This document shows positions 1-64,000 of a stretch of DNA of 64,000 nt, in pieces. Under the pieces are notes generated by a model, which worked only from the letters and a program-made list of their open reading frames with translations, ran no database searches and was not told where the DNA came from. The DNA is from Bdellovibrio bacteriovorus str. Tiberius (GTDB lineage Bacteria; Bdellovibrionota; Bdellovibrionia; Bdellovibrionales; Bdellovibrionaceae): positions 3,534,001-3,598,000 of the forward strand of contig NC_019567.1 in NCBI RefSeq assembly GCF_000317895.1. The letters are read 5' to 3'. Both the position numbers and the translations under genes were made by a program. Numbering within the stretch: the stretch's first letter is position 1; every line of letters starts with the position of its first letter.

Positions 1-269
1 TTCAGGGCGATGTCTGCTTTTTCCGCGGCGATCATCACATCTGCCACGTTGTCCGTTTTGCCAGTCGCGAGATTCTGCATGGCTTTATCTGAAGCCTTTT
101 GCATTTCATTCACGCTGCCTACGGCGTCTTTCAGGGTGTCGGCGAAGCTCTTGCCCGTACCGGATGTCGAACTCGTTGAAGGGGTGTTCTCGATGCTTAG
201 TGACTTGGAATCACGGACGATTCCATTATCGAGAAACCTGTTTGCATTTGATACAGTAAAACCCTCCAT
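1..269 (-). CDS. fliE: Flagellar hook-basal body protein FliE (partial, 3' end outside window)
   Basis: FliE joins the MS ring to the proximal rod of the flagellar basal body. Reading leftwards from the ATG at 269, the product has the family's C-half signature (SFADTLKDAVGSVNEMQ, then MIAAEKADIAL). About 20 C-terminal residues lie beyond base 1. The start is set by a strong ribosome site (AGGAGAAGGTG) just upstream and by normal FliE length. It is the last gene visible of the flgB-flgC-fliE block, 80 bases after flgC and in the same direction. This order is usual in flagellar rod operons. Confidence 0.9.
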   Translation of the reverse strand, partial: MEGFTVSNANRFLDNGIVRDSKSLSIENTPSTSSTSGTGKSFADTLKDAVGSVNEMQKASDKAMQNLATGKTDNVADVMIAAEKADIAL

Positions 270-349
270 GGCTTCACCTTCTCCTCTGATAAAATTGTAT
301 TAAACTTGCGTAAAAAAGTCCCTAATTTTTGCCGGGGTCTAGGAAGGAA

Positions 350-793
350 TTACCTGCCTATTTCCAGCGCGGAAAGCGCCATATCCTTCGATGCCTGAAC
401 CGCTGTCACGTTGGCCTCGTAGGAACGCGACGCCTGTATCATATTGGTCATTTCTTCCATCAAATTGATGTTCGGATAAGCCACGTATCCGTCTGCATTT
501 GCATCAGGATGGTCCGGTTCATACTTGAGCAACGGCGCCTTGCGATCCGAAACCACATCTGTAACCTGGACCCGCTGGAAGCTTCCTGCCGGATCCGTCG
601 AAGTAATGATCTCGCCAAAGTTCTTGGCATCGGGCATCGCCTCGAAAACCACGTCCTTACGGCGATACGGACCACCCTCGGGGGTCTGGGTGGTATTAAT
701 GTTGGCGATATTGCTGGCAATGGTATTCATGCGCATTCTTTGCGCCGCCATACCACTGCTGCTGATTCTCATCCCCGTCAAAAAATCAGCCAT
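350..793 (-). CDS. flgC: Flagellar basal-body rod protein FlgC
   Basis: A proximal rod subunit of the flagellum, 147 residues, the normal family length. The N-terminus carries the rod/hook motif (ISSSGMAAQRMRMNTIASNIAN) in which the conserved SNIAN segment is clear. The C-terminus has the matching helix (NLMEEMTNMIQASRSYEANV) typical of FlgB/FlgC/FlgG proteins. It begins 3 bases after the flgB stop, so translation is probably coupled. Secretion is by the flagellar type III export system, hence no Sec signal peptide. Confidence 0.95.
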   Translation of the reverse strand: MADFLTGMRISSSGMAAQRMRMNTIASNIANINTTQTPEGGPYRRKDVVFEAMPDAKNFGEIITSTDPAGSFQRVQVTDVVSDRKAPLLKYEPDHPDANADGYVAYPNINLMEEMTNMIQASRSYEANVTAVQASKDMALSALEIGR

Positions 794-796
794 CTA

Positions 797-1207
797 TTAC
801 CGCCCTTCGGTCGCGGCATATTTCAGTGCCGCCATTTTCTTGTTGATCAGTTGCAAAGCCGCTTTGTACATGATCGCGTTCTCTGACAACGCCGACATTT
901 CTTTTTCCACATCGACGGTGTTTCCGTCGTTGTTCACAGCCCCTTCCGGATCATCGTAAATATCCGGGCGTGTTTTATTGACCGAGATTCCGCCCACCGC
1001 GAAGTGTTCGGGATTGCTTGTGCTCAAAGAATTTGCGCCGTCCAGATCCAGGGCTCTTTGCAAAGCACCTTCGAAATCCATTTTCTTGGCGTGGTAACCC
1101 GGAGTCTCGGCATTGGCGATATTCGAGGATGTCACATTGTGACGGAGCTGCCTCATGCTTAGTGAGGTCGCCAGCGCGTTGGTTGTTTTATCGAAGATAT
1201 TACTCAT
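797..1207 (-). CDS. flgB: Flagellar basal-body rod protein FlgB
   Basis: A proximal rod protein of the flagellum, 136 residues. The N-terminal rod motif (RQLRHNVTSSNIANAETPGY) is well conserved, including SNIANAETPGY, which is characteristic of FlgB. The start codon overlaps the stop of the upstream AAA+ regulator gene as ATGA, showing tight operon coupling. Together with flgC and fliE it forms the inner rod block. Confidence 0.95.
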   Translation of the reverse strand: MSNIFDKTTNALATSLSMRQLRHNVTSSNIANAETPGYHAKKMDFEGALQRALDLDGANSLSTSNPEHFAVGGISVNKTRPDIYDDPEGAVNNDGNTVDVEKEMSALSENAIMYKAALQLINKKMAALKYAATEGR

Positions 1208-2046
1208 AAAACACCTGCTTCCTTGTATTCATTAAGTTTGTTTCTCAATGTACGAATACTGATTCCAAGCATTTGCGCCGCACGGGTGCGGTTCTGGGCG
1301 GTCAGCTCCAGGGTCTGAATAATTAGACGCTTCTCGACCTCAGAAAGGGACATGCCCGGGGCAAAATCCAGATCCATATCCTCGACCACAGCCTCAAACT
1401 GAATGGATTCAGGCCCGATCAGTGAAGATTTTGCAAGAACCACGGCTCTTTCCAGCACATTTTCAAGTTCACGGATGTTGCCCGGCCAGTTCCACGTGTT
1501 CAGGCGGTCGAAACCTTCCGCCGTCAAACGCAAGCCAGACTTGCCATGCATGATCTGGGATACTTCCAGAATAAAGTTCACAATGTTCTGGAAATCCTGA
1601 CGACGGTCTTCCAGACGCGGCAGCTCCAGATGAACTACCGCCAGCTTATAAAACAAATCCTGACGGAATTGTTCCTGCTTCACCAAAGCGCGCAAATCAC
1701 GACGGGAGGTGGAAATAAAGCGAGGACGAGTCCCATCGGTTCTTTCCACCAGCTTCATCAGGTCATTTTGCAATGCCACGGAAGCGCAATCCAGATCTTC
1801 AATCAGTAAAGTGCCGCCATCCACGCGGGAGAAATCAAAACCACCGGCATTTTTGCAATCCAGGCAGTACAGGCGTGCTGAACGGCTTTTTGTGTAAATG
1901 TAACGAGCCAGACTTGTTTTACCCACACCGGCTTCACCCACCAGAAGCAAACTTGCCTGCGTTGAAGCCAGCTGCAAACTGAGCTGTTTCACTTCGTGCA
2001 TTCTTCTATCTTCGATGTGTAGAGCATCAAAATCAAAGTACGACAT
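1204..2046 (-). CDS. NtrC-family AAA+ protein lacking the GAFTGA loop, in flagellar operon
   Basis: A 280-residue protein with the AAA+ core and Fis-type DNA-binding tail of sigma-54 activators, but no N-terminal receiver domain. Visible motifs are Walker A GEAGVGKT (37-44), Walker B GGTLLIEDL (77-85), an arginine-finger segment RQDLFYKL, the sensor II motif WPGNIRELENV and a C-terminal helix-turn-helix (NRTRAAQMLGISIRTLRNKL). Walker A and B are only 40 residues apart, against 65 in the ordinary NtrC-type protein at 27804-29207. The missing piece is the region that holds GAFTGA, the loop that contacts sigma-54. It may therefore bind DNA and ATP without activating sigma-54 in the usual way. 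It lies between a TPR protein gene and flgB, so a role in flagellar gene control is likely but unproven. Confidence 0.8.
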   Translation of the reverse strand: MSYFDFDALHIEDRRMHEVKQLSLQLASTQASLLLVGEAGVGKTSLARYIYTKSRSARLYCLDCKNAGGFDFSRVDGGTLLIEDLDCASVALQNDLMKLVERTDGTRPRFISTSRRDLRALVKQEQFRQDLFYKLAVVHLELPRLEDRRQDFQNIVNFILEVSQIMHGKSGLRLTAEGFDRLNTWNWPGNIRELENVLERAVVLAKSSLIGPESIQFEAVVEDMDLDFAPGMSLSEVEKRLIIQTLELTAQNRTRAAQMLGISIRTLRNKLNEYKEAGVL

Positions 2047-2054
2047 CCAAACTC

Positions 2055-4835
2055 CTATTGGCCTTGCTCGTTCTCAGACATAGCTGGAATTCTTTTGATA
2101 TATTTCTTGTAACCGTCACGCCATTCTGAATTCTTCAACTGCTCCTGAGCCAGATTCTTCCAGAACCCGCTCTTGTCACCTTTGAAGTCATTCCAGACCT
2201 CGGCCGCTTTCTGGATCTCACCTGCTTTGAAGTAGATCTGACCCAGTTTGTAACGGATGGAGGAAAGCGGACGATTGTCTTCGTACTTTTCCAGCAGCTT
2301 TTCATAGGAACCTGTCGCCAGATCCTGCTGCTTTTTATTCAGATAGATATCGCCCATCATTTCCAGCGCCTTGGCGTGGATCACCGGGGAAATCTTGCCG
2401 GAATCACTTTGCAATTTGTCGATCATTTCCAAAGACTGGATGGCCTCATCCGGCTTGCTTTGTTTCACCTGAAGTTCGGCAAGTTTCAGATAAGGTTCCG
2501 CCACCAGCTGTGGCTGACCTTTCCAGGTGCGCAGCAATTCGCCCAGATAACGAACCGCGGAATCATTGTCCCCGCGTTTTTCCAGCAGACGAACCGCGAT
2601 GTTCACGCGTTCGATCTGGGATTGTTCGTCCATTTTTTCCGGCGTTTTGATGTTTTTCAGATAGTCATACGCCTGATTGTATTTTTGCTCTTGAGTGAAC
2701 ACATTGGAAAGACGCAGGTTCAGCTCGTCCTCGGAAGGAATCTGCTCTTTCACCTGGATTTCTTTGGCTTCCGCTGTGCCACGAATTGCATAAATACGGT
2801 TCAAAACGTCTTTGTAGTATCTTTCCGCTTCAACCGGAACCCCGGCCATTTCAAACGCACGACCGACATTGTATTTGGTATCCAGACGTTTGGAATTTTT
2901 CAGCCAGTTGTCAGCATATTGACTGTGGGTTTTCAAAGCCTTGATGAAGTTGCCTTCATTGACTTCGGATTCCAGCTTGTCATTGATGTTGGAAATAATA
3001 CGGTTGGTCAGCAATGGAACGTCCACAGAAGTGGGATGTTCTTTATAGTATTTGGAAAGCAGGTCCACCGCTTTTTGGTGTTCACCACGGTGAGTGTAAC
3101 CATCCGCCACCATCACAGTTGCAAACTGCTCGATATTCGGAAGATCAATCTTTTTAGCCAAAGACATGATTTCTTCAACTGCGTGATTTACTTCTTTCGG
3201 TTTCATGCCCTTCATGCGCGCACTCAACAGACGCAAACGTGCAATCACCGCATTCGGAGTTTCACCATAACGGAAGTAAGTTTCAAGGTAAGCCCCCATC
3301 ACGCGGGACTTGTCAGCACCGAAGATTTCAAGCAATTCACCCATACGAGTCATCGCAAATGCCGAATGGTTGCTGCTTGGGAATTTCTTCACGAATTCAC
3401 GATAGGTGTCCAGACTTTGCGGGTACTTGTTCATCATGAACAAAGATTCCGCCTGATTGAAGAACGCATTCGGGTAAGAGCCCTGCCCTTCCGGATATTT
3501 CTTCAAAGCTTTCTGATATTCATCAACGGCTTTTGCATAGTTCTTGCCGCGAACCCAGACATCACCACGACGGTAAGCCGCTTCCACTTTCAGATCGCGA
3601 TTGGTCGCTTCTTTTTCAACCTGATCAAACTGGGCAATCGCATCCGTCCATTTGTTCAGCTTCATGAAAGCCAAACCCATGCCCAAACGCGCCAGATCCT
3701 TTGATACAGATTCTTTTCCGGAGAAATTTTTATTGTCGATGTGTTCCTGGAACTGGCGCAGGGAATTCAACGCATCGCCTTTTTCCAAAGCCAGGAAGCC
3801 CGTCTTAACTGACGTTCTTTCCGCCAGAGCAGAACGCGGATACTTTGCGACGGCTTCCTTATATTTCTGCATCGCCTCGTCATAATCTTTCATGCGGCCT
3901 TCTTCCTGCCACAGAGCCAGGTGAACATCGGCGGTCATGAAATCAATGACTTCGTTGTATTCAGATTTTGGATATTTGTCTTTGAACCAGGCTTGAGTTT
4001 TCAGATAAACGCCATAGCGCTGCTTTTCAAAAAGCGTCAAAAGCAAACGAGCCTGTTTGTTTTCTTCCGTGGACTGCGGGGAAATCTGATAGATCGCCGG
4101 AGTGATCTTCATTTTCTCCCAGTAACTAACTGGAGTTTCCAGCATCGGGAATGGGATATAATAGTTATCCTTGGCGCGAATCATCGCCTCTTCTTTGATC
4201 TCATAGTCTTTAACAGAGAAGCGGGAATATTCCGGGTCACCACCGTCGAAGATACCGGATTTCACAGAATCATTAGCGACAAAACCCACACCCTGATCCG
4301 CAATCGCCAAAGTATCAGCTGCTGGCTTGCGGTTCTTATCAGTTTTAGCTTTCGCTACAGGTTTCACGTCTTTAGCAGGCAGCTCGGTCGGAATCTGTGT
4401 GTCTTTCTTAGCAACCGCTTTGCTGTCTTTTTTCGGTTTCGCCGATGGATTCAAATAGAAATCCATGATCAGGCGAGAAGGCTGATCCGTCAGGTAATCA
4501 AATGTCTCGATGTCTTCACCAGAAAGGGTGAACTGAATCACGTTCTTGCCATCCGGACCCTTGCGATCCACGGCAACAGCTGTCACGAAATCACTTTTAA
4601 AGGAGGAAAGAGAACCAATCGTGGATTCATCCAACGCAGGCACGGTCATTTCAACGACAACCTGACCTTTTTTATCAAGGCGTTTGACGTCGTAATCCCA
4701 ATTTTGCTGACCCGACAGTTCCATGTGAACAGTGTCGCCCTGAAAATTAATGATTCCATTGACCTTCGCCGCTTGCGCTGAAGCTAGACCAAAGAACAGG
4801 CATCCTGCCACGATCAAATTGCGTAAAGTGTTCAC
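2055..4835 (-). CDS. Large periplasmic TPR-repeat protein heading the flagellar operon
   Basis: A protein of about 926 residues with a signal peptide (LIVAGCLFFGLASAQA). A beta-rich N-terminal region of about 100 residues resembles an AMIN-like domain (RLIMDFYLNP), followed by a Lys/Ala/Pro-rich linker. From about residue 260 to the end there are many TPR-like helical hairpins (for example YRRGDVWVRGKNYAKAVDEY). TPR domains of this type scaffold protein complexes in the envelope. I prefer the GTG at 4835, which has AAGGGG 8 bases upstream; an in-frame ATG at 4877 is the alternative but has a poor ribosome site. It is 8 bases upstream of the AAA+ gene and probably co-transcribed with flgBC-fliE. 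A role in flagellar assembly or positioning is inference from context. Confidence 0.75.
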   Translation of the reverse strand: MNTLRNLIVAGCLFFGLASAQAAKVNGIINFQGDTVHMELSGQQNWDYDVKRLDKKGQVVVEMTVPALDESTIGSLSSFKSDFVTAVAVDRKGPDGKNVIQFTLSGEDIETFDYLTDQPSRLIMDFYLNPSAKPKKDSKAVAKKDTQIPTELPAKDVKPVAKAKTDKNRKPAADTLAIADQGVGFVANDSVKSGIFDGGDPEYSRFSVKDYEIKEEAMIRAKDNYYIPFPMLETPVSYWEKMKITPAIYQISPQSTEENKQARLLLTLFEKQRYGVYLKTQAWFKDKYPKSEYNEVIDFMTADVHLALWQEEGRMKDYDEAMQKYKEAVAKYPRSALAERTSVKTGFLALEKGDALNSLRQFQEHIDNKNFSGKESVSKDLARLGMGLAFMKLNKWTDAIAQFDQVEKEATNRDLKVEAAYRRGDVWVRGKNYAKAVDEYQKALKKYPEGQGSYPNAFFNQAESLFMMNKYPQSLDTYREFVKKFPSSNHSAFAMTRMGELLEIFGADKSRVMGAYLETYFRYGETPNAVIARLRLLSARMKGMKPKEVNHAVEEIMSLAKKIDLPNIEQFATVMVADGYTHRGEHQKAVDLLSKYYKEHPTSVDVPLLTNRIISNINDKLESEVNEGNFIKALKTHSQYADNWLKNSKRLDTKYNVGRAFEMAGVPVEAERYYKDVLNRIYAIRGTAEAKEIQVKEQIPSEDELNLRLSNVFTQEQKYNQAYDYLKNIKTPEKMDEQSQIERVNIAVRLLEKRGDNDSAVRYLGELLRTWKGQPQLVAEPYLKLAELQVKQSKPDEAIQSLEMIDKLQSDSGKISPVIHAKALEMMGDIYLNKKQQDLATGSYEKLLEKYEDNRPLSSIRYKLGQIYFKAGEIQKAAEVWNDFKGDKSGFWKNLAQEQLKNSEWRDGYKKYIKRIPAMSENEQGQ

Positions 4836-4955
4836 TCCTTGAACCCCTTCTCTTCCCTTCGTTCTGCTATTGCACATACGGTGCCACCTCTTTCAAAGGT
4901 CCATTGGCAAATAATTTCCAGATGGGCAAAAAGTTTCATAGAATTTCCAACACCC

Positions 4956-5126
4956 CCGCCAAAACGCTGACGGCTGACGACCCGGCCCTTGGCAGGGGCT
5001 TAGGCAATCCAGCCGCTTCAAACAGTCCTCGCGGACGCCGTCCCGTTGGGACGTGCTGCTGCGGAACTCGCGTCTGGCTTGCCTAAGCCCCTGCCAAGCG
5101 CCTGGTGTGCCGGCAAATTTTGGCGG
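4956..5126. repeat. Long inverted-repeat element A (hairpin-forming, shared core)
   Basis: Perfect 20-base arms at 4988-5007 and 5079-5098 (CTTGGCAGGGGCTTAGGCAA and its complement) extend inwards to a 27/29-paired stem at 4988-5016/5070-5098. An outer 9-base arm pair lies at 4956-4964 (CCGCCAAAA) and 5118-5126 (TTTTGGCGG). The enclosed core (about 5017-5068) contains a perfect 5-base hairpin at 5040-5052 and is closely similar to the reverse complement of the core of element B. No credible gene is present. It lies between the flagellar operon start and the mla operon. Confidence 0.8.
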
Positions 5127-5241
5127 TATCTGGGGTGCACGCTTTGCGTGTTCCCTGAACTTTTTCTACGCGCTAACGAGAGCTCTCGGTAGGGCGCTAG
5201 AAGCAGTGGGGGAATTCGGATTTTGAAAGGTGATACGGCTT

Positions 5242-5375
5242 GGTCTAGGGGGAGTGGGGAGAGCGGTGGTGGCCCAGCCCCAAGTTCCGCAGCAGCAGGT
5301 CCCGCAGGGATCGCGTCCGCGAGGATGTGTTCGAAGGGGATGGGGCGCCACCGCTCTCCCCACTCCCCCTAGACC
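5242..5375. repeat. Long inverted-repeat element B, opposite orientation, core shared with A
   Basis: Perfect 28-base arms at 5242-5269 and 5348-5375 (starting GGTCTAGGGGGAGTGGGGAG and its complement) extend inwards to about 33 of 35 paired positions (5242-5276/5341-5375). The loop region, read on the minus strand, matches the core of element A (shared words CCTCGCGGACGC and TGCTGCTGCGGAACT). The arms are unrelated in sequence to those of element A. The rest of the 4836-5438 gap holds a 12-base palindrome (CGAGAGCTCTCG, 5177-5188) and nothing else recognisable. Confidence 0.85.
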
Positions 5376-5438
5376 GAGGCACTGTTTCGCCGTACAGACT
5401 CTGGATTTTTCCTCAATTTATTCCGATGGATGGGTGCT

Positions 5439-5921
5439 ATGAAGAACATCTTTGTTGTTTGCATCTTGAGTGCTTTGGTTGTTAGTTGTGTGTCGGTGAA
5501 TTTGCCGGGGCGGAAATCTGTGCCTGCCAAGGGTGTCGAGTTTTCTTCGCCTGCCGCGCCTTTTAAATCTATTGATGCTGCCAATTCCGACAAAGCCTGG
5601 TTGAGTTCATCCACCGGAAATACAATTTCCTTTGTTTCTGATTGTGGTGGGTCGGATCCTTCGCTTCAGCAAATGGAAACAGAGTCTTTGGCGGCGCTTT
5701 CTAATTTGGATGTTAAATCTGATACTTTGATGTTCAACGGTCGCGAGGCTCGTCAATCCGTGGCTGCGGGCACGGTGGATGGCATTCCGGTGCAGCTTTC
5801 TCTTTTGGTGTTTAAGAAAAATAACTGCAACTATACTTTGAGTTACGGTGGCGTTCAGAAGCAGTTTGCGGCTGAACAAAAGCACTTTGAAGACTTTAAG
5901 GCTCAGTTTAAGGCTCCGTGA
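5439..5921 (+). CDS. Small lipoprotein, first gene of the mla operon
   Basis: A protein of about 160 residues with a lipoprotein signal (MKNIFVVCILSALVVSC; the Cys would be lipidated). I do not recognise the mature domain. It contains two further cysteines that could pair (SDCGG and NNCNY) and has no membrane segment. The ATG at 5439 gives a normal signal peptide; an in-frame ATG at 5430 adds only three residues. Its stop overlaps the mlaE start (ATGA), so it is translated with the lipid-transport genes and may be a periplasmic accessory part of that system. That role is inference. Confidence 0.7.
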   Translation: MKNIFVVCILSALVVSCVSVNLPGRKSVPAKGVEFSSPAAPFKSIDAANSDKAWLSSSTGNTISFVSDCGGSDPSLQQMETESLAALSNLDVKSDTLMFNGREARQSVAAGTVDGIPVQLSLLVFKKNNCNYTLSYGGVQKQFAAEQKHFEDFKAQFKAP

Positions 5922-6709
5922 TGAATAACCTCGCCCTGCCCTTCACAGTCTTTATGATGGAAGTCCTTCACTTTATTGGTGGAGTGGGGCTGCTGAGTCG
6001 TGACGTCTTCCGTGAAACCTTTCGCGGAAAAATCTATTACAAACTTATCTCTGAACAAATCTATCAGATTGGCATGCGTTCCTTGCCCTTGATCGTGATC
6101 ACCGCCGTCAGTATCGGCATGGTGATGTCCCTGCAGTTTGGTATGGGCCTGGAAAAGTTCGGTGGTAAACTTTATGTGCCGAAACTGCTGGCGGTGACCA
6201 TCCTGCGTGAAATGGGGCCGGTGTTCACAAGTCTGATGCTGGCAGCGCGTGTGGGTGCGGGTATTGCCAGCGAGATCGGCAGTATGGTCGTCACCCAGCA
6301 GATTGACGCGATTCGTGCCCTGGGCACATCCCCGATCAAAAAAATCGTTATCCCCCGTGTTCTGGCCTGCCTGATCACCCTGCCGATTCTGGTGTCTATC
6401 GCCAACATTGTCGGAAATCTTGGGGGCTTGATCATCGGTGCGACCGAATTGAATCTGGATCCCAATTTCTATTACCTGAAAGTGATGACGACTTCCAACA
6501 TCCAGGACTATCTGTCAGGATTTGCGAAGACCTTCTTCTTTGCCATCTTCATTGCGATTCCGTCCTGCTATTTTGGTCTGAATGTGAAAGCCGGAACTAA
6601 AGAGGTCGGCATTGCCACCACCAAAGCAGTCGTGGTGTCCTCGATCCTGATCGTGGTTGGTGACTTCTTCCTTTCGAAACTGTTCTGGATTGTGGAGAAA
6701 ATGATATGA
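5918..6709 (+). CDS. mlaE: MlaE-family ABC transporter permease
   Basis: The integral inner-membrane subunit of a phospholipid (Mla/MCE-type) ABC transporter, 263 residues. The family core is obvious: ILREMGPVFTSLMLAARVGAGIASEIG, followed by VTQQIDAIRALGTSP, the conserved MlaE region. Five to six hydrophobic segments are visible. It overlaps the lipoprotein upstream and the ATPase gene downstream (ATGA at 6706-6709). The system moves lipids between inner and outer membranes to keep the outer leaflet asymmetric. No mlaC or mlaB homologue lies beside it. Confidence 0.93.
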   Translation: MMNNLALPFTVFMMEVLHFIGGVGLLSRDVFRETFRGKIYYKLISEQIYQIGMRSLPLIVITAVSIGMVMSLQFGMGLEKFGGKLYVPKLLAVTILREMGPVFTSLMLAARVGAGIASEIGSMVVTQQIDAIRALGTSPIKKIVIPRVLACLITLPILVSIANIVGNLGGLIIGATELNLDPNFYYLKVMTTSNIQDYLSGFAKTFFFAIFIAIPSCYFGLNVKAGTKEVGIATTKAVVVSSILIVVGDFFLSKLFWIVEKMI

Positions 6710-7452
6710 GTGACAGCAAACAAGGCTTCATCGAAGTCGTTGATTTCCACAAATCCTTCGGCAACAAGAAAGTTCACCAGGGCGTGAACTTTTACGTGCG
6801 TAAAGGCGAGTGCCTGGGCCTGATCGGCGGCTCCGGAACCGGAAAGAGCGTTCTGTTGCGCAGTCTGGTGGGACTTGAAAAGCCCGACAGCGGCAAAATC
6901 CTGATCGACGGTGTGGATATCACCCCGATGAAAGAAAATGCCCTGATCGAAATCCGCAAGAAAGTGGCCTATGCCTTTCAGGGCGGCGCTTTGTTTGATT
7001 CGATGTCAGTGTACGAAAACCTGGCTTATCCTTTGCGCGAACATTTCAACTTCAGCGAAGCCGAAATTTCCCGTCAGATCACCGAAACCCTGCAGGAGTT
7101 TGGCCTGCCGGGTTCTGAAAACCTGCTGCCCGGAAATCTTTCCGGCGGTATGCAAAAACGTGTGGGCCTGGCCCGTGCGATGATGATGCACCCGGAAGTC
7201 GTTTTGTACGATGAACCGACCGCAGGCCTTGATCCCTACAACACCAAACGCATCCAGGAATCCATCTTAAGCCTGAAGGCCAAGGGTGTGACCTCGATTC
7301 TGGTGACCCATGATATGCCGACGGTCTATGCCGTCTGCGACAAGGTTGCCCTGCTGCTGAATGGAAAAATCGGCGAGCAGTATACAATTGAAAAACTTAA
7401 ACAGGAACCCGCTGGGGTTATGAGCCAGTTCATCAACGGAGAAAGTGCTTAA
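6706..7452 (+). CDS. mlaF: MlaF-family ABC transporter ATPase
   Basis: The nucleotide-binding subunit of the Mla lipid transporter, 248 residues. Walker A is GGSGTGKSV, the signature motif is LSGGMQKRVGLARA, and Walker B is VVLYDEPTAGLDP, followed by the switch His in VTHDMP. The GGMQKR form of the signature is typical of MlaF proteins. It is translationally coupled to mlaE and immediately precedes mlaD, whose start shares one base with its stop codon. Confidence 0.94.
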   Translation: MSDSKQGFIEVVDFHKSFGNKKVHQGVNFYVRKGECLGLIGGSGTGKSVLLRSLVGLEKPDSGKILIDGVDITPMKENALIEIRKKVAYAFQGGALFDSMSVYENLAYPLREHFNFSEAEISRQITETLQEFGLPGSENLLPGNLSGGMQKRVGLARAMMMHPEVVLYDEPTAGLDPYNTKRIQESILSLKAKGVTSILVTHDMPTVYAVCDKVALLLNGKIGEQYTIEKLKQEPAGVMSQFINGESA

Positions 7453-8267
7453 TGGAATCTCACTTCGGCACCCAAATCAAAGTCGGAATCTTTTTGACCA
7501 TCGGGATCTTCCTGATTCTGGCCACCATCTTTATGCTCGGCGCGGACAAGGCTTTATTCACAAGCTATGTGCGTGTGCATGCTCACTTTGATCAGGTTCA
7601 GGGATTGGCTGTAGGCAGCGTTGTTTCCCTGTCCGGTGTGACCGTGGGTAACGTGGAAACCATCACCTTCCTGCCAGAGAAAAACTCTTTGGACGTAAAG
7701 ATGAAAATCAACGAGGACTACATCGACCGCATCCGTCAGGGTTCTCAAGTTGAAATCCGCACTCAAGGGGCCTTGGGCGACAAGTTTGTCTTTATCATCC
7801 CGGGCGACCCGCGCGCCGAAAGCCTGAAAGAAGGCGACATCATGGAAGTCGCAAAACCCACAGACTTTTTGGGAATCGTTTCGGAACGTGGCAACGAAAC
7901 CAACCGAATCTTTGATATCATCAACGAGCTTTACAAAATCACGCACGCAATGAACGTGGAAAACCGCATGGGTAAAATCATGGCGAATCTTGAAACCGCC
8001 AGCACGAATTTTTCCCAGACCAGCAAAGACAGTCAGAAATTCGTGGCACAGATGAATTCCCACGGTGGCGGCGAAAAACTGGGTAAATCCATCGAGAAGC
8101 TGGATTCCATCCTGTCCAAGATCGACCGCGGCGAAGGCAGTCTGGGCGCGCTGATCAATGATCCCTCTATTCACAATCGTCTTAAAAACATGCTGGGTGG
8201 CTCAAACCGCAAGAACCACGTCGAGTCCCTGCTTCGCACTTCCATCGAAAAAGAAACCAAAGACTAG
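7452..8267 (+). CDS. mlaD: MlaD/MCE-domain lipid-binding protein
   Basis: A 271-residue protein anchored by one N-terminal membrane helix (IKVGIFLTIGIFLILATIFM) with an MCE domain at about 37-115 (VQGLAVGSVVSLSGVTVGNV; later GALGDKFVFI). The MCE domain forms a hexameric ring that carries phospholipids between the permease and the periplasm. The C-terminal third is helical and polar, as in many MCE proteins. It closes the lipoprotein-mlaE-mlaF-mlaD operon; a hairpin pair follows directly. Confidence 0.92.
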   Translation: MESHFGTQIKVGIFLTIGIFLILATIFMLGADKALFTSYVRVHAHFDQVQGLAVGSVVSLSGVTVGNVETITFLPEKNSLDVKMKINEDYIDRIRQGSQVEIRTQGALGDKFVFIIPGDPRAESLKEGDIMEVAKPTDFLGIVSERGNETNRIFDIINELYKITHAMNVENRMGKIMANLETASTNFSQTSKDSQKFVAQMNSHGGGEKLGKSIEKLDSILSKIDRGEGSLGALINDPSIHNRLKNMLGGSNRKNHVESLLRTSIEKETKD

Positions 8268-8314
8268 CCCTTTCAGCTAGTCCACTTCAACGACTAGCTT
8301 TCTGCTGGTCTTTT
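8262..8314 (+). terminator. Tandem hairpins with T-tract after mlaD
   Basis: Two hairpins with nearly the same stem: GACTAGC/GCTAGTC at 8262-8268/8276-8282 (it includes the mlaD stop) and GACTAGC/GCTGGTC at 8292-8298/8304-8310, the latter followed by TTTT. The second looks like the terminator; the first may be a duplicated copy. Confidence 0.6.
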
Positions 8315-8394
8315 CGGTTTAGTACCGTTTTAATTCTGCAAGCTTCCTCCACTTGGTCCAGAAATCCTGGAAACCCGAGTGGAGAATCGTTTCA

Positions 8395-8712
8395 ATGATC
8401 TTTAACTTTAGATTCATGGAAAATTCAAAACTACTCGAAGCTTTTTCAATTGGTGTCACTTTACTTCTTATTCTTGCCGGAACGGCGCAAGCCTCTGAGC
8501 ACCGCCTGAAACTTCCCATGGAAGGTTTGGGTGAAAATCGCCTCAGTTCCGAAGTCATTTACACGGACAACGAAGACACCACCGGTGACGTCCGCGAAAT
8601 GAAGGTCAGCTGGTCTGAAAAGATCCCGGCCACTGCCGCCACTTTGCAGGTGTCCAGCCTGATGCAGACCGAGGCCTTGGGTGCCGCGGCCCAAATTTCG
8701 TGGTCTTTTTAG
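8395..8712 (+). CDS. Small secreted protein of unknown function
   Basis: A predicted protein of about 105 residues with a signal peptide (LEAFSIGVTLLLILAGTAQA, cleavage before SEHRL). The short mature part (about 65 residues) is polar, ends in SWSF and matches no family I know. Its closing pattern (a strand ending in Phe) resembles the end of an outer-membrane barrel, but it is too short for one. The ATG at 8395 has GGAG 11 bases upstream; an ATG at 8416 is an alternative. It precedes a trypsin-like protease gene. Confidence 0.5.
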   Translation: MIFNFRFMENSKLLEAFSIGVTLLLILAGTAQASEHRLKLPMEGLGENRLSSEVIYTDNEDTTGDVREMKVSWSEKIPATAATLQVSSLMQTEALGAAAQISWSF

Positions 8713-8793
8713 GGCACTATCCAACTTTTTGACAGCCGAAAACCCCTTGGGATGCAGATGAGCTGAGTTGCATTTTTGCAAGCCAAACCCGGC

Positions 8794-9627
8794 ATGAGAA
8801 AGTTGATCGTATTATCACTCATAATGACCGCCTGCCAGGGCCAGATCTCAAAAGACGCTCTGGATAACTCCAACTTTGACGGCATTGTCGGCGGGACTGA
8901 CGTTGCCGTGACCGAAGCCACGGCAAAGCAAGCTTTGAATTTCCGCGTGCTGTATGACCCGCAAACAACCGAGGACGAGCGCGGCACCACCACCCGCTAC
9001 AAGGTTTCTCAGTGCACTGCCAGTGCCATTTCTCCGCGTCTGATCCTGACGGCGGGCCACTGTATTTCCAAACGGGAAGATGCTTTACACCGCATTGAGG
9101 TGAAAAACGAAGATGGCGAGGCGACTTATTTCAAAGCCTCCAAATTCATCGTTCACCCTGAATACGAAAATGGAAACAAAAAATACGATCTGGCGCTGGT
9201 GCTGCTTGAAACCGCCCTGCCTGAAAACATCGAAATCATGAAACTGCCCGCCAAAGACGTGGATCTGGGACTGAACAGCATCAAAGCCGCCGGCTTTGGT
9301 CGTATGGACGGGCGTCCGTCCTTCCCGGGCAACGTCGGCATTCTTAGAACCGCTGATCTGAACATCGCCAAATACAGTCCGACAGAGCCGGCCTTCATCG
9401 TCGATCAATCCCAGGGCAAAGGCTTCTGCCAAGGGGATTCGGGCGGCCCTGCGATCACTACCATCGGCAACGACACGATGGTGGTCGGTGTGGCTTCAAA
9501 AACGTTCTTTGATGACAAACTGCCAAAGGAAGAATGGAACTTGTGCATCTTGCAGGGCGAGTACATGAACGTTCAGTTCCACATGGACTGGATCGACACG
9601 AACTCCAAGATCCTTTCACAAGAGTAA
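8794..9627 (+). CDS. Trypsin-like serine protease (S1 family), lipoprotein
   Basis: An exported S1-family protease of about 277 residues. The N-terminus MRKLIVLSLIMTAC is a lipoprotein signal, so the enzyme is probably membrane-anchored. The activation-site motif IVGG follows a short propeptide. The catalytic triad is visible: His89 (TAGHC), Asp132 (YDLALV) and Ser216 (GDSGGP). Cysteines flank the His as in trypsins. Such proteases are numerous in predatory bacteria and probably help digest prey or process envelope proteins; the target is unknown. The start at 8794 gives a proper signal; an upstream in-frame start at 8776 would put polar residues before it. A small palindrome (TTGCATTTTTGCAA, 8768-8781) lies just upstream. 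Confidence 0.88.
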   Translation: MRKLIVLSLIMTACQGQISKDALDNSNFDGIVGGTDVAVTEATAKQALNFRVLYDPQTTEDERGTTTRYKVSQCTASAISPRLILTAGHCISKREDALHRIEVKNEDGEATYFKASKFIVHPEYENGNKKYDLALVLLETALPENIEIMKLPAKDVDLGLNSIKAAGFGRMDGRPSFPGNVGILRTADLNIAKYSPTEPAFIVDQSQGKGFCQGDSGGPAITTIGNDTMVVGVASKTFFDDKLPKEEWNLCILQGEYMNVQFHMDWIDTNSKILSQE

Positions 9628-9673
9628 TCCGCAGCGTGAGTGGCATGAGAATTTCAGGTTTTAGTTAGTAAGT

Positions 9674-9698
9674 TTTAAAAGAAACTTTTAAATACAAT
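9674..9698 (+). promoter_or_regulatory. Palindrome overlapping a promoter before the barrel gene
   Basis: A perfect 8-3-8 inverted repeat (TTTAAAAG-AAA-CTTTTAAA, 9674-9692) abuts TACAAT (9693-9698), a good -10 hexamer, 25 bases before the start at 9723. The palindrome occupies the -35/spacer region and could be an operator. Sequence evidence only. Confidence 0.45.
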
Positions 9699-9722
9699 CT
9701 AAATGCTTTAGAAGGAAATGCT

Positions 9723-10943
9723 GTGAATATTCGGGCGTTACTTGTAACATTTTGCGGAATTTTAGGCTCAATTTGCGCCTATGGTTCGCTTATGGGAACA
9801 AGCACGCTGCCTGAAGGGATCAACAGTCCTTCCCTGCGCTTCGGGATGATCGACGGCATCAGTCAGAAATACACCGAAAGCGGCAGCCTGATGAATCTTG
9901 GCGACTACAAGTCCGTGGTCTTTGACGCCAAATCCCTGGCAAAATTCAATTCTGACGCCAAACGCCTGATCGATGCCTTAAACCGCTTTGGCGGACACAA
10001 CCTGGGTGATGCTTTCAATCTGGGCGTCCTGCGCGTGGACACCATGCCGAAGGTTCAATACTATGCCCCGGTCTTTGCCCGTGGTATCACCAAGAACTGG
10101 ACAATCGGATTCGGTGTACCGGTGGTGTCTTACACCAACAAAATTTCCCTTTCTCAGGAATTTTCCAACATTGAATACTATCGTCAGCAGTTCTCTGGGC
10201 TTAATCCGGAACTGGATGCCGCGCTGAACACCGACCTGAGCAAAGCCACCAATGAAACCCTGACAGCCAAAGGGTACAAGCCCCTTGCCAATCGCGATGA
10301 AAGCTTCATCGGTGATGTGAATGTCGTTAGCATCTATAAATTCTATGAAAAGGGCGACATCACCATGGCCCACCAGGCCCAGTTGAATCTGCCGACCGGT
10401 CCTAAATACGATACGGATGATCTTGCCGCGCTGAATGTTTTCGGGCGCACGAATATCACGAACTCTTTCGTTTATTCCCACAAGATCTTTGCCGGTGCTT
10501 ATCTGGTGCCTTACGTGTCTTATCTGATGAACATACCGGATAATATCACGGCCCGTGTTCCCACCGATGCAGACGACACCCTGCCCGACGCCAACACCAA
10601 AGAAGATGTGACCCGCACCCTGGGTAACATCGCCACCGTCGGCGGAAATGCCTTCTATGAATTCAGCGACAGCTGGACTCTGGGTGCTGGTTATGATTAT
10701 TCCACCAAAGAAAAAGACATTTATCGCGGGGATCGCGACACCCGCTATGACCTGCTGGCCTTGAATTCTGCCTCGACCGCTCACCGCGTGAAAGCCGAAC
10801 TGACTTACAGCACGGTAAATTCTTACTTTAAAAAAACCGCTTTGATTCCCATGATGATCAGCTATCAGATCTCTGACGTTTTTGCGGGCGTGAACATCGA
10901 ACGCCAACTGGCGCAGGAAATGAATCTGATGATGTTCTTCTAG
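9723..10943 (+). CDS. Outer-membrane beta-barrel protein (hypothetical)
   Basis: A 406-residue protein with a signal peptide (LLVTFCGILGSICAYG). It shows alternating hydrophobic strands (WTIGFGVPVVSYT; FAGAYLVPYVSYLMNIP; WTLGAGYDYSTKEKD) and a terminal Phe (NLMMFF), the usual pattern of outer-membrane barrels. It resembles transporter or porin-like barrels in general, but I cannot name a family. The start is a GTG with AAGGAAA upstream. The next gene, a large lipoprotein, begins 12 bases after its stop, so the two are probably one operon and may work together at the outer membrane. Confidence 0.65.
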   Translation: MNIRALLVTFCGILGSICAYGSLMGTSTLPEGINSPSLRFGMIDGISQKYTESGSLMNLGDYKSVVFDAKSLAKFNSDAKRLIDALNRFGGHNLGDAFNLGVLRVDTMPKVQYYAPVFARGITKNWTIGFGVPVVSYTNKISLSQEFSNIEYYRQQFSGLNPELDAALNTDLSKATNETLTAKGYKPLANRDESFIGDVNVVSIYKFYEKGDITMAHQAQLNLPTGPKYDTDDLAALNVFGRTNITNSFVYSHKIFAGAYLVPYVSYLMNIPDNITARVPTDADDTLPDANTKEDVTRTLGNIATVGGNAFYEFSDSWTLGAGYDYSTKEKDIYRGDRDTRYDLLALNSASTAHRVKAELTYSTVNSYFKKTALIPMMISYQISDVFAGVNIERQLAQEMNLMMFF

Positions 10944-10955
10944 AAAGGAGGGCCC

Positions 10956-13541
10956 ATGTTAAGAAAGTCTTTGCACATTCTGATGTCTTCGGCCCTGCCT
11001 CTGACGCTGGCTCTTTCTGCGTGCGCGCCGAAAGTGGAAGAACGTGTCTTTGAAAAACCTCAAACCTCTTTCGGTCCTCAGTCCAAAGACACCCCTCTGA
11101 ATCTGCGCGTTCGTCAGTTTGGCAAGGACACACCGTCCTTGTACTGGGCCGGCACTATCGGCAGTGCAAGATTCTTTGAAATCGCTGAATCCCTGCATCA
11201 ACTGGGCACTTTGACCGAACACCCGACGCTGAAAGAAACCAGCCTGTCCTGGATTCGCCAGTACTACAGCACCCCGCAGTCCACGCTAACGACGGAACTG
11301 GCTGATTCCCCGTTTGCGGCCCTGGCTACCGGACAAACTCAGGAACAAGTGCGCGGCACTTTGACTGAAGTTCTGGCCGACATCGAAAAATCACGCCCCG
11401 TGATCCGCAGACACATCGAAGCCCTGGGGCCGGGCCTGCCACAGGTTCCGATAAAAAATCTGGACGAGATTCTTTCCCGGGCCGAGATTTTCACTGGCAT
11501 GGTGCTGGCTGAAATCCCGAACATGGGCCTGATCCCGGTGATTGAAAGTGGCCTGACAGAGGAATTCCAGAAAAAAACGACTCCGCTGTTTGCGGAAGTG
11601 CGCACACTGCTGGCAAAACTGGCGACCACCAAAACCCTGTCAGAAACTTTGCTTTTGATTGATGGCGCCGTGAAGCAGTTTGAAGTCGAGCTGACTCCGG
11701 ACCTTCAAACCAGCATGCTTCAGGGACGCAAACTGGCCGTGGGCCTGGATCGTATGTCTGATGCTCAAAGCGCATTAACGGTGATCGTCGACGTCTGGCG
11801 TATGCTGACCCCGGCCGAGCGTGAACAGAATTTCAAACCGGTGAACGAAACACTGTACGACTTCCTGTCAAAACAGAACGAAGACGAACTGATCTGTCTG
11901 GCCACCGAAGGCTGCAACGGCGGTATCATTGACGGCATCACCAAAAAGATCTTCATCCTGCCGAAGATTAAAAAATTCGGTGTTGAGACTTTGCAGAAGG
12001 ATTTAAACAACGCCACCCGCCAGTATGTGGTGACGTCCATTGAGGCCTTTGCTGCGGACTTCGTAAAAACAATGCCGCAGACTTTCGCCGATAACATCGA
12101 CGTGGGTCTGACCGACAAAGCCGCAGCGATCACACGCGTGCGTGACGGCTATCAAAACTATGTGCGAAACCTGTTTAAGGTTTGGCAAAAGAAAGTCCTG
12201 CCGGCGACCGACGGAATTCTGCCGGGTTTTGAAAGCGGACAGGTGTTGTTTGAAGCTTCCACCAGCAAATCCCTGAATCTGAAGCCTGCGGCGGCTTCGT
12301 CTCTGTTGCGCGCCGATGCGATCGGCCCTGCGATGTCGGCCAATGTTCTTTTGCTGGAAGAAACCCCTGCGGATGATCCCCGGGCCTTCGCCACGATGCT
12401 GGCGCAAGTGAACAAACTGGTGGCCATTGCCGGCTATCGCGATGCCGACAACAATCTGGTTCCGGCATTGCTGGCCCCAGTCCGTCATGAAGGCACGCTT
12501 TTGGATATTATGAACTTTGATGCCTCCAAAGATCCGGGGCTGTCCTTCCGTGTTCCTGATGTGATCAAATTGCGGGACGCCTATCATGCAGATCACGAGA
12601 TGGCTTATGAAAAAGACTTCTCGGCAGCGGCCTTCGCTTCTCAGATCCGCGGTCTAAGCCGCATGATGCGACTGACAGCGGACTGGAAGAAAACTGCTTA
12701 TGATGAACAGCTTGGCCCGATCAAGGCGCAGGATCTGACTCAGGATGCTCAACACGAGGATCTGCAACAGCCGCTGTTCCCGAAAGACATGCTTTTTGCG
12801 CTGAACCTGGGGAATGCCGCTGTCCTGCTTCAGGACATCACAAAAAAGGCGACACCGGTGTTCATGCTCAGCCTGAACAACAATCTGCTTTGGGCTGACA
12901 GCTATGGAACAACTAATGAGACTGCCGTGATGGCCGGTATCGTCGACATCAAAAAAGGCGAACGCATCCACACCGTCAGCACCCGCGACACCACAAACTT
13001 CCTGCTGGCGCTCAGCGAATTTCTGGATTCGACAGAAGGGGTTGAAAACACCAAGTCTTCGATCCTGCTGGAAAAGGACGCTAACGGCGAATCTCCACTG
13101 GAGATTCTGAATGCCGGCAGAAAAGACATGCGTCTTTTGATCCTGGCTATTTCCAATTTCATTTCCAATCAGTTGATTACCGCCGACAAACTGGCTGTGA
13201 CCAAAATGAATTTGAACGAGCGCACGCTGGCAGTGACGAAAGACTATCGCGTCGAACAACAGGCCCTGACGATTCGGGCACTGCTGAAGGCCTGGCAGAT
13301 CACGAAGATTGATTCTTATCTGTGGTCCGCCCAGGAAATTTACTATGCAATGAACCGCCAGATGTTCAACGCCAAAGAAGAATTCTACATCAACAGCGAC
13401 GGTAGCAAGCTGACTTTGCCAGAACGCGTGAATACGCTGCTGGCACTGAGCGAACTGAAACCGCACCTGCCACAAGAAAACCGCACTCAGCTGGAAAAGC
13501 TGATGAACCCGTGGCTGGCCGCTCTTAAAAACCTCAAATAA
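10956..13541 (+). CDS. Large lipoprotein of unknown function
   Basis: An 861-residue exported lipoprotein. The signal ends in the lipobox LALSAC, with the lipidated Cys at about residue 23. The mature part looks mainly alpha-helical and has no membrane segments or recognisable catalytic motif. The ribosome site is excellent (AGGAGG before the ATG). It is the second gene of a pair with the beta-barrel upstream. It ends 5 bases from the convergent dciA-like gene, with no obvious terminator between them. Confidence 0.7.
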   Translation: MLRKSLHILMSSALPLTLALSACAPKVEERVFEKPQTSFGPQSKDTPLNLRVRQFGKDTPSLYWAGTIGSARFFEIAESLHQLGTLTEHPTLKETSLSWIRQYYSTPQSTLTTELADSPFAALATGQTQEQVRGTLTEVLADIEKSRPVIRRHIEALGPGLPQVPIKNLDEILSRAEIFTGMVLAEIPNMGLIPVIESGLTEEFQKKTTPLFAEVRTLLAKLATTKTLSETLLLIDGAVKQFEVELTPDLQTSMLQGRKLAVGLDRMSDAQSALTVIVDVWRMLTPAEREQNFKPVNETLYDFLSKQNEDELICLATEGCNGGIIDGITKKIFILPKIKKFGVETLQKDLNNATRQYVVTSIEAFAADFVKTMPQTFADNIDVGLTDKAAAITRVRDGYQNYVRNLFKVWQKKVLPATDGILPGFESGQVLFEASTSKSLNLKPAAASSLLRADAIGPAMSANVLLLEETPADDPRAFATMLAQVNKLVAIAGYRDADNNLVPALLAPVRHEGTLLDIMNFDASKDPGLSFRVPDVIKLRDAYHADHEMAYEKDFSAAAFASQIRGLSRMMRLTADWKKTAYDEQLGPIKAQDLTQDAQHEDLQQPLFPKDMLFALNLGNAAVLLQDITKKATPVFMLSLNNNLLWADSYGTTNETAVMAGIVDIKKGERIHTVSTRDTTNFLLALSEFLDSTEGVENTKSSILLEKDANGESPLEILNAGRKDMRLLILAISNFISNQLITADKLAVTKMNLNERTLAVTKDYRVEQQALTIRALLKAWQITKIDSYLWSAQEIYYAMNRQMFNAKEEFYINSDGSKLTLPERVNTLLALSELKPHLPQENRTQLEKLMNPWLAALKNLK

Positions 13542-13545
13542 ACGC

Positions 13546-13941
13546 TTATTCGTCGTCGGATTCTGGTGCGATTTTTTGGATCATTTCCTTAAAGGTGGAG
13601 GTGTCCTCCGTCGGAACCTCCCTGCGATCCAGGGTGAACTTGATATATTTTACAAAGTTGTTTTCAAACTTCTGATTGATGGTGTCGCGGATGGGATCTT
13701 TCATAAAGATCATCTGCTGCATCCAGGACGAGTTTCGCACCCAAACGTACAGAACACCCCTCTGAAAACCAACTGGTTCGGCATTTTTGGCAATGGTCGG
13801 ACCCACGACTTCTTCCCATTTTGCCCATAGTTTCCAGCGCATAAACTGCTCGGACAATGGCGACTTGCCATTTTCGAAAAGTCTCTGTAGTACTTCCGAG
13901 CCGATAGATAATTTGCCTTTGGGTTTCTGATTGGGATCCAT
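13546..13941 (-). CDS. DUF721 / DciA-like protein
   Basis: A 131-residue protein with the DUF721 pattern: LWAKWEEVVGPTIAKNAEPVGFQRGVLYVWVRNSSWMQQM, in which W-x2-VVG-x-IA and the L-x-V-x-V-x-SS-W-x-x-x(L/M) strand are diagnostic. DciA members recruit the replicative helicase DnaB in bacteria that lack DnaC or DnaI. A role in replication initiation is therefore plausible, but the family is diverse. It diverges from trmFO with a 23-base gap. Confidence 0.75.
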   Translation of the reverse strand: MDPNQKPKGKLSIGSEVLQRLFENGKSPLSEQFMRWKLWAKWEEVVGPTIAKNAEPVGFQRGVLYVWVRNSSWMQQMIFMKDPIRDTINQKFENNFVKYIKFTLDRREVPTEDTSTFKEMIQKIAPESDDE

Positions 13942-13964
13942 GTAAGAAAAGGTCTACCACAAAG

Positions 13965-15287
13965 ATGACAAATATCACTCAAAATCAAAAAATTACAGTC
14001 GTTGGAGCAGGCCTTGCGGGCTCAGAATGCGCTCTGCAACTAGCTGACATGGGATACAGTGTCGTTCTTTACGAGATGCGCGATAAAACCATGACTCCGG
14101 CGCACAAAACCCACAAATTCGCAGAACTTGTGTGCTCCAATTCTTTTGGCAGCCTGGGTGAACATTCCGCTCCAGGCCAACTGAAGTGGGAGGCCAAAAA
14201 GCTGAATTCTCACATCCTGCAGGCAGCTTTTGAAGCGCAAGTTCCTGCTGGTCAGGCTTTGGGTATGGACCGCGAGGTCTTTTCTGCCGTCATGACTGAA
14301 AAAGTCAAAAATCACCCCAATATTGAAATTCGCACCGATGTGGTGAAATCCCTGAACGACATTCCCCGTCCGGCGGTGATTGCCACAGGTCCTTTGACTC
14401 ACGATGATCTGGCGGAAAGCATGCGCCAGCATTTCGGTGACGAGTTCCTTTATTTCTTCGATGCCATTGCACCGATCATCGACGCTGATTCTATCAACAC
14501 GGAAATCGCGTGGAAAGCCGACCGCTATGACAAGGGCACTGGTGATTACTACAACTGCCCGATGAACAAGGAAGAATACAACCGCTTCATCGAAGAAATC
14601 CAAAAAGCCCGCAAGATCGAACCGAAAGATTTCGAAACAACGGACTTTTTTGAAGGCTGCATGCCGATTGAAGTGATGGTGGATCGTGGCCCTCAGACTT
14701 TGCGTTTTGGTCCAATGAAACCCATTGGTCTGGATGATCCTCGCACCGGCCGTTACCCATGGGCCGTGGTTCAGCTTCGTCAGGACAATAAAGAGGCCAC
14801 TGCTTACAACATGGTGGGATTCCAGACCCGTATGGCTTACGGCGAACAGGTTCGTGTCTTCCGCATGATCCCGGGCCTTGAAAACGCCGAGTTCCTGAAA
14901 CTGGGAAGCATTCACCGCAATCTGTTCATCAATTCACCGAAGCGTTTGAACAAGGATCTTTCCAGCAAGAATGATCCTTGGTTGTTCTTTGCCGGTCAGA
15001 TCACCGGTGTTGAAGGTTACTTTGAATCGACCTGCACGGGCTTGATGGTTTCCAGATTCCTGAATCAGAAACTGAAAGATCAGCCGTTCAATCCTCCACC
15101 GCGCGAAAGTGCTTTTGGTTCTTTGCTTGAAGCCATCACGGACCCAACCCGTGCTGAACACTTCCAGCCGACCAATATCAACTTTGCCTTGCTGCCACCA
15201 CTGGCGGAAAAAGAGCGCGACAAAACCCTGCGCAAAGAAAAACAGATCGCCATCGCCCGCAATGCGATGGAGCAGTGGAATCCATAA
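13965..15287 (+). CDS. trmFO: Methylenetetrahydrofolate-tRNA-(uracil-5-)-methyltransferase TrmFO
   Basis: A flavoenzyme that makes the ribothymidine at position 54 of tRNA using methylenetetrahydrofolate. It has 440 residues, normal for the family. The N-terminal FAD-binding motif is VVGAGLAGSECA, followed by the TrmFO-specific stretches MTPAHKT, LVCSNSFGS and LKWEAKKLNS. Later FFEGCMPIEVMVDRG and FFAGQITGVEGYFEST are also family hallmarks. A hairpin terminator follows directly. Confidence 0.96.
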   Translation: MTNITQNQKITVVGAGLAGSECALQLADMGYSVVLYEMRDKTMTPAHKTHKFAELVCSNSFGSLGEHSAPGQLKWEAKKLNSHILQAAFEAQVPAGQALGMDREVFSAVMTEKVKNHPNIEIRTDVVKSLNDIPRPAVIATGPLTHDDLAESMRQHFGDEFLYFFDAIAPIIDADSINTEIAWKADRYDKGTGDYYNCPMNKEEYNRFIEEIQKARKIEPKDFETTDFFEGCMPIEVMVDRGPQTLRFGPMKPIGLDDPRTGRYPWAVVQLRQDNKEATAYNMVGFQTRMAYGEQVRVFRMIPGLENAEFLKLGSIHRNLFINSPKRLNKDLSSKNDPWLFFAGQITGVEGYFESTCTGLMVSRFLNQKLKDQPFNPPPRESAFGSLLEAITDPTRAEHFQPTNINFALLPPLAEKERDKTLRKEKQIAIARNAMEQWNP

Positions 15288-15293
15288 AAAACA

Positions 15294-15316
15294 AAAGGCC
15301 CCTTATCGGGGCCTTT
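15294..15316. terminator. Bidirectional terminator between trmFO and tdk
   Basis: A perfect 9-base stem AAAGGCCCC/GGGGCCTTT with a 5-base loop lies between the convergent trmFO and thymidine kinase genes. It has T residues on the right and A residues on the left, so it can serve both strands. Confidence 0.85.
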
Positions 15317-15354
15317 GCGCAACGCTTCTGCAAAAGTAAGCAGGTACCTTTTAT

Positions 15355-15969
15355 TTAGGAAATTTCCATTTCGCGCTTTAGCTTCCAGTCCAAAGTGGGA
15401 GCATCCACTTCCGGCTTGAAGTGCTGACGGCAGCGCGCTTCGTAAGCATCATGAGTTCCGACCAGAACCTGACCGTCGCCACCCGCAGTTCTTTGCGTGC
15501 GACACGCCGGAGAGCCACACACCACACACACCGCATGCTGTTTGGTCACGCTTTCGGCCACGGCCATCAAAGTCGGCATTGGCTCAAACGGTTTTCCCTG
15601 CCAGTCTGTATCCAGACCCGCGATGATCACACGCAAACCACGCTCTGCCAGATCCTGGGCGATCTGCACCAGGTTTTGACCAAAGAACTGACCTTCATCG
15701 ATTCCCACCACCTTCGTGTTTGGTTTCAAAAGGTTCCAGATTTCTTCCGCATCGTGAATCGGAGTGGAATCAATGGTCGTCAGATCATGGGAGGTCACAG
15801 CCATCTCGTTGTAGCGTTTATCTATAATAGGTTTGAAAACCTGAATTTGCAGGCGCGCGAATTCCGCACGACGCAGGCGACGGATCAATTCTTCAGTCTT
15901 ACCGCTGAACATAGAGCCGACAACAACCTCAACCCAACCACGAGTGTGAACATAAGAAAACTCAGACAC
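15355..15969 (-). CDS. tdk: Thymidine kinase
   Basis: Phosphorylates thymidine to dTMP in nucleotide salvage, a useful step for a predator living on host nucleotides. The P-loop is VVGSMFSGKTEE, followed by LRRAEFA and the magnesium-site motif IDEGQFF. A CVVCGSPACRTQR segment gives the zinc-binding cysteines of the TK1 type. I choose the GTG at 15969 as start: GGGAGG lies 6 bases upstream and the product then begins just before the core domain (about 204 residues). ATG 15993 or TTG 15999 would add 8-10 residues but lack a ribosome site. Confidence 0.92.
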   Translation of the reverse strand: MSEFSYVHTRGWVEVVVGSMFSGKTEELIRRLRRAEFARLQIQVFKPIIDKRYNEMAVTSHDLTTIDSTPIHDAEEIWNLLKPNTKVVGIDEGQFFGQNLVQIAQDLAERGLRVIIAGLDTDWQGKPFEPMPTLMAVAESVTKQHAVCVVCGSPACRTQRTAGGDGQVLVGTHDAYEARCRQHFKPEVDAPTLDWKLKREMEIS

Positions 15970-16245
15970 TAAAACCCTCCCTTTAGTGGCCATTGGCAAA
16001 AACGATCGTGGAATCTGACAGAGGAGTCAACGCCCCAAACGGGCTTTTTCGACTAGCTTGCGTCATAAAGACGAGCGATCTCTGGGTTTCTGACGCCGCC
16101 CTGTAACACCCACCGAGGACTGAGCTTTTTTACAATTTGCCGGGGATTTTGTGCACAAACCGTACAGTTTTCACATTTTAAGACACAAATTCGGTGCTTA
16201 ATGCTTGCACTGGCGGCGCGCCAAAGGATAGCACTGCCCCACGCT

Positions 16246-17625
16246 ATGGGAACGATTTTAAGATTAAGACAGAAAATCGCCCGGGCCTTTCTAATCGGAG
16301 GCCTTGGGTTTACCACGGTCGCTATGAACGGTTGCGACGCCATGATTATGGACGAACAGGAGAGCTTGGCTCAGGTTCAGTCCAAAGGTGAGATCGTGGT
16401 CCTGACCACGCAAAGTCCTCTTATATATAGTCAGCCCAAACGCGGCGGTGCTTTCGGGATCGATCACGATCTTTTGGAAAACTTCGCCACCCGCTACAAC
16501 CTTAAACTGAAGTACGTGGTGCTTCCGGATGAGGACTCGGTGTTGCGGGCGCTGTCTAAAGGCGAAGGGGATATCGCCGCAGCCCGCTTGAGGACTCCTC
16601 ACAATATGACCGGCTTCCTGACTGGCCCTGCTTACGAAGAAACTTATCTTAGCCTTTACTGCCACAAGAAGGCCCAGATCCAGAACATCCAGGATCTGAA
16701 TGGCAAAAGCATCTCGCTGCTGCAAAAAGACAATTACCTGGGATTGTCCCAACGTCTGACCCAGCTTTCACCTCAGGTGAAGGTTGAAATTCAGGAAAAC
16801 ATCAAAACCCAGGATCTGATCGCCAGCCTTGCCCAGCGCAAAAATGACTGTGTGATCGCAGAAAACTTCAGCGGTGATTTCTATGCCCGCTATCACACCT
16901 CGATCGAAAAGGTCACCGACCTGACTGCCCCGTACTCTTTGAGCTGGCAGCTTTCTCCGGACAACTCAAGTCTTCTGCACCTGATGCAACACTGGTATCA
17001 GCAGGCATCCCGCGAAGACGAAATCATGCGCATTCTGGATCGCTACAAAACGTACCTGACCCAGCTGGACAAGCGCGATATCGCTCAGTTCTTCAAAAAA
17101 ATCCGCACGACGCTGCCAACATATAAAGACGCCTTCCGTGATGCGGGTCGCGAACACAATCTGCCTTGGCAGTTGATCGCCTCTGTCGCTTATCAGGAAT
17201 CCCACTGGAATCCCGAAGCTCGCAGTTTCACCGGTGTGCGTGGTCTGATGCAGTTGACTACCGACACAGCTTTGCATGTGGGTATTGAAGACCGCACCGA
17301 TCCTTTGCAAAGCATCTGGGGCGGCTCCAAATACCTGCGTTCATTGATAGACCGCGTGCCTTCGCACCTGAACTACAAAGACCGCCTGGCGCTGGCACTG
17401 GCCGCTTACAATGTCGGCTGGGCTCACCTGAAAGACGCTCAGAAACTGGCCGAAAAAATGGGTCGCAATCCTTATTCCTGGAGACACATGCGCGAAGTGT
17501 TACCTTTGCTGGCTGATCCGGAATACGCCGCCGAATTTGAATACGGACCGGCCCGCGGTTACGAAACAGTCGACTTCGTCGAGCGTGTGAAATCCTTCTA
17601 TAACCTGATGAATTCTGCCGGATAA
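16246..17625 (+). CDS. mltF: Membrane-bound lytic murein transglycosylase F-like
   Basis: Cleaves peptidoglycan glycan strands to 1,6-anhydro ends. About 459 residues. A signal region ends in the lipobox-like AMNGC. An N-terminal solute-binding-type domain (about 45-265; GIDHDLLENFATRYNLKLKYV) precedes the SLT catalytic domain (about 290-440), with catalytic Glu318 in ASVAYQESHWNP and the GVRGLMQLT motif. This domain order defines MltF. The ATG at 16246 gives a compact signal sequence; an upstream in-frame ATG at 16201 would add 15 residues. It fits a cell-wall remodelling role, in the predator's own wall or in prey. Confidence 0.9.
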   Translation: MGTILRLRQKIARAFLIGGLGFTTVAMNGCDAMIMDEQESLAQVQSKGEIVVLTTQSPLIYSQPKRGGAFGIDHDLLENFATRYNLKLKYVVLPDEDSVLRALSKGEGDIAAARLRTPHNMTGFLTGPAYEETYLSLYCHKKAQIQNIQDLNGKSISLLQKDNYLGLSQRLTQLSPQVKVEIQENIKTQDLIASLAQRKNDCVIAENFSGDFYARYHTSIEKVTDLTAPYSLSWQLSPDNSSLLHLMQHWYQQASREDEIMRILDRYKTYLTQLDKRDIAQFFKKIRTTLPTYKDAFRDAGREHNLPWQLIASVAYQESHWNPEARSFTGVRGLMQLTTDTALHVGIEDRTDPLQSIWGGSKYLRSLIDRVPSHLNYKDRLALALAAYNVGWAHLKDAQKLAEKMGRNPYSWRHMREVLPLLADPEYAAEFEYGPARGYETVDFVERVKSFYNLMNSAG

Positions 17626-17698
17626 AACAGAAGTCCTTTTGGAATGTTACCGATCTAAAATTTGCTATAGCCTGCTTCTGTGCTGACAATTAGACATA

Positions 17699-18256
17699 AT
17701 GGCACAACTCCCGCTGCGAATTTGCATCTATATCTGCGTACTGAGCATCGGTCTGTTCACCGGCTTTGTGCTGTTCTTTGCAATCTTTGCCAGTCAGGTT
17801 CTGGCACGCATGCCCCTGCAACAATATCTGGAATTTTATCGCGTGTCCGAACCCCTGTTTGAACCCAAGGTGCGACTGATTTATCTGATGATGATTGGTT
17901 CAGCAACTTGCTGGCTGATTCTTGGCCGCAGGAAATGGCGTTCTTTTGAATTTATCTGTGTCGCTTCATCTTTGTTCTGCGTACTGGACGAAATCATCCT
18001 GTCTTATAAAGGCCACTACAAAATCAACGTCATTTTGCGTGAAGCCGGGCGCTCGGGCGCCATTCCGGCGCAATGGCTATCCCTGCGTGCGGAATGGACT
18101 CAGTTTATGTTCATCCATTTACTGATTATCACTGCGGGATTCATTCTGATTTTGATGGCGCTGTATTTCTATCTGGAAGGCGAAAAGAAGACATCACCCG
18201 AAATAAAAAACCCCGGGGGACACCCGGGGTTTAAAGATCTATTCCACCGTCACTGA
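17699..18256 (+). CDS. Predicted four-helix membrane protein, unknown function
   Basis: 185 residues with four hydrophobic segments (about 8-35, 61-80, 84-105 and 138-162), the first being a long N-terminal helix. I do not recognise a family. The polar C-tail (KNPGGHPGFKDLFHRH) is encoded by the DNA of a strong hairpin that also serves as terminator for glmS on the other strand. The last 18 bases overlap the glmS 3' end. The tail may therefore be a by-product of the terminator rather than a conserved part. Confidence 0.6.
   Translation: MAQLPLRICIYICVLSIGLFTGFVLFFAIFASQVLARMPLQQYLEFYRVSEPLFEPKVRLIYLMMIGSATCWLILGRRKWRSFEFICVASSLFCVLDEIILSYKGHYKINVILREAGRSGAIPAQWLSLRAEWTQFMFIHLLIITAGFILILMALYFYLEGEKKTSPEIKNPGGHPGFKDLFHRH
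18203..18232 (-). terminator. glmS terminator lying inside a convergent ORF
   Basis: Stem AAACCCCGGG (18208-18217) pairs with CCCGGGGTTT (18223-18232) around a 5-base loop. On the minus strand it is followed by a T-rich run (complement of AAATAAAAAA), a good intrinsic terminator for glmS. Confidence 0.85.
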
Positions 18257-20125
18257 TTTGGCCAGGTTGCGTGGCTGATCCACGTCATAACCCAGATTGC
18301 TTGCCAGGTGATAGGACATCAACTGCAAAGGAATCACCGCCAGAATCGCATTCACGGTCCAGTGCGCTTTTGGAATCGCCAGATAGTGTTCGCTGATCTC
18401 GCGCAGTTTTTCGTTGTCACCGGTACCGATTGAAATCACCTTGCCACCGCGGGCACGGGCTTCTTCCAGATTGCTGATGGTTTTTTCATAAAGGTGATCC
18501 GTCGGAGCCACCATCACAATCGCCATACGTTCATCAATCAACGCCAAAGGACCGTGCTTCATTTCGCCGGCGGCATAACCTTCCGCGTGCATGTAAGCCA
18601 GTTCTTTCAGTTTCAAAGCCCCTTCCATCGCAATCGGGAAGCTCGTGCCACGGCCCATGTACAGGAATCCGCGGAAAAGCTTCAGACTGGAGGCTGCCTC
18701 TTCAAAGTATTTATCGTAGGACAAAACACCTTCCATCTGACTTGGAACTGCCAGAAGGGATTTAACCAGCTCTTTTTCTTCAGCTTCGTTCATCACACCG
18801 CGAGTGCGCGCAATCGCGATCGCCAAAGTGTTCAAAACTGCCATGGTGCTGGTGAAGGCTTTCGTGGAAGCTACACCAATTTCCGGACCCGAGTTCATGT
18901 ACAAGTGTCCATGAGCTTCACGGTCGATTGTGGAGCTTTTCACGTTACAGATGCTCAAAGTGGTCGCACCCATTTCTTTGGCCATGCGGATAGCGGCCAG
19001 AGTGTCGGCGGTCTCACCACTTTGCGAGATCGTGATCACCAGGCTCTTTGCCGGGATCACCGGATTGCGGTAACGGAATTCGCTGGCGATATCGCATTCC
19101 ACAGGAACTTTTGCCAGTTGTTCGATCAGATATTTACCCACGTTACCTGCATAGTTGCTGGTACCGCAGGCGATGATGAAAACACGCTCGATGCCTTTAA
19201 GAACTTCCTGGGTTTTTGCCCAGTCAGCTTTGGCATCAAGTTCTTCCAGCTTTTGCACGGATTGACCGCCGAAGCCGACGTTCTTCAAAGCGACCGAGAA
19301 GGTCTCTGGATTCACGTGGGGTTCAATTGCGGCAGCCACCGCGCGCGGCTGTTCGTAGATTTCTTTCAGCATGAAGTGGGCATAACCCTGCTTTTCAACC
19401 ATTTCCGGATTCCAGTTCAGTTCGACAACTTTTTTCTGGATCGGGAAACCATTGGCAGAGAAAAACTGAACATCAGCACCCTTAATGGAAGCCACTTCAC
19501 GGTCTTCAAGATAAACGAAGTTCTTGGTATACTGGATCAGGGCCTGCACGTCACTGGCCACGAAGACTTCTTTGCTGCCCAGGCCGACAACCAAAGGCGG
19601 GCCGTCTTTAAACGCCACCAGACGGTCGGGTTCCTGTTCCCACATCACCAGAATCGAAAAGGCCCCGCGGATCTTTTCAAGCACGTTCTGAACGGCTTTG
19701 AACAGATCTTTGGTCACTTCCACTTCATTGGCGATCAAGTGGGCCACCAGCTCAGAATCAGTGTCCGACGTGATGTCAGCACCCTGGGCTTTCAGCTCTT
19801 CCCGGATATCAAGATAGTTTTCGATAATGCCGTTGTGAACCAGGCTGATCCCGCGCACCTGGTGCGGATGGGCATTGCGCTCGGATGGCTTGCCGTGAGT
19901 CGCCCAGCGGGTGTGACCGATACCAATGTGACCGTCGAAGCTTTCAGACACAAGCTTGTCTTCCAAAGCTTTCAACTTGCCCTGAGCGCGCACGCGCTTG
20001 GTTTTACCATGATCCAGAATGGCCACCCCGGCACTGTCGTAACCGCGGTATTCAAGTTTTTTAAGACCACTCACAATAATATCTTTAGGATTCTGTGGAC
20101 CCAAGTAACCGACAATTCCACACAT
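18239..20125 (-). CDS. glmS: Glucosamine-6-phosphate synthase (glutamine-hydrolysing)
   Basis: Makes glucosamine-6-phosphate from fructose-6-phosphate and glutamine, the first step to UDP-GlcNAc for peptidoglycan and LPS. 628 residues. It starts MCGIVGYLG, with Cys2 as the amidotransferase nucleophile, followed by LEYRGYDSAG. Two SIS sugar-isomerase domains follow (ACGTSNYAGN and ITISQSGETADT; later GRGTSFPIAMEGALKLKE), and the C-terminus ends AKSVTVE, the family's substrate-lid motif. It begins 1 base after the glmU stop, so the pathway pair is one operon. No glmS ribozyme is expected, as the gene is internal. Confidence 0.97.
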   Translation of the reverse strand: MCGIVGYLGPQNPKDIIVSGLKKLEYRGYDSAGVAILDHGKTKRVRAQGKLKALEDKLVSESFDGHIGIGHTRWATHGKPSERNAHPHQVRGISLVHNGIIENYLDIREELKAQGADITSDTDSELVAHLIANEVEVTKDLFKAVQNVLEKIRGAFSILVMWEQEPDRLVAFKDGPPLVVGLGSKEVFVASDVQALIQYTKNFVYLEDREVASIKGADVQFFSANGFPIQKKVVELNWNPEMVEKQGYAHFMLKEIYEQPRAVAAAIEPHVNPETFSVALKNVGFGGQSVQKLEELDAKADWAKTQEVLKGIERVFIIACGTSNYAGNVGKYLIEQLAKVPVECDIASEFRYRNPVIPAKSLVITISQSGETADTLAAIRMAKEMGATTLSICNVKSSTIDREAHGHLYMNSGPEIGVASTKAFTSTMAVLNTLAIAIARTRGVMNEAEEKELVKSLLAVPSQMEGVLSYDKYFEEAASSLKLFRGFLYMGRGTSFPIAMEGALKLKELAYMHAEGYAAGEMKHGPLALIDERMAIVMVAPTDHLYEKTISNLEEARARGGKVISIGTGDNEKLREISEHYLAIPKAHWTVNAILAVIPLQLMSYHLASNLGYDVDQPRNLAKSVTVE

Positions 20126-20126
20126 C

Positions 20127-21527
20127 TTACACCTGCTCTTTTTCTTCAGTTTCCGCAGTTTTCGCGGCGTAGTTTTCTTTTACAAATTGTTTTCCACGGG
20201 CCACGGCCAAAGCTTTCGCCGGCACATTTTTGGTGATCGTGGAACCGGAACCGATGATGGCATCATCACCGACTTCGATAGGTGCAACAAACTGAGTGTC
20301 ACTGCCCACAAAGACACGGTTTCCGATTTTGGTTTTATATTTCTTCTTATCAGCAGCGTAGTTGCAAGTGATAGTTCCGCAACCCACGTTTACTTCCTCG
20401 CCGATTTCAGCATCACCCAGATAAGTCAGGTGGCCGGCTTTGGATTTTTTGCCGAACTTGACCTTTTTCATCTCAACAAAGTTACCGACATGGGCTTCCT
20501 CGAAGATTTCAGTCTCTGGACGCAGACGCGCGTAAGGGCCTGCGGAAACCTTGTTATGCAGCTTGGAGCTTTCCAGATAGCTGCCACCACGGATCTGCAC
20601 ACTGTCGCCGATTTCGCTGTCCGAAATAAACGCATTGGATTCAATCACCGTGAATGAACCGATTTTGGTGCGGCCACGGATGAAAACATTCGGATAGATC
20701 ACGGTGCCGGCACCGATCTCAACACTGTCTTCCACATACACCGTGCGCGGATCAATCATCAGCACACCGTCTTCCATCAGACGCAAAGCCTTGCGTTTGA
20801 ACAGCAAGCGGGTTGCACGTGCCAGTTCCAGCTGGTTGTTCACACCCACCGCCACTTTCGGCGTGGATTGAATCGCCTGCACACGGCACTTGTCCTGGAT
20901 GCACAGGGAAATCAGATCCGTGATATAAAATTCTTTTTTCGAGTTGTTGTTGGAAATCTTTGGCAGGTATTCAGAAAGCACAGACGCCTTCACAATATAG
21001 ATGCCGGTGTTGATTTCGCGGATTTTCAAAGCTTCAGCCGAAGCATCCTTTGATTCCACGATCGCCGCCAGGTCGCCCTTGTGGCGCACGATACGGCCGA
21101 ACTCGCCTGGGTTTTTAAGAACCGCAGTCACCACCGCCAGATCACATTTTTCGTCGCGGAAGATACGCACGAAATCCTTGATGTCGGAAGCTTCGATCAA
21201 CGGGTGATCCCCGTTCATGATAACCACAACACCTTCGATGGTTTCTGGTTTCGCACAACGAACCGCGTGGGCCGTGCCCAGCTGTTCATCCTGCACGTAA
21301 CAGGCAACACCCATGGGTTCAACAACCTGACGAACCAGATTCTGACCATGACCAACAATCACGCGCACTTCGGCAGCGCCGGCTTGTTTGGAGGCTTGAA
21401 TCACTTTTTCAATCATCGGACGGCCCGCTACAGGATGAAGGACTTTCGGGAGGGGGGACTTCATACGAGTTCCCTTGCCTGCCGCAAGAGCGATAACCGT
21501 CAACTTCTCAGATGCATTTGCTGACAT
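20127..21527 (-). CDS. glmU: Bifunctional UDP-N-acetylglucosamine pyrophosphorylase / glucosamine-1-phosphate acetyltransferase
   Basis: Carries out the last two steps to UDP-GlcNAc. 466 residues. The N-terminal nucleotidyltransferase domain has LAAGKGTRMKSPLPKVLHPV and MNGDHPLI. The C-terminal left-handed beta-helix (from about residue 260) has hexapeptide repeats (VEIGAGTVIYPNVFI) and the acetyltransferase segment HVGNFVEMKK...AGHLTYLGDAEIG. The ribosome site AAGGAAG lies upstream of the ATG at 21527. It is directly upstream of glmS in the same direction. Confidence 0.96.
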   Translation of the reverse strand: MSANASEKLTVIALAAGKGTRMKSPLPKVLHPVAGRPMIEKVIQASKQAGAAEVRVIVGHGQNLVRQVVEPMGVACYVQDEQLGTAHAVRCAKPETIEGVVVIMNGDHPLIEASDIKDFVRIFRDEKCDLAVVTAVLKNPGEFGRIVRHKGDLAAIVESKDASAEALKIREINTGIYIVKASVLSEYLPKISNNNSKKEFYITDLISLCIQDKCRVQAIQSTPKVAVGVNNQLELARATRLLFKRKALRLMEDGVLMIDPRTVYVEDSVEIGAGTVIYPNVFIRGRTKIGSFTVIESNAFISDSEIGDSVQIRGGSYLESSKLHNKVSAGPYARLRPETEIFEEAHVGNFVEMKKVKFGKKSKAGHLTYLGDAEIGEEVNVGCGTITCNYAADKKKYKTKIGNRVFVGSDTQFVAPIEVGDDAIIGSGSTITKNVPAKALAVARGKQFVKENYAAKTAETEEKEQV

Positions 21528-21584
21528 TTCGAAACTTCCTTTTAAAAGCTTTTCTTATCTGAAAAAAACAGGCTTAATTGTCTC

Positions 21585-22280
21585 ATGCAAGCAAAAATTT
21601 ATCACCAAACTTCTTGGGCCACCACCTCTCAGGGAACTTCCATTGAGCTGTATAAAAAATCACACAGCCTCAGTGACTTTTCCGAACGCCCGATTCTGTT
21701 TATTGGCGGTGTGCATGGCGACGAACCCGAGGGGGTCCGCCTGGCAGAAGAATTTTTGCACTGGCTAAAGCAGGAGGAAAGCGCCAACAGCGGTCGCCTG
21801 CGCCCCTGGGTCCTCATCCCCTGCATCAATCCCGACGGCTACGGTAAGAATCAGCGCACCAACGGCAATGGCGTGGACCTGAATCGCAACTTCCCATGCC
21901 GCGACTGGAGCCCCGAAAGTAAAGCTCCCCGATACTATCCTGGCCCTTCGCCCGGGAGTGAGAGGGAAGTTCAGGCTCTGGTAAAACTCATTGAGGACGA
22001 AAAGCCACAGCTTATAGTACACTTTCATTCGTGGGAGCCTTGCGTTGTCTATACGGGAGCTCCGGGCAAACAGGCGGCCGAGATTCTGGCCACCGGCACC
22101 GGCTATGAAGCCCGCGAGGACATTGGCTACCCGACACCGGGCAGCCTTGGACAGTATGGATGGATTGAACATCAAATTCCTGTGATCTGCATTGAAGAGC
22201 AAGAGCACATTGATTTGAATCTGGTCTGGCCTCATTTCAAACCAGGCTTGGAAATTCTGATCACGGGACGGAATGCATAA
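21585..22280 (+). CDS. M14-family zinc carboxypeptidase / murein peptide amidase-like
   Basis: 231 residues. Zinc-site motifs of M14 carboxypeptidases are visible: HGDEPEG (His and Glu ligands), the substrate-binding GVDLNRNFP, and HFHSWEP with the third ligand. A late Glu in ICIEEQE could be the catalytic base. Small M14 enzymes of this layout (MpaA type) cleave murein tripeptides during wall recycling. No signal peptide is seen, so it is probably cytoplasmic. It diverges from glmU, another wall-metabolism gene. The specific substrate is inference. Confidence 0.75.
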   Translation: MQAKIYHQTSWATTSQGTSIELYKKSHSLSDFSERPILFIGGVHGDEPEGVRLAEEFLHWLKQEESANSGRLRPWVLIPCINPDGYGKNQRTNGNGVDLNRNFPCRDWSPESKAPRYYPGPSPGSEREVQALVKLIEDEKPQLIVHFHSWEPCVVYTGAPGKQAAEILATGTGYEAREDIGYPTPGSLGQYGWIEHQIPVICIEEQEHIDLNLVWPHFKPGLEILITGRNA

Positions 22281-22964
22281 ATGACAAAGTACAAAAGCAT
22301 CGCCTTCGATTTGGATGACACTCTGCTAGATACGTCAGGTTTGCTGGTGCCTCGCGCTTCCCAGCGGGCCTGCGAGGCTATGTTAGCAGCCGGCCTGCGC
22401 TGCACTTTGGATGAATGCATGAGCGCCCGTGAAGAGCTGGCCAAAGAACTTTCCCACACCGAAATCTTTACTCAGATTGCCAATCGCTTCGGCACCAACC
22501 AAAAAGGCAAGGCCATCCACGATGCACTGGAAGAGTTTTACAATCCTCAGGTGCCGGAAACCCTGCCTCTGCTGGAAGGCTCTTTGCTGAATCTGGAAAC
22601 TTTGCGCGAACGCTATAAATTGTTTTTGGTGACGATGGGTTCACGCCCGTCCCAGGAAGAAAAGATCAAAGCCCTGAACATCGCCGGCTTCTTTGACGGT
22701 ATTTACATTCTGAACGGCTTTATCGGCGAAAAGAAAGACAGCGCCTTCCGTGAAATTCTGCGCACGCAAGGCCACGACCCAAAACACTTGCTCAGCATCG
22801 GCAACCGTCTGTCCAGCGAGATTCGCGACGGCAAACGCGTGGGTGCCGACACCTGCTATTTCGCCTATGGTGAACACACCGGCGAAAAACCAGTGTACCC
22901 GGAAGATCATCCTGATTTCACAATCACTCACCACAAGGATCTGATCCCGACATGCGGACTTTGA
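22281..22964 (+). CDS. HAD-family hydrolase
   Basis: A 227-residue haloacid-dehalogenase-type phosphatase. Motif I is AFDLDDTLLDT with the nucleophile Asp, motif II is LFLVTMGS, and motif III/IV lie around EEKIKALNI and LLSIGNRLSSEIRDGKRVG. The SIGNRLSSEI form resembles the SIGDRxxxDI of phosphatases with a small helical cap. The ATG follows the stop of the M14 gene without a gap, and the 3' end overlaps the histidine kinase gene by 13 bases, so the three are one transcript. The substrate is unknown. Confidence 0.8.
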   Translation: MTKYKSIAFDLDDTLLDTSGLLVPRASQRACEAMLAAGLRCTLDECMSAREELAKELSHTEIFTQIANRFGTNQKGKAIHDALEEFYNPQVPETLPLLEGSLLNLETLRERYKLFLVTMGSRPSQEEKIKALNIAGFFDGIYILNGFIGEKKDSAFREILRTQGHDPKHLLSIGNRLSSEIRDGKRVGADTCYFAYGEHTGEKPVYPEDHPDFTITHHKDLIPTCGL

Positions 22965-24796
22965 AAGCCGGTTTCCTGCTTATTGGTCCCTGGGATGCGC
23001 GCCTGCAAGAGCTGGGCGCCCACATCGCCACGGACTTAAATCAGGCCTGGCACTGGATTCAGGATTCCACCTATGATGTGGTGGCTTTGTCCATCACTCT
23101 GATTCTGGGCAAAAAATTCCCCGAGTTTTATGAAGAGGTCAAACGCGCCCACCCGGCAACACAGTTTATCGCCGTGGTCCCGGCGGATTTTTCCGCAAAC
23201 CAACTGGCGCTTTTGCATGAGGAATTCACTTTCCTGCGTGTGATGGAAAGCTTTCAGGATCCGGATCTGGAAACCCATTTGTTTTCCGCCCTGGAAGAGG
23301 CCAATCAGCGCAAGCAGGATGAAAACCTTGCCTTGTTGATTCGTGAACAGACGGCCCAGCTAAAGCGCCTGCAAATCGAACTGGAAGAACGGGTTCAGAA
23401 AAGAACCAAGTTCCTGACCGAAGCCCGCCGCAAACTTTTCCTGACCAATTCGCGCATTGAAGGTTTCAAACGTGCGCTGATGGCCGTGCATGAAGCCAGT
23501 TCGGTTGTTGAAATCGAGCAGCTGCTGAATGATTCCCTGGCGGCAACGGTTCAGACTTCGTGGATTCGTCTGTTCTTCCACCCACAGGACGAACTTTTCT
23601 CCAAACAGGTGCAAAGCCAGCTAAGCTTCACCCAGTTCCAGGTGCCTTTGTTCCGTCATCATGAAAAAGTCGGCTCGATTTTCTTTTTGCGTGCTCCGGA
23701 CCATCCATTTTCCAAGGATGAAAGCGACTTTTTGACCCGCGTGGCAGAAGCTGTCGCCCTGGCCCTGGATCGTATTCAAAAACTGAAAGAATCCGAATCC
23801 ATGAAAGAACAGTGGGAAGCGACATTCAATTCAATGTCCGACCCGGTTGTTCTGATCGATACGAATTACGACATCATTCAGTCCAACAAAGCCCTGAATG
23901 AACGACTGGAAAACAAAGAGGAAACCTCGCGCAAGTGCTACAAGGTTTTGTACAACCGCGAAGAGCCCTGCCCGGGTTGCCAGCGGGGTTCAAACTTCCG
24001 TGTGCAGTCGCGCAGTGCCGCGCGCACCTTTGAGGTTTATTCTCAAAGCCTGGTGCTGGATTCTGAAAAGCCGCCGGTGTTCGTGAATCTTTATCACGAC
24101 GTCACCCAGCAGCTGAAAATGGAACGTCAGATTCTGGAATCTGCCAAAATGGCCGAACTGGGTACAATCGGATCCAGCATCGCCCATGAACTGAATAATC
24201 CACTGGGCGGGATCCTGTCCTTTACTCAGCTGATTAAAATGGACATGGACCCAAAGCATCCGCTTTATCCGGATGTCGTGGAAATGGAAGCTGGCGTTCA
24301 ACGCTGCAAAGAAATCGTGCAAAACCTGCTGGGCTTCACCCGTGATCCCAACGCCGACCGCGAAGGGGTGCTCAGCCTGAAAGAAGTCTGCCTGCGCGCC
24401 TTAAAAATCGTCGAGCTACAGACCAAATCCCAGGGCATTGAGGTCAAACTGCACTTCCCGGCGGATGATATCGTCATTCGTGGGCATTTGAACATGCTGG
24501 CCCAGGCCCTGAAGAACATCCTGCAGATCTCCATTGACCGGGTCACCGACCGCATCCGTCACAACAAGGACTTTAAAGCCCTGATGGACATTGAAATCCT
24601 GACGACCGAAAGCGGCCCCGAAATCCTGATTCACGATAATGGAACACCTGAAAAAAGCACGTCCATGCCGTTGGGTTTGGGACTTTCCGTCGCGTCACAA
24701 ATCCTGCGCGATCACGAGGCTAAACTCGAAATTCTGCCTGACAAAACCACCGGAAACAGTGTTAGGATTTCCTTCAATCCAACACACACGCCCTAG
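22952..24796 (+). CDS. Sensor histidine kinase (receiver-like/GAF/PAS-type sensory part)
   Basis: A 614-residue soluble sensor kinase without membrane segments. The first 120 residues look like a degenerate receiver or sensory fold (YDVVALSITLILG). A coiled-coil (about 130-170), a GAF-like region (about 175-280) and a PAS-like region (about 290-390, with a Cys-containing stretch CYKVLYNREEPCPGC that could bind metal or haem) follow. The phosphoacceptor is His412 in IGSSIAHELNNPLGG. The ATP-binding domain ends with LGLGLSVASQIL. The N box is degenerate (MLAQALKNILQI instead of a clear NLLxNA). It overlaps the upstream HAD gene and leads into further signalling genes. Confidence 0.85.
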   Translation: MRTLKAGFLLIGPWDARLQELGAHIATDLNQAWHWIQDSTYDVVALSITLILGKKFPEFYEEVKRAHPATQFIAVVPADFSANQLALLHEEFTFLRVMESFQDPDLETHLFSALEEANQRKQDENLALLIREQTAQLKRLQIELEERVQKRTKFLTEARRKLFLTNSRIEGFKRALMAVHEASSVVEIEQLLNDSLAATVQTSWIRLFFHPQDELFSKQVQSQLSFTQFQVPLFRHHEKVGSIFFLRAPDHPFSKDESDFLTRVAEAVALALDRIQKLKESESMKEQWEATFNSMSDPVVLIDTNYDIIQSNKALNERLENKEETSRKCYKVLYNREEPCPGCQRGSNFRVQSRSAARTFEVYSQSLVLDSEKPPVFVNLYHDVTQQLKMERQILESAKMAELGTIGSSIAHELNNPLGGILSFTQLIKMDMDPKHPLYPDVVEMEAGVQRCKEIVQNLLGFTRDPNADREGVLSLKEVCLRALKIVELQTKSQGIEVKLHFPADDIVIRGHLNMLAQALKNILQISIDRVTDRIRHNKDFKALMDIEILTTESGPEILIHDNGTPEKSTSMPLGLGLSVASQILRDHEAKLEILPDKTTGNSVRISFNPTHTP

Positions 24797-24861
24797 GTCT
24801 TAGGACACTTGTTGGAGCAGAGTCTTTCTCTTATCCTATAGACTCGGAAACGAGGACCGCC

Positions 24862-27066
24862 TTGAAATTTAAAATGAATCGCACCCTGACACTGTTGCTG
24901 TTCTCGGCTGGTGTTGTGGCCACCCTTACAGTTTTTATCCTGAAGTTCCTGGCTTTGAAGGAATATCGCGAAACCATCGCGCTGTATGAAAAAACCGAAG
25001 CTCTGATTTCACTGGTTCAGGCCGTTGAAAAATCCACACTGGATCTGGAGACCGGTCAGCGTGGTTACGTACTGACCCAAAACGAACAGTTCCTGAAGCC
25101 TTACATGGATGCCAACGATGCGATCGAAAAGGAATTTGAAACCCTTGAAAAAAGCGCACCGCAAACCTTAAAAGTACGCCCGGAATACCAGGCCCTGTCC
25201 GAACTGGTTCGCAAAAAAATTGAGATCTCTGAAGAAGTGATCAACAAGGTTCGCGTCGGCAAGCTGAGTGCGGCGATCGCTTTGGTTAAATCCGGCGAAG
25301 GCAAGGATGTCATGGATCGACTGCGTGAGGCCGTTAACACGGTCATCACCAATGAACGCGCCCGCGTGCTGGCCCTGAAAAAGGAATCCGAAATCACGGC
25401 TCAGCGAAACCAGCTGTGGCAGGCGTTGGGAACCGGCATGGCCTTTGTGCTGATCATTGTCGCCTTCTTCATGACTGAATATGAAGGGCGCCAGCGTCGC
25501 AAACTGGAAAAACAGCTGGTCCACGCCCGCAACGAAGCCTTGCAGGCGTCCCAGATGAAATCCAGCTTCCTGGCCAACATGTCCCATGAAATCCGCACAC
25601 CGATGAACGGTATTCTGGGCATGACCGAAGTGCTTCTGGATCAGAACCCGGAATCCGGCATCAAAAAGAAAATCCAGATCATCCGTGAATCCGCCCTGAA
25701 TCTGCTGTCGCTGATCAACGGTATTCTGGATCTGTCCAAGATTGAGTCCGGCAAGCTGGAACTGGAAGAAAGCTACTTTGAACCGCGCAAACTGATTCAG
25801 GAAGTTATCAATACTGTCGACTATTCCGCAAAATCCAAAGGACTTGAACTGCATGCCTCCGTCAGCGAACAAACACCGGCCGCGTTCTCGGGCGATGTTC
25901 TGCGTCTGCGCCAGATTCTGATTAATCTGCTGGGGAATGCCATCAAGTTCAGTTCTGAAGGCACCGTCAGCCTGGCTCTGAATTCCTTCCGCAGTGATCA
26001 GTCCCGCACCATGCTGCAGATTCAGGTGAAGGATCAGGGCTTGGGTATGGACGAAGCCACTTTGGCAAAAATCTTCTCTCCGTTTGAACAGGCCGACAAA
26101 TCCACCACCCGCAAATTTGGTGGCACGGGTCTGGGGCTGTCCATCACCAAACAACTGGTTGAACTGATGAACGGAAAAATCGAAGTGGAAAGCCGTCCTG
26201 GCGAAGGTTCCACCTTCTGGGTGACTTTGCCACTGGAAGCGATCAACGTGATGCCGGAAAACCAGCGTCCAAGCGAATCTCAAAATTATGCATCATCTGA
26301 AGCCCCGCTGAAGATTCTGGTGGCCGAAGACAACATGACCAATCAGGAAGTTGTCAAAGTGATGCTAAACCGCCTGGGCCACAAGTTTGATATCGTCAAC
26401 AACGGGAAAGAGGCTTTGGAAAAAACCATTGCCACCACCTATGACATCATTCTGATGGACTGCCACATGCCGGTGATGGACGGTTATGAGGCTGCGCAAA
26501 AGATCACGGAACGTTTCCCACAATGGTGTCAGGGGCCTGCCGTTATTGCCGTCACGGCCAACGCCATTCGCGGCGACAAGGAAGCCTGTCTGGCTGCCGG
26601 CATGTGTGACTATCTGTCGAAACCTCTGACCCTGGCTGAACTTGATGAAAAATTGGGTTTATGGTCACGTCGCCTGAAATACGCGGCAACTCAGGTGGTT
26701 GATCCCAAAGCCATGGAAAATCTGCGCCAAATCAGCCCGGACATGGCGCCAGAGCTGATGAAACAGATTCTGCAGGCTTGGGGCAAAGATGCTCCGGCTT
26801 ATGTGCTGGCGATGATTGAAGCTGAAAAACGCGGGGATCTGAAAGACCTTGCTGATCGCGCGCACTATCTGAAGTCAAGCTGCGTGAACGCGGGCCTGCG
26901 TGCCATGGGTCAGCTGTGCAGCGAAATCGAAAAACAGGCTCGCGCGGACACGAAGGAAGAGCTTCGTTACCTGATTTTACAGCTTCGTTCTGAATACAAA
27001 ATGGCCTGCACCCATCTGTGGCGTTCAGAAATGCTGGCAGTACCACAACAAGGAATTACTTCATGA
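24862..27066 (+). CDS. Hybrid sensor histidine kinase (CHASE3, HisKA, HATPase, REC, HPt)
   Basis: 734 residues. Two membrane helices (about 8-28 and 185-207) flank a CHASE3-like extracytoplasmic sensor (LDLETGQRGYVLTQNEQFL). The kinase core has phosphoacceptor His242 (MSHEIRTPMNGILG), N box NLLGNAIKFSS and G boxes FGGTGLGLSI. A receiver follows (Asp533 in ILMDCHMPVMDG) and a C-terminal HPt domain (His668 in HYLKSSCVNAG). It is a complete phosphorelay in one chain. The start is a TTG with GAGGA 5 bases upstream; an ATG at 24874 is too far from that site. Its stop overlaps the next gene (ATGA), a stand-alone receiver that is a plausible relay partner. Confidence 0.92.
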   Translation: MKFKMNRTLTLLLFSAGVVATLTVFILKFLALKEYRETIALYEKTEALISLVQAVEKSTLDLETGQRGYVLTQNEQFLKPYMDANDAIEKEFETLEKSAPQTLKVRPEYQALSELVRKKIEISEEVINKVRVGKLSAAIALVKSGEGKDVMDRLREAVNTVITNERARVLALKKESEITAQRNQLWQALGTGMAFVLIIVAFFMTEYEGRQRRKLEKQLVHARNEALQASQMKSSFLANMSHEIRTPMNGILGMTEVLLDQNPESGIKKKIQIIRESALNLLSLINGILDLSKIESGKLELEESYFEPRKLIQEVINTVDYSAKSKGLELHASVSEQTPAAFSGDVLRLRQILINLLGNAIKFSSEGTVSLALNSFRSDQSRTMLQIQVKDQGLGMDEATLAKIFSPFEQADKSTTRKFGGTGLGLSITKQLVELMNGKIEVESRPGEGSTFWVTLPLEAINVMPENQRPSESQNYASSEAPLKILVAEDNMTNQEVVKVMLNRLGHKFDIVNNGKEALEKTIATTYDIILMDCHMPVMDGYEAAQKITERFPQWCQGPAVIAVTANAIRGDKEACLAAGMCDYLSKPLTLAELDEKLGLWSRRLKYAATQVVDPKAMENLRQISPDMAPELMKQILQAWGKDAPAYVLAMIEAEKRGDLKDLADRAHYLKSSCVNAGLRAMGQLCSEIEKQARADTKEELRYLILQLRSEYKMACTHLWRSEMLAVPQQGITS

Positions 27067-27461
27067 GTCTGCAACGTATCAGCTGTCCGACCCTGGTGAT
27101 TGACGACAACAGCACCGACCGCATGATCATGGTGGCGGCGCTGGACACCCTGGGCTTTAAGAATATTCTTGAAGCCGAAGACGGATCCATCGCTTTGGGA
27201 AAAATTGAAAATGCTTTCGACACACTTCATCCGGTGCAATTGATCTTTTTGGACTGGCGCATGCCCAAGCGTGACGGGGCTGCGGTTTTGCAGGAGCTGA
27301 AACGTTCACGCAAATTCAAATCCGCCAAAGTCATCATGACCACCAACGTGTCCGATGAAAACTCGGTGAAGTCCGCTTTAAAGGACGGCGTGGATGATTA
27401 CATCATTAAACCCGTCACTTTGGACCTGCTTCGCAAAAAAATCGAAGGCCTGGGCTTCTAA
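27063..27461 (+). CDS. CheY-like single-domain response regulator
   Basis: 132 residues consisting of one receiver domain: acidic pair in VIDDNSTDR, phosphoacceptor Asp64 in LIFLDWRMPKRDG, and the conserved Lys in DDYIIKPV. It has no output domain, so it works by protein contact or as a relay carrier. The start at 27063 has AAGGAA upstream and overlaps the hybrid kinase stop. Pairing with the HPt domain of that kinase is likely. Confidence 0.9.
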   Translation: MSLQRISCPTLVIDDNSTDRMIMVAALDTLGFKNILEAEDGSIALGKIENAFDTLHPVQLIFLDWRMPKRDGAAVLQELKRSRKFKSAKVIMTTNVSDENSVKSALKDGVDDYIIKPVTLDLLRKKIEGLGF

Positions 27462-27486
27462 GTTGCTTTGTGCAATATCACAGACA

Positions 27487-27496
27487 GGGGGGGGGG
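27487..27496 (+). repeat. Homopolymer run of ten G
   Basis: An uninterrupted G10 tract 25 bases after the stop of the CheY-like gene. Such tracts slip easily during replication. Confidence 0.9.
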
Positions 27497-27724
27497 CTTT
27501 GCGAATTCCTGTCACATCTGCCTGCCTTTTAATCAATCCATTTCAGATAAAACAAGAATACCCAAGTCTTCCCTAGCTGTTAGCAAATTCCGTGAGTTTT
27601 GGCAGGGCTTGTTTCGCGAGATAAAGCTCGAATTTTCCTCGCCTCTGGGCTAGCGAAATCTGGCATTTTTTTCCCACCCCCGTCCAGTTTTATGGTCCTG
27701 AAAGCCTTGCCAGGCGCGGATTTT

Positions 27725-27754
27725 TTGACAGTCCCGTCAAAATCCCCTTATCCT
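27725..27754 (+). promoter_or_regulatory. Predicted sigma-70 promoter for the NtrC-type regulator
   Basis: TTGACA (27725-27730, perfect -35) and TATCCT (27749-27754) are separated by 18 bases, about 50 bases before the ATG at 27804. The spacing and the -35 match are good; the -10 matches 4 of 6. Confidence 0.55.
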
Positions 27755-27803
27755 GAATTTAGGCGGTTTCTTCCGCCAAGAACCCACCATGGAAGGAAGG
27801 TTC

Positions 27804-29207
27804 ATGCGTAGCCAACGTGTCCTGATATTAGATGACGAGTCCTCTCTCCGCACAGCCCTCTTCCGCGTGCTGGATCGCAAAGGCCTGAATGTCATCACTG
27901 CCAACAAAATCGAAGAAGCCAAAGTTCTTTGCCAGGGTGACAGCCCGGTGGATCTGGCCATTGTCGATTTGAATCTTCCGGACGGCGACGGCATCGAGTT
28001 CATGACTTATTTAAAGTCACTGACTCCGGCAACTGAAGTGATCATCCTGACCGGTCATGCCACTATTGAATCCGCAATCCGCGCGACTCAAAAAGGGGCC
28101 TTCCACTTTGTGACCAAACCCTTCAATCTTGAAGAGCTGATGAGTCTGATTGAAAAAGCCCTGACGCACAAAAAACTGCAGCAGGAAAATCAGCAACTGC
28201 GCTCTGAACTGAACAAGAAATACAAATTCGACCAGATCATCGGAACCAGCGACCAGATTCAGAATGTTCTGCGCATGATTGAACGCGTAGCTGATTCTGA
28301 TTCGACAGTTTTGGTAACTGGTGAATCCGGAACCGGTAAAGAACTGATTGCCCGCGCGATTCATTATAATTCCTCGCGCGCGCAGGGGCCGTTTGTACCG
28401 ATCAACTGTGGTGCGATCCCTTCTGAACTTCTGGAAAGCGAACTGTTCGGTCATATGAAAGGTGCCTTCACCGGCGCAATTGCCAACCGTGTGGGCCGTT
28501 TTGAAATGGCCGACGGAGGCACGATCTTCCTGGATGAAATCGGTGACCTGGAACCGTCCCTGCAGGTGAAACTTCTGCGTGCTTTGCAGGAAAGAAGTTT
28601 TGAGCCGGTAGGATCCACAAAAACTGTCAGCGTGAATGTTCGTGTGATTGCCGCCACCAACCTGAATCTGGAAGAAGCTGTGGAAAACGGCAAGTTCCGT
28701 GAGGATCTGTTCTATCGCCTGAATGTGATTCCAATCACCGTTCCGGCCTTGCGCGAACGCAAGAGCGACATCCCGATGCTGTTAAATCACTTTATGGATA
28801 TCTTCAATAAAACCAAAGGCCGCGGGCTGACCGGCATCACTTCTGATGCTTTGGACTGTCTGGTGAATTATCCTTGGCCAGGAAATATCCGCGAACTTGA
28901 AAACCTGGTCGAGCGCATGACGATCCTTAAAGGCCAGGGTCAGGTGGATATTTCCGATTTGCCTTTGAAATACAAATCCGGCAAGACGGCGTCGACTGAA
29001 ATTGGCGGTCTGGAAATCCCGGATGTGGGCATGGACTTTAACTCGGCAGTGGATGCTTACGAAAACGCCCTGATTCTGAAGGCTCTGGAAAAAACCGGAT
29101 GGAATCGCAATCAGGCCGCCGCTTTGCTAAGACTGAACCGCACAACACTGGTGGAAAAGATCAAAAAGAAAGGTCTGACCCCGCCAAACGAAATCACCCC
29201 GACTTAA
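27804..29207 (+). CDS. Sigma-54-dependent response regulator (NtrC family)
   Basis: A 467-residue transcription activator. The receiver domain (1-120) has ILDDESS, Asp55 in AIVDLNLPDGDG and FHFVTKPFN. The AAA+ domain has Walker A GESGTGKE, the intact sigma-54 contact loop GAFTGA, Walker B GGTIFLDEIGDL, the arginine finger FREDLFYRLNVIP and WPGNIRELENLVE. A Fis-type helix-turn-helix (NRNQAAALLRLNRTTLVEKI) closes the protein. The ATG at 27804 is preferred over 27789 because GGAAGGAAGG lies directly before it. It follows two kinase genes and a receiver gene in the same direction and may be their output regulator. Confidence 0.94.
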   Translation: MRSQRVLILDDESSLRTALFRVLDRKGLNVITANKIEEAKVLCQGDSPVDLAIVDLNLPDGDGIEFMTYLKSLTPATEVIILTGHATIESAIRATQKGAFHFVTKPFNLEELMSLIEKALTHKKLQQENQQLRSELNKKYKFDQIIGTSDQIQNVLRMIERVADSDSTVLVTGESGTGKELIARAIHYNSSRAQGPFVPINCGAIPSELLESELFGHMKGAFTGAIANRVGRFEMADGGTIFLDEIGDLEPSLQVKLLRALQERSFEPVGSTKTVSVNVRVIAATNLNLEEAVENGKFREDLFYRLNVIPITVPALRERKSDIPMLLNHFMDIFNKTKGRGLTGITSDALDCLVNYPWPGNIRELENLVERMTILKGQGQVDISDLPLKYKSGKTASTEIGGLEIPDVGMDFNSAVDAYENALILKALEKTGWNRNQAAALLRLNRTTLVEKIKKKGLTPPNEITPT

Positions 29208-29213
29208 AAACAA

Positions 29214-29243
29214 AAACCCGCTGTTCAAAGCAGCGGGTTTTTT
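29214..29243. terminator. Bidirectional terminator
   Basis: Stem AAACCCGCTG (29214-29223) and CAGCGGGTTT (29231-29240) with T6 on the right and a run of A on the left. It serves both the NtrC-type regulator (plus) and the solute-binding gene (minus). Confidence 0.9.
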
Positions 29244-29246
29244 CGT

Positions 29247-29975
29247 TCAGGGTTCTTTGTTCAGATTTTCCATGATCAGCGGATACTTGGAAAGATCTCC
29301 GGTCAGTGCCTTCTTAAAAGCCGCCTCGATTTTCGGCATGTCAGGATCAAATCTCTTTGCAAAGGTCATGTACAGTGGCACTTCCAAAAACACCAGTTTT
29401 CCCATGACGACTTTACCCTTGGCCTCGGGATGGGATTCGATCACACTCAAACCCACCTCCTGAATCGCGACAAAATAATCAATCTTTCCGGCCAGAAGAT
29501 CCACCACGCTTTGCAAAGGGCTGACCGTGTTGATGTATTTTAGCTTTCGTCGTTCGGCCTCTTTATTCAGGGCGATGTTATTGGTGGAAAATCCGCCTTT
29601 GAATTTTTTCAGCTTGGCTTCGTTGAATTTCTGATTATCGGCCAGATAGAAAATCCGCGCACGCGTGCGAATGATTGGAAAAGAAACCGATACAGTTTTG
29701 TCCCGACCTTCTGTCCAGGTTTTATCATCATAGGTGACGGCATCCAGCTCTCCGCCCACCAGCATCTGACTGGTCAGCCGACCCTTGGAGGTATGAACCG
29801 TGACCTTGTATCCGGCATCAACCAGAGTGGTATTTACGAAATCCTGATACTGCAAGATGGCCTTCACGCGTTTTACCTGAAACGGCAGACCCATCACCAT
29901 GGGCTTCAGCTCTGCTGTCTGAGCGGCAGCAGAAATTGAACCCACAAGAAGAATCATCAAGACCAAAAGTTTCAT
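29247..29975 (-). CDS. Periplasmic solute-binding protein (SBP type 3-like)
   Basis: 242 residues with a signal peptide (LLVLMILLVGSISAAAQT). The fold pattern is that of type 3 or phosphonate/ABC solute-binding proteins: MLVGGELDAVTYDDKTWTEGRDKTVSVSFPIIRTRARIFYL, then LLAGKIDYFVAIQEVGLSVI. No permease or ATPase gene lies nearby, so it may act as a stand-alone binding protein or sensor input. The ligand cannot be read from the sequence. Confidence 0.7.
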   Translation of the reverse strand: MKLLVLMILLVGSISAAAQTAELKPMVMGLPFQVKRVKAILQYQDFVNTTLVDAGYKVTVHTSKGRLTSQMLVGGELDAVTYDDKTWTEGRDKTVSVSFPIIRTRARIFYLADNQKFNEAKLKKFKGGFSTNNIALNKEAERRKLKYINTVSPLQSVVDLLAGKIDYFVAIQEVGLSVIESHPEAKGKVVMGKLVFLEVPLYMTFAKRFDPDMPKIEAAFKKALTGDLSKYPLIMENLNKEP

Positions 29976-30126
29976 GTTCCTATACTAACAGATTCCGTTG
30001 CCAACTTTCAAATTGCGAAAAGTAAAATTAATCCATTCCCCGGACGTCAACCAAGCCCAGTGCCCTTTCCAAGATCCCCCGAAGTGGTGACTTCCTTGCA
30101 GAAAGATTGGCATCAGGAGGATTCTC

Positions 30127-30624
30127 ATGAAATTTGCGAGTGTACTCATCTTACTTTTGATTTTTTCAAATGCCGCCTTTGCCCTGAACGAACTTGAACC
30201 CAGTGCCAGCTTGAAAGTTTTGCGTACGGAATGTGATCGGGTGGAGGAATCATTTCCTGACTTTGCCTGCGTGCGATTTGAATTTTATCAAAGCAGTGCG
30301 TCCGAAATTCAACGGGATCTGGATGAATTGACGGACCTCAATGACTGGCGCCTGCGCACAGCCTCGTGGTCTTTAATGGTGCAGACCCTGCTTTCTTCCA
30401 TGGAAAGCCAGATCAGGCGCTACGACGATCCTGATCACATTCAGATCATGCAGCAAACCAAAATAAAAAATCATTGGGAATTATTGCGACTCAAAGAAGG
30501 GCTGGAAAAGTTTTGGGTAGACCCGGACACGTATTGGTATCCGAGTGTCAATGCGATCAGTTTTATCGCCGTGAATATCACCCAATCCCAGATCCTGGTG
30601 ATATCCCACGGCGAACGAAACTAA
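30127..30624 (+). CDS. Secreted protein of unknown function
   Basis: 165 residues with a clear signal peptide (LLLIFSNAAFALN) and a good ribosome site (CAGGAGG). The mature part is helical, with two cysteines (RTECDRVEESFPDFACVRFE) that could form a disulphide. No family is recognised. It converges on the agmatinase-like gene; their stops are adjacent. Confidence 0.6.
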   Translation: MKFASVLILLLIFSNAAFALNELEPSASLKVLRTECDRVEESFPDFACVRFEFYQSSASEIQRDLDELTDLNDWRLRTASWSLMVQTLLSSMESQIRRYDDPDHIQIMQQTKIKNHWELLRLKEGLEKFWVDPDTYWYPSVNAISFIAVNITQSQILVISHGERN

Positions 30625-31560
30625 TTACTTCTTGATGGGAAACAGGTGCAGCATTTCAAAAAGAGCATCCATGCCGGCCAACGCAGTGATGTCAGCGTGG
30701 TCAAAGGGAGGAGAAATCTCCACCACGTCGCCGCCCACCAGATTCGGAATCTTCAACGCACGGAAGATGCGCTGAACTTCGTAAGTCGTCAGGCCCCCCG
30801 GAACGGGCGTGCCGGTACCCGGCGCACAGCTTGGATCCAGATTGTCGATGTCATAGCTGATATAAGTCGGAGTTTCGTCAAACGTCGGCAGGGTTTTCAG
30901 GAATTCTGTGATTGGCTGATTGCGGATTTCATCCACGGTGATCACACGGATACCGTGTTTGTTCACGAAAGTCAGATCATCGCCCCCGGCCAACGGGCCA
31001 CGAATACCAATCTGTACCATTTTCTTTGGATCCACCAGGCCTTCTTCCACCGCGTGACGGGCAAATGCCCCGTGATGGTATTCCTGCCCCCAGGCCGCCG
31101 GATAAGTGTCCAAGTGCGCATCAAAGTGAATGAACGCCAAAGGCTTGCCGTATTTTTTTCTTAAAGCACGCAGCACCGGCAAAGTCGTGGAATGATCCCC
31201 GCCCACTGCCAGGAAACGTTTGTTGTGACTTAGAACCTCACCCACAAACTTTTCAATTTTTTCGTAAGTCTGTTTTTGATCAATCGGCACCGTTGGACAG
31301 TCGCCGATGTCGGCCACCTTCAGGTTTTCAAAGAAGTTTTCCATGCGGGTCATATGGAAGCCACGACCCAAGCTGGAAACATCACGCACTTTCGCCGGTG
31401 CAAAACGGCCGCCCGGACGATAAGACACCCCACCGTCATACGGGATACCAAAGATCCCGACTTCATAGTCGGCTTCGATAGAAACATACGGCAATCTGAA
31501 GAAAGTTTTAATTGCAGAAAAACGCGGAAACTCGCGCCCGCTTAACGGTTTGTATTCCAT
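30625..31560 (-). CDS. speB: Agmatinase / arginase-family ureohydrolase
   Basis: A 311-residue dinuclear manganese hydrolase. All metal-site motifs are present: GGDHS, FDAHLD and SYDIDNLDP, plus GIPYDGGVSYRPGGRFAP near the N-terminus and the end segment VVEISPPFDHADITALAG. The layout best fits agmatinase (agmatine to putrescine and urea) rather than arginase, but substrate choice within the family is hard to read. The start at 31560 has TTAGGAG upstream. It stands alone, divergent from mutY. Confidence 0.8.
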   Translation of the reverse strand: MEYKPLSGREFPRFSAIKTFFRLPYVSIEADYEVGIFGIPYDGGVSYRPGGRFAPAKVRDVSSLGRGFHMTRMENFFENLKVADIGDCPTVPIDQKQTYEKIEKFVGEVLSHNKRFLAVGGDHSTTLPVLRALRKKYGKPLAFIHFDAHLDTYPAAWGQEYHHGAFARHAVEEGLVDPKKMVQIGIRGPLAGGDDLTFVNKHGIRVITVDEIRNQPITEFLKTLPTFDETPTYISYDIDNLDPSCAPGTGTPVPGGLTTYEVQRIFRALKIPNLVGGDVVEISPPFDHADITALAGMDALFEMLHLFPIKK

Positions 31561-31637
31561 GGGTGCTCCTAACTGACAAAAAAACCGGGTTACAGCCCTA
31601 TTCTACCCCTGTGTCGAGCCTCGGGCAATGACGCCCC

Positions 31638-31667
31638 TTGACTCTGCCTTGGGCTGTTGACTACATT
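31638..31667 (+). promoter_or_regulatory. Predicted mutY promoter, possibly for a leaderless transcript
   Basis: TTGACT (31638-31643) and TACATT (31662-31667), 18 bases apart. Transcription would begin about 7 bases later, at or next to the A of the mutY ATG (31675). No ribosome-binding sequence is seen before that ATG. Confidence 0.4.
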
Positions 31668-31674
31668 ACCGCGC

Positions 31675-32658
31675 ATGGCGGCCCAACACGATTACAAGAC
31701 AGATCACAAGCAACTGACCCAGTGGTACAACAAGAACAAACGTTCTCTGCCATGGCGGGAAAACAAGAACCCGTATCGTATCTGGCTTTCAGAAGTCATG
31801 TTGCAACAGACCACTGTTGTTGCTGTCATTCCTTACTTCGAAAAGTTCCTGCAAAAGTTCCCGACCGTACAGGATCTGGCAAACGCCCCCGAAGCCGACG
31901 TGATGGAGGCCTGGGCGGGGCTTGGTTACTATTCCCGCGCCCGCAATCTGCACAAGGCAGCCAAAGCACTGGCCGCCGGTGGTTTTCCAAAAACCGCCGC
32001 TGAATTGCTGGAGCTTCCGGGCTTTGGCCCTTACACCTCCCGCGCAGTCGCAAGCATCGCCTTCGGTGAAAAGGTGGGTGTGCTGGACGGAAATGTCATT
32101 CGAGTTTTGTCCCGCCGCTATGGCCTGAAGCTGGAATGGTGGAACGGCAAAGGCCGTGATCACCTGCAAAAGATCTCGGACGAGCTTTCCCTGCTGGGGC
32201 AGGCTGATGTCGTCAATCAGGGCCTGATGGAGCTGGGTGCCACCGTATGCACTCCTCAGAAGATCATGTGCATGCTGTGCCCGTGGGCGGCGACCTGCGT
32301 GTCCCGCGAAAAAAACCTGGTGGAAAAACTGCCGCTAAAAAAGCCGCGCAAAGAATCCGAGGTCTGGGTCTGGAAACCATTGGTGTCCATTAAAAATCAG
32401 AAGGTGGCTTTGGTACAGAATGATTATGCCCCCTTCCTGAAAGGCCAGATGATTTTCCCTGGGGAAATCAGCATGGAAAAAAACAAGCCCAAAGCCTATG
32501 ATGCCAAACACAACATTACCCATCATGATATCTTTATTCAGATCACTGAAAAGAAATCACTGACGGGCAAAAACCTGCAGTGGGTTGATTTGAAAGAACT
32601 GAAGAAGGTCAATCCTTCTTCCTTACTCCAGAAAGTACTGCACAAGGTTGAACTATGA
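31675..32658 (+). CDS. mutY: A/G-specific adenine glycosylase MutY
   Basis: Removes adenine mispaired with 8-oxoguanine. About 327 residues. The catalytic Glu40 sits in WLSEVMLQQTTV. The helix-hairpin-helix is LLELPGFGPYTSRAVASIAF with the catalytic Asp in VLDGNVIRVLSR. The iron-sulphur cluster has C-x6-C-x2-C-x5-C (CTPQKIMCMLCPWAATC). A shortened C-terminal NUDIX-like domain, which reads 8-oxoG, follows. ATG 31675 is chosen over an upstream TTG at 31657. The stop overlaps the start of the next gene (ATGA). Confidence 0.93.
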   Translation: MAAQHDYKTDHKQLTQWYNKNKRSLPWRENKNPYRIWLSEVMLQQTTVVAVIPYFEKFLQKFPTVQDLANAPEADVMEAWAGLGYYSRARNLHKAAKALAAGGFPKTAAELLELPGFGPYTSRAVASIAFGEKVGVLDGNVIRVLSRRYGLKLEWWNGKGRDHLQKISDELSLLGQADVVNQGLMELGATVCTPQKIMCMLCPWAATCVSREKNLVEKLPLKKPRKESEVWVWKPLVSIKNQKVALVQNDYAPFLKGQMIFPGEISMEKNKPKAYDAKHNITHHDIFIQITEKKSLTGKNLQWVDLKELKKVNPSSLLQKVLHKVEL

Positions 32659-33680
32659 AGTGGATGAATCCGGCGATCGTGGCCCTTTGTTTTCTTGCAA
32701 CGGGTTGTTCACATTTGAGTGTCACCAAAGACGTTCTGACTCCGGATTATCTGCTGGCCAAAGGCTCCAAACAAATCACGTTCCTGGGTGACAACGATCA
32801 CCCGCGTTTTTCTGAAGACAACGACAAGCTGATTTACACCAGCCGCAGCCGATCATCCCACAAGGGCTCACAAATCTACGAAATGGATCTGGCGAAAAAC
32901 AAAGAGCGCCGGGTGACGTTCTCTGACGGTGACGCCTTTGATGCGATCTATATCAGTTCCGCAGAAATTCTTTATTCTTCCACTACCGATGAAATTAAAG
33001 AAAGCCCGCTGCTGAACAAAACTTTCGACAAAGAATATCCTCCGTCAGATCTGTACATGAGTGACCTTTACGGCACTGAAATTGTGCGTCTGACCCAGCA
33101 ACCGGGCTATGACGGACAAAGTCTGTTCGTGACCCATGCTTTGAAGCCTGCAATTCTGTTCACCTCCCGCCGTGGTGGCCTGACGGGCATCTATCGTCTG
33201 GATCTGAAGAACCTGCCGGTCAGTTTAATCTCTGCAGAAAAAGACAAAGAAAAACGCTTCCCAACAATTTCCCCCGACAGCAAACAACTGGTATGGGTGG
33301 AAAAGGATCTGAAAGCCAACACGCAAAGTCTGGTGGCCTTTAAGCTGAAAGAAAAAATCCCCGTGGTTTTAAAAAGCCAGGAGGGTGAATACCGCGATCT
33401 GCAGTTTGCCCCAAGATCCCCGGCCCGTCTGTTTTACAGCATCCTGCGCAAGGGTGAAAAACAGTGGCAGCTGGAAGTCTATGATCTGGAAAAGCAGTGC
33501 ACGCAGGTTGTATTCAAAGGCAATGACTCTTTGGCGTCCCCGGTGGTTTCCAATGAATCCCAGGAGCGCCTGGCATTTACTCGCAGTTTTCAGGACAAGA
33601 AACAAATTTACATTGTCGCCTTGCCAGCGGATTTAGGCCCTTGCCTGGAAGCCGCCCCTTCAGATACCCTGAAGAAGTGA
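32655..33680 (+). CDS. TolB-like beta-propeller lipoprotein
   Basis: 341 residues. The signal ends in the lipobox FLATGC. The mature part shows TolB/PD40-type repeats: FLGDNDHPRFSEDNDKLIYTS, RFPTISPDSKQLVWV and LASPVVSNESQERLAF. Such propellers bind protein partners in the periplasm or at the outer membrane. It is coupled to mutY by an ATGA overlap, though the functions look unrelated, and its own stop overlaps the next gene by GTGA. Confidence 0.75.
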   Translation: MKWMNPAIVALCFLATGCSHLSVTKDVLTPDYLLAKGSKQITFLGDNDHPRFSEDNDKLIYTSRSRSSHKGSQIYEMDLAKNKERRVTFSDGDAFDAIYISSAEILYSSTTDEIKESPLLNKTFDKEYPPSDLYMSDLYGTEIVRLTQQPGYDGQSLFVTHALKPAILFTSRRGGLTGIYRLDLKNLPVSLISAEKDKEKRFPTISPDSKQLVWVEKDLKANTQSLVAFKLKEKIPVVLKSQEGEYRDLQFAPRSPARLFYSILRKGEKQWQLEVYDLEKQCTQVVFKGNDSLASPVVSNESQERLAFTRSFQDKKQIYIVALPADLGPCLEAAPSDTLKK

Positions 33681-34270
33681 GAAATCTGCTTGGTTTGCTG
33701 ATCCTTTTACCGATGTCTGCCCTGGCGGCGCCTTATCCGGCGACGAGCTCTTCGGCATTGACCAATCCGGAAAAGGGTCTTTATTTCCTGCACAAGGGTT
33801 TCACCCTTAAAACCGAAGGCACATCCTGGGTCCCGGTTGCCACCTCTGAACAAAGCCTGCTGGATACGGTCCGCTTTGCCGCCAAAGACAACGGCAAAGG
33901 GGTCTTGAGCATTCGCACCGACAAGGTGGCCAAAACCGCGTCGCTGGAGCTTTACACGCGCAAATGGATGCGGGACTACCCGAACTATGGCTTTGAGGTG
34001 ATCTCGGCCAAGAATTTCGAATTGAACGGCAGCCCCGCTCTGGTGGTGGATATGCTTTCCCGCTCCAAGAACAAACAGATCCGTCAGGTGATCCTGAAGA
34101 ACCAGGACCGCGTGGCGATCATGACCTGTCTGGATGACAAAGCCAGCTTCAGCAAGTCCCTGCAAAGCTGCAATCAGATCATGAAATCCTTCTCTTGGAA
34201 TGAAGAGGAAAAAAAGCCGGTAGCGGCTCCCGCGGCCCCTGCTCCAACCACTCCGACAACGAAACAATAG
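33677..34270 (+). CDS. Secreted protein with proline/alanine-rich tail, unknown function
   Basis: About 197 residues from the GTG at 33677, which overlaps the previous stop and gives a clean signal peptide (LLGLLILLPMSALA). The mature domain (about 130 residues) contains two cysteines (AIMTCLDDKASFSKSLQSCNQI). It ends in a low-complexity Pro/Ala/Thr tail (PVAAPAAPAPTTPTTK). I do not recognise the fold. It is the third gene of the mutY transcript. Confidence 0.6.
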   Translation: MRNLLGLLILLPMSALAAPYPATSSSALTNPEKGLYFLHKGFTLKTEGTSWVPVATSEQSLLDTVRFAAKDNGKGVLSIRTDKVAKTASLELYTRKWMRDYPNYGFEVISAKNFELNGSPALVVDMLSRSKNKQIRQVILKNQDRVAIMTCLDDKASFSKSLQSCNQIMKSFSWNEEEKKPVAAPAAPAPTTPTTKQ

Positions 34271-34438
34271 CCCCTTTGAAAGCCCTCACTGGCGCGTGTT
34301 CCACGTAAGTCCACGTCATTGCGAAGTTAAACTGGCTGAACTTTCGACGACGCCTTGGAAAAAGGTGAATCCGAAGCCCCCGCCTTGTGAATTACCCACT
34401 TGTGCTTTAACTCTATTAAAAATTCGCAAGGTGGATTC

Positions 34439-35566
34439 ATGATTTCAAAAAGATGGGGCTCGTTGGTTCTTTCTTCCGTTCTTGGTCTTTCTTCAGTGGC
34501 CCATGCTGAAGAGTTCTGGAAATTCCAGGATTTGTATGCCGAGAACACACAGCCTGATATCTTCAGCCATAGATATTCCTACAACAACGCCGCTCGCCCG
34601 GAAAAGCTCGGTGGTGTGATCCACATCCGATTCAAAGACGCCCGCGATGTTCCTGAAATGTTCAGACAATTCCTTCCAGGTGAAGACTTTGAACGTCCAC
34701 GTGGTATCAGCGTTTATCTTGCCGTCACCAACGACTACAACCTGCTGAATCCAATTGCGGTGGGCGCTGACACTGATGACAACGGTTATACTCATGGATC
34801 AAAACTTTCCATCGGTGGCTTCCTGCCGACGGGTCATTACCTGCAGTTTGATGCGACTTCTGATTTGTACACTCGCGAAATCGAAGGCACCGCCAAACAA
34901 CTTCCTGACGGTGGCCGTGGGATCGACCAGCACTTCACCAATGAAAATATTCTGAAGTTCGTTATCGACAATATCGACAACGCCCGCTCTGAAACTTTCT
35001 ACTGGAAAGCCGAAGCGGGCTGGCAGCAGCTGCAGTCTGATTCCCGCGGGAACGTTCTGACCGCGGCGACCCAGCAGGACAAGTTTCACCAGATGGTGAA
35101 CAACCTGAAACCAGGTCAGACGAAGACGCCTACATACGTCAGCGACGGTCAGAAAACCCGTGATGGCATGATCATGGGTCTTTATGTTGGTATCGCCAAA
35201 GAGTACGTGAACGCGAAAAACACCTGCCGTGCCCGCGCGTTCACCGAACTTGGCGGTCGTGGCTCCACCATTGATGGCGCAAGCTACGTGGCGGCCAATG
35301 TCGGTGGGGTTTTGTGGTGCCAGGCCGGCCCAAGAACACTGACTTACAGAGCAGAGATCGGTCACAACTCCAAGGGTTTCCAGGATGGTTATCAGGGTTC
35401 AGGTTACGTGGATCTGTCCACGGGTATAAAGAACTGGCGCATTGGTTTCCGTCTGGAACAAAGCCACGGGACTTTGCACAACTATCAGACCTACAACGGT
35501 CGCAACATGGAAACCGGCAAAATCGATCCGACCTTCACGATCTATTACCGTCACTACTTCCAGTAG
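34439..35566 (+). CDS. Outer-membrane beta-barrel protein, possibly LpxR-like
   Basis: 375 residues with a signal peptide ending AHA and a good ribosome site (AAGGTGGA). Alternating strands (LTYRAEIGHNS; WRIGFRLEQSHGT) and a C-terminal FTIYYRHYFQ suggest a barrel. The stretch ADTDDNGYTHGSKLSIGG recalls the D-x-x-YT-x-G region of the lipid A 3'-O-deacylase LpxR family. The resemblance is weak, so enzymatic activity is only a suggestion. A strong terminator follows. Confidence 0.55.
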   Translation: MISKRWGSLVLSSVLGLSSVAHAEEFWKFQDLYAENTQPDIFSHRYSYNNAARPEKLGGVIHIRFKDARDVPEMFRQFLPGEDFERPRGISVYLAVTNDYNLLNPIAVGADTDDNGYTHGSKLSIGGFLPTGHYLQFDATSDLYTREIEGTAKQLPDGGRGIDQHFTNENILKFVIDNIDNARSETFYWKAEAGWQQLQSDSRGNVLTAATQQDKFHQMVNNLKPGQTKTPTYVSDGQKTRDGMIMGLYVGIAKEYVNAKNTCRARAFTELGGRGSTIDGASYVAANVGGVLWCQAGPRTLTYRAEIGHNSKGFQDGYQGSGYVDLSTGIKNWRIGFRLEQSHGTLHNYQTYNGRNMETGKIDPTFTIYYRHYFQ

Positions 35567-35590
35567 TTTTCCAAACTGCAAACAATACTT

Positions 35591-35619
35591 AAAAGGGAGT
35601 CACTGCGACTCCCTTTTTT
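35591..35619 (+). terminator. Intrinsic terminator
   Basis: An 11-base stem (AAAAGGGAGTC/GACTCCCTTTT) with a 5-base loop ending in a T6 tract, 25 bases after the barrel gene. Confidence 0.9.
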
Positions 35620-35696
35620 ATTTTCGTGGGTCCAGTGTCGAAGGACATCGTGAATCCGCGTGTTAAGAAATGATAAAGTTAACTGGCGAGGTCTTG

Positions 35697-36250
35697 ATGA
35701 AATCATCGCTGGTTTTCTTAATAGCCCTGCTTTGCGTTTCGAATACCAGATCCGACTTTATCCTTGGTTGCGGGCCTACAACCGGGCCTTGAGCGGTGCG
35801 CGCCACTGCGTGTACTCCACCGCCCGCACCACAGAACGAGAAGCTTTGTTCCACTGGATCGGCCCTCTGGTCACGGTCGAATGGGCCCTGTTTGCGAAGA
35901 AAGGAACACCCGCTGCCAGCATTCAGAAACTGGAAGACGCCCGGCAATTTGTCATTGGTGGATTGGAAGGAGATGCCTCGTTAAGCGAGCTGAAACGGCA
36001 GGGTTTCAAAACCGAGTCGGTAGTCACAAATTGGCTTAACAAAGACAAACTTGTCGGACAAAGAATCCAGCTTTGGATTGATGATCCGGTCTATATTGAA
36101 TTTGAAAAGCAAAAGGGCACCGAGTTTTTCGATTACGTCAAAGTCGTGAAGATCGCAAGCGTGGACCTGTACCTTGCCTGCAACATTAAAACTCCGACTG
36201 AAGAAATTGAACTTTTAAAAAAATCCATGACCGCTGCTGACGCCCGCTGA
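35697..36250 (+). pseudogene. Solute-binding protein gene with frameshift and missing N-terminal lobe
   Basis: The ATG at 35697 (GAGG upstream) opens a good signal peptide (MKSSLVFLIALLCVSNTRSD), but this frame stops about 30 codons on. From about 35757 the neighbouring frame continues as a type 3 solute-binding protein: YPWLRAYNRALSGARHCVYSTARTTERE, then AKKGTPAASIQKLEDARQFVIGG, to the stop at 36250. The 50-60 residues expected between signal peptide and the YPWLRAY region are absent, so an internal deletion with frame change is likely. The intact-looking ORF from GTG 35660 would have no signal peptide and an unconvincing N-terminus. Sequencing error is possible but would not explain the lost segment. 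Confidence 0.65.
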
Positions 36251-36376
36251 CCCCGCAAGTTGTCACAGTGTCTGTGGCTTTTTCGCGCGCCACACCCTGA
36301 AAGTTCATTCTTTCACATTCTAATCTGGCACATTCCACGCATCCCTTGTTTCAACACCAAAAACAAAGGAGCTTTT

Positions 36377-36718
36377 ATGCGCAAGTTTATCATTCTAGCG
36401 GCCCTGTCCCTGATGTTCTCTGCAACGGCACAGGCCAAACAAAAGGCCGTTATTATCGTCAGCGCCAACAATGAAATCACCATTATCGACAAGGCGACAA
36501 AAATTCCCGCCAACGTTCTTTTCACTGATAAAATCTGCTACACGGGAACTCCGGAAGAAGCAGAACAGATCATCCAGAAAACAATCAAGAACAGAATAGG
36601 CTTTACACTGGTTGATATCAGAGTCTGGGACAATTTGGGCAAAATTATATTGTTTGCACAGATCGAAACTGACAGACAGGCGACATTCGAAATCGAACTA
36701 AAACCTTGCAGCAAATAA
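36377..36718 (+). CDS. Small secreted protein of unknown function
   Basis: 113 residues with a signal peptide (IILAALSLMFSATAQA) and AAGGAG before the ATG. The mature part of about 95 residues has two cysteines (DKICYTG; ELKPCSK) and mixed strand/helix character. The family is unknown. A bidirectional terminator separates it from hemB. Confidence 0.6.
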   Translation: MRKFIILAALSLMFSATAQAKQKAVIIVSANNEITIIDKATKIPANVLFTDKICYTGTPEEAEQIIQKTIKNRIGFTLVDIRVWDNLGKIILFAQIETDRQATFEIELKPCSK

Positions 36719-36730
36719 TCACCTGACAAA

Positions 36731-36763
36731 AAAAATGCCGGCCACAATCTGTCGCCGGCATTT
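36731..36763. terminator. Bidirectional terminator before hemB 3' end
   Basis: Stem AAATGCCGGC (36733-36742) with GCCGGCATTT (36754-36763). The left A-run gives a U-tract for the minus-strand hemB transcript. Confidence 0.85.
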
Positions 36764-36766
36764 GTA

Positions 36767-37753
36767 TTAATTGCGATTATCGCGCAGCCACTGGGCCATT
36801 TCCAGAGCGAAGTACGTGAAGATCACATCAGCCCCGGCGCGACGGATGGAATAAAGGGTTTCCACCATGCCGCGGGTTTCATCCATGATGCCGGCTTTGT
36901 GACCGGCCTTGATCAGGCTGTATTCACCACTGACATTGTAAGCTGCCACCGGCAAGTGCGTGTGGGCTTTCACTTTCGCGATCACATCCAGATAGCTCAA
37001 GGCAGGTTTTACCATGACCATGTCCGCGCCTTCGGCGACATCCAGGTCAATCTCGCGCAAAGCTTCACGCGTGTTACGGAAATCCATCTGATAGGTTTTT
37101 TTATCACCGAACTTAGGCGCAGAATCCAAAGCTTCACGGAACGGACCATAGAAGCAGGAAGCATATTTCACCGAGTAAGAAAGAATGCCGGTGTTCGTAA
37201 AACCTTCATTATCCAAAGCTTCGCGAATCGCCCCCACACGGCCATCCATCATGTCGGATGGGGAAATAATATCAGCCCCCGCGCGCGCATGAACCAAAGA
37301 CATCTTCGCCAAAAGTTCGACCGTTTCGTCATTAAGGATTTTGCCGTTTTCAACAATTCCATCATGACCATCAGAAGAATAGGGATCCAAAGCCACGTCA
37401 GTAATCAAAGTCACGTCCGGGAACTTGTCGCGAATCATTTTGAGAGTCGTTGGCATTAAGCCGTTCGGGTTCAAAGATTCTGTTCCGTACTTGTCTTTTT
37501 TGGACTCTGGCAGGGCTGGGAAAAGGTCGAAGGATTTGACCCCCAGACCGACGGCTTTTTCGATCAGTTTCAGGGTCAGGTCCGGGCTTAAGCGGAAAAT
37601 GCCCGGCATAGTGGAAATGGCCTGCTGTTGGTCCTTTCCATCCACCAAAAACAGGGGTAGAACCAGCTGCGACACACGCAGTTCTGTCTCTGCCACCATT
37701 TGGCGCAAAGCCTCGGTATTGCGATTTCTTCTCGGTCTTTGAGTGAGTTTCAT
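36767..37753 (-). CDS. hemB: Delta-aminolevulinic acid dehydratase (porphobilinogen synthase)
   Basis: Condenses two 5-aminolevulinate molecules to porphobilinogen. About 328 residues. Key motifs are RPRRNRNTEALRQMV, the allosteric/metal segment DVALDPYSSDGHDG, the Schiff-base lysines in LSYSVKYAS and MVMVKPALSYLDV, and AYNVSGEY. The metal-site cysteine cluster of zinc-type enzymes is replaced by Asp/Ser-rich residues, so it is probably a magnesium-type enzyme. The ATG at 37753 has GGAGG 6 bases upstream; the longer ORF to 37825 is not needed. It diverges from hemA, the next gene of the same pathway set. Confidence 0.95.
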   Translation of the reverse strand: MKLTQRPRRNRNTEALRQMVAETELRVSQLVLPLFLVDGKDQQQAISTMPGIFRLSPDLTLKLIEKAVGLGVKSFDLFPALPESKKDKYGTESLNPNGLMPTTLKMIRDKFPDVTLITDVALDPYSSDGHDGIVENGKILNDETVELLAKMSLVHARAGADIISPSDMMDGRVGAIREALDNEGFTNTGILSYSVKYASCFYGPFREALDSAPKFGDKKTYQMDFRNTREALREIDLDVAEGADMVMVKPALSYLDVIAKVKAHTHLPVAAYNVSGEYSLIKAGHKAGIMDETRGMVETLYSIRRAGADVIFTYFALEMAQWLRDNRN

Positions 37754-37875
37754 AAACGGCCTCCACCCTGGGGTCTTATTTTGGGTCATCTGCTTAAATA
37801 ACAGGCAGACTTTTGCATGAGCCATGACATTTCGATGACACTTTATTGAAAGGTTAGTGATAAACCTATCCCTAC

Positions 37876-38784
37876 ATGGAAGATATACTTCTCGTTCACA
37901 GAAAATCCAATAGAAACTTCTCTGAAGAATTCGCAGCCCTGCAAGACGCTGCGATCTTCAAGACGTGTCTGCGCAAGATCCTTTTCTGCACAGAAATGGA
38001 ACTTGGCAACTATGCGGATGTGATCGAACCGGAAGACACTGTTCTTCGTGGCGAAAAGGCACTGAGTCTTTTGCTTGAGATTCTGTGCGGACTTCATTCT
38101 CCAATTGTTGGTGAAACAGAAGTCTTCGGTCAGTTTAAACTTTTCGTCGATTCCCGCAAACAGCTTCAGGACCCTTTGTTCGGAGATCACCAGAAATGGC
38201 TGAACTTCATCATGGCGGAAGTGAAGAAAACGCGCGCTCAGCATCTTGTGGGCCTGGGATCTCAAAGCTACGGCAGTCTTTTGCGTCGCTACACAAAAGA
38301 CATGGACTCTGTCACCATCTGCGGTTCCGGCCATCTGGCTCAGGAAATCCTTCCGTGGCTGGCTTTGAAAAAGTCCGTTCAGGTGATCTGCCGTGAACCT
38401 GCAAAAATGCAGGCCTTCGCCGATAAATACGACAATCTTACGATTTCCACTTACAATGATGCTTTTATTCACGGCGAAGCTTTGGTGATTGCTGCACCAC
38501 TTACTGATGAGCGCATTGTGGAGCTGATGAACAAACAAGACACTCGCCCTCACGCCGTTTATGACCTGCGCGGGGAAGCGAACGCCCTTTCGGACATCGT
38601 TGCATCGCAATTCTCTCATGTGGGTTTCATGGGTCTGCAAAAGTTCTTTGCAGAGATCGAGGAAACCAAAAAAGACACGACCACCAAACTGGAGGCTTTG
38701 AAAGCCGCTCTGCTAGAGCGCGCATTGGCCTTCACACAAAGGACAGAGCTTCGCCCACTTGGTTGGGACGACATATGCGCTTAA
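37876..38784 (+). CDS. hemA: Short, divergent glutamyl-tRNA reductase
   Basis: The first committed step of haem synthesis by the C5 route: glutamyl-tRNA to glutamate-1-semialdehyde. Only 302 residues, against about 420 for typical enzymes. Recognisable parts are FKTCLRKILF with Cys31 in the position of the catalytic Cys (usual STCNRxE), LLEILCGLHSPIVGETEVFGQFK (usual GLDSMVLGExQILGQVK) and an NADPH-binding SVTICGSGHLAQEI. The C-terminal dimerisation helices are much reduced. Position at the head of the hem operon, before hemC, supports the call. No ribosome site is evident before the ATG. Confidence 0.8.
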   Translation: MEDILLVHRKSNRNFSEEFAALQDAAIFKTCLRKILFCTEMELGNYADVIEPEDTVLRGEKALSLLLEILCGLHSPIVGETEVFGQFKLFVDSRKQLQDPLFGDHQKWLNFIMAEVKKTRAQHLVGLGSQSYGSLLRRYTKDMDSVTICGSGHLAQEILPWLALKKSVQVICREPAKMQAFADKYDNLTISTYNDAFIHGEALVIAAPLTDERIVELMNKQDTRPHAVYDLRGEANALSDIVASQFSHVGFMGLQKFFAEIEETKKDTTTKLEALKAALLERALAFTQRTELRPLGWDDICA

Positions 38785-40286
38785 GAATTTCCGCAAGGAA
38801 AAGTGATCTGGCCCGTCTTCAGGCCTACATGGTCGGAGACGCTCTAAAAGAAAAAAATCCACAGATCGAAATCGACTACCGTTTTCGCGAATCCCTGGGT
38901 GATAAGAACCTGACTGAACCCTTGTGGAAGATTCCGGAAAAAGGCGTCTTCACCGAGGACTTCTTTGGCGAATTGCTGCGTGATGAAACTGATTTAGTGG
39001 TGCATTCCTGGAAAGACCTTCCGACCGAATTCAAATCAGAAACCGTGATCGGCGCGACTTTGCCCCGTGCGGATCAACGCGATCTGCTGCTGGTGAAAAA
39101 GTCCCACTTCGACAAAATCAAGGCCAGCAAAACCCTGAAGGTCTTCAGCTCGTCCCCGCGCCGGGAATACAACCTGACAGGCTTCTTCAAGGAACACCTG
39201 CCGTTTGCGCTGGAATCCGTGAAGTTCGAAAGCGTTCGAGGCAACATGCTGACTCGCGTGCGCAAGCTGATTGAATCGCCTGAAACCGACGGACTGATCG
39301 TGGCAAAAGCCGCCTTTGATCGCTTGTTCTCTGCCACGCTGCCGGAATTCATGGAAGGCCAGCAGCAGCTGCGCCAGTATTTCAAAGAACTGAGCTGGGT
39401 GGTTCTGCCTTTGAGTGTGAACCCGAACGCGGCCGCTCAGGGCGCACTGGCTGTGGAGGTTCTGGCAACCCGCAAAGATCTGCGTGATCTTTTAAGCATC
39501 ATTCACGATCCGGAGACTTTCCTCTGCGCCCAGAGCGAACGTGATACTTTGGCCAGTTTTGGTGGCGGCTGCCATCAGAAGATCGGCATCGCTGTTTTGT
39601 CCCGCCCTTACGGTCGAATCACCCTTTTAAAGGGCCTGACTGACGGCGGCCAGGTATTGGATAAGAAAGAATTACAGCCTAAAAACCCACCGCCACAATT
39701 TGCTGCGTCTGAATTGTGGTCTGCTGACGTCAAAGCCGAGCGCCAGGCGATTTCCTGCTATGAAATCCCGGTAGGCACCACCGCCCTGTTTGTAGCACGC
39801 AGTGAAGCATGGCCGACGGACCTTTTATGGACTGATTTTGTATGGACCGCAGGTCTAAAAACATGGAAAAACCTTTCTCAAAAAGGTATATGGGTGCACG
39901 GATGTGCGGAAAGCCTTGGAGAGCAGGAAAACCCTCAACTGGACACGCTGGCAAACCAGAAACTGACTTGGGCAAAACTGAGTCATGAAGACGGATATGC
40001 CAACCAGGCTCAGGGTGGAATGCCGATGGTTGCAACTTATGCTTTGAAAGCGGAAGCAATCACCGAGTCTGTCAGCGACAAGAAGTTTTTCTTCTGGAGC
40101 AGCGGCAGTCAGTTCCTGCAAACAGTGCAGGAATTCCCAGAGATTCTGACCCAGCACCACGCCTCCGGACCGGGGAACACTCATCAGGTGATCCGATCCT
40201 ATTTGCAAGAAAACAAGAAATACGATCCAAGCCGACTGCATGTCTTTTTGGATCAGGAAGACTGGAGAAAACAATGCACAAAGTAA
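38775..40286 (+). CDS. hemC: HemC-HemD fusion: porphobilinogen deaminase with C-terminal uroporphyrinogen-III synthase-like domain
   Basis: About 503 residues. The first 300 are hydroxymethylbilane synthase: [31 protein letters not shown], and the dipyrromethane cofactor Cys266 in [12 protein letters not shown]. The remaining 190 (about 310-503) form an extra domain with HemD-like features ([12 protein letters not shown] near its start, a VATYALKAE joint, and [14 protein letters not shown] followed by [12 protein letters not shown]). No separate hemD is present in the otherwise complete cluster, which supports a fusion. The HemD half is divergent, so that assignment is weaker. The start at 38775 overlaps the hemA stop by 10 bases. 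Confidence 0.85.
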
Positions 40287-41554
40287 CTTCTGAAGAACTT
40301 TTCCAACGCGCTTTGAAAGTCGCTCCAGGCGGAGTTCACTCCCCGGTTCGTTCTTTCAAGGGTCTTGACCGTGCTCCTGTCTTCTTCAAAAAAGCCGAAG
40401 GTGCTTTCCTGACTTCCGTTGAAGACAAGAAATACATCGACTTCTGCCAAAGCTTTGGCCCGCTGATCCTGGGTCACCTGGATGCGGAAGTGAAAGAAGA
40501 AGTTCACCGCATGGTGGACACCGCCTGGACTTTCGGCGCCACTGAAATCTATTCTTTGGAACTGGCTGAATGGATCACCAGCACTTTGCCGTTCATGGAA
40601 AAGCTGCGCTTTGTATCTTCCGGCACTGAAGCCGTGATGAGTGCTTTGCGTGTGGCGCGTGCGGCAACAGGTCGTACTAAAATTTTGAAATTTGAAGGCT
40701 GCTATCACGGTCACGTTGATAACCTGCTGGTAAAAGCAGGCAGCGGTCTTGCGGGCGCATCGGCTTCTTCCAGCGCGGGCATCCCGGCTGAAGTGGCGGC
40801 TCACACTGTAGTGGCTCCGTTGGATGATGAAGCTAAATTGGCTGAAGTGTTTGCGGCCCAGGGCAAAGACATTGCCGCTGTGATCATCGAACCACTTCCA
40901 GCCAACTATGGCCTTTTGGTTCAGCGTCCTGAGTTCCTGAAAAAAGTAGCTGAGCTTTGCGAAAAGAACGGAAGCCTTCTGATCTTTGACGAAGTGATCT
41001 CGGGCTTCCGCGTGGGCTTGGGTGGCATGGTTGAACAAACTGGCATCCGTCCGGACCTTGTGACTTACGGTAAAATCATCGGCGGTGGCTTCCCAGTGGG
41101 TTGCTATGGCGGCAAAGCGGAACTGATGAACATGGTTGCGCCTAGTGGAGATGTATATCAGGCCGGCACTTTGAGCGCAAACCCGGTGGGTATGCGCGCA
41201 GGTCTGACGACGCTTAAGAAAATGCAGCGTGTGGACGGCTGGAACGTTCTTGAACAAAGAACCAGGAAATTCGCTGACAACATCCGTGTTGGTTTTGCGA
41301 AAAAAGGTGTGAACCTTGAAGTCAGCCAAGTGGCATCCTTGTTCTGGATCCACGGCCCGACAGCAAACCCAATCCGTTCCATCGACCAGATCCCGGCAAA
41401 CCAGGGTGGCAACTTCAAGAACCTGTTCCTGAAGTCTTTGGACAAAGGTGTTTACCTGGCTCCAAACGCTTACGAGGTTGGCTTCGTTTCTTTGGCTCAC
41501 ACCGATGAGCTTTTGGAACAAGCTGCGCAAATTATTGTGGATGCGGCGGAGTAA
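40274..41554 (+). CDS. hemL: Glutamate-1-semialdehyde 2,1-aminomutase
   Basis: A PLP enzyme that makes 5-aminolevulinate from glutamate-1-semialdehyde, the partner of the hemA product. 426 residues. Motifs: [66 protein letters not shown], and the PLP lysine in [18 protein letters not shown]. The start lies inside the 3' end of the hemC fusion gene (13-base overlap). Confidence 0.96.
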
Positions 41555-42430
41555 ATGACTAAATCCTTCATCAAACCCCATATCAAGACGGCATTGGCGA
41601 TCCTGTGGTTCGCCTTTACCTTCTCGCTGGTGGGTTGGTGGTGGGTTTATTTCCTGCTGAAACTAAGTCCTGAAAACGCTTCGATCGAACAACTGAGAAC
41701 CTCTCACCGCATGTTTGCGTGGGAAGGTTCGATCCTGCTGGCGGCGATCCTGTTTGGCGGGATTGCTTTGGTGATCTTCACTTACCGCGATCAAAAGCGC
41801 CATCAGCGCCTGCGCTTCTTCTTTTCAACGTTCAGCCATGACATTAAAACCTCTATCGCACGCCTGCGCCTGCAGGCCGAAGTGCTGGAAGAGGATTTGA
41901 ACACAACATCCCACCCGGTGATGAAACGTCTGATTCAGGACATTCAGCGTCTGGATCTGCAGCTTGAAAATTCCCTGCTGCTGGCCAACCTTGAGGCCGG
42001 TCAGCTCTTGAAAGAACAAGTGTCTTTAAGTGACCTTCTGTCCAGTCTGCGCAGTGAGTTTTCCGAACTTACTGTGGAGCTTGAACGTGAAGCCAAAATC
42101 CTGGGTGATCGTCGCGCGCTGCTGAGTGTTCTGCGCAATCTTCTGCAGAATTCAGTCCTGCACGGCAAAGCCACCACGGTAAAGATCCGTGTGCGCCCGC
42201 ACGGCGAAGGCCGCATTGAACTGGTGATCCAGGATGACGGTCTGGGCTTTAAAGGCATTCTAAAAAAACTAGGCTCCGAGATTCTGATGTCCCAGGACGT
42301 TCGCAGCAACGGCATTGGCTTGCTGCTGACAAAACGCCTGCTTGAAAAAATGAACGGCGACATCTGGTTTGAATCAAAAGAAAATGAAGGCTTCAAATCC
42401 CACATTGAACTTCAAGGAACTTTGCCATGA
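41555..42430 (+). CDS. Sensor histidine kinase embedded in the haem operon
   Basis: 291 residues. Two membrane helices (about 12-38 and 55-77) enclose a periplasmic loop of only about 17-20 residues, so the signal is probably sensed in or near the membrane. His95 is the phosphoacceptor (FFSTFSHDIKTSIARLRLQAEVL). N box is NLLQNSVLHGK and G boxes are DDGLGF and NGIGLLLTKRLL. It starts directly after the hemL stop and overlaps its response regulator gene by ATGA. The position argues that it senses haem status, redox state or a related signal and adjusts the pathway; this is inference. Confidence 0.92.
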   Translation: MTKSFIKPHIKTALAILWFAFTFSLVGWWWVYFLLKLSPENASIEQLRTSHRMFAWEGSILLAAILFGGIALVIFTYRDQKRHQRLRFFFSTFSHDIKTSIARLRLQAEVLEEDLNTTSHPVMKRLIQDIQRLDLQLENSLLLANLEAGQLLKEQVSLSDLLSSLRSEFSELTVELEREAKILGDRRALLSVLRNLLQNSVLHGKATTVKIRVRPHGEGRIELVIQDDGLGFKGILKKLGSEILMSQDVRSNGIGLLLTKRLLEKMNGDIWFESKENEGFKSHIELQGTLP

Positions 42431-43101
42431 GAAAAATCCTTCTGGTTGAAGATGACATCTCTTTGGGTGAAACCCTGAATGAACGCCTGCAAAGGGACTA
42501 TGAAGTTTCCTGGGCGAAATCCCTGAGCGAGGCCTGGTCCCTGTTTTCAAAAACCAAGGACTATGACCTGGCAATTCTGGATGTGGGCCTGCCTGATGGC
42601 AGCGGCTTTGAACTTGCGGCAAAACTAAAGGCCACCGCTCCCATCCTGTTCCTGTTCCTGACGGCGCAAGCCGATGCGGAATCCCGCCTGCAGGGGTTTG
42701 AACTGGGCGCGGAAGAATACATCCCCAAGCCTTTCCACCTGAAAGAGCTTTTAATTCGCGTAAAGCATGTGCTGGACGCCCATGCCCCGACCCGCGAACT
42801 GCAACTGGAATCCTGTGTGGTGAACTTCACGCAGATGTCCGTGACCAAGAAAACCGGGCAGATTGAATATCCGCCGGTGACGGATCTGAAGATCCTGCAG
42901 CTTTTGATTGAAAAATCACCACGGGTACTAAGCCGTGATGAAATTATGAACGAAATCTGGGGCGTTGATAAAAACCCCAGCCATCGCACTATCGACAATA
43001 TTATCGTACGCCTGCGCCAGCTTTTGGGCGATGACGGAGAAAAACACATCCGTTCTGTTCGCGGCGTCGGCTATCAATGGTCCACTGAGGAGGCAACATG
43101 A
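42427..43101 (+). CDS. OmpR-family response regulator in the haem operon
   Basis: 224 residues. The receiver has LLVEDDISLGE, phosphoacceptor Asp52 (LAILDVGLPDGSG), FLTAQADAESRLQGFELGAEEYIPKPFH. The winged-helix DNA-binding domain ends HIRSVRGVGYQW, with RVLSRDEIMNEIWG and RTIDNIIVRLRQLLG. It overlaps the kinase gene upstream and hemE downstream by four bases each, so the two-component pair is co-translated with the haem enzymes. Confidence 0.95.
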   Translation: MRKILLVEDDISLGETLNERLQRDYEVSWAKSLSEAWSLFSKTKDYDLAILDVGLPDGSGFELAAKLKATAPILFLFLTAQADAESRLQGFELGAEEYIPKPFHLKELLIRVKHVLDAHAPTRELQLESCVVNFTQMSVTKKTGQIEYPPVTDLKILQLLIEKSPRVLSRDEIMNEIWGVDKNPSHRTIDNIIVRLRQLLGDDGEKHIRSVRGVGYQWSTEEAT

Positions 43102-44117
43102 ACACTTTATTCCACAACGCACTTAAAAGGACTCCTCAGGCCGTTCCACCCATCTGGTTCATGCGCCAGGCGGGCCGCTATCACAAACATTATCAGGGCA
43201 TGCGTGCCAATCATTCCTTTGACCAGCTTTGCAAACGCGCGGAGTTGGCAGCAGAAGTAGCCCGTGGCCCGGTAGCAGAATTTGATTTCGACGTTTCCAT
43301 CCTTTTCAGCGACATTCTGTATCCGCTGGAAGCTCTGGGCATGGGCCTGGAATACACCGATCACGGCCCGCAACTGGGTTTCAAACTGACTCCAGAAACC
43401 ATCGGCACTTTGGGTGGCGTGGAAGAAGCGGTCAAGTTCATGTACTTCCAGAAAGAAGCGGTCCTGGCGACTCGTGCGGTTCTGCCTTCCAATAAAAGTC
43501 TGATCGGCTTTGTTGGTGGTCCTTGGACTTTGTTCGTGTACGCGGTGGAAGGCTCCCACGCAGGCTCTTTGATCCAGTCCAAGAAACTGGCGCCGATGTT
43601 CCCGCAGTTCCTGGAAAAAATGTATCCGCTGCTAAAAGAAAACATCCGCCTGCAACTGGAAGGTGGCGTGGAAATCGTGATGATTTTCGACACCGCTGCC
43701 GGCGAAGTTTCACCTCTGTTCTTCCAGGAATGGATCCAGCCGGTATTGACCCGCCTGTCTCAGGATTATCCGGGCAAGATCGGTTACTATTCCAAAGGCA
43801 CGCAGGCTGTGTTCTTCAACGACGCCTTCAAGGCACTGCCATGGGCCGGTCAGGGCTTCGATCACAGAAACTATCTTCCGGATTGCTTCAACATCCAGAA
43901 CAAAGGCTTCGTACAAGGCAACTTCGACCAAAGCTTGTTGTTCATGGATGATGCTGACTTCAAAAAGGCGATGCACACCTACCTTGCCCCAATGAAGAAC
44001 ATGAGCAAAGAACAGCGCGCCGGCTGGGTGAGCGGTCTGGGTCATGGTGTTTTGCCGAAAACTCCTGAAAAGAATGTAAAACTGTTCGTAGATACTGTCC
44101 GTGAGGTGCTGTCATGA
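43098..44117 (+). CDS. hemE: Uroporphyrinogen decarboxylase
   Basis: Decarboxylates uroporphyrinogen III to coproporphyrinogen III. 339 residues, normal length. Signature motifs: PPIWFMRQAGRYHKHYQGMR, VSILFSDILYPLEALGMGLEY, GFVGGPWTLFVYAVEG and IFDTAAGEVSPLFF; the C-terminus has GWVSGLGHGVLPKTPEKNV. It overlaps the response regulator and hemN genes by four bases on each side. Confidence 0.97.
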   Translation: MNTLFHNALKRTPQAVPPIWFMRQAGRYHKHYQGMRANHSFDQLCKRAELAAEVARGPVAEFDFDVSILFSDILYPLEALGMGLEYTDHGPQLGFKLTPETIGTLGGVEEAVKFMYFQKEAVLATRAVLPSNKSLIGFVGGPWTLFVYAVEGSHAGSLIQSKKLAPMFPQFLEKMYPLLKENIRLQLEGGVEIVMIFDTAAGEVSPLFFQEWIQPVLTRLSQDYPGKIGYYSKGTQAVFFNDAFKALPWAGQGFDHRNYLPDCFNIQNKGFVQGNFDQSLLFMDDADFKKAMHTYLAPMKNMSKEQRAGWVSGLGHGVLPKTPEKNVKLFVDTVREVLS

Positions 44118-45463
44118 TGAAAGATCTGCTGGCTAAATACGACGTACCGGTCCCCCGCTATACTTCCTATCCCACTGTGCCTTACTGGGAAACCAATCCC
44201 ACCACGGATCAATGGGTGCAGCATCTGCGCGCCACTTTGAAAGAAGGCACGGGCGGCTGGTCCCTGTACTTGCATATTCCTTTCTGTGAAAGTCTTTGCA
44301 CTTTCTGCGGCTGCAACAACATCATTACCAAAGACCACAAACGTGAAACACCGTACGTGGAGCTGGTGCTGAAAGAATGGCAGCTGTATCTGGATCAGGT
44401 TCCCGAGCTTTTGGAAAAGCCTTTGAAACACATCCACTTGGGTGGCGGTACTCCGACCTTCCTGTCTGCGGAGGCCTTGACCCAGTTGTTGAAACCGATT
44501 CTTTCCCGCGTGAAAATCGACACCAACGATTTTGAAGGTTCCATCGAAGTGGATCCTCGCCGCACCAATGCGGCCCAGTTGAAGGCTTTGCGTGAGCTGG
44601 GCTTCAACCGCGTCAGCATGGGTGTTCAGGATTTCCATCCTGAAGTGCAGCGTCTGGTGAATCGCATTCAGCCTTTGGAAATCACCCAAAAGCTGACTCA
44701 GGACGCACGCGACATGGGTTACACTTCCGTGAATTTTGACTTGATCTATGGCCTGGCTCGCCAGACTCCGGAATCCATCACTGAAACTGCGAAAGCGACC
44801 GTGGCTTTGCGCCCGGACCGTATCGCTTTATACAGTTTTGCCCTGGTTCCCTGGATCAAGCCGGCGCAGCGTCTGTTTAAAGACGAGGACCTGCCAAAAG
44901 CTTCTGAAAAACGCCGCCTGTATGAAATCGCCCGTGGCATTCTGATCGAAGGCGGTTACGTGGAAGTGGGCATGGATCACTTTGCCCTTCCGACCGACAA
45001 CCTTTGTATCGCGATGAATGAAAAGCGCCTGCACAGAAACTTCATGGGTTACACCGATCAGCGCACCGACGTGCTGCTGGGTATGGGTGTGTCTTCGATT
45101 TCTGAAACCCCTTACAGCTTCCATCAGAATGAAAAAGTACTGCCGTTATATGAGGCCGCTTTGAACGAAGGTCGTCTGCCAACTTTGCGCGGACACATTC
45201 TGACGGAAGAAGACAAAGTTCGTCGCGAACAGATCCTGAATCTGATGACGAACTTTGAAGTGTCATTCATCAATGAAGCCCAGGAAAACCAATCCAAGGA
45301 ATTCCTGGCTGAAATGATCAAAGACGAGCTGGTTGAAATCAAGGACCACAAGCTGACGGTAAACGAAGCCGGTCGCCCGTTCCTGAGAAATGCCTGTGCA
45401 TTTTTCGATGAGCGCTTGAAAACCAAACAACCACAGACCAAAATCTTCTCTCAATCCATATGA
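44114..45463 (+). CDS. hemN: Oxygen-independent coproporphyrinogen III dehydrogenase
   Basis: A radical-SAM enzyme converting coproporphyrinogen III to protoporphyrinogen IX without oxygen. 449 residues. Diagnostic parts: the N-terminal YDVPVPRYTSYPTVPYW of true HemN (absent from HemW), the cluster motif CESLCTFCGCN (C-x3-C-x2-C plus a further Cys), IHLGGGTPTFLS and IEVDPRRTN. No oxygen-dependent hemF is present in the cluster. Confidence 0.96.
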   Translation: MMKDLLAKYDVPVPRYTSYPTVPYWETNPTTDQWVQHLRATLKEGTGGWSLYLHIPFCESLCTFCGCNNIITKDHKRETPYVELVLKEWQLYLDQVPELLEKPLKHIHLGGGTPTFLSAEALTQLLKPILSRVKIDTNDFEGSIEVDPRRTNAAQLKALRELGFNRVSMGVQDFHPEVQRLVNRIQPLEITQKLTQDARDMGYTSVNFDLIYGLARQTPESITETAKATVALRPDRIALYSFALVPWIKPAQRLFKDEDLPKASEKRRLYEIARGILIEGGYVEVGMDHFALPTDNLCIAMNEKRLHRNFMGYTDQRTDVLLGMGVSSISETPYSFHQNEKVLPLYEAALNEGRLPTLRGHILTEEDKVRREQILNLMTNFEVSFINEAQENQSKEFLAEMIKDELVEIKDHKLTVNEAGRPFLRNACAFFDERLKTKQPQTKIFSQSI

Positions 45464-46677
45464 AAACAGTGCATGTGATCGGCGCGGGCTTTGCGGGACT
45501 GACAGTGTCCTTAAGGCTCGCCCAAAAAGGCTTTCAGGTAGAACTTTACGAATCCTCGGACCGTGTCGGGGGATTGCTGGGTACTGACCAGACACCTTAC
45601 GGAATCGCCGAACGTGCCGCCAATGCCCTGATTCGCACTGAAAAAGCCGAAGGCCTTTTCAACGAACTGGGCATCACTCCAAGTTATCCCCTGGAGTCCT
45701 CTAAAAAACGTTTCCTTTTCCGCAATTCTCCTAAAGCCTGGCCGCTGACTTTTGTGGAAACCCTGGCCCTGATCGGCCGCGTGCTTCCCCGTGTTTTGAC
45801 CGGTGGAAAAAAAGCCCTGCGCCCTCAAGCCGGTGAAACCCTGCTGAACTGGGGCGAGCGTAAAGTCGGCAAAGCCACAACAAGATTTTTGCTGGGACCT
45901 GCGATGCAGGGAATCTATGGCAATGAGATCACGCATCTTAGCGCCAGTCTGATTCTGGGCCCGCTGTTTTCTGGAAACAAACGCAGCAAATACAAAGGTC
46001 TTCTGACCGGTCCGGGCGGAATGCAGGATCTCGTCGACCATCTGCAAACCCGCCTGCAGGAACTGGGCGTGAAGATTCATCTGAATTCCCAGGTGAATCT
46101 GGAATCCCTGCAAGGCCCGGTGGTGGTTGCCACTTCGGCGAAAGCGGCGACCCAGCTGCTGGCCAATAAACATCCCGATTTTTCCAAAGTCCTTTCCAAT
46201 ATACAGATGTCTTCACTGATGAGTGTGACGTTGTTCTTTGCCAAGCCCCAGGAAAAATACAAGGGCTTTGGCTGTCTGATCCCACGCGGATTTGACCTGA
46301 AAGCTTTGGGGGTTCTGATGAATTCTTATATCTTCAAAGACCGCGACAAAACCTACAACGAAACCTGGATTCTGGGTGGCCAGCAGGAAGAAGCGTTGCT
46401 GGATCTGTCTGACAGCGAGCTTTTAAAACTGCTGGCGGAAGAACGCTTCCGCATCCTGGGACAAAAAGACGCCCTGCTGGATTATCGTATCAACCGCTGG
46501 AAAAAGGCGTTGCCGTTTTATGACCTGAAACTGGAAAACGCACTGGCGGATCTGGCAGAAGTGCCGGAACCCCAGGGCTTGTTCCTGCACGGCAATTACC
46601 TCAGCGGCATTGGTCTTAGCAAAATTCTGGAACGCAGCGATTTGATCGCCGAAAAGATTGCGAGCGCACATGGCTAA
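45460..46677 (+). CDS. hemY: Protoporphyrinogen oxidase, HemY type
   Basis: An FAD enzyme oxidising protoporphyrinogen IX to protoporphyrin IX. 405 residues. The N-terminal dinucleotide motif is VIGAGFAGLTVSLRLAQKG, followed by ELYESSDRVGG. Later regions match the family: FLLGPAMQGIYGNEITHLS, and near the end LFLHGNYLSGIGLSKILERSD, which contributes to FAD binding. It is shorter than most HemY proteins (about 450-470). It overlaps hemN and hemH. HemY-type enzymes use oxygen, in contrast to HemN upstream. Confidence 0.9.
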   Translation: MKTVHVIGAGFAGLTVSLRLAQKGFQVELYESSDRVGGLLGTDQTPYGIAERAANALIRTEKAEGLFNELGITPSYPLESSKKRFLFRNSPKAWPLTFVETLALIGRVLPRVLTGGKKALRPQAGETLLNWGERKVGKATTRFLLGPAMQGIYGNEITHLSASLILGPLFSGNKRSKYKGLLTGPGGMQDLVDHLQTRLQELGVKIHLNSQVNLESLQGPVVVATSAKAATQLLANKHPDFSKVLSNIQMSSLMSVTLFFAKPQEKYKGFGCLIPRGFDLKALGVLMNSYIFKDRDKTYNETWILGGQQEEALLDLSDSELLKLLAEERFRILGQKDALLDYRINRWKKALPFYDLKLENALADLAEVPEPQGLFLHGNYLSGIGLSKILERSDLIAEKIASAHG

Positions 46678-47677
46678 AAAAGGTCTTCTATTAATCAATA
46701 TTGGCAGCCCCCGCTCTTACGAAGTCCCGGATGTTAAAAAATATCTGACTGAGTTTTTGATGGATGAAGAAGTCATCAACCTGCCCTTTGTTCTGCGCTG
46801 GCCGCTGGTCAATCTTTTGATTGTTCCCCGTCGCGCGCCGTTCTCGGCTGAAAACTACAAAAAAGTCTGGATGAAAGAAGGCTCTCCGATCGCGGTTTAC
46901 ACCCGCCGATTTGCCGAACTGTTACAGGATGAACTAAAAGACCAGTTCGTGGTGAAAGTCGGCCTGCAATACAGTGAACCTTCTGTCGAGTCCGCACTGA
47001 AAGAACTTCAGCAAGCCGGTGTCGACGAAATCCTGATTGCCCCGATGTTCCCGCAGTATGCCGAAGCCACCAATGGAAGCTCTTTCAAGCTGGCTGAAAA
47101 GACCGCCAAGAAGCTTCATCTGACCACACCCCTGCGCCGTCTGCCGGCGTTCTTTGATGATGCCTCTTTCATCGGGACGTCCGTCAAATTGGCGGAAGAA
47201 ACTCTGCAGGACAAAAAGGTCGACCACTATCTGTTTTCATTCCACGGTCTGCCTGAAAGCCACGTGCGTAAAATCCATGGCTGCCTGACGACAGAAGACT
47301 GCTGTTTCGACAAAAATGCCTGCGCCAAGAACTGCTATCGCGCCCAGTGCTTTGCCACGGCGACGGCGATTGCTGAATCCCTGAATCTGGCTCCAAGCCA
47401 TTGGAGTGTTTCTTTCCAATCCCGCTTGGGCCGTGCTGAATGGCTGAAACCTGCAACTGATCACAGTTTGGAAGTGCTGGCAAAAACCGGCAAAAAAAAC
47501 ATCGCCGTTATCTGCCCGTCTTTTGTTGCTGACTGTATTGAGACTTTGGAAGAAATCGGCATCGGCGGGCAAGAGACCTTCCACGAGCACGGCGGAGAGC
47601 AGTATTATCTGGTCCCTTGTGTGAACGACAACCCGAAATGGGTTCAGGGCTTTGCCGATCTGGTGAAAAGCATCTAA
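46670..47677 (+). CDS. hemH: Ferrochelatase with internal cysteine cluster
   Basis: Inserts iron into protoporphyrin IX. About 335 residues from the ATG at 46670, which overlaps the hemY stop. Motifs: LLINIGSPRSYEVPDVKKYL, EGSPIAVYTRRFAE, catalytic His192 in LFSFHGLPESHV, and SFQSRLGRAEWLKP. Between 205 and 227 there are six cysteines (C205, C211, C212, C218, C222, C227). Ferrochelatases of Myxococcus type carry a [2Fe-2S] cluster on such an internal segment, and this protein fits that class. It is the last gene of the haem operon and its stop overlaps that of convergent lrgB by four bases. Confidence 0.95.
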   Translation: MAKKGLLLINIGSPRSYEVPDVKKYLTEFLMDEEVINLPFVLRWPLVNLLIVPRRAPFSAENYKKVWMKEGSPIAVYTRRFAELLQDELKDQFVVKVGLQYSEPSVESALKELQQAGVDEILIAPMFPQYAEATNGSSFKLAEKTAKKLHLTTPLRRLPAFFDDASFIGTSVKLAEETLQDKKVDHYLFSFHGLPESHVRKIHGCLTTEDCCFDKNACAKNCYRAQCFATATAIAESLNLAPSHWSVSFQSRLGRAEWLKPATDHSLEVLAKTGKKNIAVICPSFVADCIETLEEIGIGGQETFHEHGGEQYYLVPCVNDNPKWVQGFADLVKSI

Positions 47678-48354
47678 GGAATCAAAGAAAGTATCAAAGG
47701 TACAATGATGGCGGTCATCAAACCGTTGAGCGCCATCGCAAGCCCCGCAAAGGCCCCGGCCATCTCGCCGATCTGAAAGGCCCGCACCGTTCCCAGTCCA
47801 TGGGCAGCAAGTCCCATCGCAAAACCCTTCACCACCGGATCTTTCACCCGCACAAGCTTCATCACTGTTGTCGCCACCAGGGCGCCAACGATCCCCGTGA
47901 TCATCACAAAGACAGTGGCCAATGACGGCGCCCCACCGATTTTTTCGGCGATCCCCATGGCAATCGGGGTCGTCACGGATTTTGGAGTCAGCGACAACAG
48001 CACTTCATGCGGAAGTCCCATGAAGGCCCCGATAAAGACCGCGCTTAAAATCCCCACTGCGGATCCGATTACCAGAGCCACCATCAAAGGCACCAGCACC
48101 CGGCGCAGACGATCCAGTTGATTATATAATGGCAAAGCCAAAGCCACCGTTGCCGGTCCCAACATGAAATGAATCGGCCTGACGGCCTGGAAGTATTCAC
48201 GGTAGGGAATTTTAGCAATCAGCAATACCGCGATGATCGCAAACATCGAAATCACCGGTGGACTTAACAAAGGATTGTCCTTGCCCCACGCACTGATGCG
48301 ACGGGAAGCCAGATAAAACCCCAGGGTCATGATCAGGGCGCACAATTCGATCAT
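47674..48354 (-). CDS. lrgB: LrgB-family membrane protein
   Basis: 226 residues with six or more hydrophobic segments. LrgB hallmarks include FMLGPATVALALPLY, LLSLTPKSVTTPIAMGIAEKIGG and FAMGLAAHGLGTVRAFQIGEMAGAFAGLAMALNG. LrgA/LrgB proteins are holin/antiholin-like membrane proteins tied to control of murein hydrolases and to small-metabolite transport. The ATG overlaps the lrgA stop. Confidence 0.92.
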   Translation of the reverse strand: MIELCALIMTLGFYLASRRISAWGKDNPLLSPPVISMFAIIAVLLIAKIPYREYFQAVRPIHFMLGPATVALALPLYNQLDRLRRVLVPLMVALVIGSAVGILSAVFIGAFMGLPHEVLLSLTPKSVTTPIAMGIAEKIGGAPSLATVFVMITGIVGALVATTVMKLVRVKDPVVKGFAMGLAAHGLGTVRAFQIGEMAGAFAGLAMALNGLMTAIIVPLILSLIP

Positions 48355-48713
48355 GGGGACTCCTTGGTGCCGACCTTCATCAGTTGATGAAATACGAAGG
48401 CCGTCATCCCCAGAGTGACGATCGTGCTGATTAGAACCGTGACCACCATACCCACGCCGTATTTGCCGAAAAGGTCGAAATACTCAATAACCCCCACCCC
48501 GGCCGGAACAAAGAACAGCGCCAGATGGGCCGTGATCGAACGGCTGAGGATTTCGACTTTGTCCTTTAATGAAGGGCGCACCAGAAGGGCTATAAAGAAG
48601 AAGACCATACCCAGCACCGGGCCCGGGATAAAGAGCTTAAACAGGGCCACAACGGCTTCCCCGAGCAGCTGGAACACTAATAGGATAACAAAGGCCTGAA
48701 TCATGGCCCCCAC
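48351..48713 (-). CDS. lrgA: LrgA/CidA-family holin-like membrane protein
   Basis: About 120 residues with four hydrophobic segments: AFVILLVFQLLGEAVV, then FIPGPVLGMVFFFIALL, TAHLALFFVPAGVGVIEY and GVGMVVTVLISTIVTLGMTAFV. The PGPVLGM and LFFVPAGVG motifs are typical of LrgA/CidA. I choose the GTG at 48713 because GGAGG lies 5 bases upstream; the next ATG is three codons on. It diverges from dacB across 142 bases, placing a murein-hydrolase control system beside a murein peptidase. Confidence 0.88.
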   Translation of the reverse strand: MGAMIQAFVILLVFQLLGEAVVALFKLFIPGPVLGMVFFFIALLVRPSLKDKVEILSRSITAHLALFFVPAGVGVIEYFDLFGKYGVGMVVTVLISTIVTLGMTAFVFHQLMKVGTKESP

Positions 48714-48855
48714 TGTATCCTCCCCCGTTTGGGCCGTCAATTTGCGGCACCCCTGACAAAGACCTGAACAGTTCCATAGTCTCCAAATCAATTAAAACAA
48801 TCTCAAGGTGGTACAGATCATGAAATACAGCCTGTGTCTTGAAGGAGAGGTAGTA

Positions 48856-50160
48856 ATGATTCCAGCTTTGGCCAAAAAAATATTGCACGTTACTGTTGGT
48901 ACGCTTCTTATCAGTTCCGCCGCTTCTGCGAAGGTTTATTTGAATTCCATGTGCCACATGGCCGCGAATTCCAAAACCCAGCAGATCCAGGGTGATGACA
49001 ATAAGGATGATAAGTTCCCGCTGGCATCCATCTCCAAAATCGTAACCACACTGTGGGCCATTGACCGCCTGGGTCCTGACTATCGCTTCCAAACCAAACT
49101 GCATGTCACACCGACGGCGAACGGTTCTTACGATATTCATATCGAAGGCAGCCGCGATCCATTGTTTGGTCGCAACATGTCTTATTTCCTGCTTTCTGAA
49201 CTGAACCGCATGAAAATCACCAAGATCGAAAAACTGACTTTCGATGAAAACTTCCTGTTGGCTTGGTTGGCGGAAGAAAAGCCGATGATCGGCGGAACGA
49301 CTCCTAAATACAGCACCGTGGAACAGCAGGCCTCTGTCGTGCGTGCGACTTTGACGTCCTCTTTCGCGACGGCTATCAATCCGGGCTATTACGCTATTCT
49401 GAAATCCAAAGCGGCGCGCATTGGCGTGCAAATGTCCCTTCGCCCAAAGGTGGACGTGCGCACGGTCAGCTTCGTGAAAAAAGCAGAGTTCCAGAAAAGT
49501 GAAAAAACCACCACAATGGTTCTGTTGTCTTCGCCTTTGAAAAACATCCTGAAGCGCATGAACAACCAGTCCAACAACTATATCGCTGACAATCTGTTCT
49601 GGAATCTGGGTGGTTCTGAAGCTTTCAACGCTTACATCGCCGGCAAAATGCAGGCTGATGAAACCGACATCGTTTTCCACAACGGATCCGGTAACAACGA
49701 AGGCTCTGTGGCAAAACCGGTTTACAATGAAGCCACCTGCGAAACGATGATCAAGGTTCTTTATTCTTTGGACAAATCCCTGTCGGCAAAAGGGTATGAA
49801 CTTTCTGACGTAATGGCGGTTGCTGCGAAAGACAAGTCCTCTACCGTGGGCGGCTACGGCGGCGTGATGGCAGGATCCACGACAGCTAAAACAGGCAGCG
49901 TGAACAAAGCCAAAACTTTGATGGGCTCTGTATCCACGAAGAATGGCGAAATCTATTTCGCGGTTCTGATGCACACGGATTATGACAAGTCCCGCTCTGA
50001 CTGGGGTGTGGCTTCTCAACAGATCAAAAACAAGGTCAGCCAGCTGATCAATCAAAATGGCGGACCGAAAGCGATCAATTACACCGAACAATTGCCTTTG
50101 CCATTTGATAAATATTCTTACCTGACTAAAGTGACCACTATCACTACAGCGAAGAAATAG
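48856..50160 (+). CDS. dacB: DacB-type D-alanyl-D-alanine carboxypeptidase/endopeptidase (predatory PBP4-like)
   Basis: 434 residues with a signal peptide ending SAASA. The penicillin-binding motifs of S13 enzymes are S58-I-S-K61 (PLASISKIVT), SNN in NNQSNNYIADN, and TAKTGSVN. The protein is shorter than E. coli PBP4 and appears to lack the regulatory domain III. In B. bacteriovorus such DacB enzymes (Bd0816, Bd3459) cut prey peptidoglycan cross-links so that the prey rounds up. The neighbouring ankyrin gene 7 bases downstream identifies this one as the Bd3459 counterpart. The ATG at 48856 has AAGGAGAGG upstream; the longer in-frame ORF from 48808 lacks a signal at its start. Confidence 0.93.
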   Translation: MIPALAKKILHVTVGTLLISSAASAKVYLNSMCHMAANSKTQQIQGDDNKDDKFPLASISKIVTTLWAIDRLGPDYRFQTKLHVTPTANGSYDIHIEGSRDPLFGRNMSYFLLSELNRMKITKIEKLTFDENFLLAWLAEEKPMIGGTTPKYSTVEQQASVVRATLTSSFATAINPGYYAILKSKAARIGVQMSLRPKVDVRTVSFVKKAEFQKSEKTTTMVLLSSPLKNILKRMNNQSNNYIADNLFWNLGGSEAFNAYIAGKMQADETDIVFHNGSGNNEGSVAKPVYNEATCETMIKVLYSLDKSLSAKGYELSDVMAVAAKDKSSTVGGYGGVMAGSTTAKTGSVNKAKTLMGSVSTKNGEIYFAVLMHTDYDKSRSDWGVASQQIKNKVSQLINQNGGPKAINYTEQLPLPFDKYSYLTKVTTITTAKK

Positions 50161-50167
50161 GTGACGT

Positions 50168-50830
50168 ATGAAAAAGTCTTATTTGCTGGCAGCACTGATT
50201 TTCTTCCTCGCGGGCCTTCTTCACGGAACGGCTTTCGCGGCGGCAGGAAAATCCAACAAGGCCCTGAACGAGGCTGCGGAACAAGGCGATCTTGCCAAGG
50301 TCAAAACCCTGGTTCAGAAAAACAAAATTGATCTGAATGCGCAGGACGAAACCGGCATGACCCCGCTGATGAATGCAGCGATGGGTGGAAACCTGGATAT
50401 CGTAAAATTCCTGCTTTCCAAAAAAGTGAATCTGGAACTAAAGAACAACGGCGGCGAAACCGCTTTGGCTTTCGCGGTGACCAACGATGCTTATGATGTG
50501 GCAGACGAGCTGATCAAAGCCGGTGCAAACGTGGACATCATCGTGGCGGGAGACGAAGGCGACACCCTGTTCATGCGTGCAGCCCAGAACAACAAAAAAA
50601 CGGCGGAATCCATCCTTTCCAAAAACAAAGCTTTGGTGAACAAAGCCAATACTCTGGGTGAAACTGCGCTGTTCGCGGTGGCTCGTTACGGAACCCCGGC
50701 CGACATCGACTTCCTTGTGAAAAAGGGCGCGGATTTGAAAGTGAAAAACAAAAAAGGTCAGACCGCTCTGGATGTGGCGAAAGAAGCCTCCAACCAGGAG
50801 ACGACAAAAGCTCTTTCCAAAAAGAAGTAA
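50168..50830 (+). CDS. Periplasmic ankyrin-repeat self-protection protein
   Basis: 220 residues with a signal peptide (LLAALIFFLAGLLHGTAFA) and five ankyrin repeats, for example DETGMTPLMNAAMGGNLDIVKFLLSKKV and GETALAFAVTNDAYDVADELIKAGANV. It begins 7 bases after dacB with its own AGGTGA site. The described counterpart Bd3460 binds and blocks the DacB enzymes in the predator's periplasm, so the predator does not round itself up while making them. The gene order and export signal here fit that role. A strong terminator follows. Confidence 0.9.
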   Translation: MKKSYLLAALIFFLAGLLHGTAFAAAGKSNKALNEAAEQGDLAKVKTLVQKNKIDLNAQDETGMTPLMNAAMGGNLDIVKFLLSKKVNLELKNNGGETALAFAVTNDAYDVADELIKAGANVDIIVAGDEGDTLFMRAAQNNKKTAESILSKNKALVNKANTLGETALFAVARYGTPADIDFLVKKGADLKVKNKKGQTALDVAKEASNQETTKALSKKK

Positions 50831-50852
50831 GATTGAAAAGCCTCAGGGCAAA

Positions 50853-50886
50853 AAAAAGCCTGCTTCCATAACGGAGCAGGCTTTTT
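50853..50886. terminator. Bidirectional terminator after ankyrin gene
   Basis: A 12-base stem (AAAAAGCCTGCT/AGCAGGCTTTTT) between the convergent ankyrin and DEAD-box genes. Confidence 0.92.
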
Positions 50887-50912
50887 GCTTTTCAGGGATT
50901 TGAAATACCTGA

Positions 50913-52559
50913 TTAAGAGAACAGACGTTTGAAGAATCCTGCGACCTTTTGGCCGATGGATTTTTGCGCTGCCATTGGCACACGCTTCTTCGCTGAGGCC
51001 CCTTGGCGCTGCTGCTGACCGTGCGGCTTGCGAGCCTGCTGGTCTGTTCTTGGTCTTTGTTCGCCACGTTTTCCATCGTGAGGACGCTTCGGACCACCCT
51101 CTTGTCTTTTTGGACGGCTGTCTGGACGCTGGCCTCCGCCTTGAGTCTGCTGAGCACCTGCACCTTGTGCAGATTTCTGCTGACCCTCTGGACGAGGACC
51201 ACGATCCTGACGAGGTCCGCGATCACCACGTTCACGACGTGGACCACGGTCACCTTCACGGCGAGGACCTCTGTCACCACCACGTCCACCTTCACGAGGC
51301 GCACGTGCACGATCCAAAGATTTTGGATAATGACCTTCAAAATGGGAAGTCATCGGCTTGAAGTCTTTCAGCAACTGGTCGTTTTCCAGATAGCCGACTT
51401 CGATTTTGTGTTTCAAATAATCTTCGATGCGACCCAAAGACTCGATGTCCTTGTCGCCAACCAAAGAGAACGCCTGACCTGTCGTGCCCGCACGACCGGT
51501 ACGACCGATACGGTGAACGTAGGATTCAGAGTCCATCGGCAGTTCATAGTTCACAACCATGTCGACACCTTTGATGTCCAAACCGCGGGCTGCAACGTCC
51601 GTTGCCACCAGCACGTTCATGTCGTTTTCAGCTTTGAACTGCTCAATCACGCGGTTGCGCTGAGCTTGAGTCAGAAGGCTTGAAATCGCCATGGCAGGAA
51701 CACCGTTTTCAACCAGGAACTTCGCGATGCGCTCGACGCTCATTTTGAAGTTGGTGAAGATGATGGCCTGTTTTGGATTGTGCACTTTCAGCAAAGACAG
51801 AAGATGCTGGGGCTTTTCATCGGAACCCACGTGGAAGATCTGATCTTTCACGTTGTCCGCTTTGGCCTGGTCACGGCTGATGTTGATTTCCACCGGCTCG
51901 GAACCGAACTGATAGATGGTGTTCAAAACATCAAAGTTCAAAGTCGCACTGAACACCAAAAGCTGACGTTCACGAGGAACGCGCTGAAGGATGTACTTCA
52001 TGTCGTCTTTGAAGCCCATGTCGAACATACGGTCCGCTTCATCGAAGACGATCGCACGAACCTGTTTCAGGTCCACCAGATGTTCTTTGTACAGATCGAT
52101 CAAACGGCCTGGAGTCGCCACGATGAATTCAACACCGTTTTTCAACGCCTCTTTTTGTTTGTCGTAACCCGTACCGCCATAGATCGCAAAACCACGAAGG
52201 CCGGAATCAACGCTCAGCTTGTTGATGTTGTCCTGAACCTGCTCTGCCAACTCACGCGTTGGAACCAGGATCAATACGAAGTTCTGAGGCTTCCAGTCTT
52301 TGTAGGCTCTTTTTTCGATCAGGGCTTTTTGCTCTTCAGTCACTTCACCCTGAACTGGGCGGGCTCTAAGGATACGTTCCATCACTGGGATTACGAAAGC
52401 GGCAGTTTTACCTGTTCCGGTCTGAGCAAGGCCGGCAACGTCTTTGTCGTCCAGAACCGGCGGGATGGCCTGTTCCTGGATCGGGGTGCAATCATCATAG
52501 TTCAACTTCTGGATTGCAGATAATAATTGGGAATCTAAATTCAATTCTGAGAATTTCAA
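50913..52559 (-). CDS. DEAD-box RNA helicase with RGG-rich tail
   Basis: 548 residues. An RNA helicase of the RhlE/DeaD type. Motifs run in order: Q motif (DDCTPIQEQAIPPVL), AQTGTGKT, PTRELAEQV, GG, TPGRLID, DEAD in VFDEADRMFDMGF, SAT, then RGLDIKGV and HRIGRTGR. From about residue 420 the tail is low-complexity with Arg-Gly-Gly, Asp-Arg-Gly-Pro and Gln-rich repeats, a general RNA-binding extension. It ends with a short amphipathic segment (IGQKVAGFFKRLFS). An insertion of about 25 residues (VQGEVTEEQKALIEKRAYKD) precedes motif Ia. Likely roles are ribosome assembly or mRNA turnover. Confidence 0.93.
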   Translation of the reverse strand: MKFSELNLDSQLLSAIQKLNYDDCTPIQEQAIPPVLDDKDVAGLAQTGTGKTAAFVIPVMERILRARPVQGEVTEEQKALIEKRAYKDWKPQNFVLILVPTRELAEQVQDNINKLSVDSGLRGFAIYGGTGYDKQKEALKNGVEFIVATPGRLIDLYKEHLVDLKQVRAIVFDEADRMFDMGFKDDMKYILQRVPRERQLLVFSATLNFDVLNTIYQFGSEPVEINISRDQAKADNVKDQIFHVGSDEKPQHLLSLLKVHNPKQAIIFTNFKMSVERIAKFLVENGVPAMAISSLLTQAQRNRVIEQFKAENDMNVLVATDVAARGLDIKGVDMVVNYELPMDSESYVHRIGRTGRAGTTGQAFSLVGDKDIESLGRIEDYLKHKIEVGYLENDQLLKDFKPMTSHFEGHYPKSLDRARAPREGGRGGDRGPRREGDRGPRRERGDRGPRQDRGPRPEGQQKSAQGAGAQQTQGGGQRPDSRPKRQEGGPKRPHDGKRGEQRPRTDQQARKPHGQQQRQGASAKKRVPMAAQKSIGQKVAGFFKRLFS

Positions 52560-52624
52560 GTTTCTATACTCCGGTCTGAAGCTCCCAAACTACTTAGCAG
52601 GGAGCCAAATGTCAAAGCAGGCGC

Positions 52625-53440
52625 TTAAAAGCCGCCCACAAACAGTTTCACGGCCTCCGTAAAGGCCTGAGGTTGATCTGAGTGGACCCAATGTCCAGCT
52701 CCAGGTATTACGACGCCCTTAATCATAGGGTTGCTAGCCAGCATTTTGTCGTAGTTTTCCTGACTGAGTTCTTTGGAGTTTCCTCCGCGAACCAGCAGGG
52801 TCGGCACTTTCAGGGATTTCACTTCATCCCATCTGTCATCCGTGCGCCCCAGGCGAACAGAGTCCAGAATGCCTTGTTTCGAAAACCGCCAATCCACAGT
52901 TCCGTTGGCTTGTTCCACCATATTCGAATAGAAATAGTTCGCCATCACCTGGATGTTTTCCCGGGTCTTTGCCGTTTTGACAAAGTCCTCGAAGAAATAG
53001 CGCTTGGCCTCGTCTCGGGAGGCAAAAGGGCTGGGAACCAGATTCAACAAATACTCGTAATACTCATGAGCCGTGGGATTGGCCTCGGGCCCAATGTCTT
53101 CGATCACCAGGTGGGACACATACTCGGGGAATCTGGAAGCAAAGTTCAGGACGTTACGGCCACCCATCGAGTGCCCGACCAGAACAAACTTCCCCCACCC
53201 CAACTCATCCACAATCTTTTTAAGGTCGTCCGCATAGTCTTCGGGACTGTAACCCTCGGGCGGCTGGAAGGATCTTCCATGCCCGCGCTGGTCAAAGGCC
53301 AAACACCGTTCGGTCGCCTCAATCCCCTGAATGATCCGGCGCCAGTTCTGCCCATAGCCCATCAGACCATGAACAAAGACCCATTTGCGCCCGTCTTCGG
53401 GACCATAAAAGAGATGATAGAAATTATTGAGGTAAGACAT
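52625..53440 (-). CDS. Alpha/beta-hydrolase, esterase-like
   Basis: 271 residues. The oxyanion region is VFVHGLMGYGQNW, the nucleophile elbow is VGHSMGGRN, and the catalytic His is in GAGHWVHSDQP, so the Ser-Asp-His triad is complete. The closest general type is the YbfF-like carboxylesterase group. No signal peptide is seen, so it is cytoplasmic. It stands alone and diverges from the pcnB-like gene. The substrate cannot be read. Confidence 0.85.
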   Translation of the reverse strand: MSYLNNFYHLFYGPEDGRKWVFVHGLMGYGQNWRRIIQGIEATERCLAFDQRGHGRSFQPPEGYSPEDYADDLKKIVDELGWGKFVLVGHSMGGRNVLNFASRFPEYVSHLVIEDIGPEANPTAHEYYEYLLNLVPSPFASRDEAKRYFFEDFVKTAKTRENIQVMANYFYSNMVEQANGTVDWRFSKQGILDSVRLGRTDDRWDEVKSLKVPTLLVRGGNSKELSQENYDKMLASNPMIKGVVIPGAGHWVHSDQPQAFTEAVKLFVGGF

Positions 53441-53565
53441 ACCCTTTTATACTCCCGGGCGAGGGTCACGTCATGTTGATTTATTCAAAAGACCCTCAAT
53501 TATTTCAAGGACTTAAGATCAAAGACTTGTCCTTCCGGTCTTTTGTTATTCAGGTTTGAATTTTG

Positions 53566-54795
53566 ATGCGAAGGGATGTAGATTCAGCCTCAATGACTGC
53601 CCAGCAAAAACCCCAGCTCCACGAGGACTGGATCGACTCCTACGCATTAAGAATTGTTCGTAACCTTCAAGACGCCGGTTTTGAAACCTATCTTGTTGGT
53701 GGGTGCGTTCGCGATTTGCTTGTTGGGATTCATCCGAAAGATTTCGATATCGCCACCAGTGCTCACCCCAATCAGGTGCGCAAAAAAGTTCCCAACGCTT
53801 ACGTGATTGGTCGTCGTTTCAAGCTGGTGCTTGTTAAACGTGGTGATCAGCAGTTCGAGGTCGCAACTTTCCGTCGCAATGTGACCCAGGAAGAACTGGC
53901 CGATCAGGGTGATGACTCGGTTGAAGGCGACAACTATTTCGGCACCGTTGAAGAAGATGCCGTTCGCCGCGATTTCACCTGCAACGCTGTTTTCTACGAT
54001 CCAGGCCAGCACAAGCTGATCGACTATTGCGGCGGCATTCAGGATATCGAAAACCGTGTCCTGCGCATGATTGGTGATCCGAAAGCCCGTTTCATCGAAG
54101 ATCCGATTCGCATTCTGCGCGCGATACGTCTGTCCCACAAACTGCATTTTTCGATTGAAACCACGATGCGGGCAGCGATTGCTGAATGCAGCAGCGAACT
54201 GAAAAAATCCGTTCTTCCGCGCCGTCGTGAAGAGTGGCTGAAGTTCCTGCGCCTGAAAGAACCACACCTGGCTTTCATGGAGCTGTTTGACCTGCATATT
54301 CTGGAACAGATTCTGCCGGGCCTGCATTCCGTGTTTGTTGACGCTCACAAAATGGAAGTCTTTGAAATCCATCTGGCGCGCATCAATTTGTCAGGAATCG
54401 ACAAGAACGACCCGATTGAATTGTTCGCCGGATTTATGATGGCCTTCATGAAAGCCCAGTACGGCGAAGAGCCTTGGAATCATGACGACCTTTCCAATGA
54501 TTCAAAGCTTGCCTACTTCATGCGTGAAGAAATGGGCATCTTCAAACAGGAAATCGCGATCTTCTTCAAAGCCCTGTATCTGATGCAGGGCCTGCACAAG
54601 ATTGAAAGCTACAGCCGCAAGGGCGAGCGCCGTCAGGCGGCCTTTGTGATGAATGAATCCTTCGTGCTGGCGATGAAACTTGCGAAGATGGATTATTCCC
54701 TGTCCCCGTCCCAGATGCATTACTGGGAACAACAGTATGAAAAGTTCTCGCGTGGACCGGCTCCGCGCCAGAAACCTGAGGAAACCCACCACTAA
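53566..54795 (+). CDS. pcnB: Poly(A) polymerase / tRNA nucleotidyltransferase family protein (PcnB-like)
   Basis: About 409 residues. The class II nucleotidyltransferase head has YLVGGCVRDLLVGIHPKDFDIATSAHPNQV, with the catalytic D-x-D in DFD, then IGRRFKLVLV and RRDFTCNAVFYD. The RNA-binding neck motif is RFIEDPIRILRAIRLSHKL. The IATSAHP/IGRRF pattern points to poly(A) polymerase I rather than CCA-adding enzymes, but the two are hard to separate. A tail rich in basic residues is typical of PcnB and is short here. TTG 53563 is an alternative start one codon upstream. Confidence 0.85.
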   Translation: MRRDVDSASMTAQQKPQLHEDWIDSYALRIVRNLQDAGFETYLVGGCVRDLLVGIHPKDFDIATSAHPNQVRKKVPNAYVIGRRFKLVLVKRGDQQFEVATFRRNVTQEELADQGDDSVEGDNYFGTVEEDAVRRDFTCNAVFYDPGQHKLIDYCGGIQDIENRVLRMIGDPKARFIEDPIRILRAIRLSHKLHFSIETTMRAAIAECSSELKKSVLPRRREEWLKFLRLKEPHLAFMELFDLHILEQILPGLHSVFVDAHKMEVFEIHLARINLSGIDKNDPIELFAGFMMAFMKAQYGEEPWNHDDLSNDSKLAYFMREEMGIFKQEIAIFFKALYLMQGLHKIESYSRKGERRQAAFVMNESFVLAMKLAKMDYSLSPSQMHYWEQQYEKFSRGPAPRQKPEETHH

Positions 54796-54805
54796 GTCCG
54801 CTAAG

Positions 54806-54842
54806 GGTCTCAGTTCAAGACATCCACAATTGAATTGAGACC
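54806..54842 (+). terminator. Hairpin after the pcnB-like gene
   Basis: GGTCTCAGTTCAA (54806-54818) pairs with TTGAATTGAGACC (54830-54842) over 13 positions, one of them a G-U pair. No T-tract follows, so it may be a weak terminator or a regulatory structure. Confidence 0.35.
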
Positions 54843-54941
54843 GGTCTATTGAAGCCACCACTTAAAAGCCTGATAATAAGACAATGTCACCCAGCGTGGA
54901 TTGTCTTAAAAATCCACGTAAAACAACGGAAGGTTTTTGAT

Positions 54942-55703
54942 ATGGGACGGAACGACCAAAAGAAGAACACTTTCCTTATTATCAGCGGCGATAAAACCCG
55001 CATTCATAAATGCACTGACTCGCTCAATCGAAATTTTGAAAACTGCTCTGTCTTTCATGGCTCGGAATGGTTTGAAGCCAAATACAAGCTGGACAACGTT
55101 CATCCCAAAGCGGTGTTGGTGGATGAGTATCTGCCGAAGGGTTCAGGCTTTGACATCGTCGCCAAAATTCTGAAAGAAAAAAACAACGACGACATTGCGA
55201 TCATCATTATGTCCTATGTCGCTGACCACGATATCTTCAAACACGAAGTCGCTTCCGGCCGCATTCAGTTTCTGACGGAACCTGACCGTGAAAAAGCTCT
55301 GGTCGACTGCGTTTCCAAAATCATTTCGCCGAAAGTCGACAGCAACCAGGCCCAGTACGAGCTAAAACAGCTGCAGCCGGGCGATGTTCTGTTCAAAGAA
55401 GGCGACATGACCGAAGTCGCCTACATCGTAAAAAAAGGCAGCCTGCGCGCCTATTCCGAAGGCCCGGATGGTGAAAAAATCATGTTCGGAGAAATTCTGC
55501 CCGGTGAATTCGTGGGCGAGATGGGGCACTTTAATCACGAACCCCGCTCAGCTACCGTGGAAGCCATCACTGAAGTGGAACTGATCGCGATTCCCAATGG
55601 CTCTTTGGACAATGTTATCTTTGCCCGACCGTCGTGGGCAAAAGCTCTGGTCAAGACCCTGTCGCTGCGGCTTAAGAAAGCCAACAAGGCCCTGACCGGC
55701 TAA
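54942..55703 (+). CDS. Degenerate receiver domain fused to a cyclic-nucleotide-binding domain
   Basis: 253 residues. Residues 1-125 resemble a receiver domain: the phosphoacceptor-like Asp is in VLVDEYLPKGSGFDIV. The acidic pair is reduced (IISGDKTR), and the conserved Lys before Pro is replaced (FLTEPD), so ordinary phosphorylation is doubtful. Residues 140-250 form a cNMP-binding domain (LQPGDVLFKEGD; phosphate-binding cassette GEMGHFNHEPRSATVEA with the key Arg). No DNA-binding or enzymatic domain follows. The ATG at 54942 has GGAAGG upstream. It stands alone. Confidence 0.8.
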   Translation: MGRNDQKKNTFLIISGDKTRIHKCTDSLNRNFENCSVFHGSEWFEAKYKLDNVHPKAVLVDEYLPKGSGFDIVAKILKEKNNDDIAIIIMSYVADHDIFKHEVASGRIQFLTEPDREKALVDCVSKIISPKVDSNQAQYELKQLQPGDVLFKEGDMTEVAYIVKKGSLRAYSEGPDGEKIMFGEILPGEFVGEMGHFNHEPRSATVEAITEVELIAIPNGSLDNVIFARPSWAKALVKTLSLRLKKANKALTG

Positions 55704-55718
55704 AAAAGAACCAGGAAC

Positions 55719-57839
55719 TTATTTTAGTTTTTCCCAAAGATAGCTGTATTCAAGACTGTTCCACAGGATCGCTTGTTCGATATTCGCGCTGCCTGCGTGA
55801 CCGCCCTCCATATTTTCATAGTAGTACACCGGATGCCCCTGCTCTTTCATGCGTGCCACCATCTTGCGTGCGTGGCCCGGATGAACGCGGTCATCCTTGG
55901 TGCTGGTCATGATGAACACTTCCGGATACTTCGCCTCTTTGCTCAGACGCTGGTACGGAGAATACTTCAGGATGGCTTCACGCATCTTTGGATCATCCGG
56001 ATCGCCATATTCAGCCATCCAGCTCGCGCCCGCCAACAGCTTGTGATAGCGAAGCATATCCAGCAGTGGCACGCCCACAATCACGGCATTGTACAGATCC
56101 GGGCGCTGCGTGAAAGTCGCCCCTGTCAGCAGGCCCCCGTTGGACCGGCCGGAAATACCCAGATGCTGTGGTGATGTGAATCCACGTTTGATCAGGTCTT
56201 CTGAAATCGCGATGTTGTCTTCGTAAACTTTATAGCGGTTTTCTTTCAGCACGGACTGATGCCATGCCGGACCGAACTCGCCCCCGCCGCGCAGATTGGA
56301 AATCACATAGACTCCACCCTGTTCCAGCCACACTTTACCGACCGTGCCCAAATAACTTGGCTGCATCGGAGACTGGAATCCGCCATAACCGTAAAGCAGC
56401 GTCGGATTTTTGCCATCCATTTTGATATCCGCCTTGGAAGTCACAAAGTAAGGAATCTTCGTGCCGTCTTTGCTGATGGCTTCAAAACGCTGGGTCTTCA
56501 TGCCCTTGTTGTTGAAGCGATCCGGGGATTTCTTCAGCAGTTCCAGCATGTTTTTGCCGTCACTGGCGTCGCCAAGATAAGTGGAGACCGGAGTGAAGAA
56601 GTCCATGTACTGAGCCAGATACAGATCACTTTCTTCCTCTGTGGAGGTAACATAGGCCATGCCGTTTTCACCCAAAGGCACTGATTCAGTTTCGAAGGTG
56701 TCTTCGCTGGTGAAGGTCACTTTTTCGATTTTGGAAAGCACGTTGTCTGTCACATGCAGCATGATGTGGTTCTTGGTCGGACTCATGCCTTGAATGAATC
56801 TTTTGTCCGTCGGGACAAAGATCGCCTTCAGGGATGCTTGCGCTTTTTCGCCATCGAAGATTTTATCGAACGGCATGAACACGATGCTGCCGCTTTTAAG
56901 ATTTCCCAAATCAGATTTCAACTCAAAGAACAGTTTGTTTTTGAAAACACCCCAGAATTCTGAGTCCGTCGGCATGGGCAGTCGGGTTTTTACGCCCTTG
57001 TCATCTTCATACCAGTTTTCGCTGGAATAAAAGCCGGTGCGAATTGAATGGAAAACACGCTTATGATCGCCGTCTCTTTGCACATAGGTGTAAACAGACA
57101 TGTCGGTGGATTTGCCTTCCATCACCAGCTTGGCTTCACCAATTGGCGTTCCACGCTTCCAGATTTTGACAAGACGAGGGTATCCCGAATCCGTCATCGT
57201 GCCCGGACCGAAATCTGTGCCCACGTAAACGGTATTTTCATCCTTCCAATCAATGCCACTTTTTGCCTCTGGCAGACTGAATCCATCGGCTACAAACTGG
57301 CGGGTCTTCATATCATACTCACGCACCACAATGGCATCTTTGCCCCCACGGGACAGATAAACCAAGGCCTTCTGATGAGCCGGTGGCAACGTGCTTGCGC
57401 CCTTCCACACCCAGTTTTCATTTTCTTTTTTTGCCAAAGCATCAATGTCCAAAATCACGTCCCAGTGCGGGTGTGACGTCAGATAGCTTTGCATTGTGGT
57501 TTTTCTCCACAAGCCGCGCACATGCTTTCCATCCTGCCAGAAGTTGTAAAGCTCCCCATTTTTCAGGTGCACCGCAGGCACACGGTCTTCTGCCAGCATG
57601 ATCTTTCTTAGGTCATGCTCAATGGTTTTAAAACGCGGGTTTTGATGAAAATGTTCTAAGGTGCGTTTGTTTTCGGCTTTTGCAAATTCCAGGGCCTTGT
57701 CGCCTTCGACCTCTTCCAGCCAGATATACGGATCATTGTCGTGATTCATTTTTTGCTCCCGTGCTTTATGCGAAGACGTCTGGCATCCCAACAAAGTCAG
57801 AATGCAGAAAAAAGTTCCCGCCTGCCGAATTAGATTCAT
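55719..57839 (-). CDS. Prolyl oligopeptidase (S9A), lipoprotein
   Basis: 706 residues. The signal ends in the lipobox LTLLGC, so the enzyme is exported and membrane-anchored, unlike most S9A enzymes. The start has GAGGAGG upstream. A beta-propeller (about 80-420) precedes the peptidase domain, with the Ser nucleophile in GISGRSNGGLLTGA, Asp in STKDDRVHPGHARKM, and His in EGGHAGS; YGYGGFQSP and SNLRGGGEFGPAWH are also typical. It cleaves after proline in small peptides, plausibly from degraded prey protein. It ends 15 bases from the convergent receiver/cNMP gene. Confidence 0.9.
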   Translation of the reverse strand: MNLIRQAGTFFCILTLLGCQTSSHKAREQKMNHDNDPYIWLEEVEGDKALEFAKAENKRTLEHFHQNPRFKTIEHDLRKIMLAEDRVPAVHLKNGELYNFWQDGKHVRGLWRKTTMQSYLTSHPHWDVILDIDALAKKENENWVWKGASTLPPAHQKALVYLSRGGKDAIVVREYDMKTRQFVADGFSLPEAKSGIDWKDENTVYVGTDFGPGTMTDSGYPRLVKIWKRGTPIGEAKLVMEGKSTDMSVYTYVQRDGDHKRVFHSIRTGFYSSENWYEDDKGVKTRLPMPTDSEFWGVFKNKLFFELKSDLGNLKSGSIVFMPFDKIFDGEKAQASLKAIFVPTDKRFIQGMSPTKNHIMLHVTDNVLSKIEKVTFTSEDTFETESVPLGENGMAYVTSTEEESDLYLAQYMDFFTPVSTYLGDASDGKNMLELLKKSPDRFNNKGMKTQRFEAISKDGTKIPYFVTSKADIKMDGKNPTLLYGYGGFQSPMQPSYLGTVGKVWLEQGGVYVISNLRGGGEFGPAWHQSVLKENRYKVYEDNIAISEDLIKRGFTSPQHLGISGRSNGGLLTGATFTQRPDLYNAVIVGVPLLDMLRYHKLLAGASWMAEYGDPDDPKMREAILKYSPYQRLSKEAKYPEVFIMTSTKDDRVHPGHARKMVARMKEQGHPVYYYENMEGGHAGSANIEQAILWNSLEYSYLWEKLK

Positions 57840-57906
57840 TCGACCTCCTCGAAAATCCTATTAATTTTAATGAAGACTCTCTTGGACTCAAGAGTTAAAT
57901 GAAAAA

Positions 57907-60900
57907 TTAGTCCTCTATCCAATTGGTGATATCAATCGGAGTCAGCCAGGACATAAGCACCTTATAGTCCGCCATCTGACCGTAAACATTGCTGCCCCAG
58001 CACTTCAGAGCATCTGTCGGCGTAATGGCACAACCAGAATTTCCCCCACGCTCAACGCTTTTGTATGTACCACCGCCCAGCAAATCCGCAGGAATTCGTG
58101 CCTCCGCCAGACCCGTGCCCGTTGAAGCCCAATAGGAATCTGTGGCGACATCTCCTTCAGCGCCCCAGCATTTAATCTGTTCACCGGTGGTTATCGCACA
58201 TCCGCCGTTTGATCCCATTGACACACTGGTATAGCTGACAGCAGGGCTTACCATTTGTGGCGTGTTATAGCTCGTCGTCACGTTAAGCCCAGTTCCATAA
58301 CCCGTACCATCACCCCAGCAATACAACTTGAAAGCGTCGCTGATTGCACAAGTTCGGCTGCCATACATGCTGACGGCAACGAATTTTGTGCCCGCCATTA
58401 CAACTCCCGGCGTGTAGATATCTGGTGCAGCTATGGCTCCTCGCCCCAAAGAAGCGACATGGTTTCCCCAGCACTTCAGTTCATTTTCATCTGTAATGGC
58501 GCAGGCTGACCCCGTCAATCCACCAAGAACCGATACCATCTTATAACGAACGCCCGAGTCAATCACAGTGGGGGCGGCATAGACCGCAGGAGTTGTGGAA
58601 CCACCAATAATTCCACTGTTGTTGCGGCCCCAGCACTTCAATACCCCTGCGCTGGTTACCCCACAAGTCGTGGACTGACCTACAGAGATCCATTTATAAG
58701 AAGTTCCGCCATCAATCACCACCGGAGACAAACGAATCTGAAGAACTCCATCCCCGACTCCATAACTGCCGCTGCCTCCCCAGCATTTTAAAGTTCCATC
58801 CAGCAATATTCCGCAGATGGATTCATAGCCGATGGCGACATCCTTATACTTGCGCTCCTGATCAATGACCACCGGATAGCTTCGACCAAACGAGGACCCG
58901 TCACCAAGGTAAGTGCTGAACTGGTTTGCTCCCCAGCATTTCAATATATCATCCGTCGTGATGCCGCAGGATAAAAACACTCCCATAGAGATCTTCTTGT
59001 AGGTGACACCGATGTCGGAAACGGCAGGTTCCCGACGATATACCGAACTCCCATCGCCCAGATAGCCCGCGCCATATTCGCCCCAGCATTTTGTTCGGCC
59101 CGTACTGGTGACTCCGCAGCTGTAAGCCACACCTGAAGTAATACTGGCATAAGAATTTGTATCCGCCGTCAAAACCGGCAGTACCGTGGTACCAGGGGTC
59201 AGGCCTTGACCGTGGGGACCGATATAATTGGTGTTGCCGCCGAGTCTTGTTGAACCCCAGCAAACAACACGACCATCAGATTTTCGAATACCGCAGGTGT
59301 GATAAGCACCCGCCGCCACGTCATCAAAGGTATCAACACTGGTGATTGTCGCGGGAAGGGTTTTATCGGTCGTGGGACTGGAACCGCTTTGAAGATAAGA
59401 ATTCCCCCCCCAGCACTGAACTGTAAAATCCGTCTTGACGGCACAAACGTGTCCGCCTTCTGCGGCAATAGTGCCCGGTACGGTCAATCCTGCCACTGAA
59501 ATTTTCAAAAAGTCAGAGCCCACCAACTGGGCTGTTCCCTGATGGGCAGTACTTCCAATTCCAAGTTGCCCCCGCCCATTATTCCCCCAGCAATAAAGCT
59601 GATTATTCGTGTTGATAGCACATCCGGTACCGCCGCCGACAGACAGACGGTCAAAATCAAAAGCACTTGCCGTCACCAATTCTGCAGGTGTGCTGACGTT
59701 TCCATTTGTCACAACGCCGTTCCCAAGGCGTCCTCGATCCTGACGTCCCCAGCAATAGATTTTTCCAGCTTTCAAGGCACAGGTGAATCCATCGCCCGCG
59801 GCAATCTCATCCACCCCGCTGATGCTGCTCAATAATACCGGCGTGTGACGATCCGTCTGATCACCCAATCCCAGCTGGTACCTGTCGTTGTTTCCCCAGC
59901 AGACAACTTCTTTGGCCGGATCATCAAGAATGCCACAGCTATGATCAGCGCCTGTGGTCAATTGTTTAAAGTTCCAGACACCCGTCAAAGCTGAAACAGC
60001 CTGCAAACGATTGGCCGTCGTTCCATCACCCAACTGACCGTCGGCATTTTCACCCCAACAGCGAACCTTTCCATCCATCATCAGGGCACAACGATGACGA
60101 TAAGATCCGACAATCCTTTTCACTGTCGAGTGCGCTGCACTGGTCACATCTTTGATCATCACACGACTTTGTGACACCCTCGCAAAGCGGGCCACCGGCG
60201 TGTTTGCAAACGTCAGGTTCAGCTGGAGATATTTATTATGAATACTGCCGGCATTATTGATCAGTCTAAACGGCAACGACACATTCGTGCTTCCGGCGGG
60301 AATCAAAATGCTGCCCTTTTGCGCCAAGGTGACGTCAGTATTCGCGACAGCAGATCCGGAAACTTCATAATTGACCGTCACGTTATAAGGTTTCGAACCA
60401 CTCATCGTCAGACCAAATAATTTGTCGGGACTGCCGCCGGCATTATTTTCGTCTTCAGTCACAACCTGTTCGTTGCCCGCAAGAGAAATTGTCACCGGAG
60501 AATTATCAAATAAAACAGTGGTCACCGCAGAAGCCAGATTCCCTTTCCCGGAACCGTCCACCACGACTCCACTTGGCAACGATAAGGAGATATCCCCGGT
60601 TCCAAAAGCCGGGGCTGCCATTTGCAATCTGTACACCGCGCTTGGTCCTGACGCTGGCGTCACCGAACTGATATTGGCACCGGATTTTACAAAATCTGCT
60701 GCAACAAGACCTGTCACCTCTTCGCTGAATTTTATGGTGAAATATATCGGGGCTTCATAAACATTCGGTCCCGCCTCACTGATGATTTCCACAGTGGGTG
60801 GAAGCGTGTCAAAAATGCTGGAGCTTGTCGCTGAGGCCTGTGAGGCATTACCAGCATCATCAGTTGCAGCTGCTTCCGGAACTCTCACACTAAAAGCACC

Positions 60901-62082
60901 CTCAGTTACGGGAGTGATCTCAATTGTGTAAGATCCTCCGCTTCCCGTCACAGTCGCAGTCGCATTTACCAGTTCCAAATCTCCGGCCGTGAAGCCGGAA
61001 ACGGACTCACTGAAAGTCGCCGTGATGCTAACCGGAGCTGACAAAGTATAAGCGGCCAGACTTCCCAAAGAAACCGTCGGTCTAACGCTGTCATGATGTC
61101 TGTTCAACCAGCTTGACACCAAAGACTTGTTCCCGACACTGTCCGACGCCGCTTCATTTTTTACCCGCACGGCAAAGTCGCCCTGACCGGAGGCTCGCAA
61201 GGTGAAAGTATAGGTATCCCCACTGCCGGCAAAATTTTCGACCGTGGCATTTGAAAGCTCCAGATCAGAAGCATCAAATCCTGTCACTGGTGCAGAAAAG
61301 CTGACCGCAACCGAAATCGCAGCCACATTCACCTTCATGGGATCCGCGCTGCTTAGCGTGGGTAAAGGTCGATCTGAATTGTATTCCACCACCATCTCGG
61401 CCGAAGCCAAATTTCCATTCCCTGCAAGGTCATAGATACGATCGCCAGGAAGAGACAGCCTCACTTCAGTTTGTGACGCCGACGGAATAACATAAATGAA
61501 GTAACCAGGACCTGAGCCCTCGATTTTATCGATGATCCCATTTGTCACGGCAAAAGCCGAAGCATCCAGAACCGAAGCCACTGACTCGCCCAACATCAGA
61601 TCAAAGATCAGCGGGGATTCATTGGTCGGATCATCTCCCGAATAAGTCAGGGTGGCAGAGGGTTTCGTTCGGTCACTGGTGAAACTCAGGGTATTTGATT
61701 CTGGTGTGGCTTCATTCAACGCAAGGCTGGTGGCGGCATTTACTGGCAGCAGCACAGTGACCGGACCATCCAAAAGTGGCTCCAGAACCAGATCATAAGT
61801 CGACGCGTCGACCGGTGTTAACGAGACAATCGTGGCGTTGTTTACTGAAAAATCAGATACCTCAAGCCCCTGAACATCTTCGGAAAAAGTCACCTGGACT
61901 GTCCACTGACTTAAATTGTTATAAGATGAAACACTCGAGCTTAGAACAGCCTGCAAGGGCTGACGGGACATAAGGTCGGTGACGGACTTGAATAGTTCTG
62001 TAGAGATCGAGCACCCGCTGGTGAACGTCAGCAAAACGACCCATAAAAGACCTCTTCCACAACATACCAAAGAATCCATCAT
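57907..62082 (-). CDS. Giant lipoprotein with Ig-like, Calx-beta-like and 14 RCC1-type repeats
   Basis: 1391 residues. The signal ends at Cys24 (TFTSGC), a lipobox. Residues about 40-550 hold five Ig-like repeats, each with a FSE-x-V-x-GF-x-x-x-D motif (FSEDVQGLEVSDF; FSAPVTGFDASDL; FSESVSGFTAGDL; FSEEVTGLVAADF; and a variant). A Calx-beta-like stretch follows (about 555-650). From about 670 to the end there are 14 RCC1-type repeats, each with a C-W-G core (RCWGENADGQLGDG, YCWGNNGRGQLGIG, KCWGSNVYGQMAD and others). RCC1 repeats form seven-bladed propellers, so this would make two. It is likely a surface-exposed adhesive or ligand-binding protein; the partner is unknown. ATG 62082 has no strong ribosome site. 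Confidence 0.85.
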   Translation of the reverse strand: MMDSLVCCGRGLLWVVLLTFTSGCSISTELFKSVTDLMSRQPLQAVLSSSVSSYNNLSQWTVQVTFSEDVQGLEVSDFSVNNATIVSLTPVDASTYDLVLEPLLDGPVTVLLPVNAATSLALNEATPESNTLSFTSDRTKPSATLTYSGDDPTNESPLIFDLMLGESVASVLDASAFAVTNGIIDKIEGSGPGYFIYVIPSASQTEVRLSLPGDRIYDLAGNGNLASAEMVVEYNSDRPLPTLSSADPMKVNVAAISVAVSFSAPVTGFDASDLELSNATVENFAGSGDTYTFTLRASGQGDFAVRVKNEAASDSVGNKSLVSSWLNRHHDSVRPTVSLGSLAAYTLSAPVSITATFSESVSGFTAGDLELVNATATVTGSGGSYTIEITPVTEGAFSVRVPEAAATDDAGNASQASATSSSIFDTLPPTVEIISEAGPNVYEAPIYFTIKFSEEVTGLVAADFVKSGANISSVTPASGPSAVYRLQMAAPAFGTGDISLSLPSGVVVDGSGKGNLASAVTTVLFDNSPVTISLAGNEQVVTEDENNAGGSPDKLFGLTMSGSKPYNVTVNYEVSGSAVANTDVTLAQKGSILIPAGSTNVSLPFRLINNAGSIHNKYLQLNLTFANTPVARFARVSQSRVMIKDVTSAAHSTVKRIVGSYRHRCALMMDGKVRCWGENADGQLGDGTTANRLQAVSALTGVWNFKQLTTGADHSCGILDDPAKEVVCWGNNDRYQLGLGDQTDRHTPVLLSSISGVDEIAAGDGFTCALKAGKIYCWGRQDRGRLGNGVVTNGNVSTPAELVTASAFDFDRLSVGGGTGCAINTNNQLYCWGNNGRGQLGIGSTAHQGTAQLVGSDFLKISVAGLTVPGTIAAEGGHVCAVKTDFTVQCWGGNSYLQSGSSPTTDKTLPATITSVDTFDDVAAGAYHTCGIRKSDGRVVCWGSTRLGGNTNYIGPHGQGLTPGTTVLPVLTADTNSYASITSGVAYSCGVTSTGRTKCWGEYGAGYLGDGSSVYRREPAVSDIGVTYKKISMGVFLSCGITTDDILKCWGANQFSTYLGDGSSFGRSYPVVIDQERKYKDVAIGYESICGILLDGTLKCWGGSGSYGVGDGVLQIRLSPVVIDGGTSYKWISVGQSTTCGVTSAGVLKCWGRNNSGIIGGSTTPAVYAAPTVIDSGVRYKMVSVLGGLTGSACAITDENELKCWGNHVASLGRGAIAAPDIYTPGVVMAGTKFVAVSMYGSRTCAISDAFKLYCWGDGTGYGTGLNVTTSYNTPQMVSPAVSYTSVSMGSNGGCAITTGEQIKCWGAEGDVATDSYWASTGTGLAEARIPADLLGGGTYKSVERGGNSGCAITPTDALKCWGSNVYGQMADYKVLMSWLTPIDITNWIED

Positions 62083-62108
62083 GAGACATATCGGTGGATA
62101 TTCTCAAA

Positions 62109-62130
62109 ATTGTATGAAAACTCATACAAT
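62109..62130 (-). promoter_or_regulatory. Perfect palindrome between cheB and the RCC1 lipoprotein gene
   Basis: ATTGTATGA (62109-62117) and TCATACAAT (62122-62130), a perfect 9-4-9 inverted repeat 26 bases upstream of the lipoprotein start. It may be an operator or a weak AT-rich terminator for cheB. A TACAAT hexamer lies in the arm. Confidence 0.5.
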
Positions 62131-62169
62131 TCCGAGAGTTTCCAGTTCACTGACCCTTATTACGGAACA

Positions 62170-63234
62170 CTAGGCGGCGTTACGAGTCTGCAGCTGTTTC
62201 AGCAAGTCTCCGGCGATGCGATCCAGTGGCAGAACCTTGTCAGCAGCACCCAAGGCTACTGCGGCTGCCGGCATACCGTACACCACGCAGGTTTCTTCGT
62301 TCTGAGCCACCGTGTAAGCACCAGCGTTCTTCATTTCCAGAAGACCTTCAGCGCCGTCTTTGCCCATACCGGTCAGAACAACACCCATGGCATTCTTACC
62401 CACGTACTTCGCCACTGATTTCATTAGATAGTCCGCAGCTGGGCGAACACTGTGCAGGGCCGGACCCTGATGCAGCTTCACGTAATAGAAGGCACCACTG
62501 CGCGTGATTTCCATATGATAGTTGCCCGGAGCAATCAGAACTCGACCCGGAACAACCTGATCCCCTTCTTCAGCCTCTTTGACTTCAAAAGGGAACATCT
62601 TATTCAGGTTTTCAGCAAATGATTTCGTGAAACCCGGTGGCATGTGCTGCACAACCAAAGTTCCCGGAATATCCGCAGGCATCCCGCTTAGGAACACCTT
62701 CAGCGCCTCGGTACCACCGGTGGACGAGGCCACCGCCAGCAACTGGTGCGTCGTGCGCGCCAAAGAGGTGCTGGCAATCTTCTGTACCGGAGCGCCCGGA
62801 TTAGGCACCACCGCTTTGATCGGATTGATACGGGCTTTTGCCACGGCTTTTACTTTTTCAATGATCGCCGCCGACAGTGTTTCCAGGGACTGGGACACGT
62901 CAATGGACGGCTTTTCCATAATCTCGATGGCTCCGGCTTCCAGAGCGCGCAGATAAGTTTCAGAGCCCGTCTTTGCCAAGCTTGAAAAAATAATCGTGCG
63001 GGTCGGGAAATGCTGCATGACTTTTTCCAGGAAGCTGATGCCATCCATACGAGGCATCTCTACATCCAGAGTCATCACGTCGGGCTTTAGCGCCACCAGC
63101 TTGTCACGGGCGATGTAAGGGTCCGATGCTGTTCCCACCACTTCGATGTCCGCGCAAGAGGAAAAGATTTTTTCCAGCAGCTTACGAATCACCGCAGAAT
63201 CATCAACAATAAGGACACGAATCTTTTGTGCCAT
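62170..63234 (-). CDS. cheB: Chemotaxis protein-glutamate methylesterase CheB
   Basis: Removes methyl groups from chemoreceptors during adaptation. 354 residues. The receiver domain has VLIVDDSAVIRK, the phosphoacceptor in MTLDVEMPRMDGISFLEK, and EKPS. The methylesterase domain has the catalytic Ser in AVASSTGGTEAL, His in VVQHMPPGFT and Asp in LTGMGKDGAEGL. It follows cheR by 15 bases in the same direction, the standard adaptation pair. Confidence 0.97.
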   Translation of the reverse strand: MAQKIRVLIVDDSAVIRKLLEKIFSSCADIEVVGTASDPYIARDKLVALKPDVMTLDVEMPRMDGISFLEKVMQHFPTRTIIFSSLAKTGSETYLRALEAGAIEIMEKPSIDVSQSLETLSAAIIEKVKAVAKARINPIKAVVPNPGAPVQKIASTSLARTTHQLLAVASSTGGTEALKVFLSGMPADIPGTLVVQHMPPGFTKSFAENLNKMFPFEVKEAEEGDQVVPGRVLIAPGNYHMEITRSGAFYYVKLHQGPALHSVRPAADYLMKSVAKYVGKNAMGVVLTGMGKDGAEGLLEMKNAGAYTVAQNEETCVVYGMPAAAVALGAADKVLPLDRIAGDLLKQLQTRNAA

Positions 63235-63249
63235 TAGGGCCTTCTTTAA

Positions 63250-64000
63250 TTAAAGTTTTTGATAAACTGCGCGAGACATCGGCTTCAAACCCGGATGTTT
63301 CACATTGCCTGATTCGGAATGTCCCAGAACCAGATACCCGCCCGGCGCCAAACAGGACACCAGATTGTCGATCACACGTTTCGTTGTCGGCTCATCAAAA
63401 TAAATCAGCACGTTACGGCAGAAGATCACATGGAACTTGTGCTGGAACTCGTACTTTGGATTCATCAGATTGAACGGAGCAAAGCGGATCATGTTATGAA
63501 TCTGATCCTTGGCTCTCCAGTATTCGTCGCCGTCAGCTTTGATTTTTTCAAAGTACTTCGAACGCTGCACGGGCGGCAGGCCCTGCATCTCGCGTTCTTC
63601 ATAAGTGCCGGTTGAGGCTTTCTTCAAAACCTGCAAGTCGATATCCGTCGCCAGCAGGCGCGGCTTCGCAGAAGGCATTTCAGGTTGTGCTTCACACGCC
63701 GTCATCGCGATTGTGTAAGGCTCTTGTCCTGTGCTGGCTGCGGCACACCACATGCGCAGATCAGAACCAAACTTGCGGGACAGTTCCGGCAAAATGGACT
63801 TCAGGAAGTCGAAATGATTCGACTCGCGATAGAAGGACGTCATGTTCGTCGTCAGCGCCGAAATGAATTCAGACACCATCTCGTTGCCGCCGGCTTCAAG
63901 TTTGGACCAGTAGTCTTCATAGGTCTTCAAGGAATGGCGGCGCAACAGTTTTACGATGCGGTTGCGGATCAGGGCATGATTCTTTGGCGTCAGTGGCAAA
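63250..64000 (-). CDS. cheR: Chemotaxis protein methyltransferase CheR (partial, 5' end outside window)
   Basis: Methylates chemoreceptor glutamates using SAM. About 250 C-terminal residues are present. Motifs: LTTNMTSFYRESNHFDFL, RMWCAAASTGQEPYTIAM (SAM binding), LLATDIDLQVLKKASTGTY, FHVIFCRNVLIYFD and LVLGHSES. The family usually has a little more N-terminal helical sequence, so the reading frame very likely continues beyond 64000; the TTG at 63999 should not be taken as the start. Confidence 0.95.
   Translation of the reverse strand, partial: LPLTPKNHALIRNRIVKLLRRHSLKTYEDYWSKLEAGGNEMVSEFISALTTNMTSFYRESNHFDFLKSILPELSRKFGSDLRMWCAAASTGQEPYTIAMTACEAQPEMPSAKPRLLATDIDLQVLKKASTGTYEEREMQGLPPVQRSKYFEKIKADGDEYWRAKDQIHNMIRFAPFNLMNPKYEFQHKFHVIFCRNVLIYFDEPTTKRVIDNLVSCLAPGGYLVLGHSESGNVKHPGLKPMSRAVYQKL

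Follow-up and report, generated by a model that had tools for sequence, protein, structure and literature searches.

Two inverted repeats with a common core

The analysed window (the whole 64-kb stretch of DNA from Bdellovibrio bacteriovorus str. Tiberius) contains two inverted repeats, termed here A and B, which were the only ones above the threshold used in the repeat search. Both lie between a 940-codon minus-strand open reading frame (ORF; 2055-4877) and a small ORF on the plus strand (5430-5921), each of which starts towards the elements; these neighbours are taken from ORF reading, not from annotation. The initial annotation, made by eye, had described two opposed elements sharing a core, and the repeat search found them again, with 0 long inverted repeats in 20 Markov shuffles of the window. 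The arms are 37 nt long and 89% complementary in A and 43 nt long and 91% complementary in B (Table 1), and the folding z-scores relative to shuffles are -8.8 and -9.1, respectively. When one of the two cores is reverse-complemented, they are 83% identical over 52 nt (5026-5077/5274-5325), close to the visual estimate of about 50 bases at about 85%. The arms of A are unrelated in sequence to those of B. In A, residual inverted similarity (CCGCCAAAA...CGGC) is seen outward of the arms, at about 4963-4982 versus 5107-5126. Inward-facing pairs some 250-650 bp apart include, besides A/B, L135/L149, L116 and one in genome G016 (C153).

Table 1. Coordinates of the features of elements A and B in the window.
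Feature	Position	Strand	Remarks
A, left arm	4980..5016	+	perfect part 4988-5007; repeat search
A, 5' core edge TTCAAACAG-TCCTCGC	5017..5032	+	TCCTCGC at 5026-5032; little or no variation across 33 aligned copies of type I
A, apical hairpin (type I core; inner stem covaries)	5033..5059	+	helix 3, paired in 97% of cells
A, 3' core edge TGCGGAACT(C)	5060..5069	+	aligned type I copies
A, right arm (complementary to the left)	5070..5106	+	perfect part 5079-5098; repeat search
Spacer between inward-facing A and B	5107..5238	.	A/B pair also in G001, G004, G007 (L010, L011, L025)
B, right arm (core orientation)	5239..5281	-	perfect part 5242-5269; repeat search
B, 3' core edge TGCGGAACT(T)	5282..5291	-	core comparison
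B, apical hairpin	5292..5318	-	core comparison
B, 5' core edge TTCGAACACA-TCCTCGC	5319..5335	-	TCCTCGC is the complement of 5319-5325; core comparison
B, left arm (core orientation)	5336..5378	-	perfect part 5348-5375; repeat search

Distribution of the family and its core types

A and B belong to a family of palindromic DNA elements scattered through Bdellovibrio genomes. The family is present in 23 of the 24 genomes of the genus, with about 2-22 copies per genome among the matches listed; these counts, taken from the listed matches of a covariance model (R1) and of a two-edge pattern, are lower bounds, as copies with edge changes are missed. A DNA search with the core gave matches in 15 of the 24 genomes, whereas R1 and the edge pattern each gave matches in 23, the reversed-pattern control being 0 in every one of those. 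At least 20 R1 matches occur in the window's own genome. The core is thus dispersed across the genus rather than confined to this site. At least four core types were distinguished, all with common edges TTCGGACAG-TCCTCGC ... TG(C)GGAACTYG: type I (about 43 nt, of the form GGACG-hairpin-GCTG), type II (about 57-61 nt) and two further types of about 90 nt.

Outside Bdellovibrio, the family is clearly present in two genera. An order-wide pattern scan of 141 genomes singled out genome G108 (22 matches, control 0), followed by G059 (4) and G039 (2), the others being near the control level; R1 confirmed the first two but not G039. Among the matches listed from a GTDB-wide pattern scan were Bdellovibrio and six hits elsewhere (L075-L078, L080 and L090), those without long arms. 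Hits in Nocardioides, Streptomyces, Chloroflexi and other organisms outside Bdellovibrio were taken as chance, long matching arms being absent, and L076, with a short partial repeat only, was left out of the family. Phage, plasmid, viral and E. coli collections, from which records near this genome may be missing, gave 0 matches, nor did any phage, plasmid or viral contig match as it would for a phage or plasmid repeat. No paper describing the family was found in the literature searched (coverage was partial), and the family appears here as an undescribed one. Runs of N stand between or beside matching arms at L326, L327 and L222; since these are perhaps assembly gaps at hairpins, draft assemblies may undercount the family.

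Core anatomy and covariation of the arms

In the type I core the segments ACA, TCCTCGC, ACG, CTGCTG and GGAACT are invariant and the apical stem covaries. All 17 aligned arm pairs have changes on both sides, with a covariation score of 0.484 (0.186 for shuffles and 0.10-0.30 for slid versions). The early observation that arm sequences are unrelated between copies while pairing is kept is therefore borne out, and the expected combination of many dispersed copies with covarying arms was found. Covariation of this kind is what is asked of a structured non-coding RNA, but an inverted duplication followed by correction would give the same signal.

The arms had also been called perfectly matched. 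This holds for the perfect parts given in Table 1, but not for the inner 10 bp or so, where systematic mismatches recur throughout the family, clustering at two points no more than about 10 nt from the tip; at arm positions 11-22 mismatches amount to about 0-4%. Changes from the left arm to the mirrored right arm are mostly C>A, T>G, C>T and A>G, an asymmetry that leaves A.C and C.U on the core strand and G.U and G.A on the other, and that may represent a recognition feature or a strand clue. Because the inner-arm mismatches are position-specific and strand-asymmetric, a part of the stem is under some constraint, which counts against the scheme proposed below.

Three copies (L025 in G007, L032 in G014 and L184 in G004) carry an extra domain of ~65 nt at ACAG^TCCTCGC, which ends in a near-perfect small palindrome with differing arms and the common loop CATCATG.

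Arms private to each copy

The privacy of the arms is best seen among 15 copies in G108, apparently the product of a recent burst. Their cores are 0.92 identical to one another, while left arms of different copies share 0.40 identity (0.38 for shuffled arms) and left and right arms within one copy 0.97. As the cores are alike and the arms random, the arms are either not carried with the core or wholly changed at each move. Non-orthologous arms have no match beyond short stretches. Arms searched in the window's own genome, G001, G059 and G108 matched themselves, their inverted partner or an ortholog, further matches being weak or apparent assembly duplicates. A role of the arms as guides or spacers was rejected, no other convincing match being found in these four genomes and no match to the A/B region among phage, plasmid and E. 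coli records.

Arms mirroring gene and tRNA ends

Where an element adjoins a tRNA or the end of a gene, its left arm consists of the sequence native to the site: stop codons, the 3' end of a tRNA or the beginning of a reading frame. Its right arm repeats the left one inverted, and decayed similarity continues into the gene. Filled tRNA-Leu sites were listed from many species. In all of those listed except L356, which has lost its right half, the arms extend to the 3' end of the tRNA, and at least some of that end reappears mirrored in the right arm (about 21 nt of tRNA, with decay, at L130, L150 and L160). L326 and L327 were counted among these by their arms alone, with N gaps where the core would be. 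For protein genes, the 3' tails at 46 sites were compared with the symmetric right flank in inverted orientation. The mean score was 7.89, against 5.55 in the flanks of other elements (sd 1.24) and 5.74 without inversion, the value of 7.89 being inflated because the reading frames at L145, L025, L010 and L169 may be spurious. The mirroring is clear by eye at L123, L135/L149, L017 and the thiolase site L024, and inverted similarity persists outside the arms (z 9.0). In G108, the end of a 418-codon ORF, with its last codons and TAA stop, is mirrored at L208, and REP modules known also as singlets form arm ends; at L133 the left arm contains the start of the downstream reading frame.

Taken together, the mirroring of tRNAs, gene ends and REP modules and the case of L133 indicate that the left flank is native and the right arm copied. 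For elements with no gene to mark the native side, A and B among them, we infer the same left-to-right direction. On the other hand, many arms in G108 end at a common motif (GTCTCAAARTGA) or at REP modules, which purely flank-derived arms do not predict and which counts against such an origin.

At L355 (G007, tRNA-Leu C) the tRNA 3' end is followed by a 12-bp near-perfect mirror (GCACCAACTTTC..GAAGGTTGGTGC) around a loop of 8 nt, and a core is absent.

Orthologous sites, empty sites and losses

The window's own genome (G000), G001 and G004 have nearly all sites in common. Between species, arm identity tends to lie at one of two levels, about 97% or about 70%, on both sides together. Mean identities in the species comparisons are 0.967 for the core edges, 0.944 for the left flank and 0.816 for the right flank. 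In 18 of the 37 comparisons both arms are replaced (left-left identity <0.8), with the core edges (0.94) and the left flank (0.93) kept, so that the two arms change in concert.

At L139 the window's own genome lacks the element and has the left-arm hairpin alone, and at L328 (G021, tRNA-Leu A) a left arm stands at the tRNA with no mirror. Both look as empty sites should, yet they could be deletions, and truly ancestral empty sites are few. Losses are seen at the thiolase site of the window's own genome (a deletion derivative with both outer arms kept and the core gone) and at L183 and L356, where only left halves remain. At L329 (G005) a new element adjoins the right-hand remnant of an older one.

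Alternative explanations

The initial annotation read the matched but unrelated arms as compensatory evolution of a structured element. In its RNA form (an sRNA or 3' UTR element) this would make the core a functional motif and let the arm helices drift with compensation under selection for pairing. Such a reading draws on the strong covariation, on the conserved junction strands beside a covarying apical stem, and on orthologous sites that are stable in three species; it would also suit the many copies right after a same-strand stop codon or tRNA, the terminator-like hairpins with T runs in some type II and III cores, and the paired variable segments that in G059 alternate with conserved internal loops. 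The pair covariation stands, but RNA compensation is not the best inference from it, because near-identical G108 cores carry unrelated arms and, at tRNA and gene-end sites, the right arm is the adjoining gene end inverted. Moreover, arms are replaced between species in jumps, the mirror copy runs into tRNA and coding ends, 27 of ~100 copies lie between divergent ORFs, and 0 of 8 mapped HD100 attack-phase sRNAs from a published list coincide with a copy. Rfam provided no family, its only matches being below gathering scores (miRNA families and Dictyoglomi-1). We therefore consider a selected RNA structure rather unlikely. An HDV-like ribozyme, suggested by the shared UCCUCGC heptamer, had no Rfam support and was rejected. 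The same placement after gene ends, together with the terminator-like character of some arms (L002, L139) and some cores, could also be taken to mean that these are non-mobile elements with a decorated loop, acting as long intrinsic terminators or protecting mRNA 3' ends. This is very improbable: a terminator has no need of a conserved tip of 45-90 nt, many copies occupy divergent intergenic regions, and only 17 of 80 left arms fold alone better than z -1.5, which also disposes of the idea that the left arm is always a terminator.

A mobile element of another kind, in which a RAYT or other HUH nuclease moves the whole hairpin as single-stranded DNA, as for REPINs, with hypervariable arms and tip mismatches marking the strand, would fit those G108 copies that bear REP modules at both outer ends, as well as a core-less REPIN with the same REP in that genome. 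The position-specific inner mismatches are comparable to the bulge needed by E. coli REPs (PMC8266576), and Y1 genes occur in 21 of the 24 genomes. However, REP ends are missing from the remaining G108 copies and from those of Bdellovibrio, non-orthologous sites share no arms, and tRNA and CDS ends are mirrored. None of the ten Y1 loci examined is flanked by the element, so that a RAYT partner was rejected, and three element-bearing genomes have no Y1/RAYT match. We regard transport of the whole hairpin as unlikely. More generally, among reverse transcriptases and Y1/RAYT proteins, no transposase or other enzyme was found to track the element. The proposed template for a reverse transcriptase is not upheld either, nor is a retron-like element with a linked enzyme or copying by a dedicated one, as PF00078 occurs in only 4 of the 24 genomes of the genus and is absent from the window's own. 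Genomes G013 and G015 each have ten to twelve Y1/RAYT-like genes.

Proposed mechanism

Private arms and mirrored gene ends, as read from sequence comparison, suggest that the flank was duplicated in inverted orientation, not that compensation proceeded step by step. A scheme in which the core inserts, the left flank is copied by fold-back, and the palindrome is later corrected within itself would, in our judgement at about even confidence, explain the family. The sole inherited and spreading unit would be the apical core (about 45-90 nt, with its conserved edges). Landing beside a gene, it would have the sequence on its left (a gene or tRNA 3' end, a terminator or a REP unit) copied inverted onto its right: the folded core would place its 3' end by the left flank, and a polymerase would copy about 40-100 nt and then go back to the chromosome. 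The resulting hairpin would have a conserved tip, and its arms would be private to the site. Repeated template switching within the palindrome would then keep the arms matched, both changing together. Template switching has been proposed as a process that can both give rise to perfect stems and contribute to their upkeep (PMC8794818). Core mobility, fold-back copying and such correction are what we infer. The scheme explains at once why arms are private, matched and gene-mirroring; it leaves unaccounted the arm-end motif of G108, the source of new left-arm sequence in replacements, and the movement of the core.

Comparison with known systems

In REPINs, the inner part varies with pairing kept by compensatory changes and the ends are conserved (PMC3116915), and conserved stem mismatches matter in E. 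coli REPs (PMC8266576). The present family resembles REPIN/REP-RAYT systems in being dispersed and intergenic, with a long hairpin whose pairing is kept despite variation, but the layout is reversed: the tip is conserved and the arms, tens of bp long and often mirroring the adjacent gene end, are private. REP sequences at both outer hairpin ends were found only in a subset of G108 copies, the ends in Bdellovibrio being site-private. Hairpins made by template switching (quasipalindromes; PMC8794818) are alike in that one event can make a perfect stem and later events can keep it matched; those are sporadic mutations, whereas here the event recurs with a conserved core at the tip, about 2-22 times per genome.

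The family is also short, non-coding, dispersed and intergenic, as are MITE-like elements (ERIC, Correia/NEMIS). These inherit terminal repeats that are common to copies; the arms described here are neither inherited nor common, their identity between copies being that of shuffled sequence. Any target-site duplication, as seen with such elements, would be hidden by an inverted copy of the flank. In integron attC sites the folded strand is kept despite a variable stem, unpaired bases mark the strand, the loop varies and the ends are conserved. The family shares the kept fold, the variable stem sequence and the strand-marking unpaired bases, but its loop is the conserved part.

It is possible, if short of probable, that the family represents a new class of mobile DNA in bacteria: a structured tip would be all that is inherited, the arms would be copied backwards from the site and the folded tip would act as its own primer. 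If so, a short non-coding element spreads by building long palindromes from host sequence, and many natural test sites are at hand (orthologous sites with replaced arms, tRNA ends, G108). Stems that pair perfectly while differing in sequence are usually taken to prove that RNA structure is under selection; the Bdellovibrio elements are a counter-case, with strong covariation that a DNA copying process may produce.

Other palindromes were seen near or beside the family. Downstream of the member L027 (G021) lies another long palindrome with a different core (GTGTGGGCTAGGAGGGGGCTGAAGCAC ...). At L272 (G108, C158) a core of another kind (GCGAGTTTGGGTGGTGCGCAGCTCGC...GAGCAGTGCTGCTGCCCACC) is surrounded by a REP module and arms of about 95 nt; it may represent a second family of tips that behaves in the same way.
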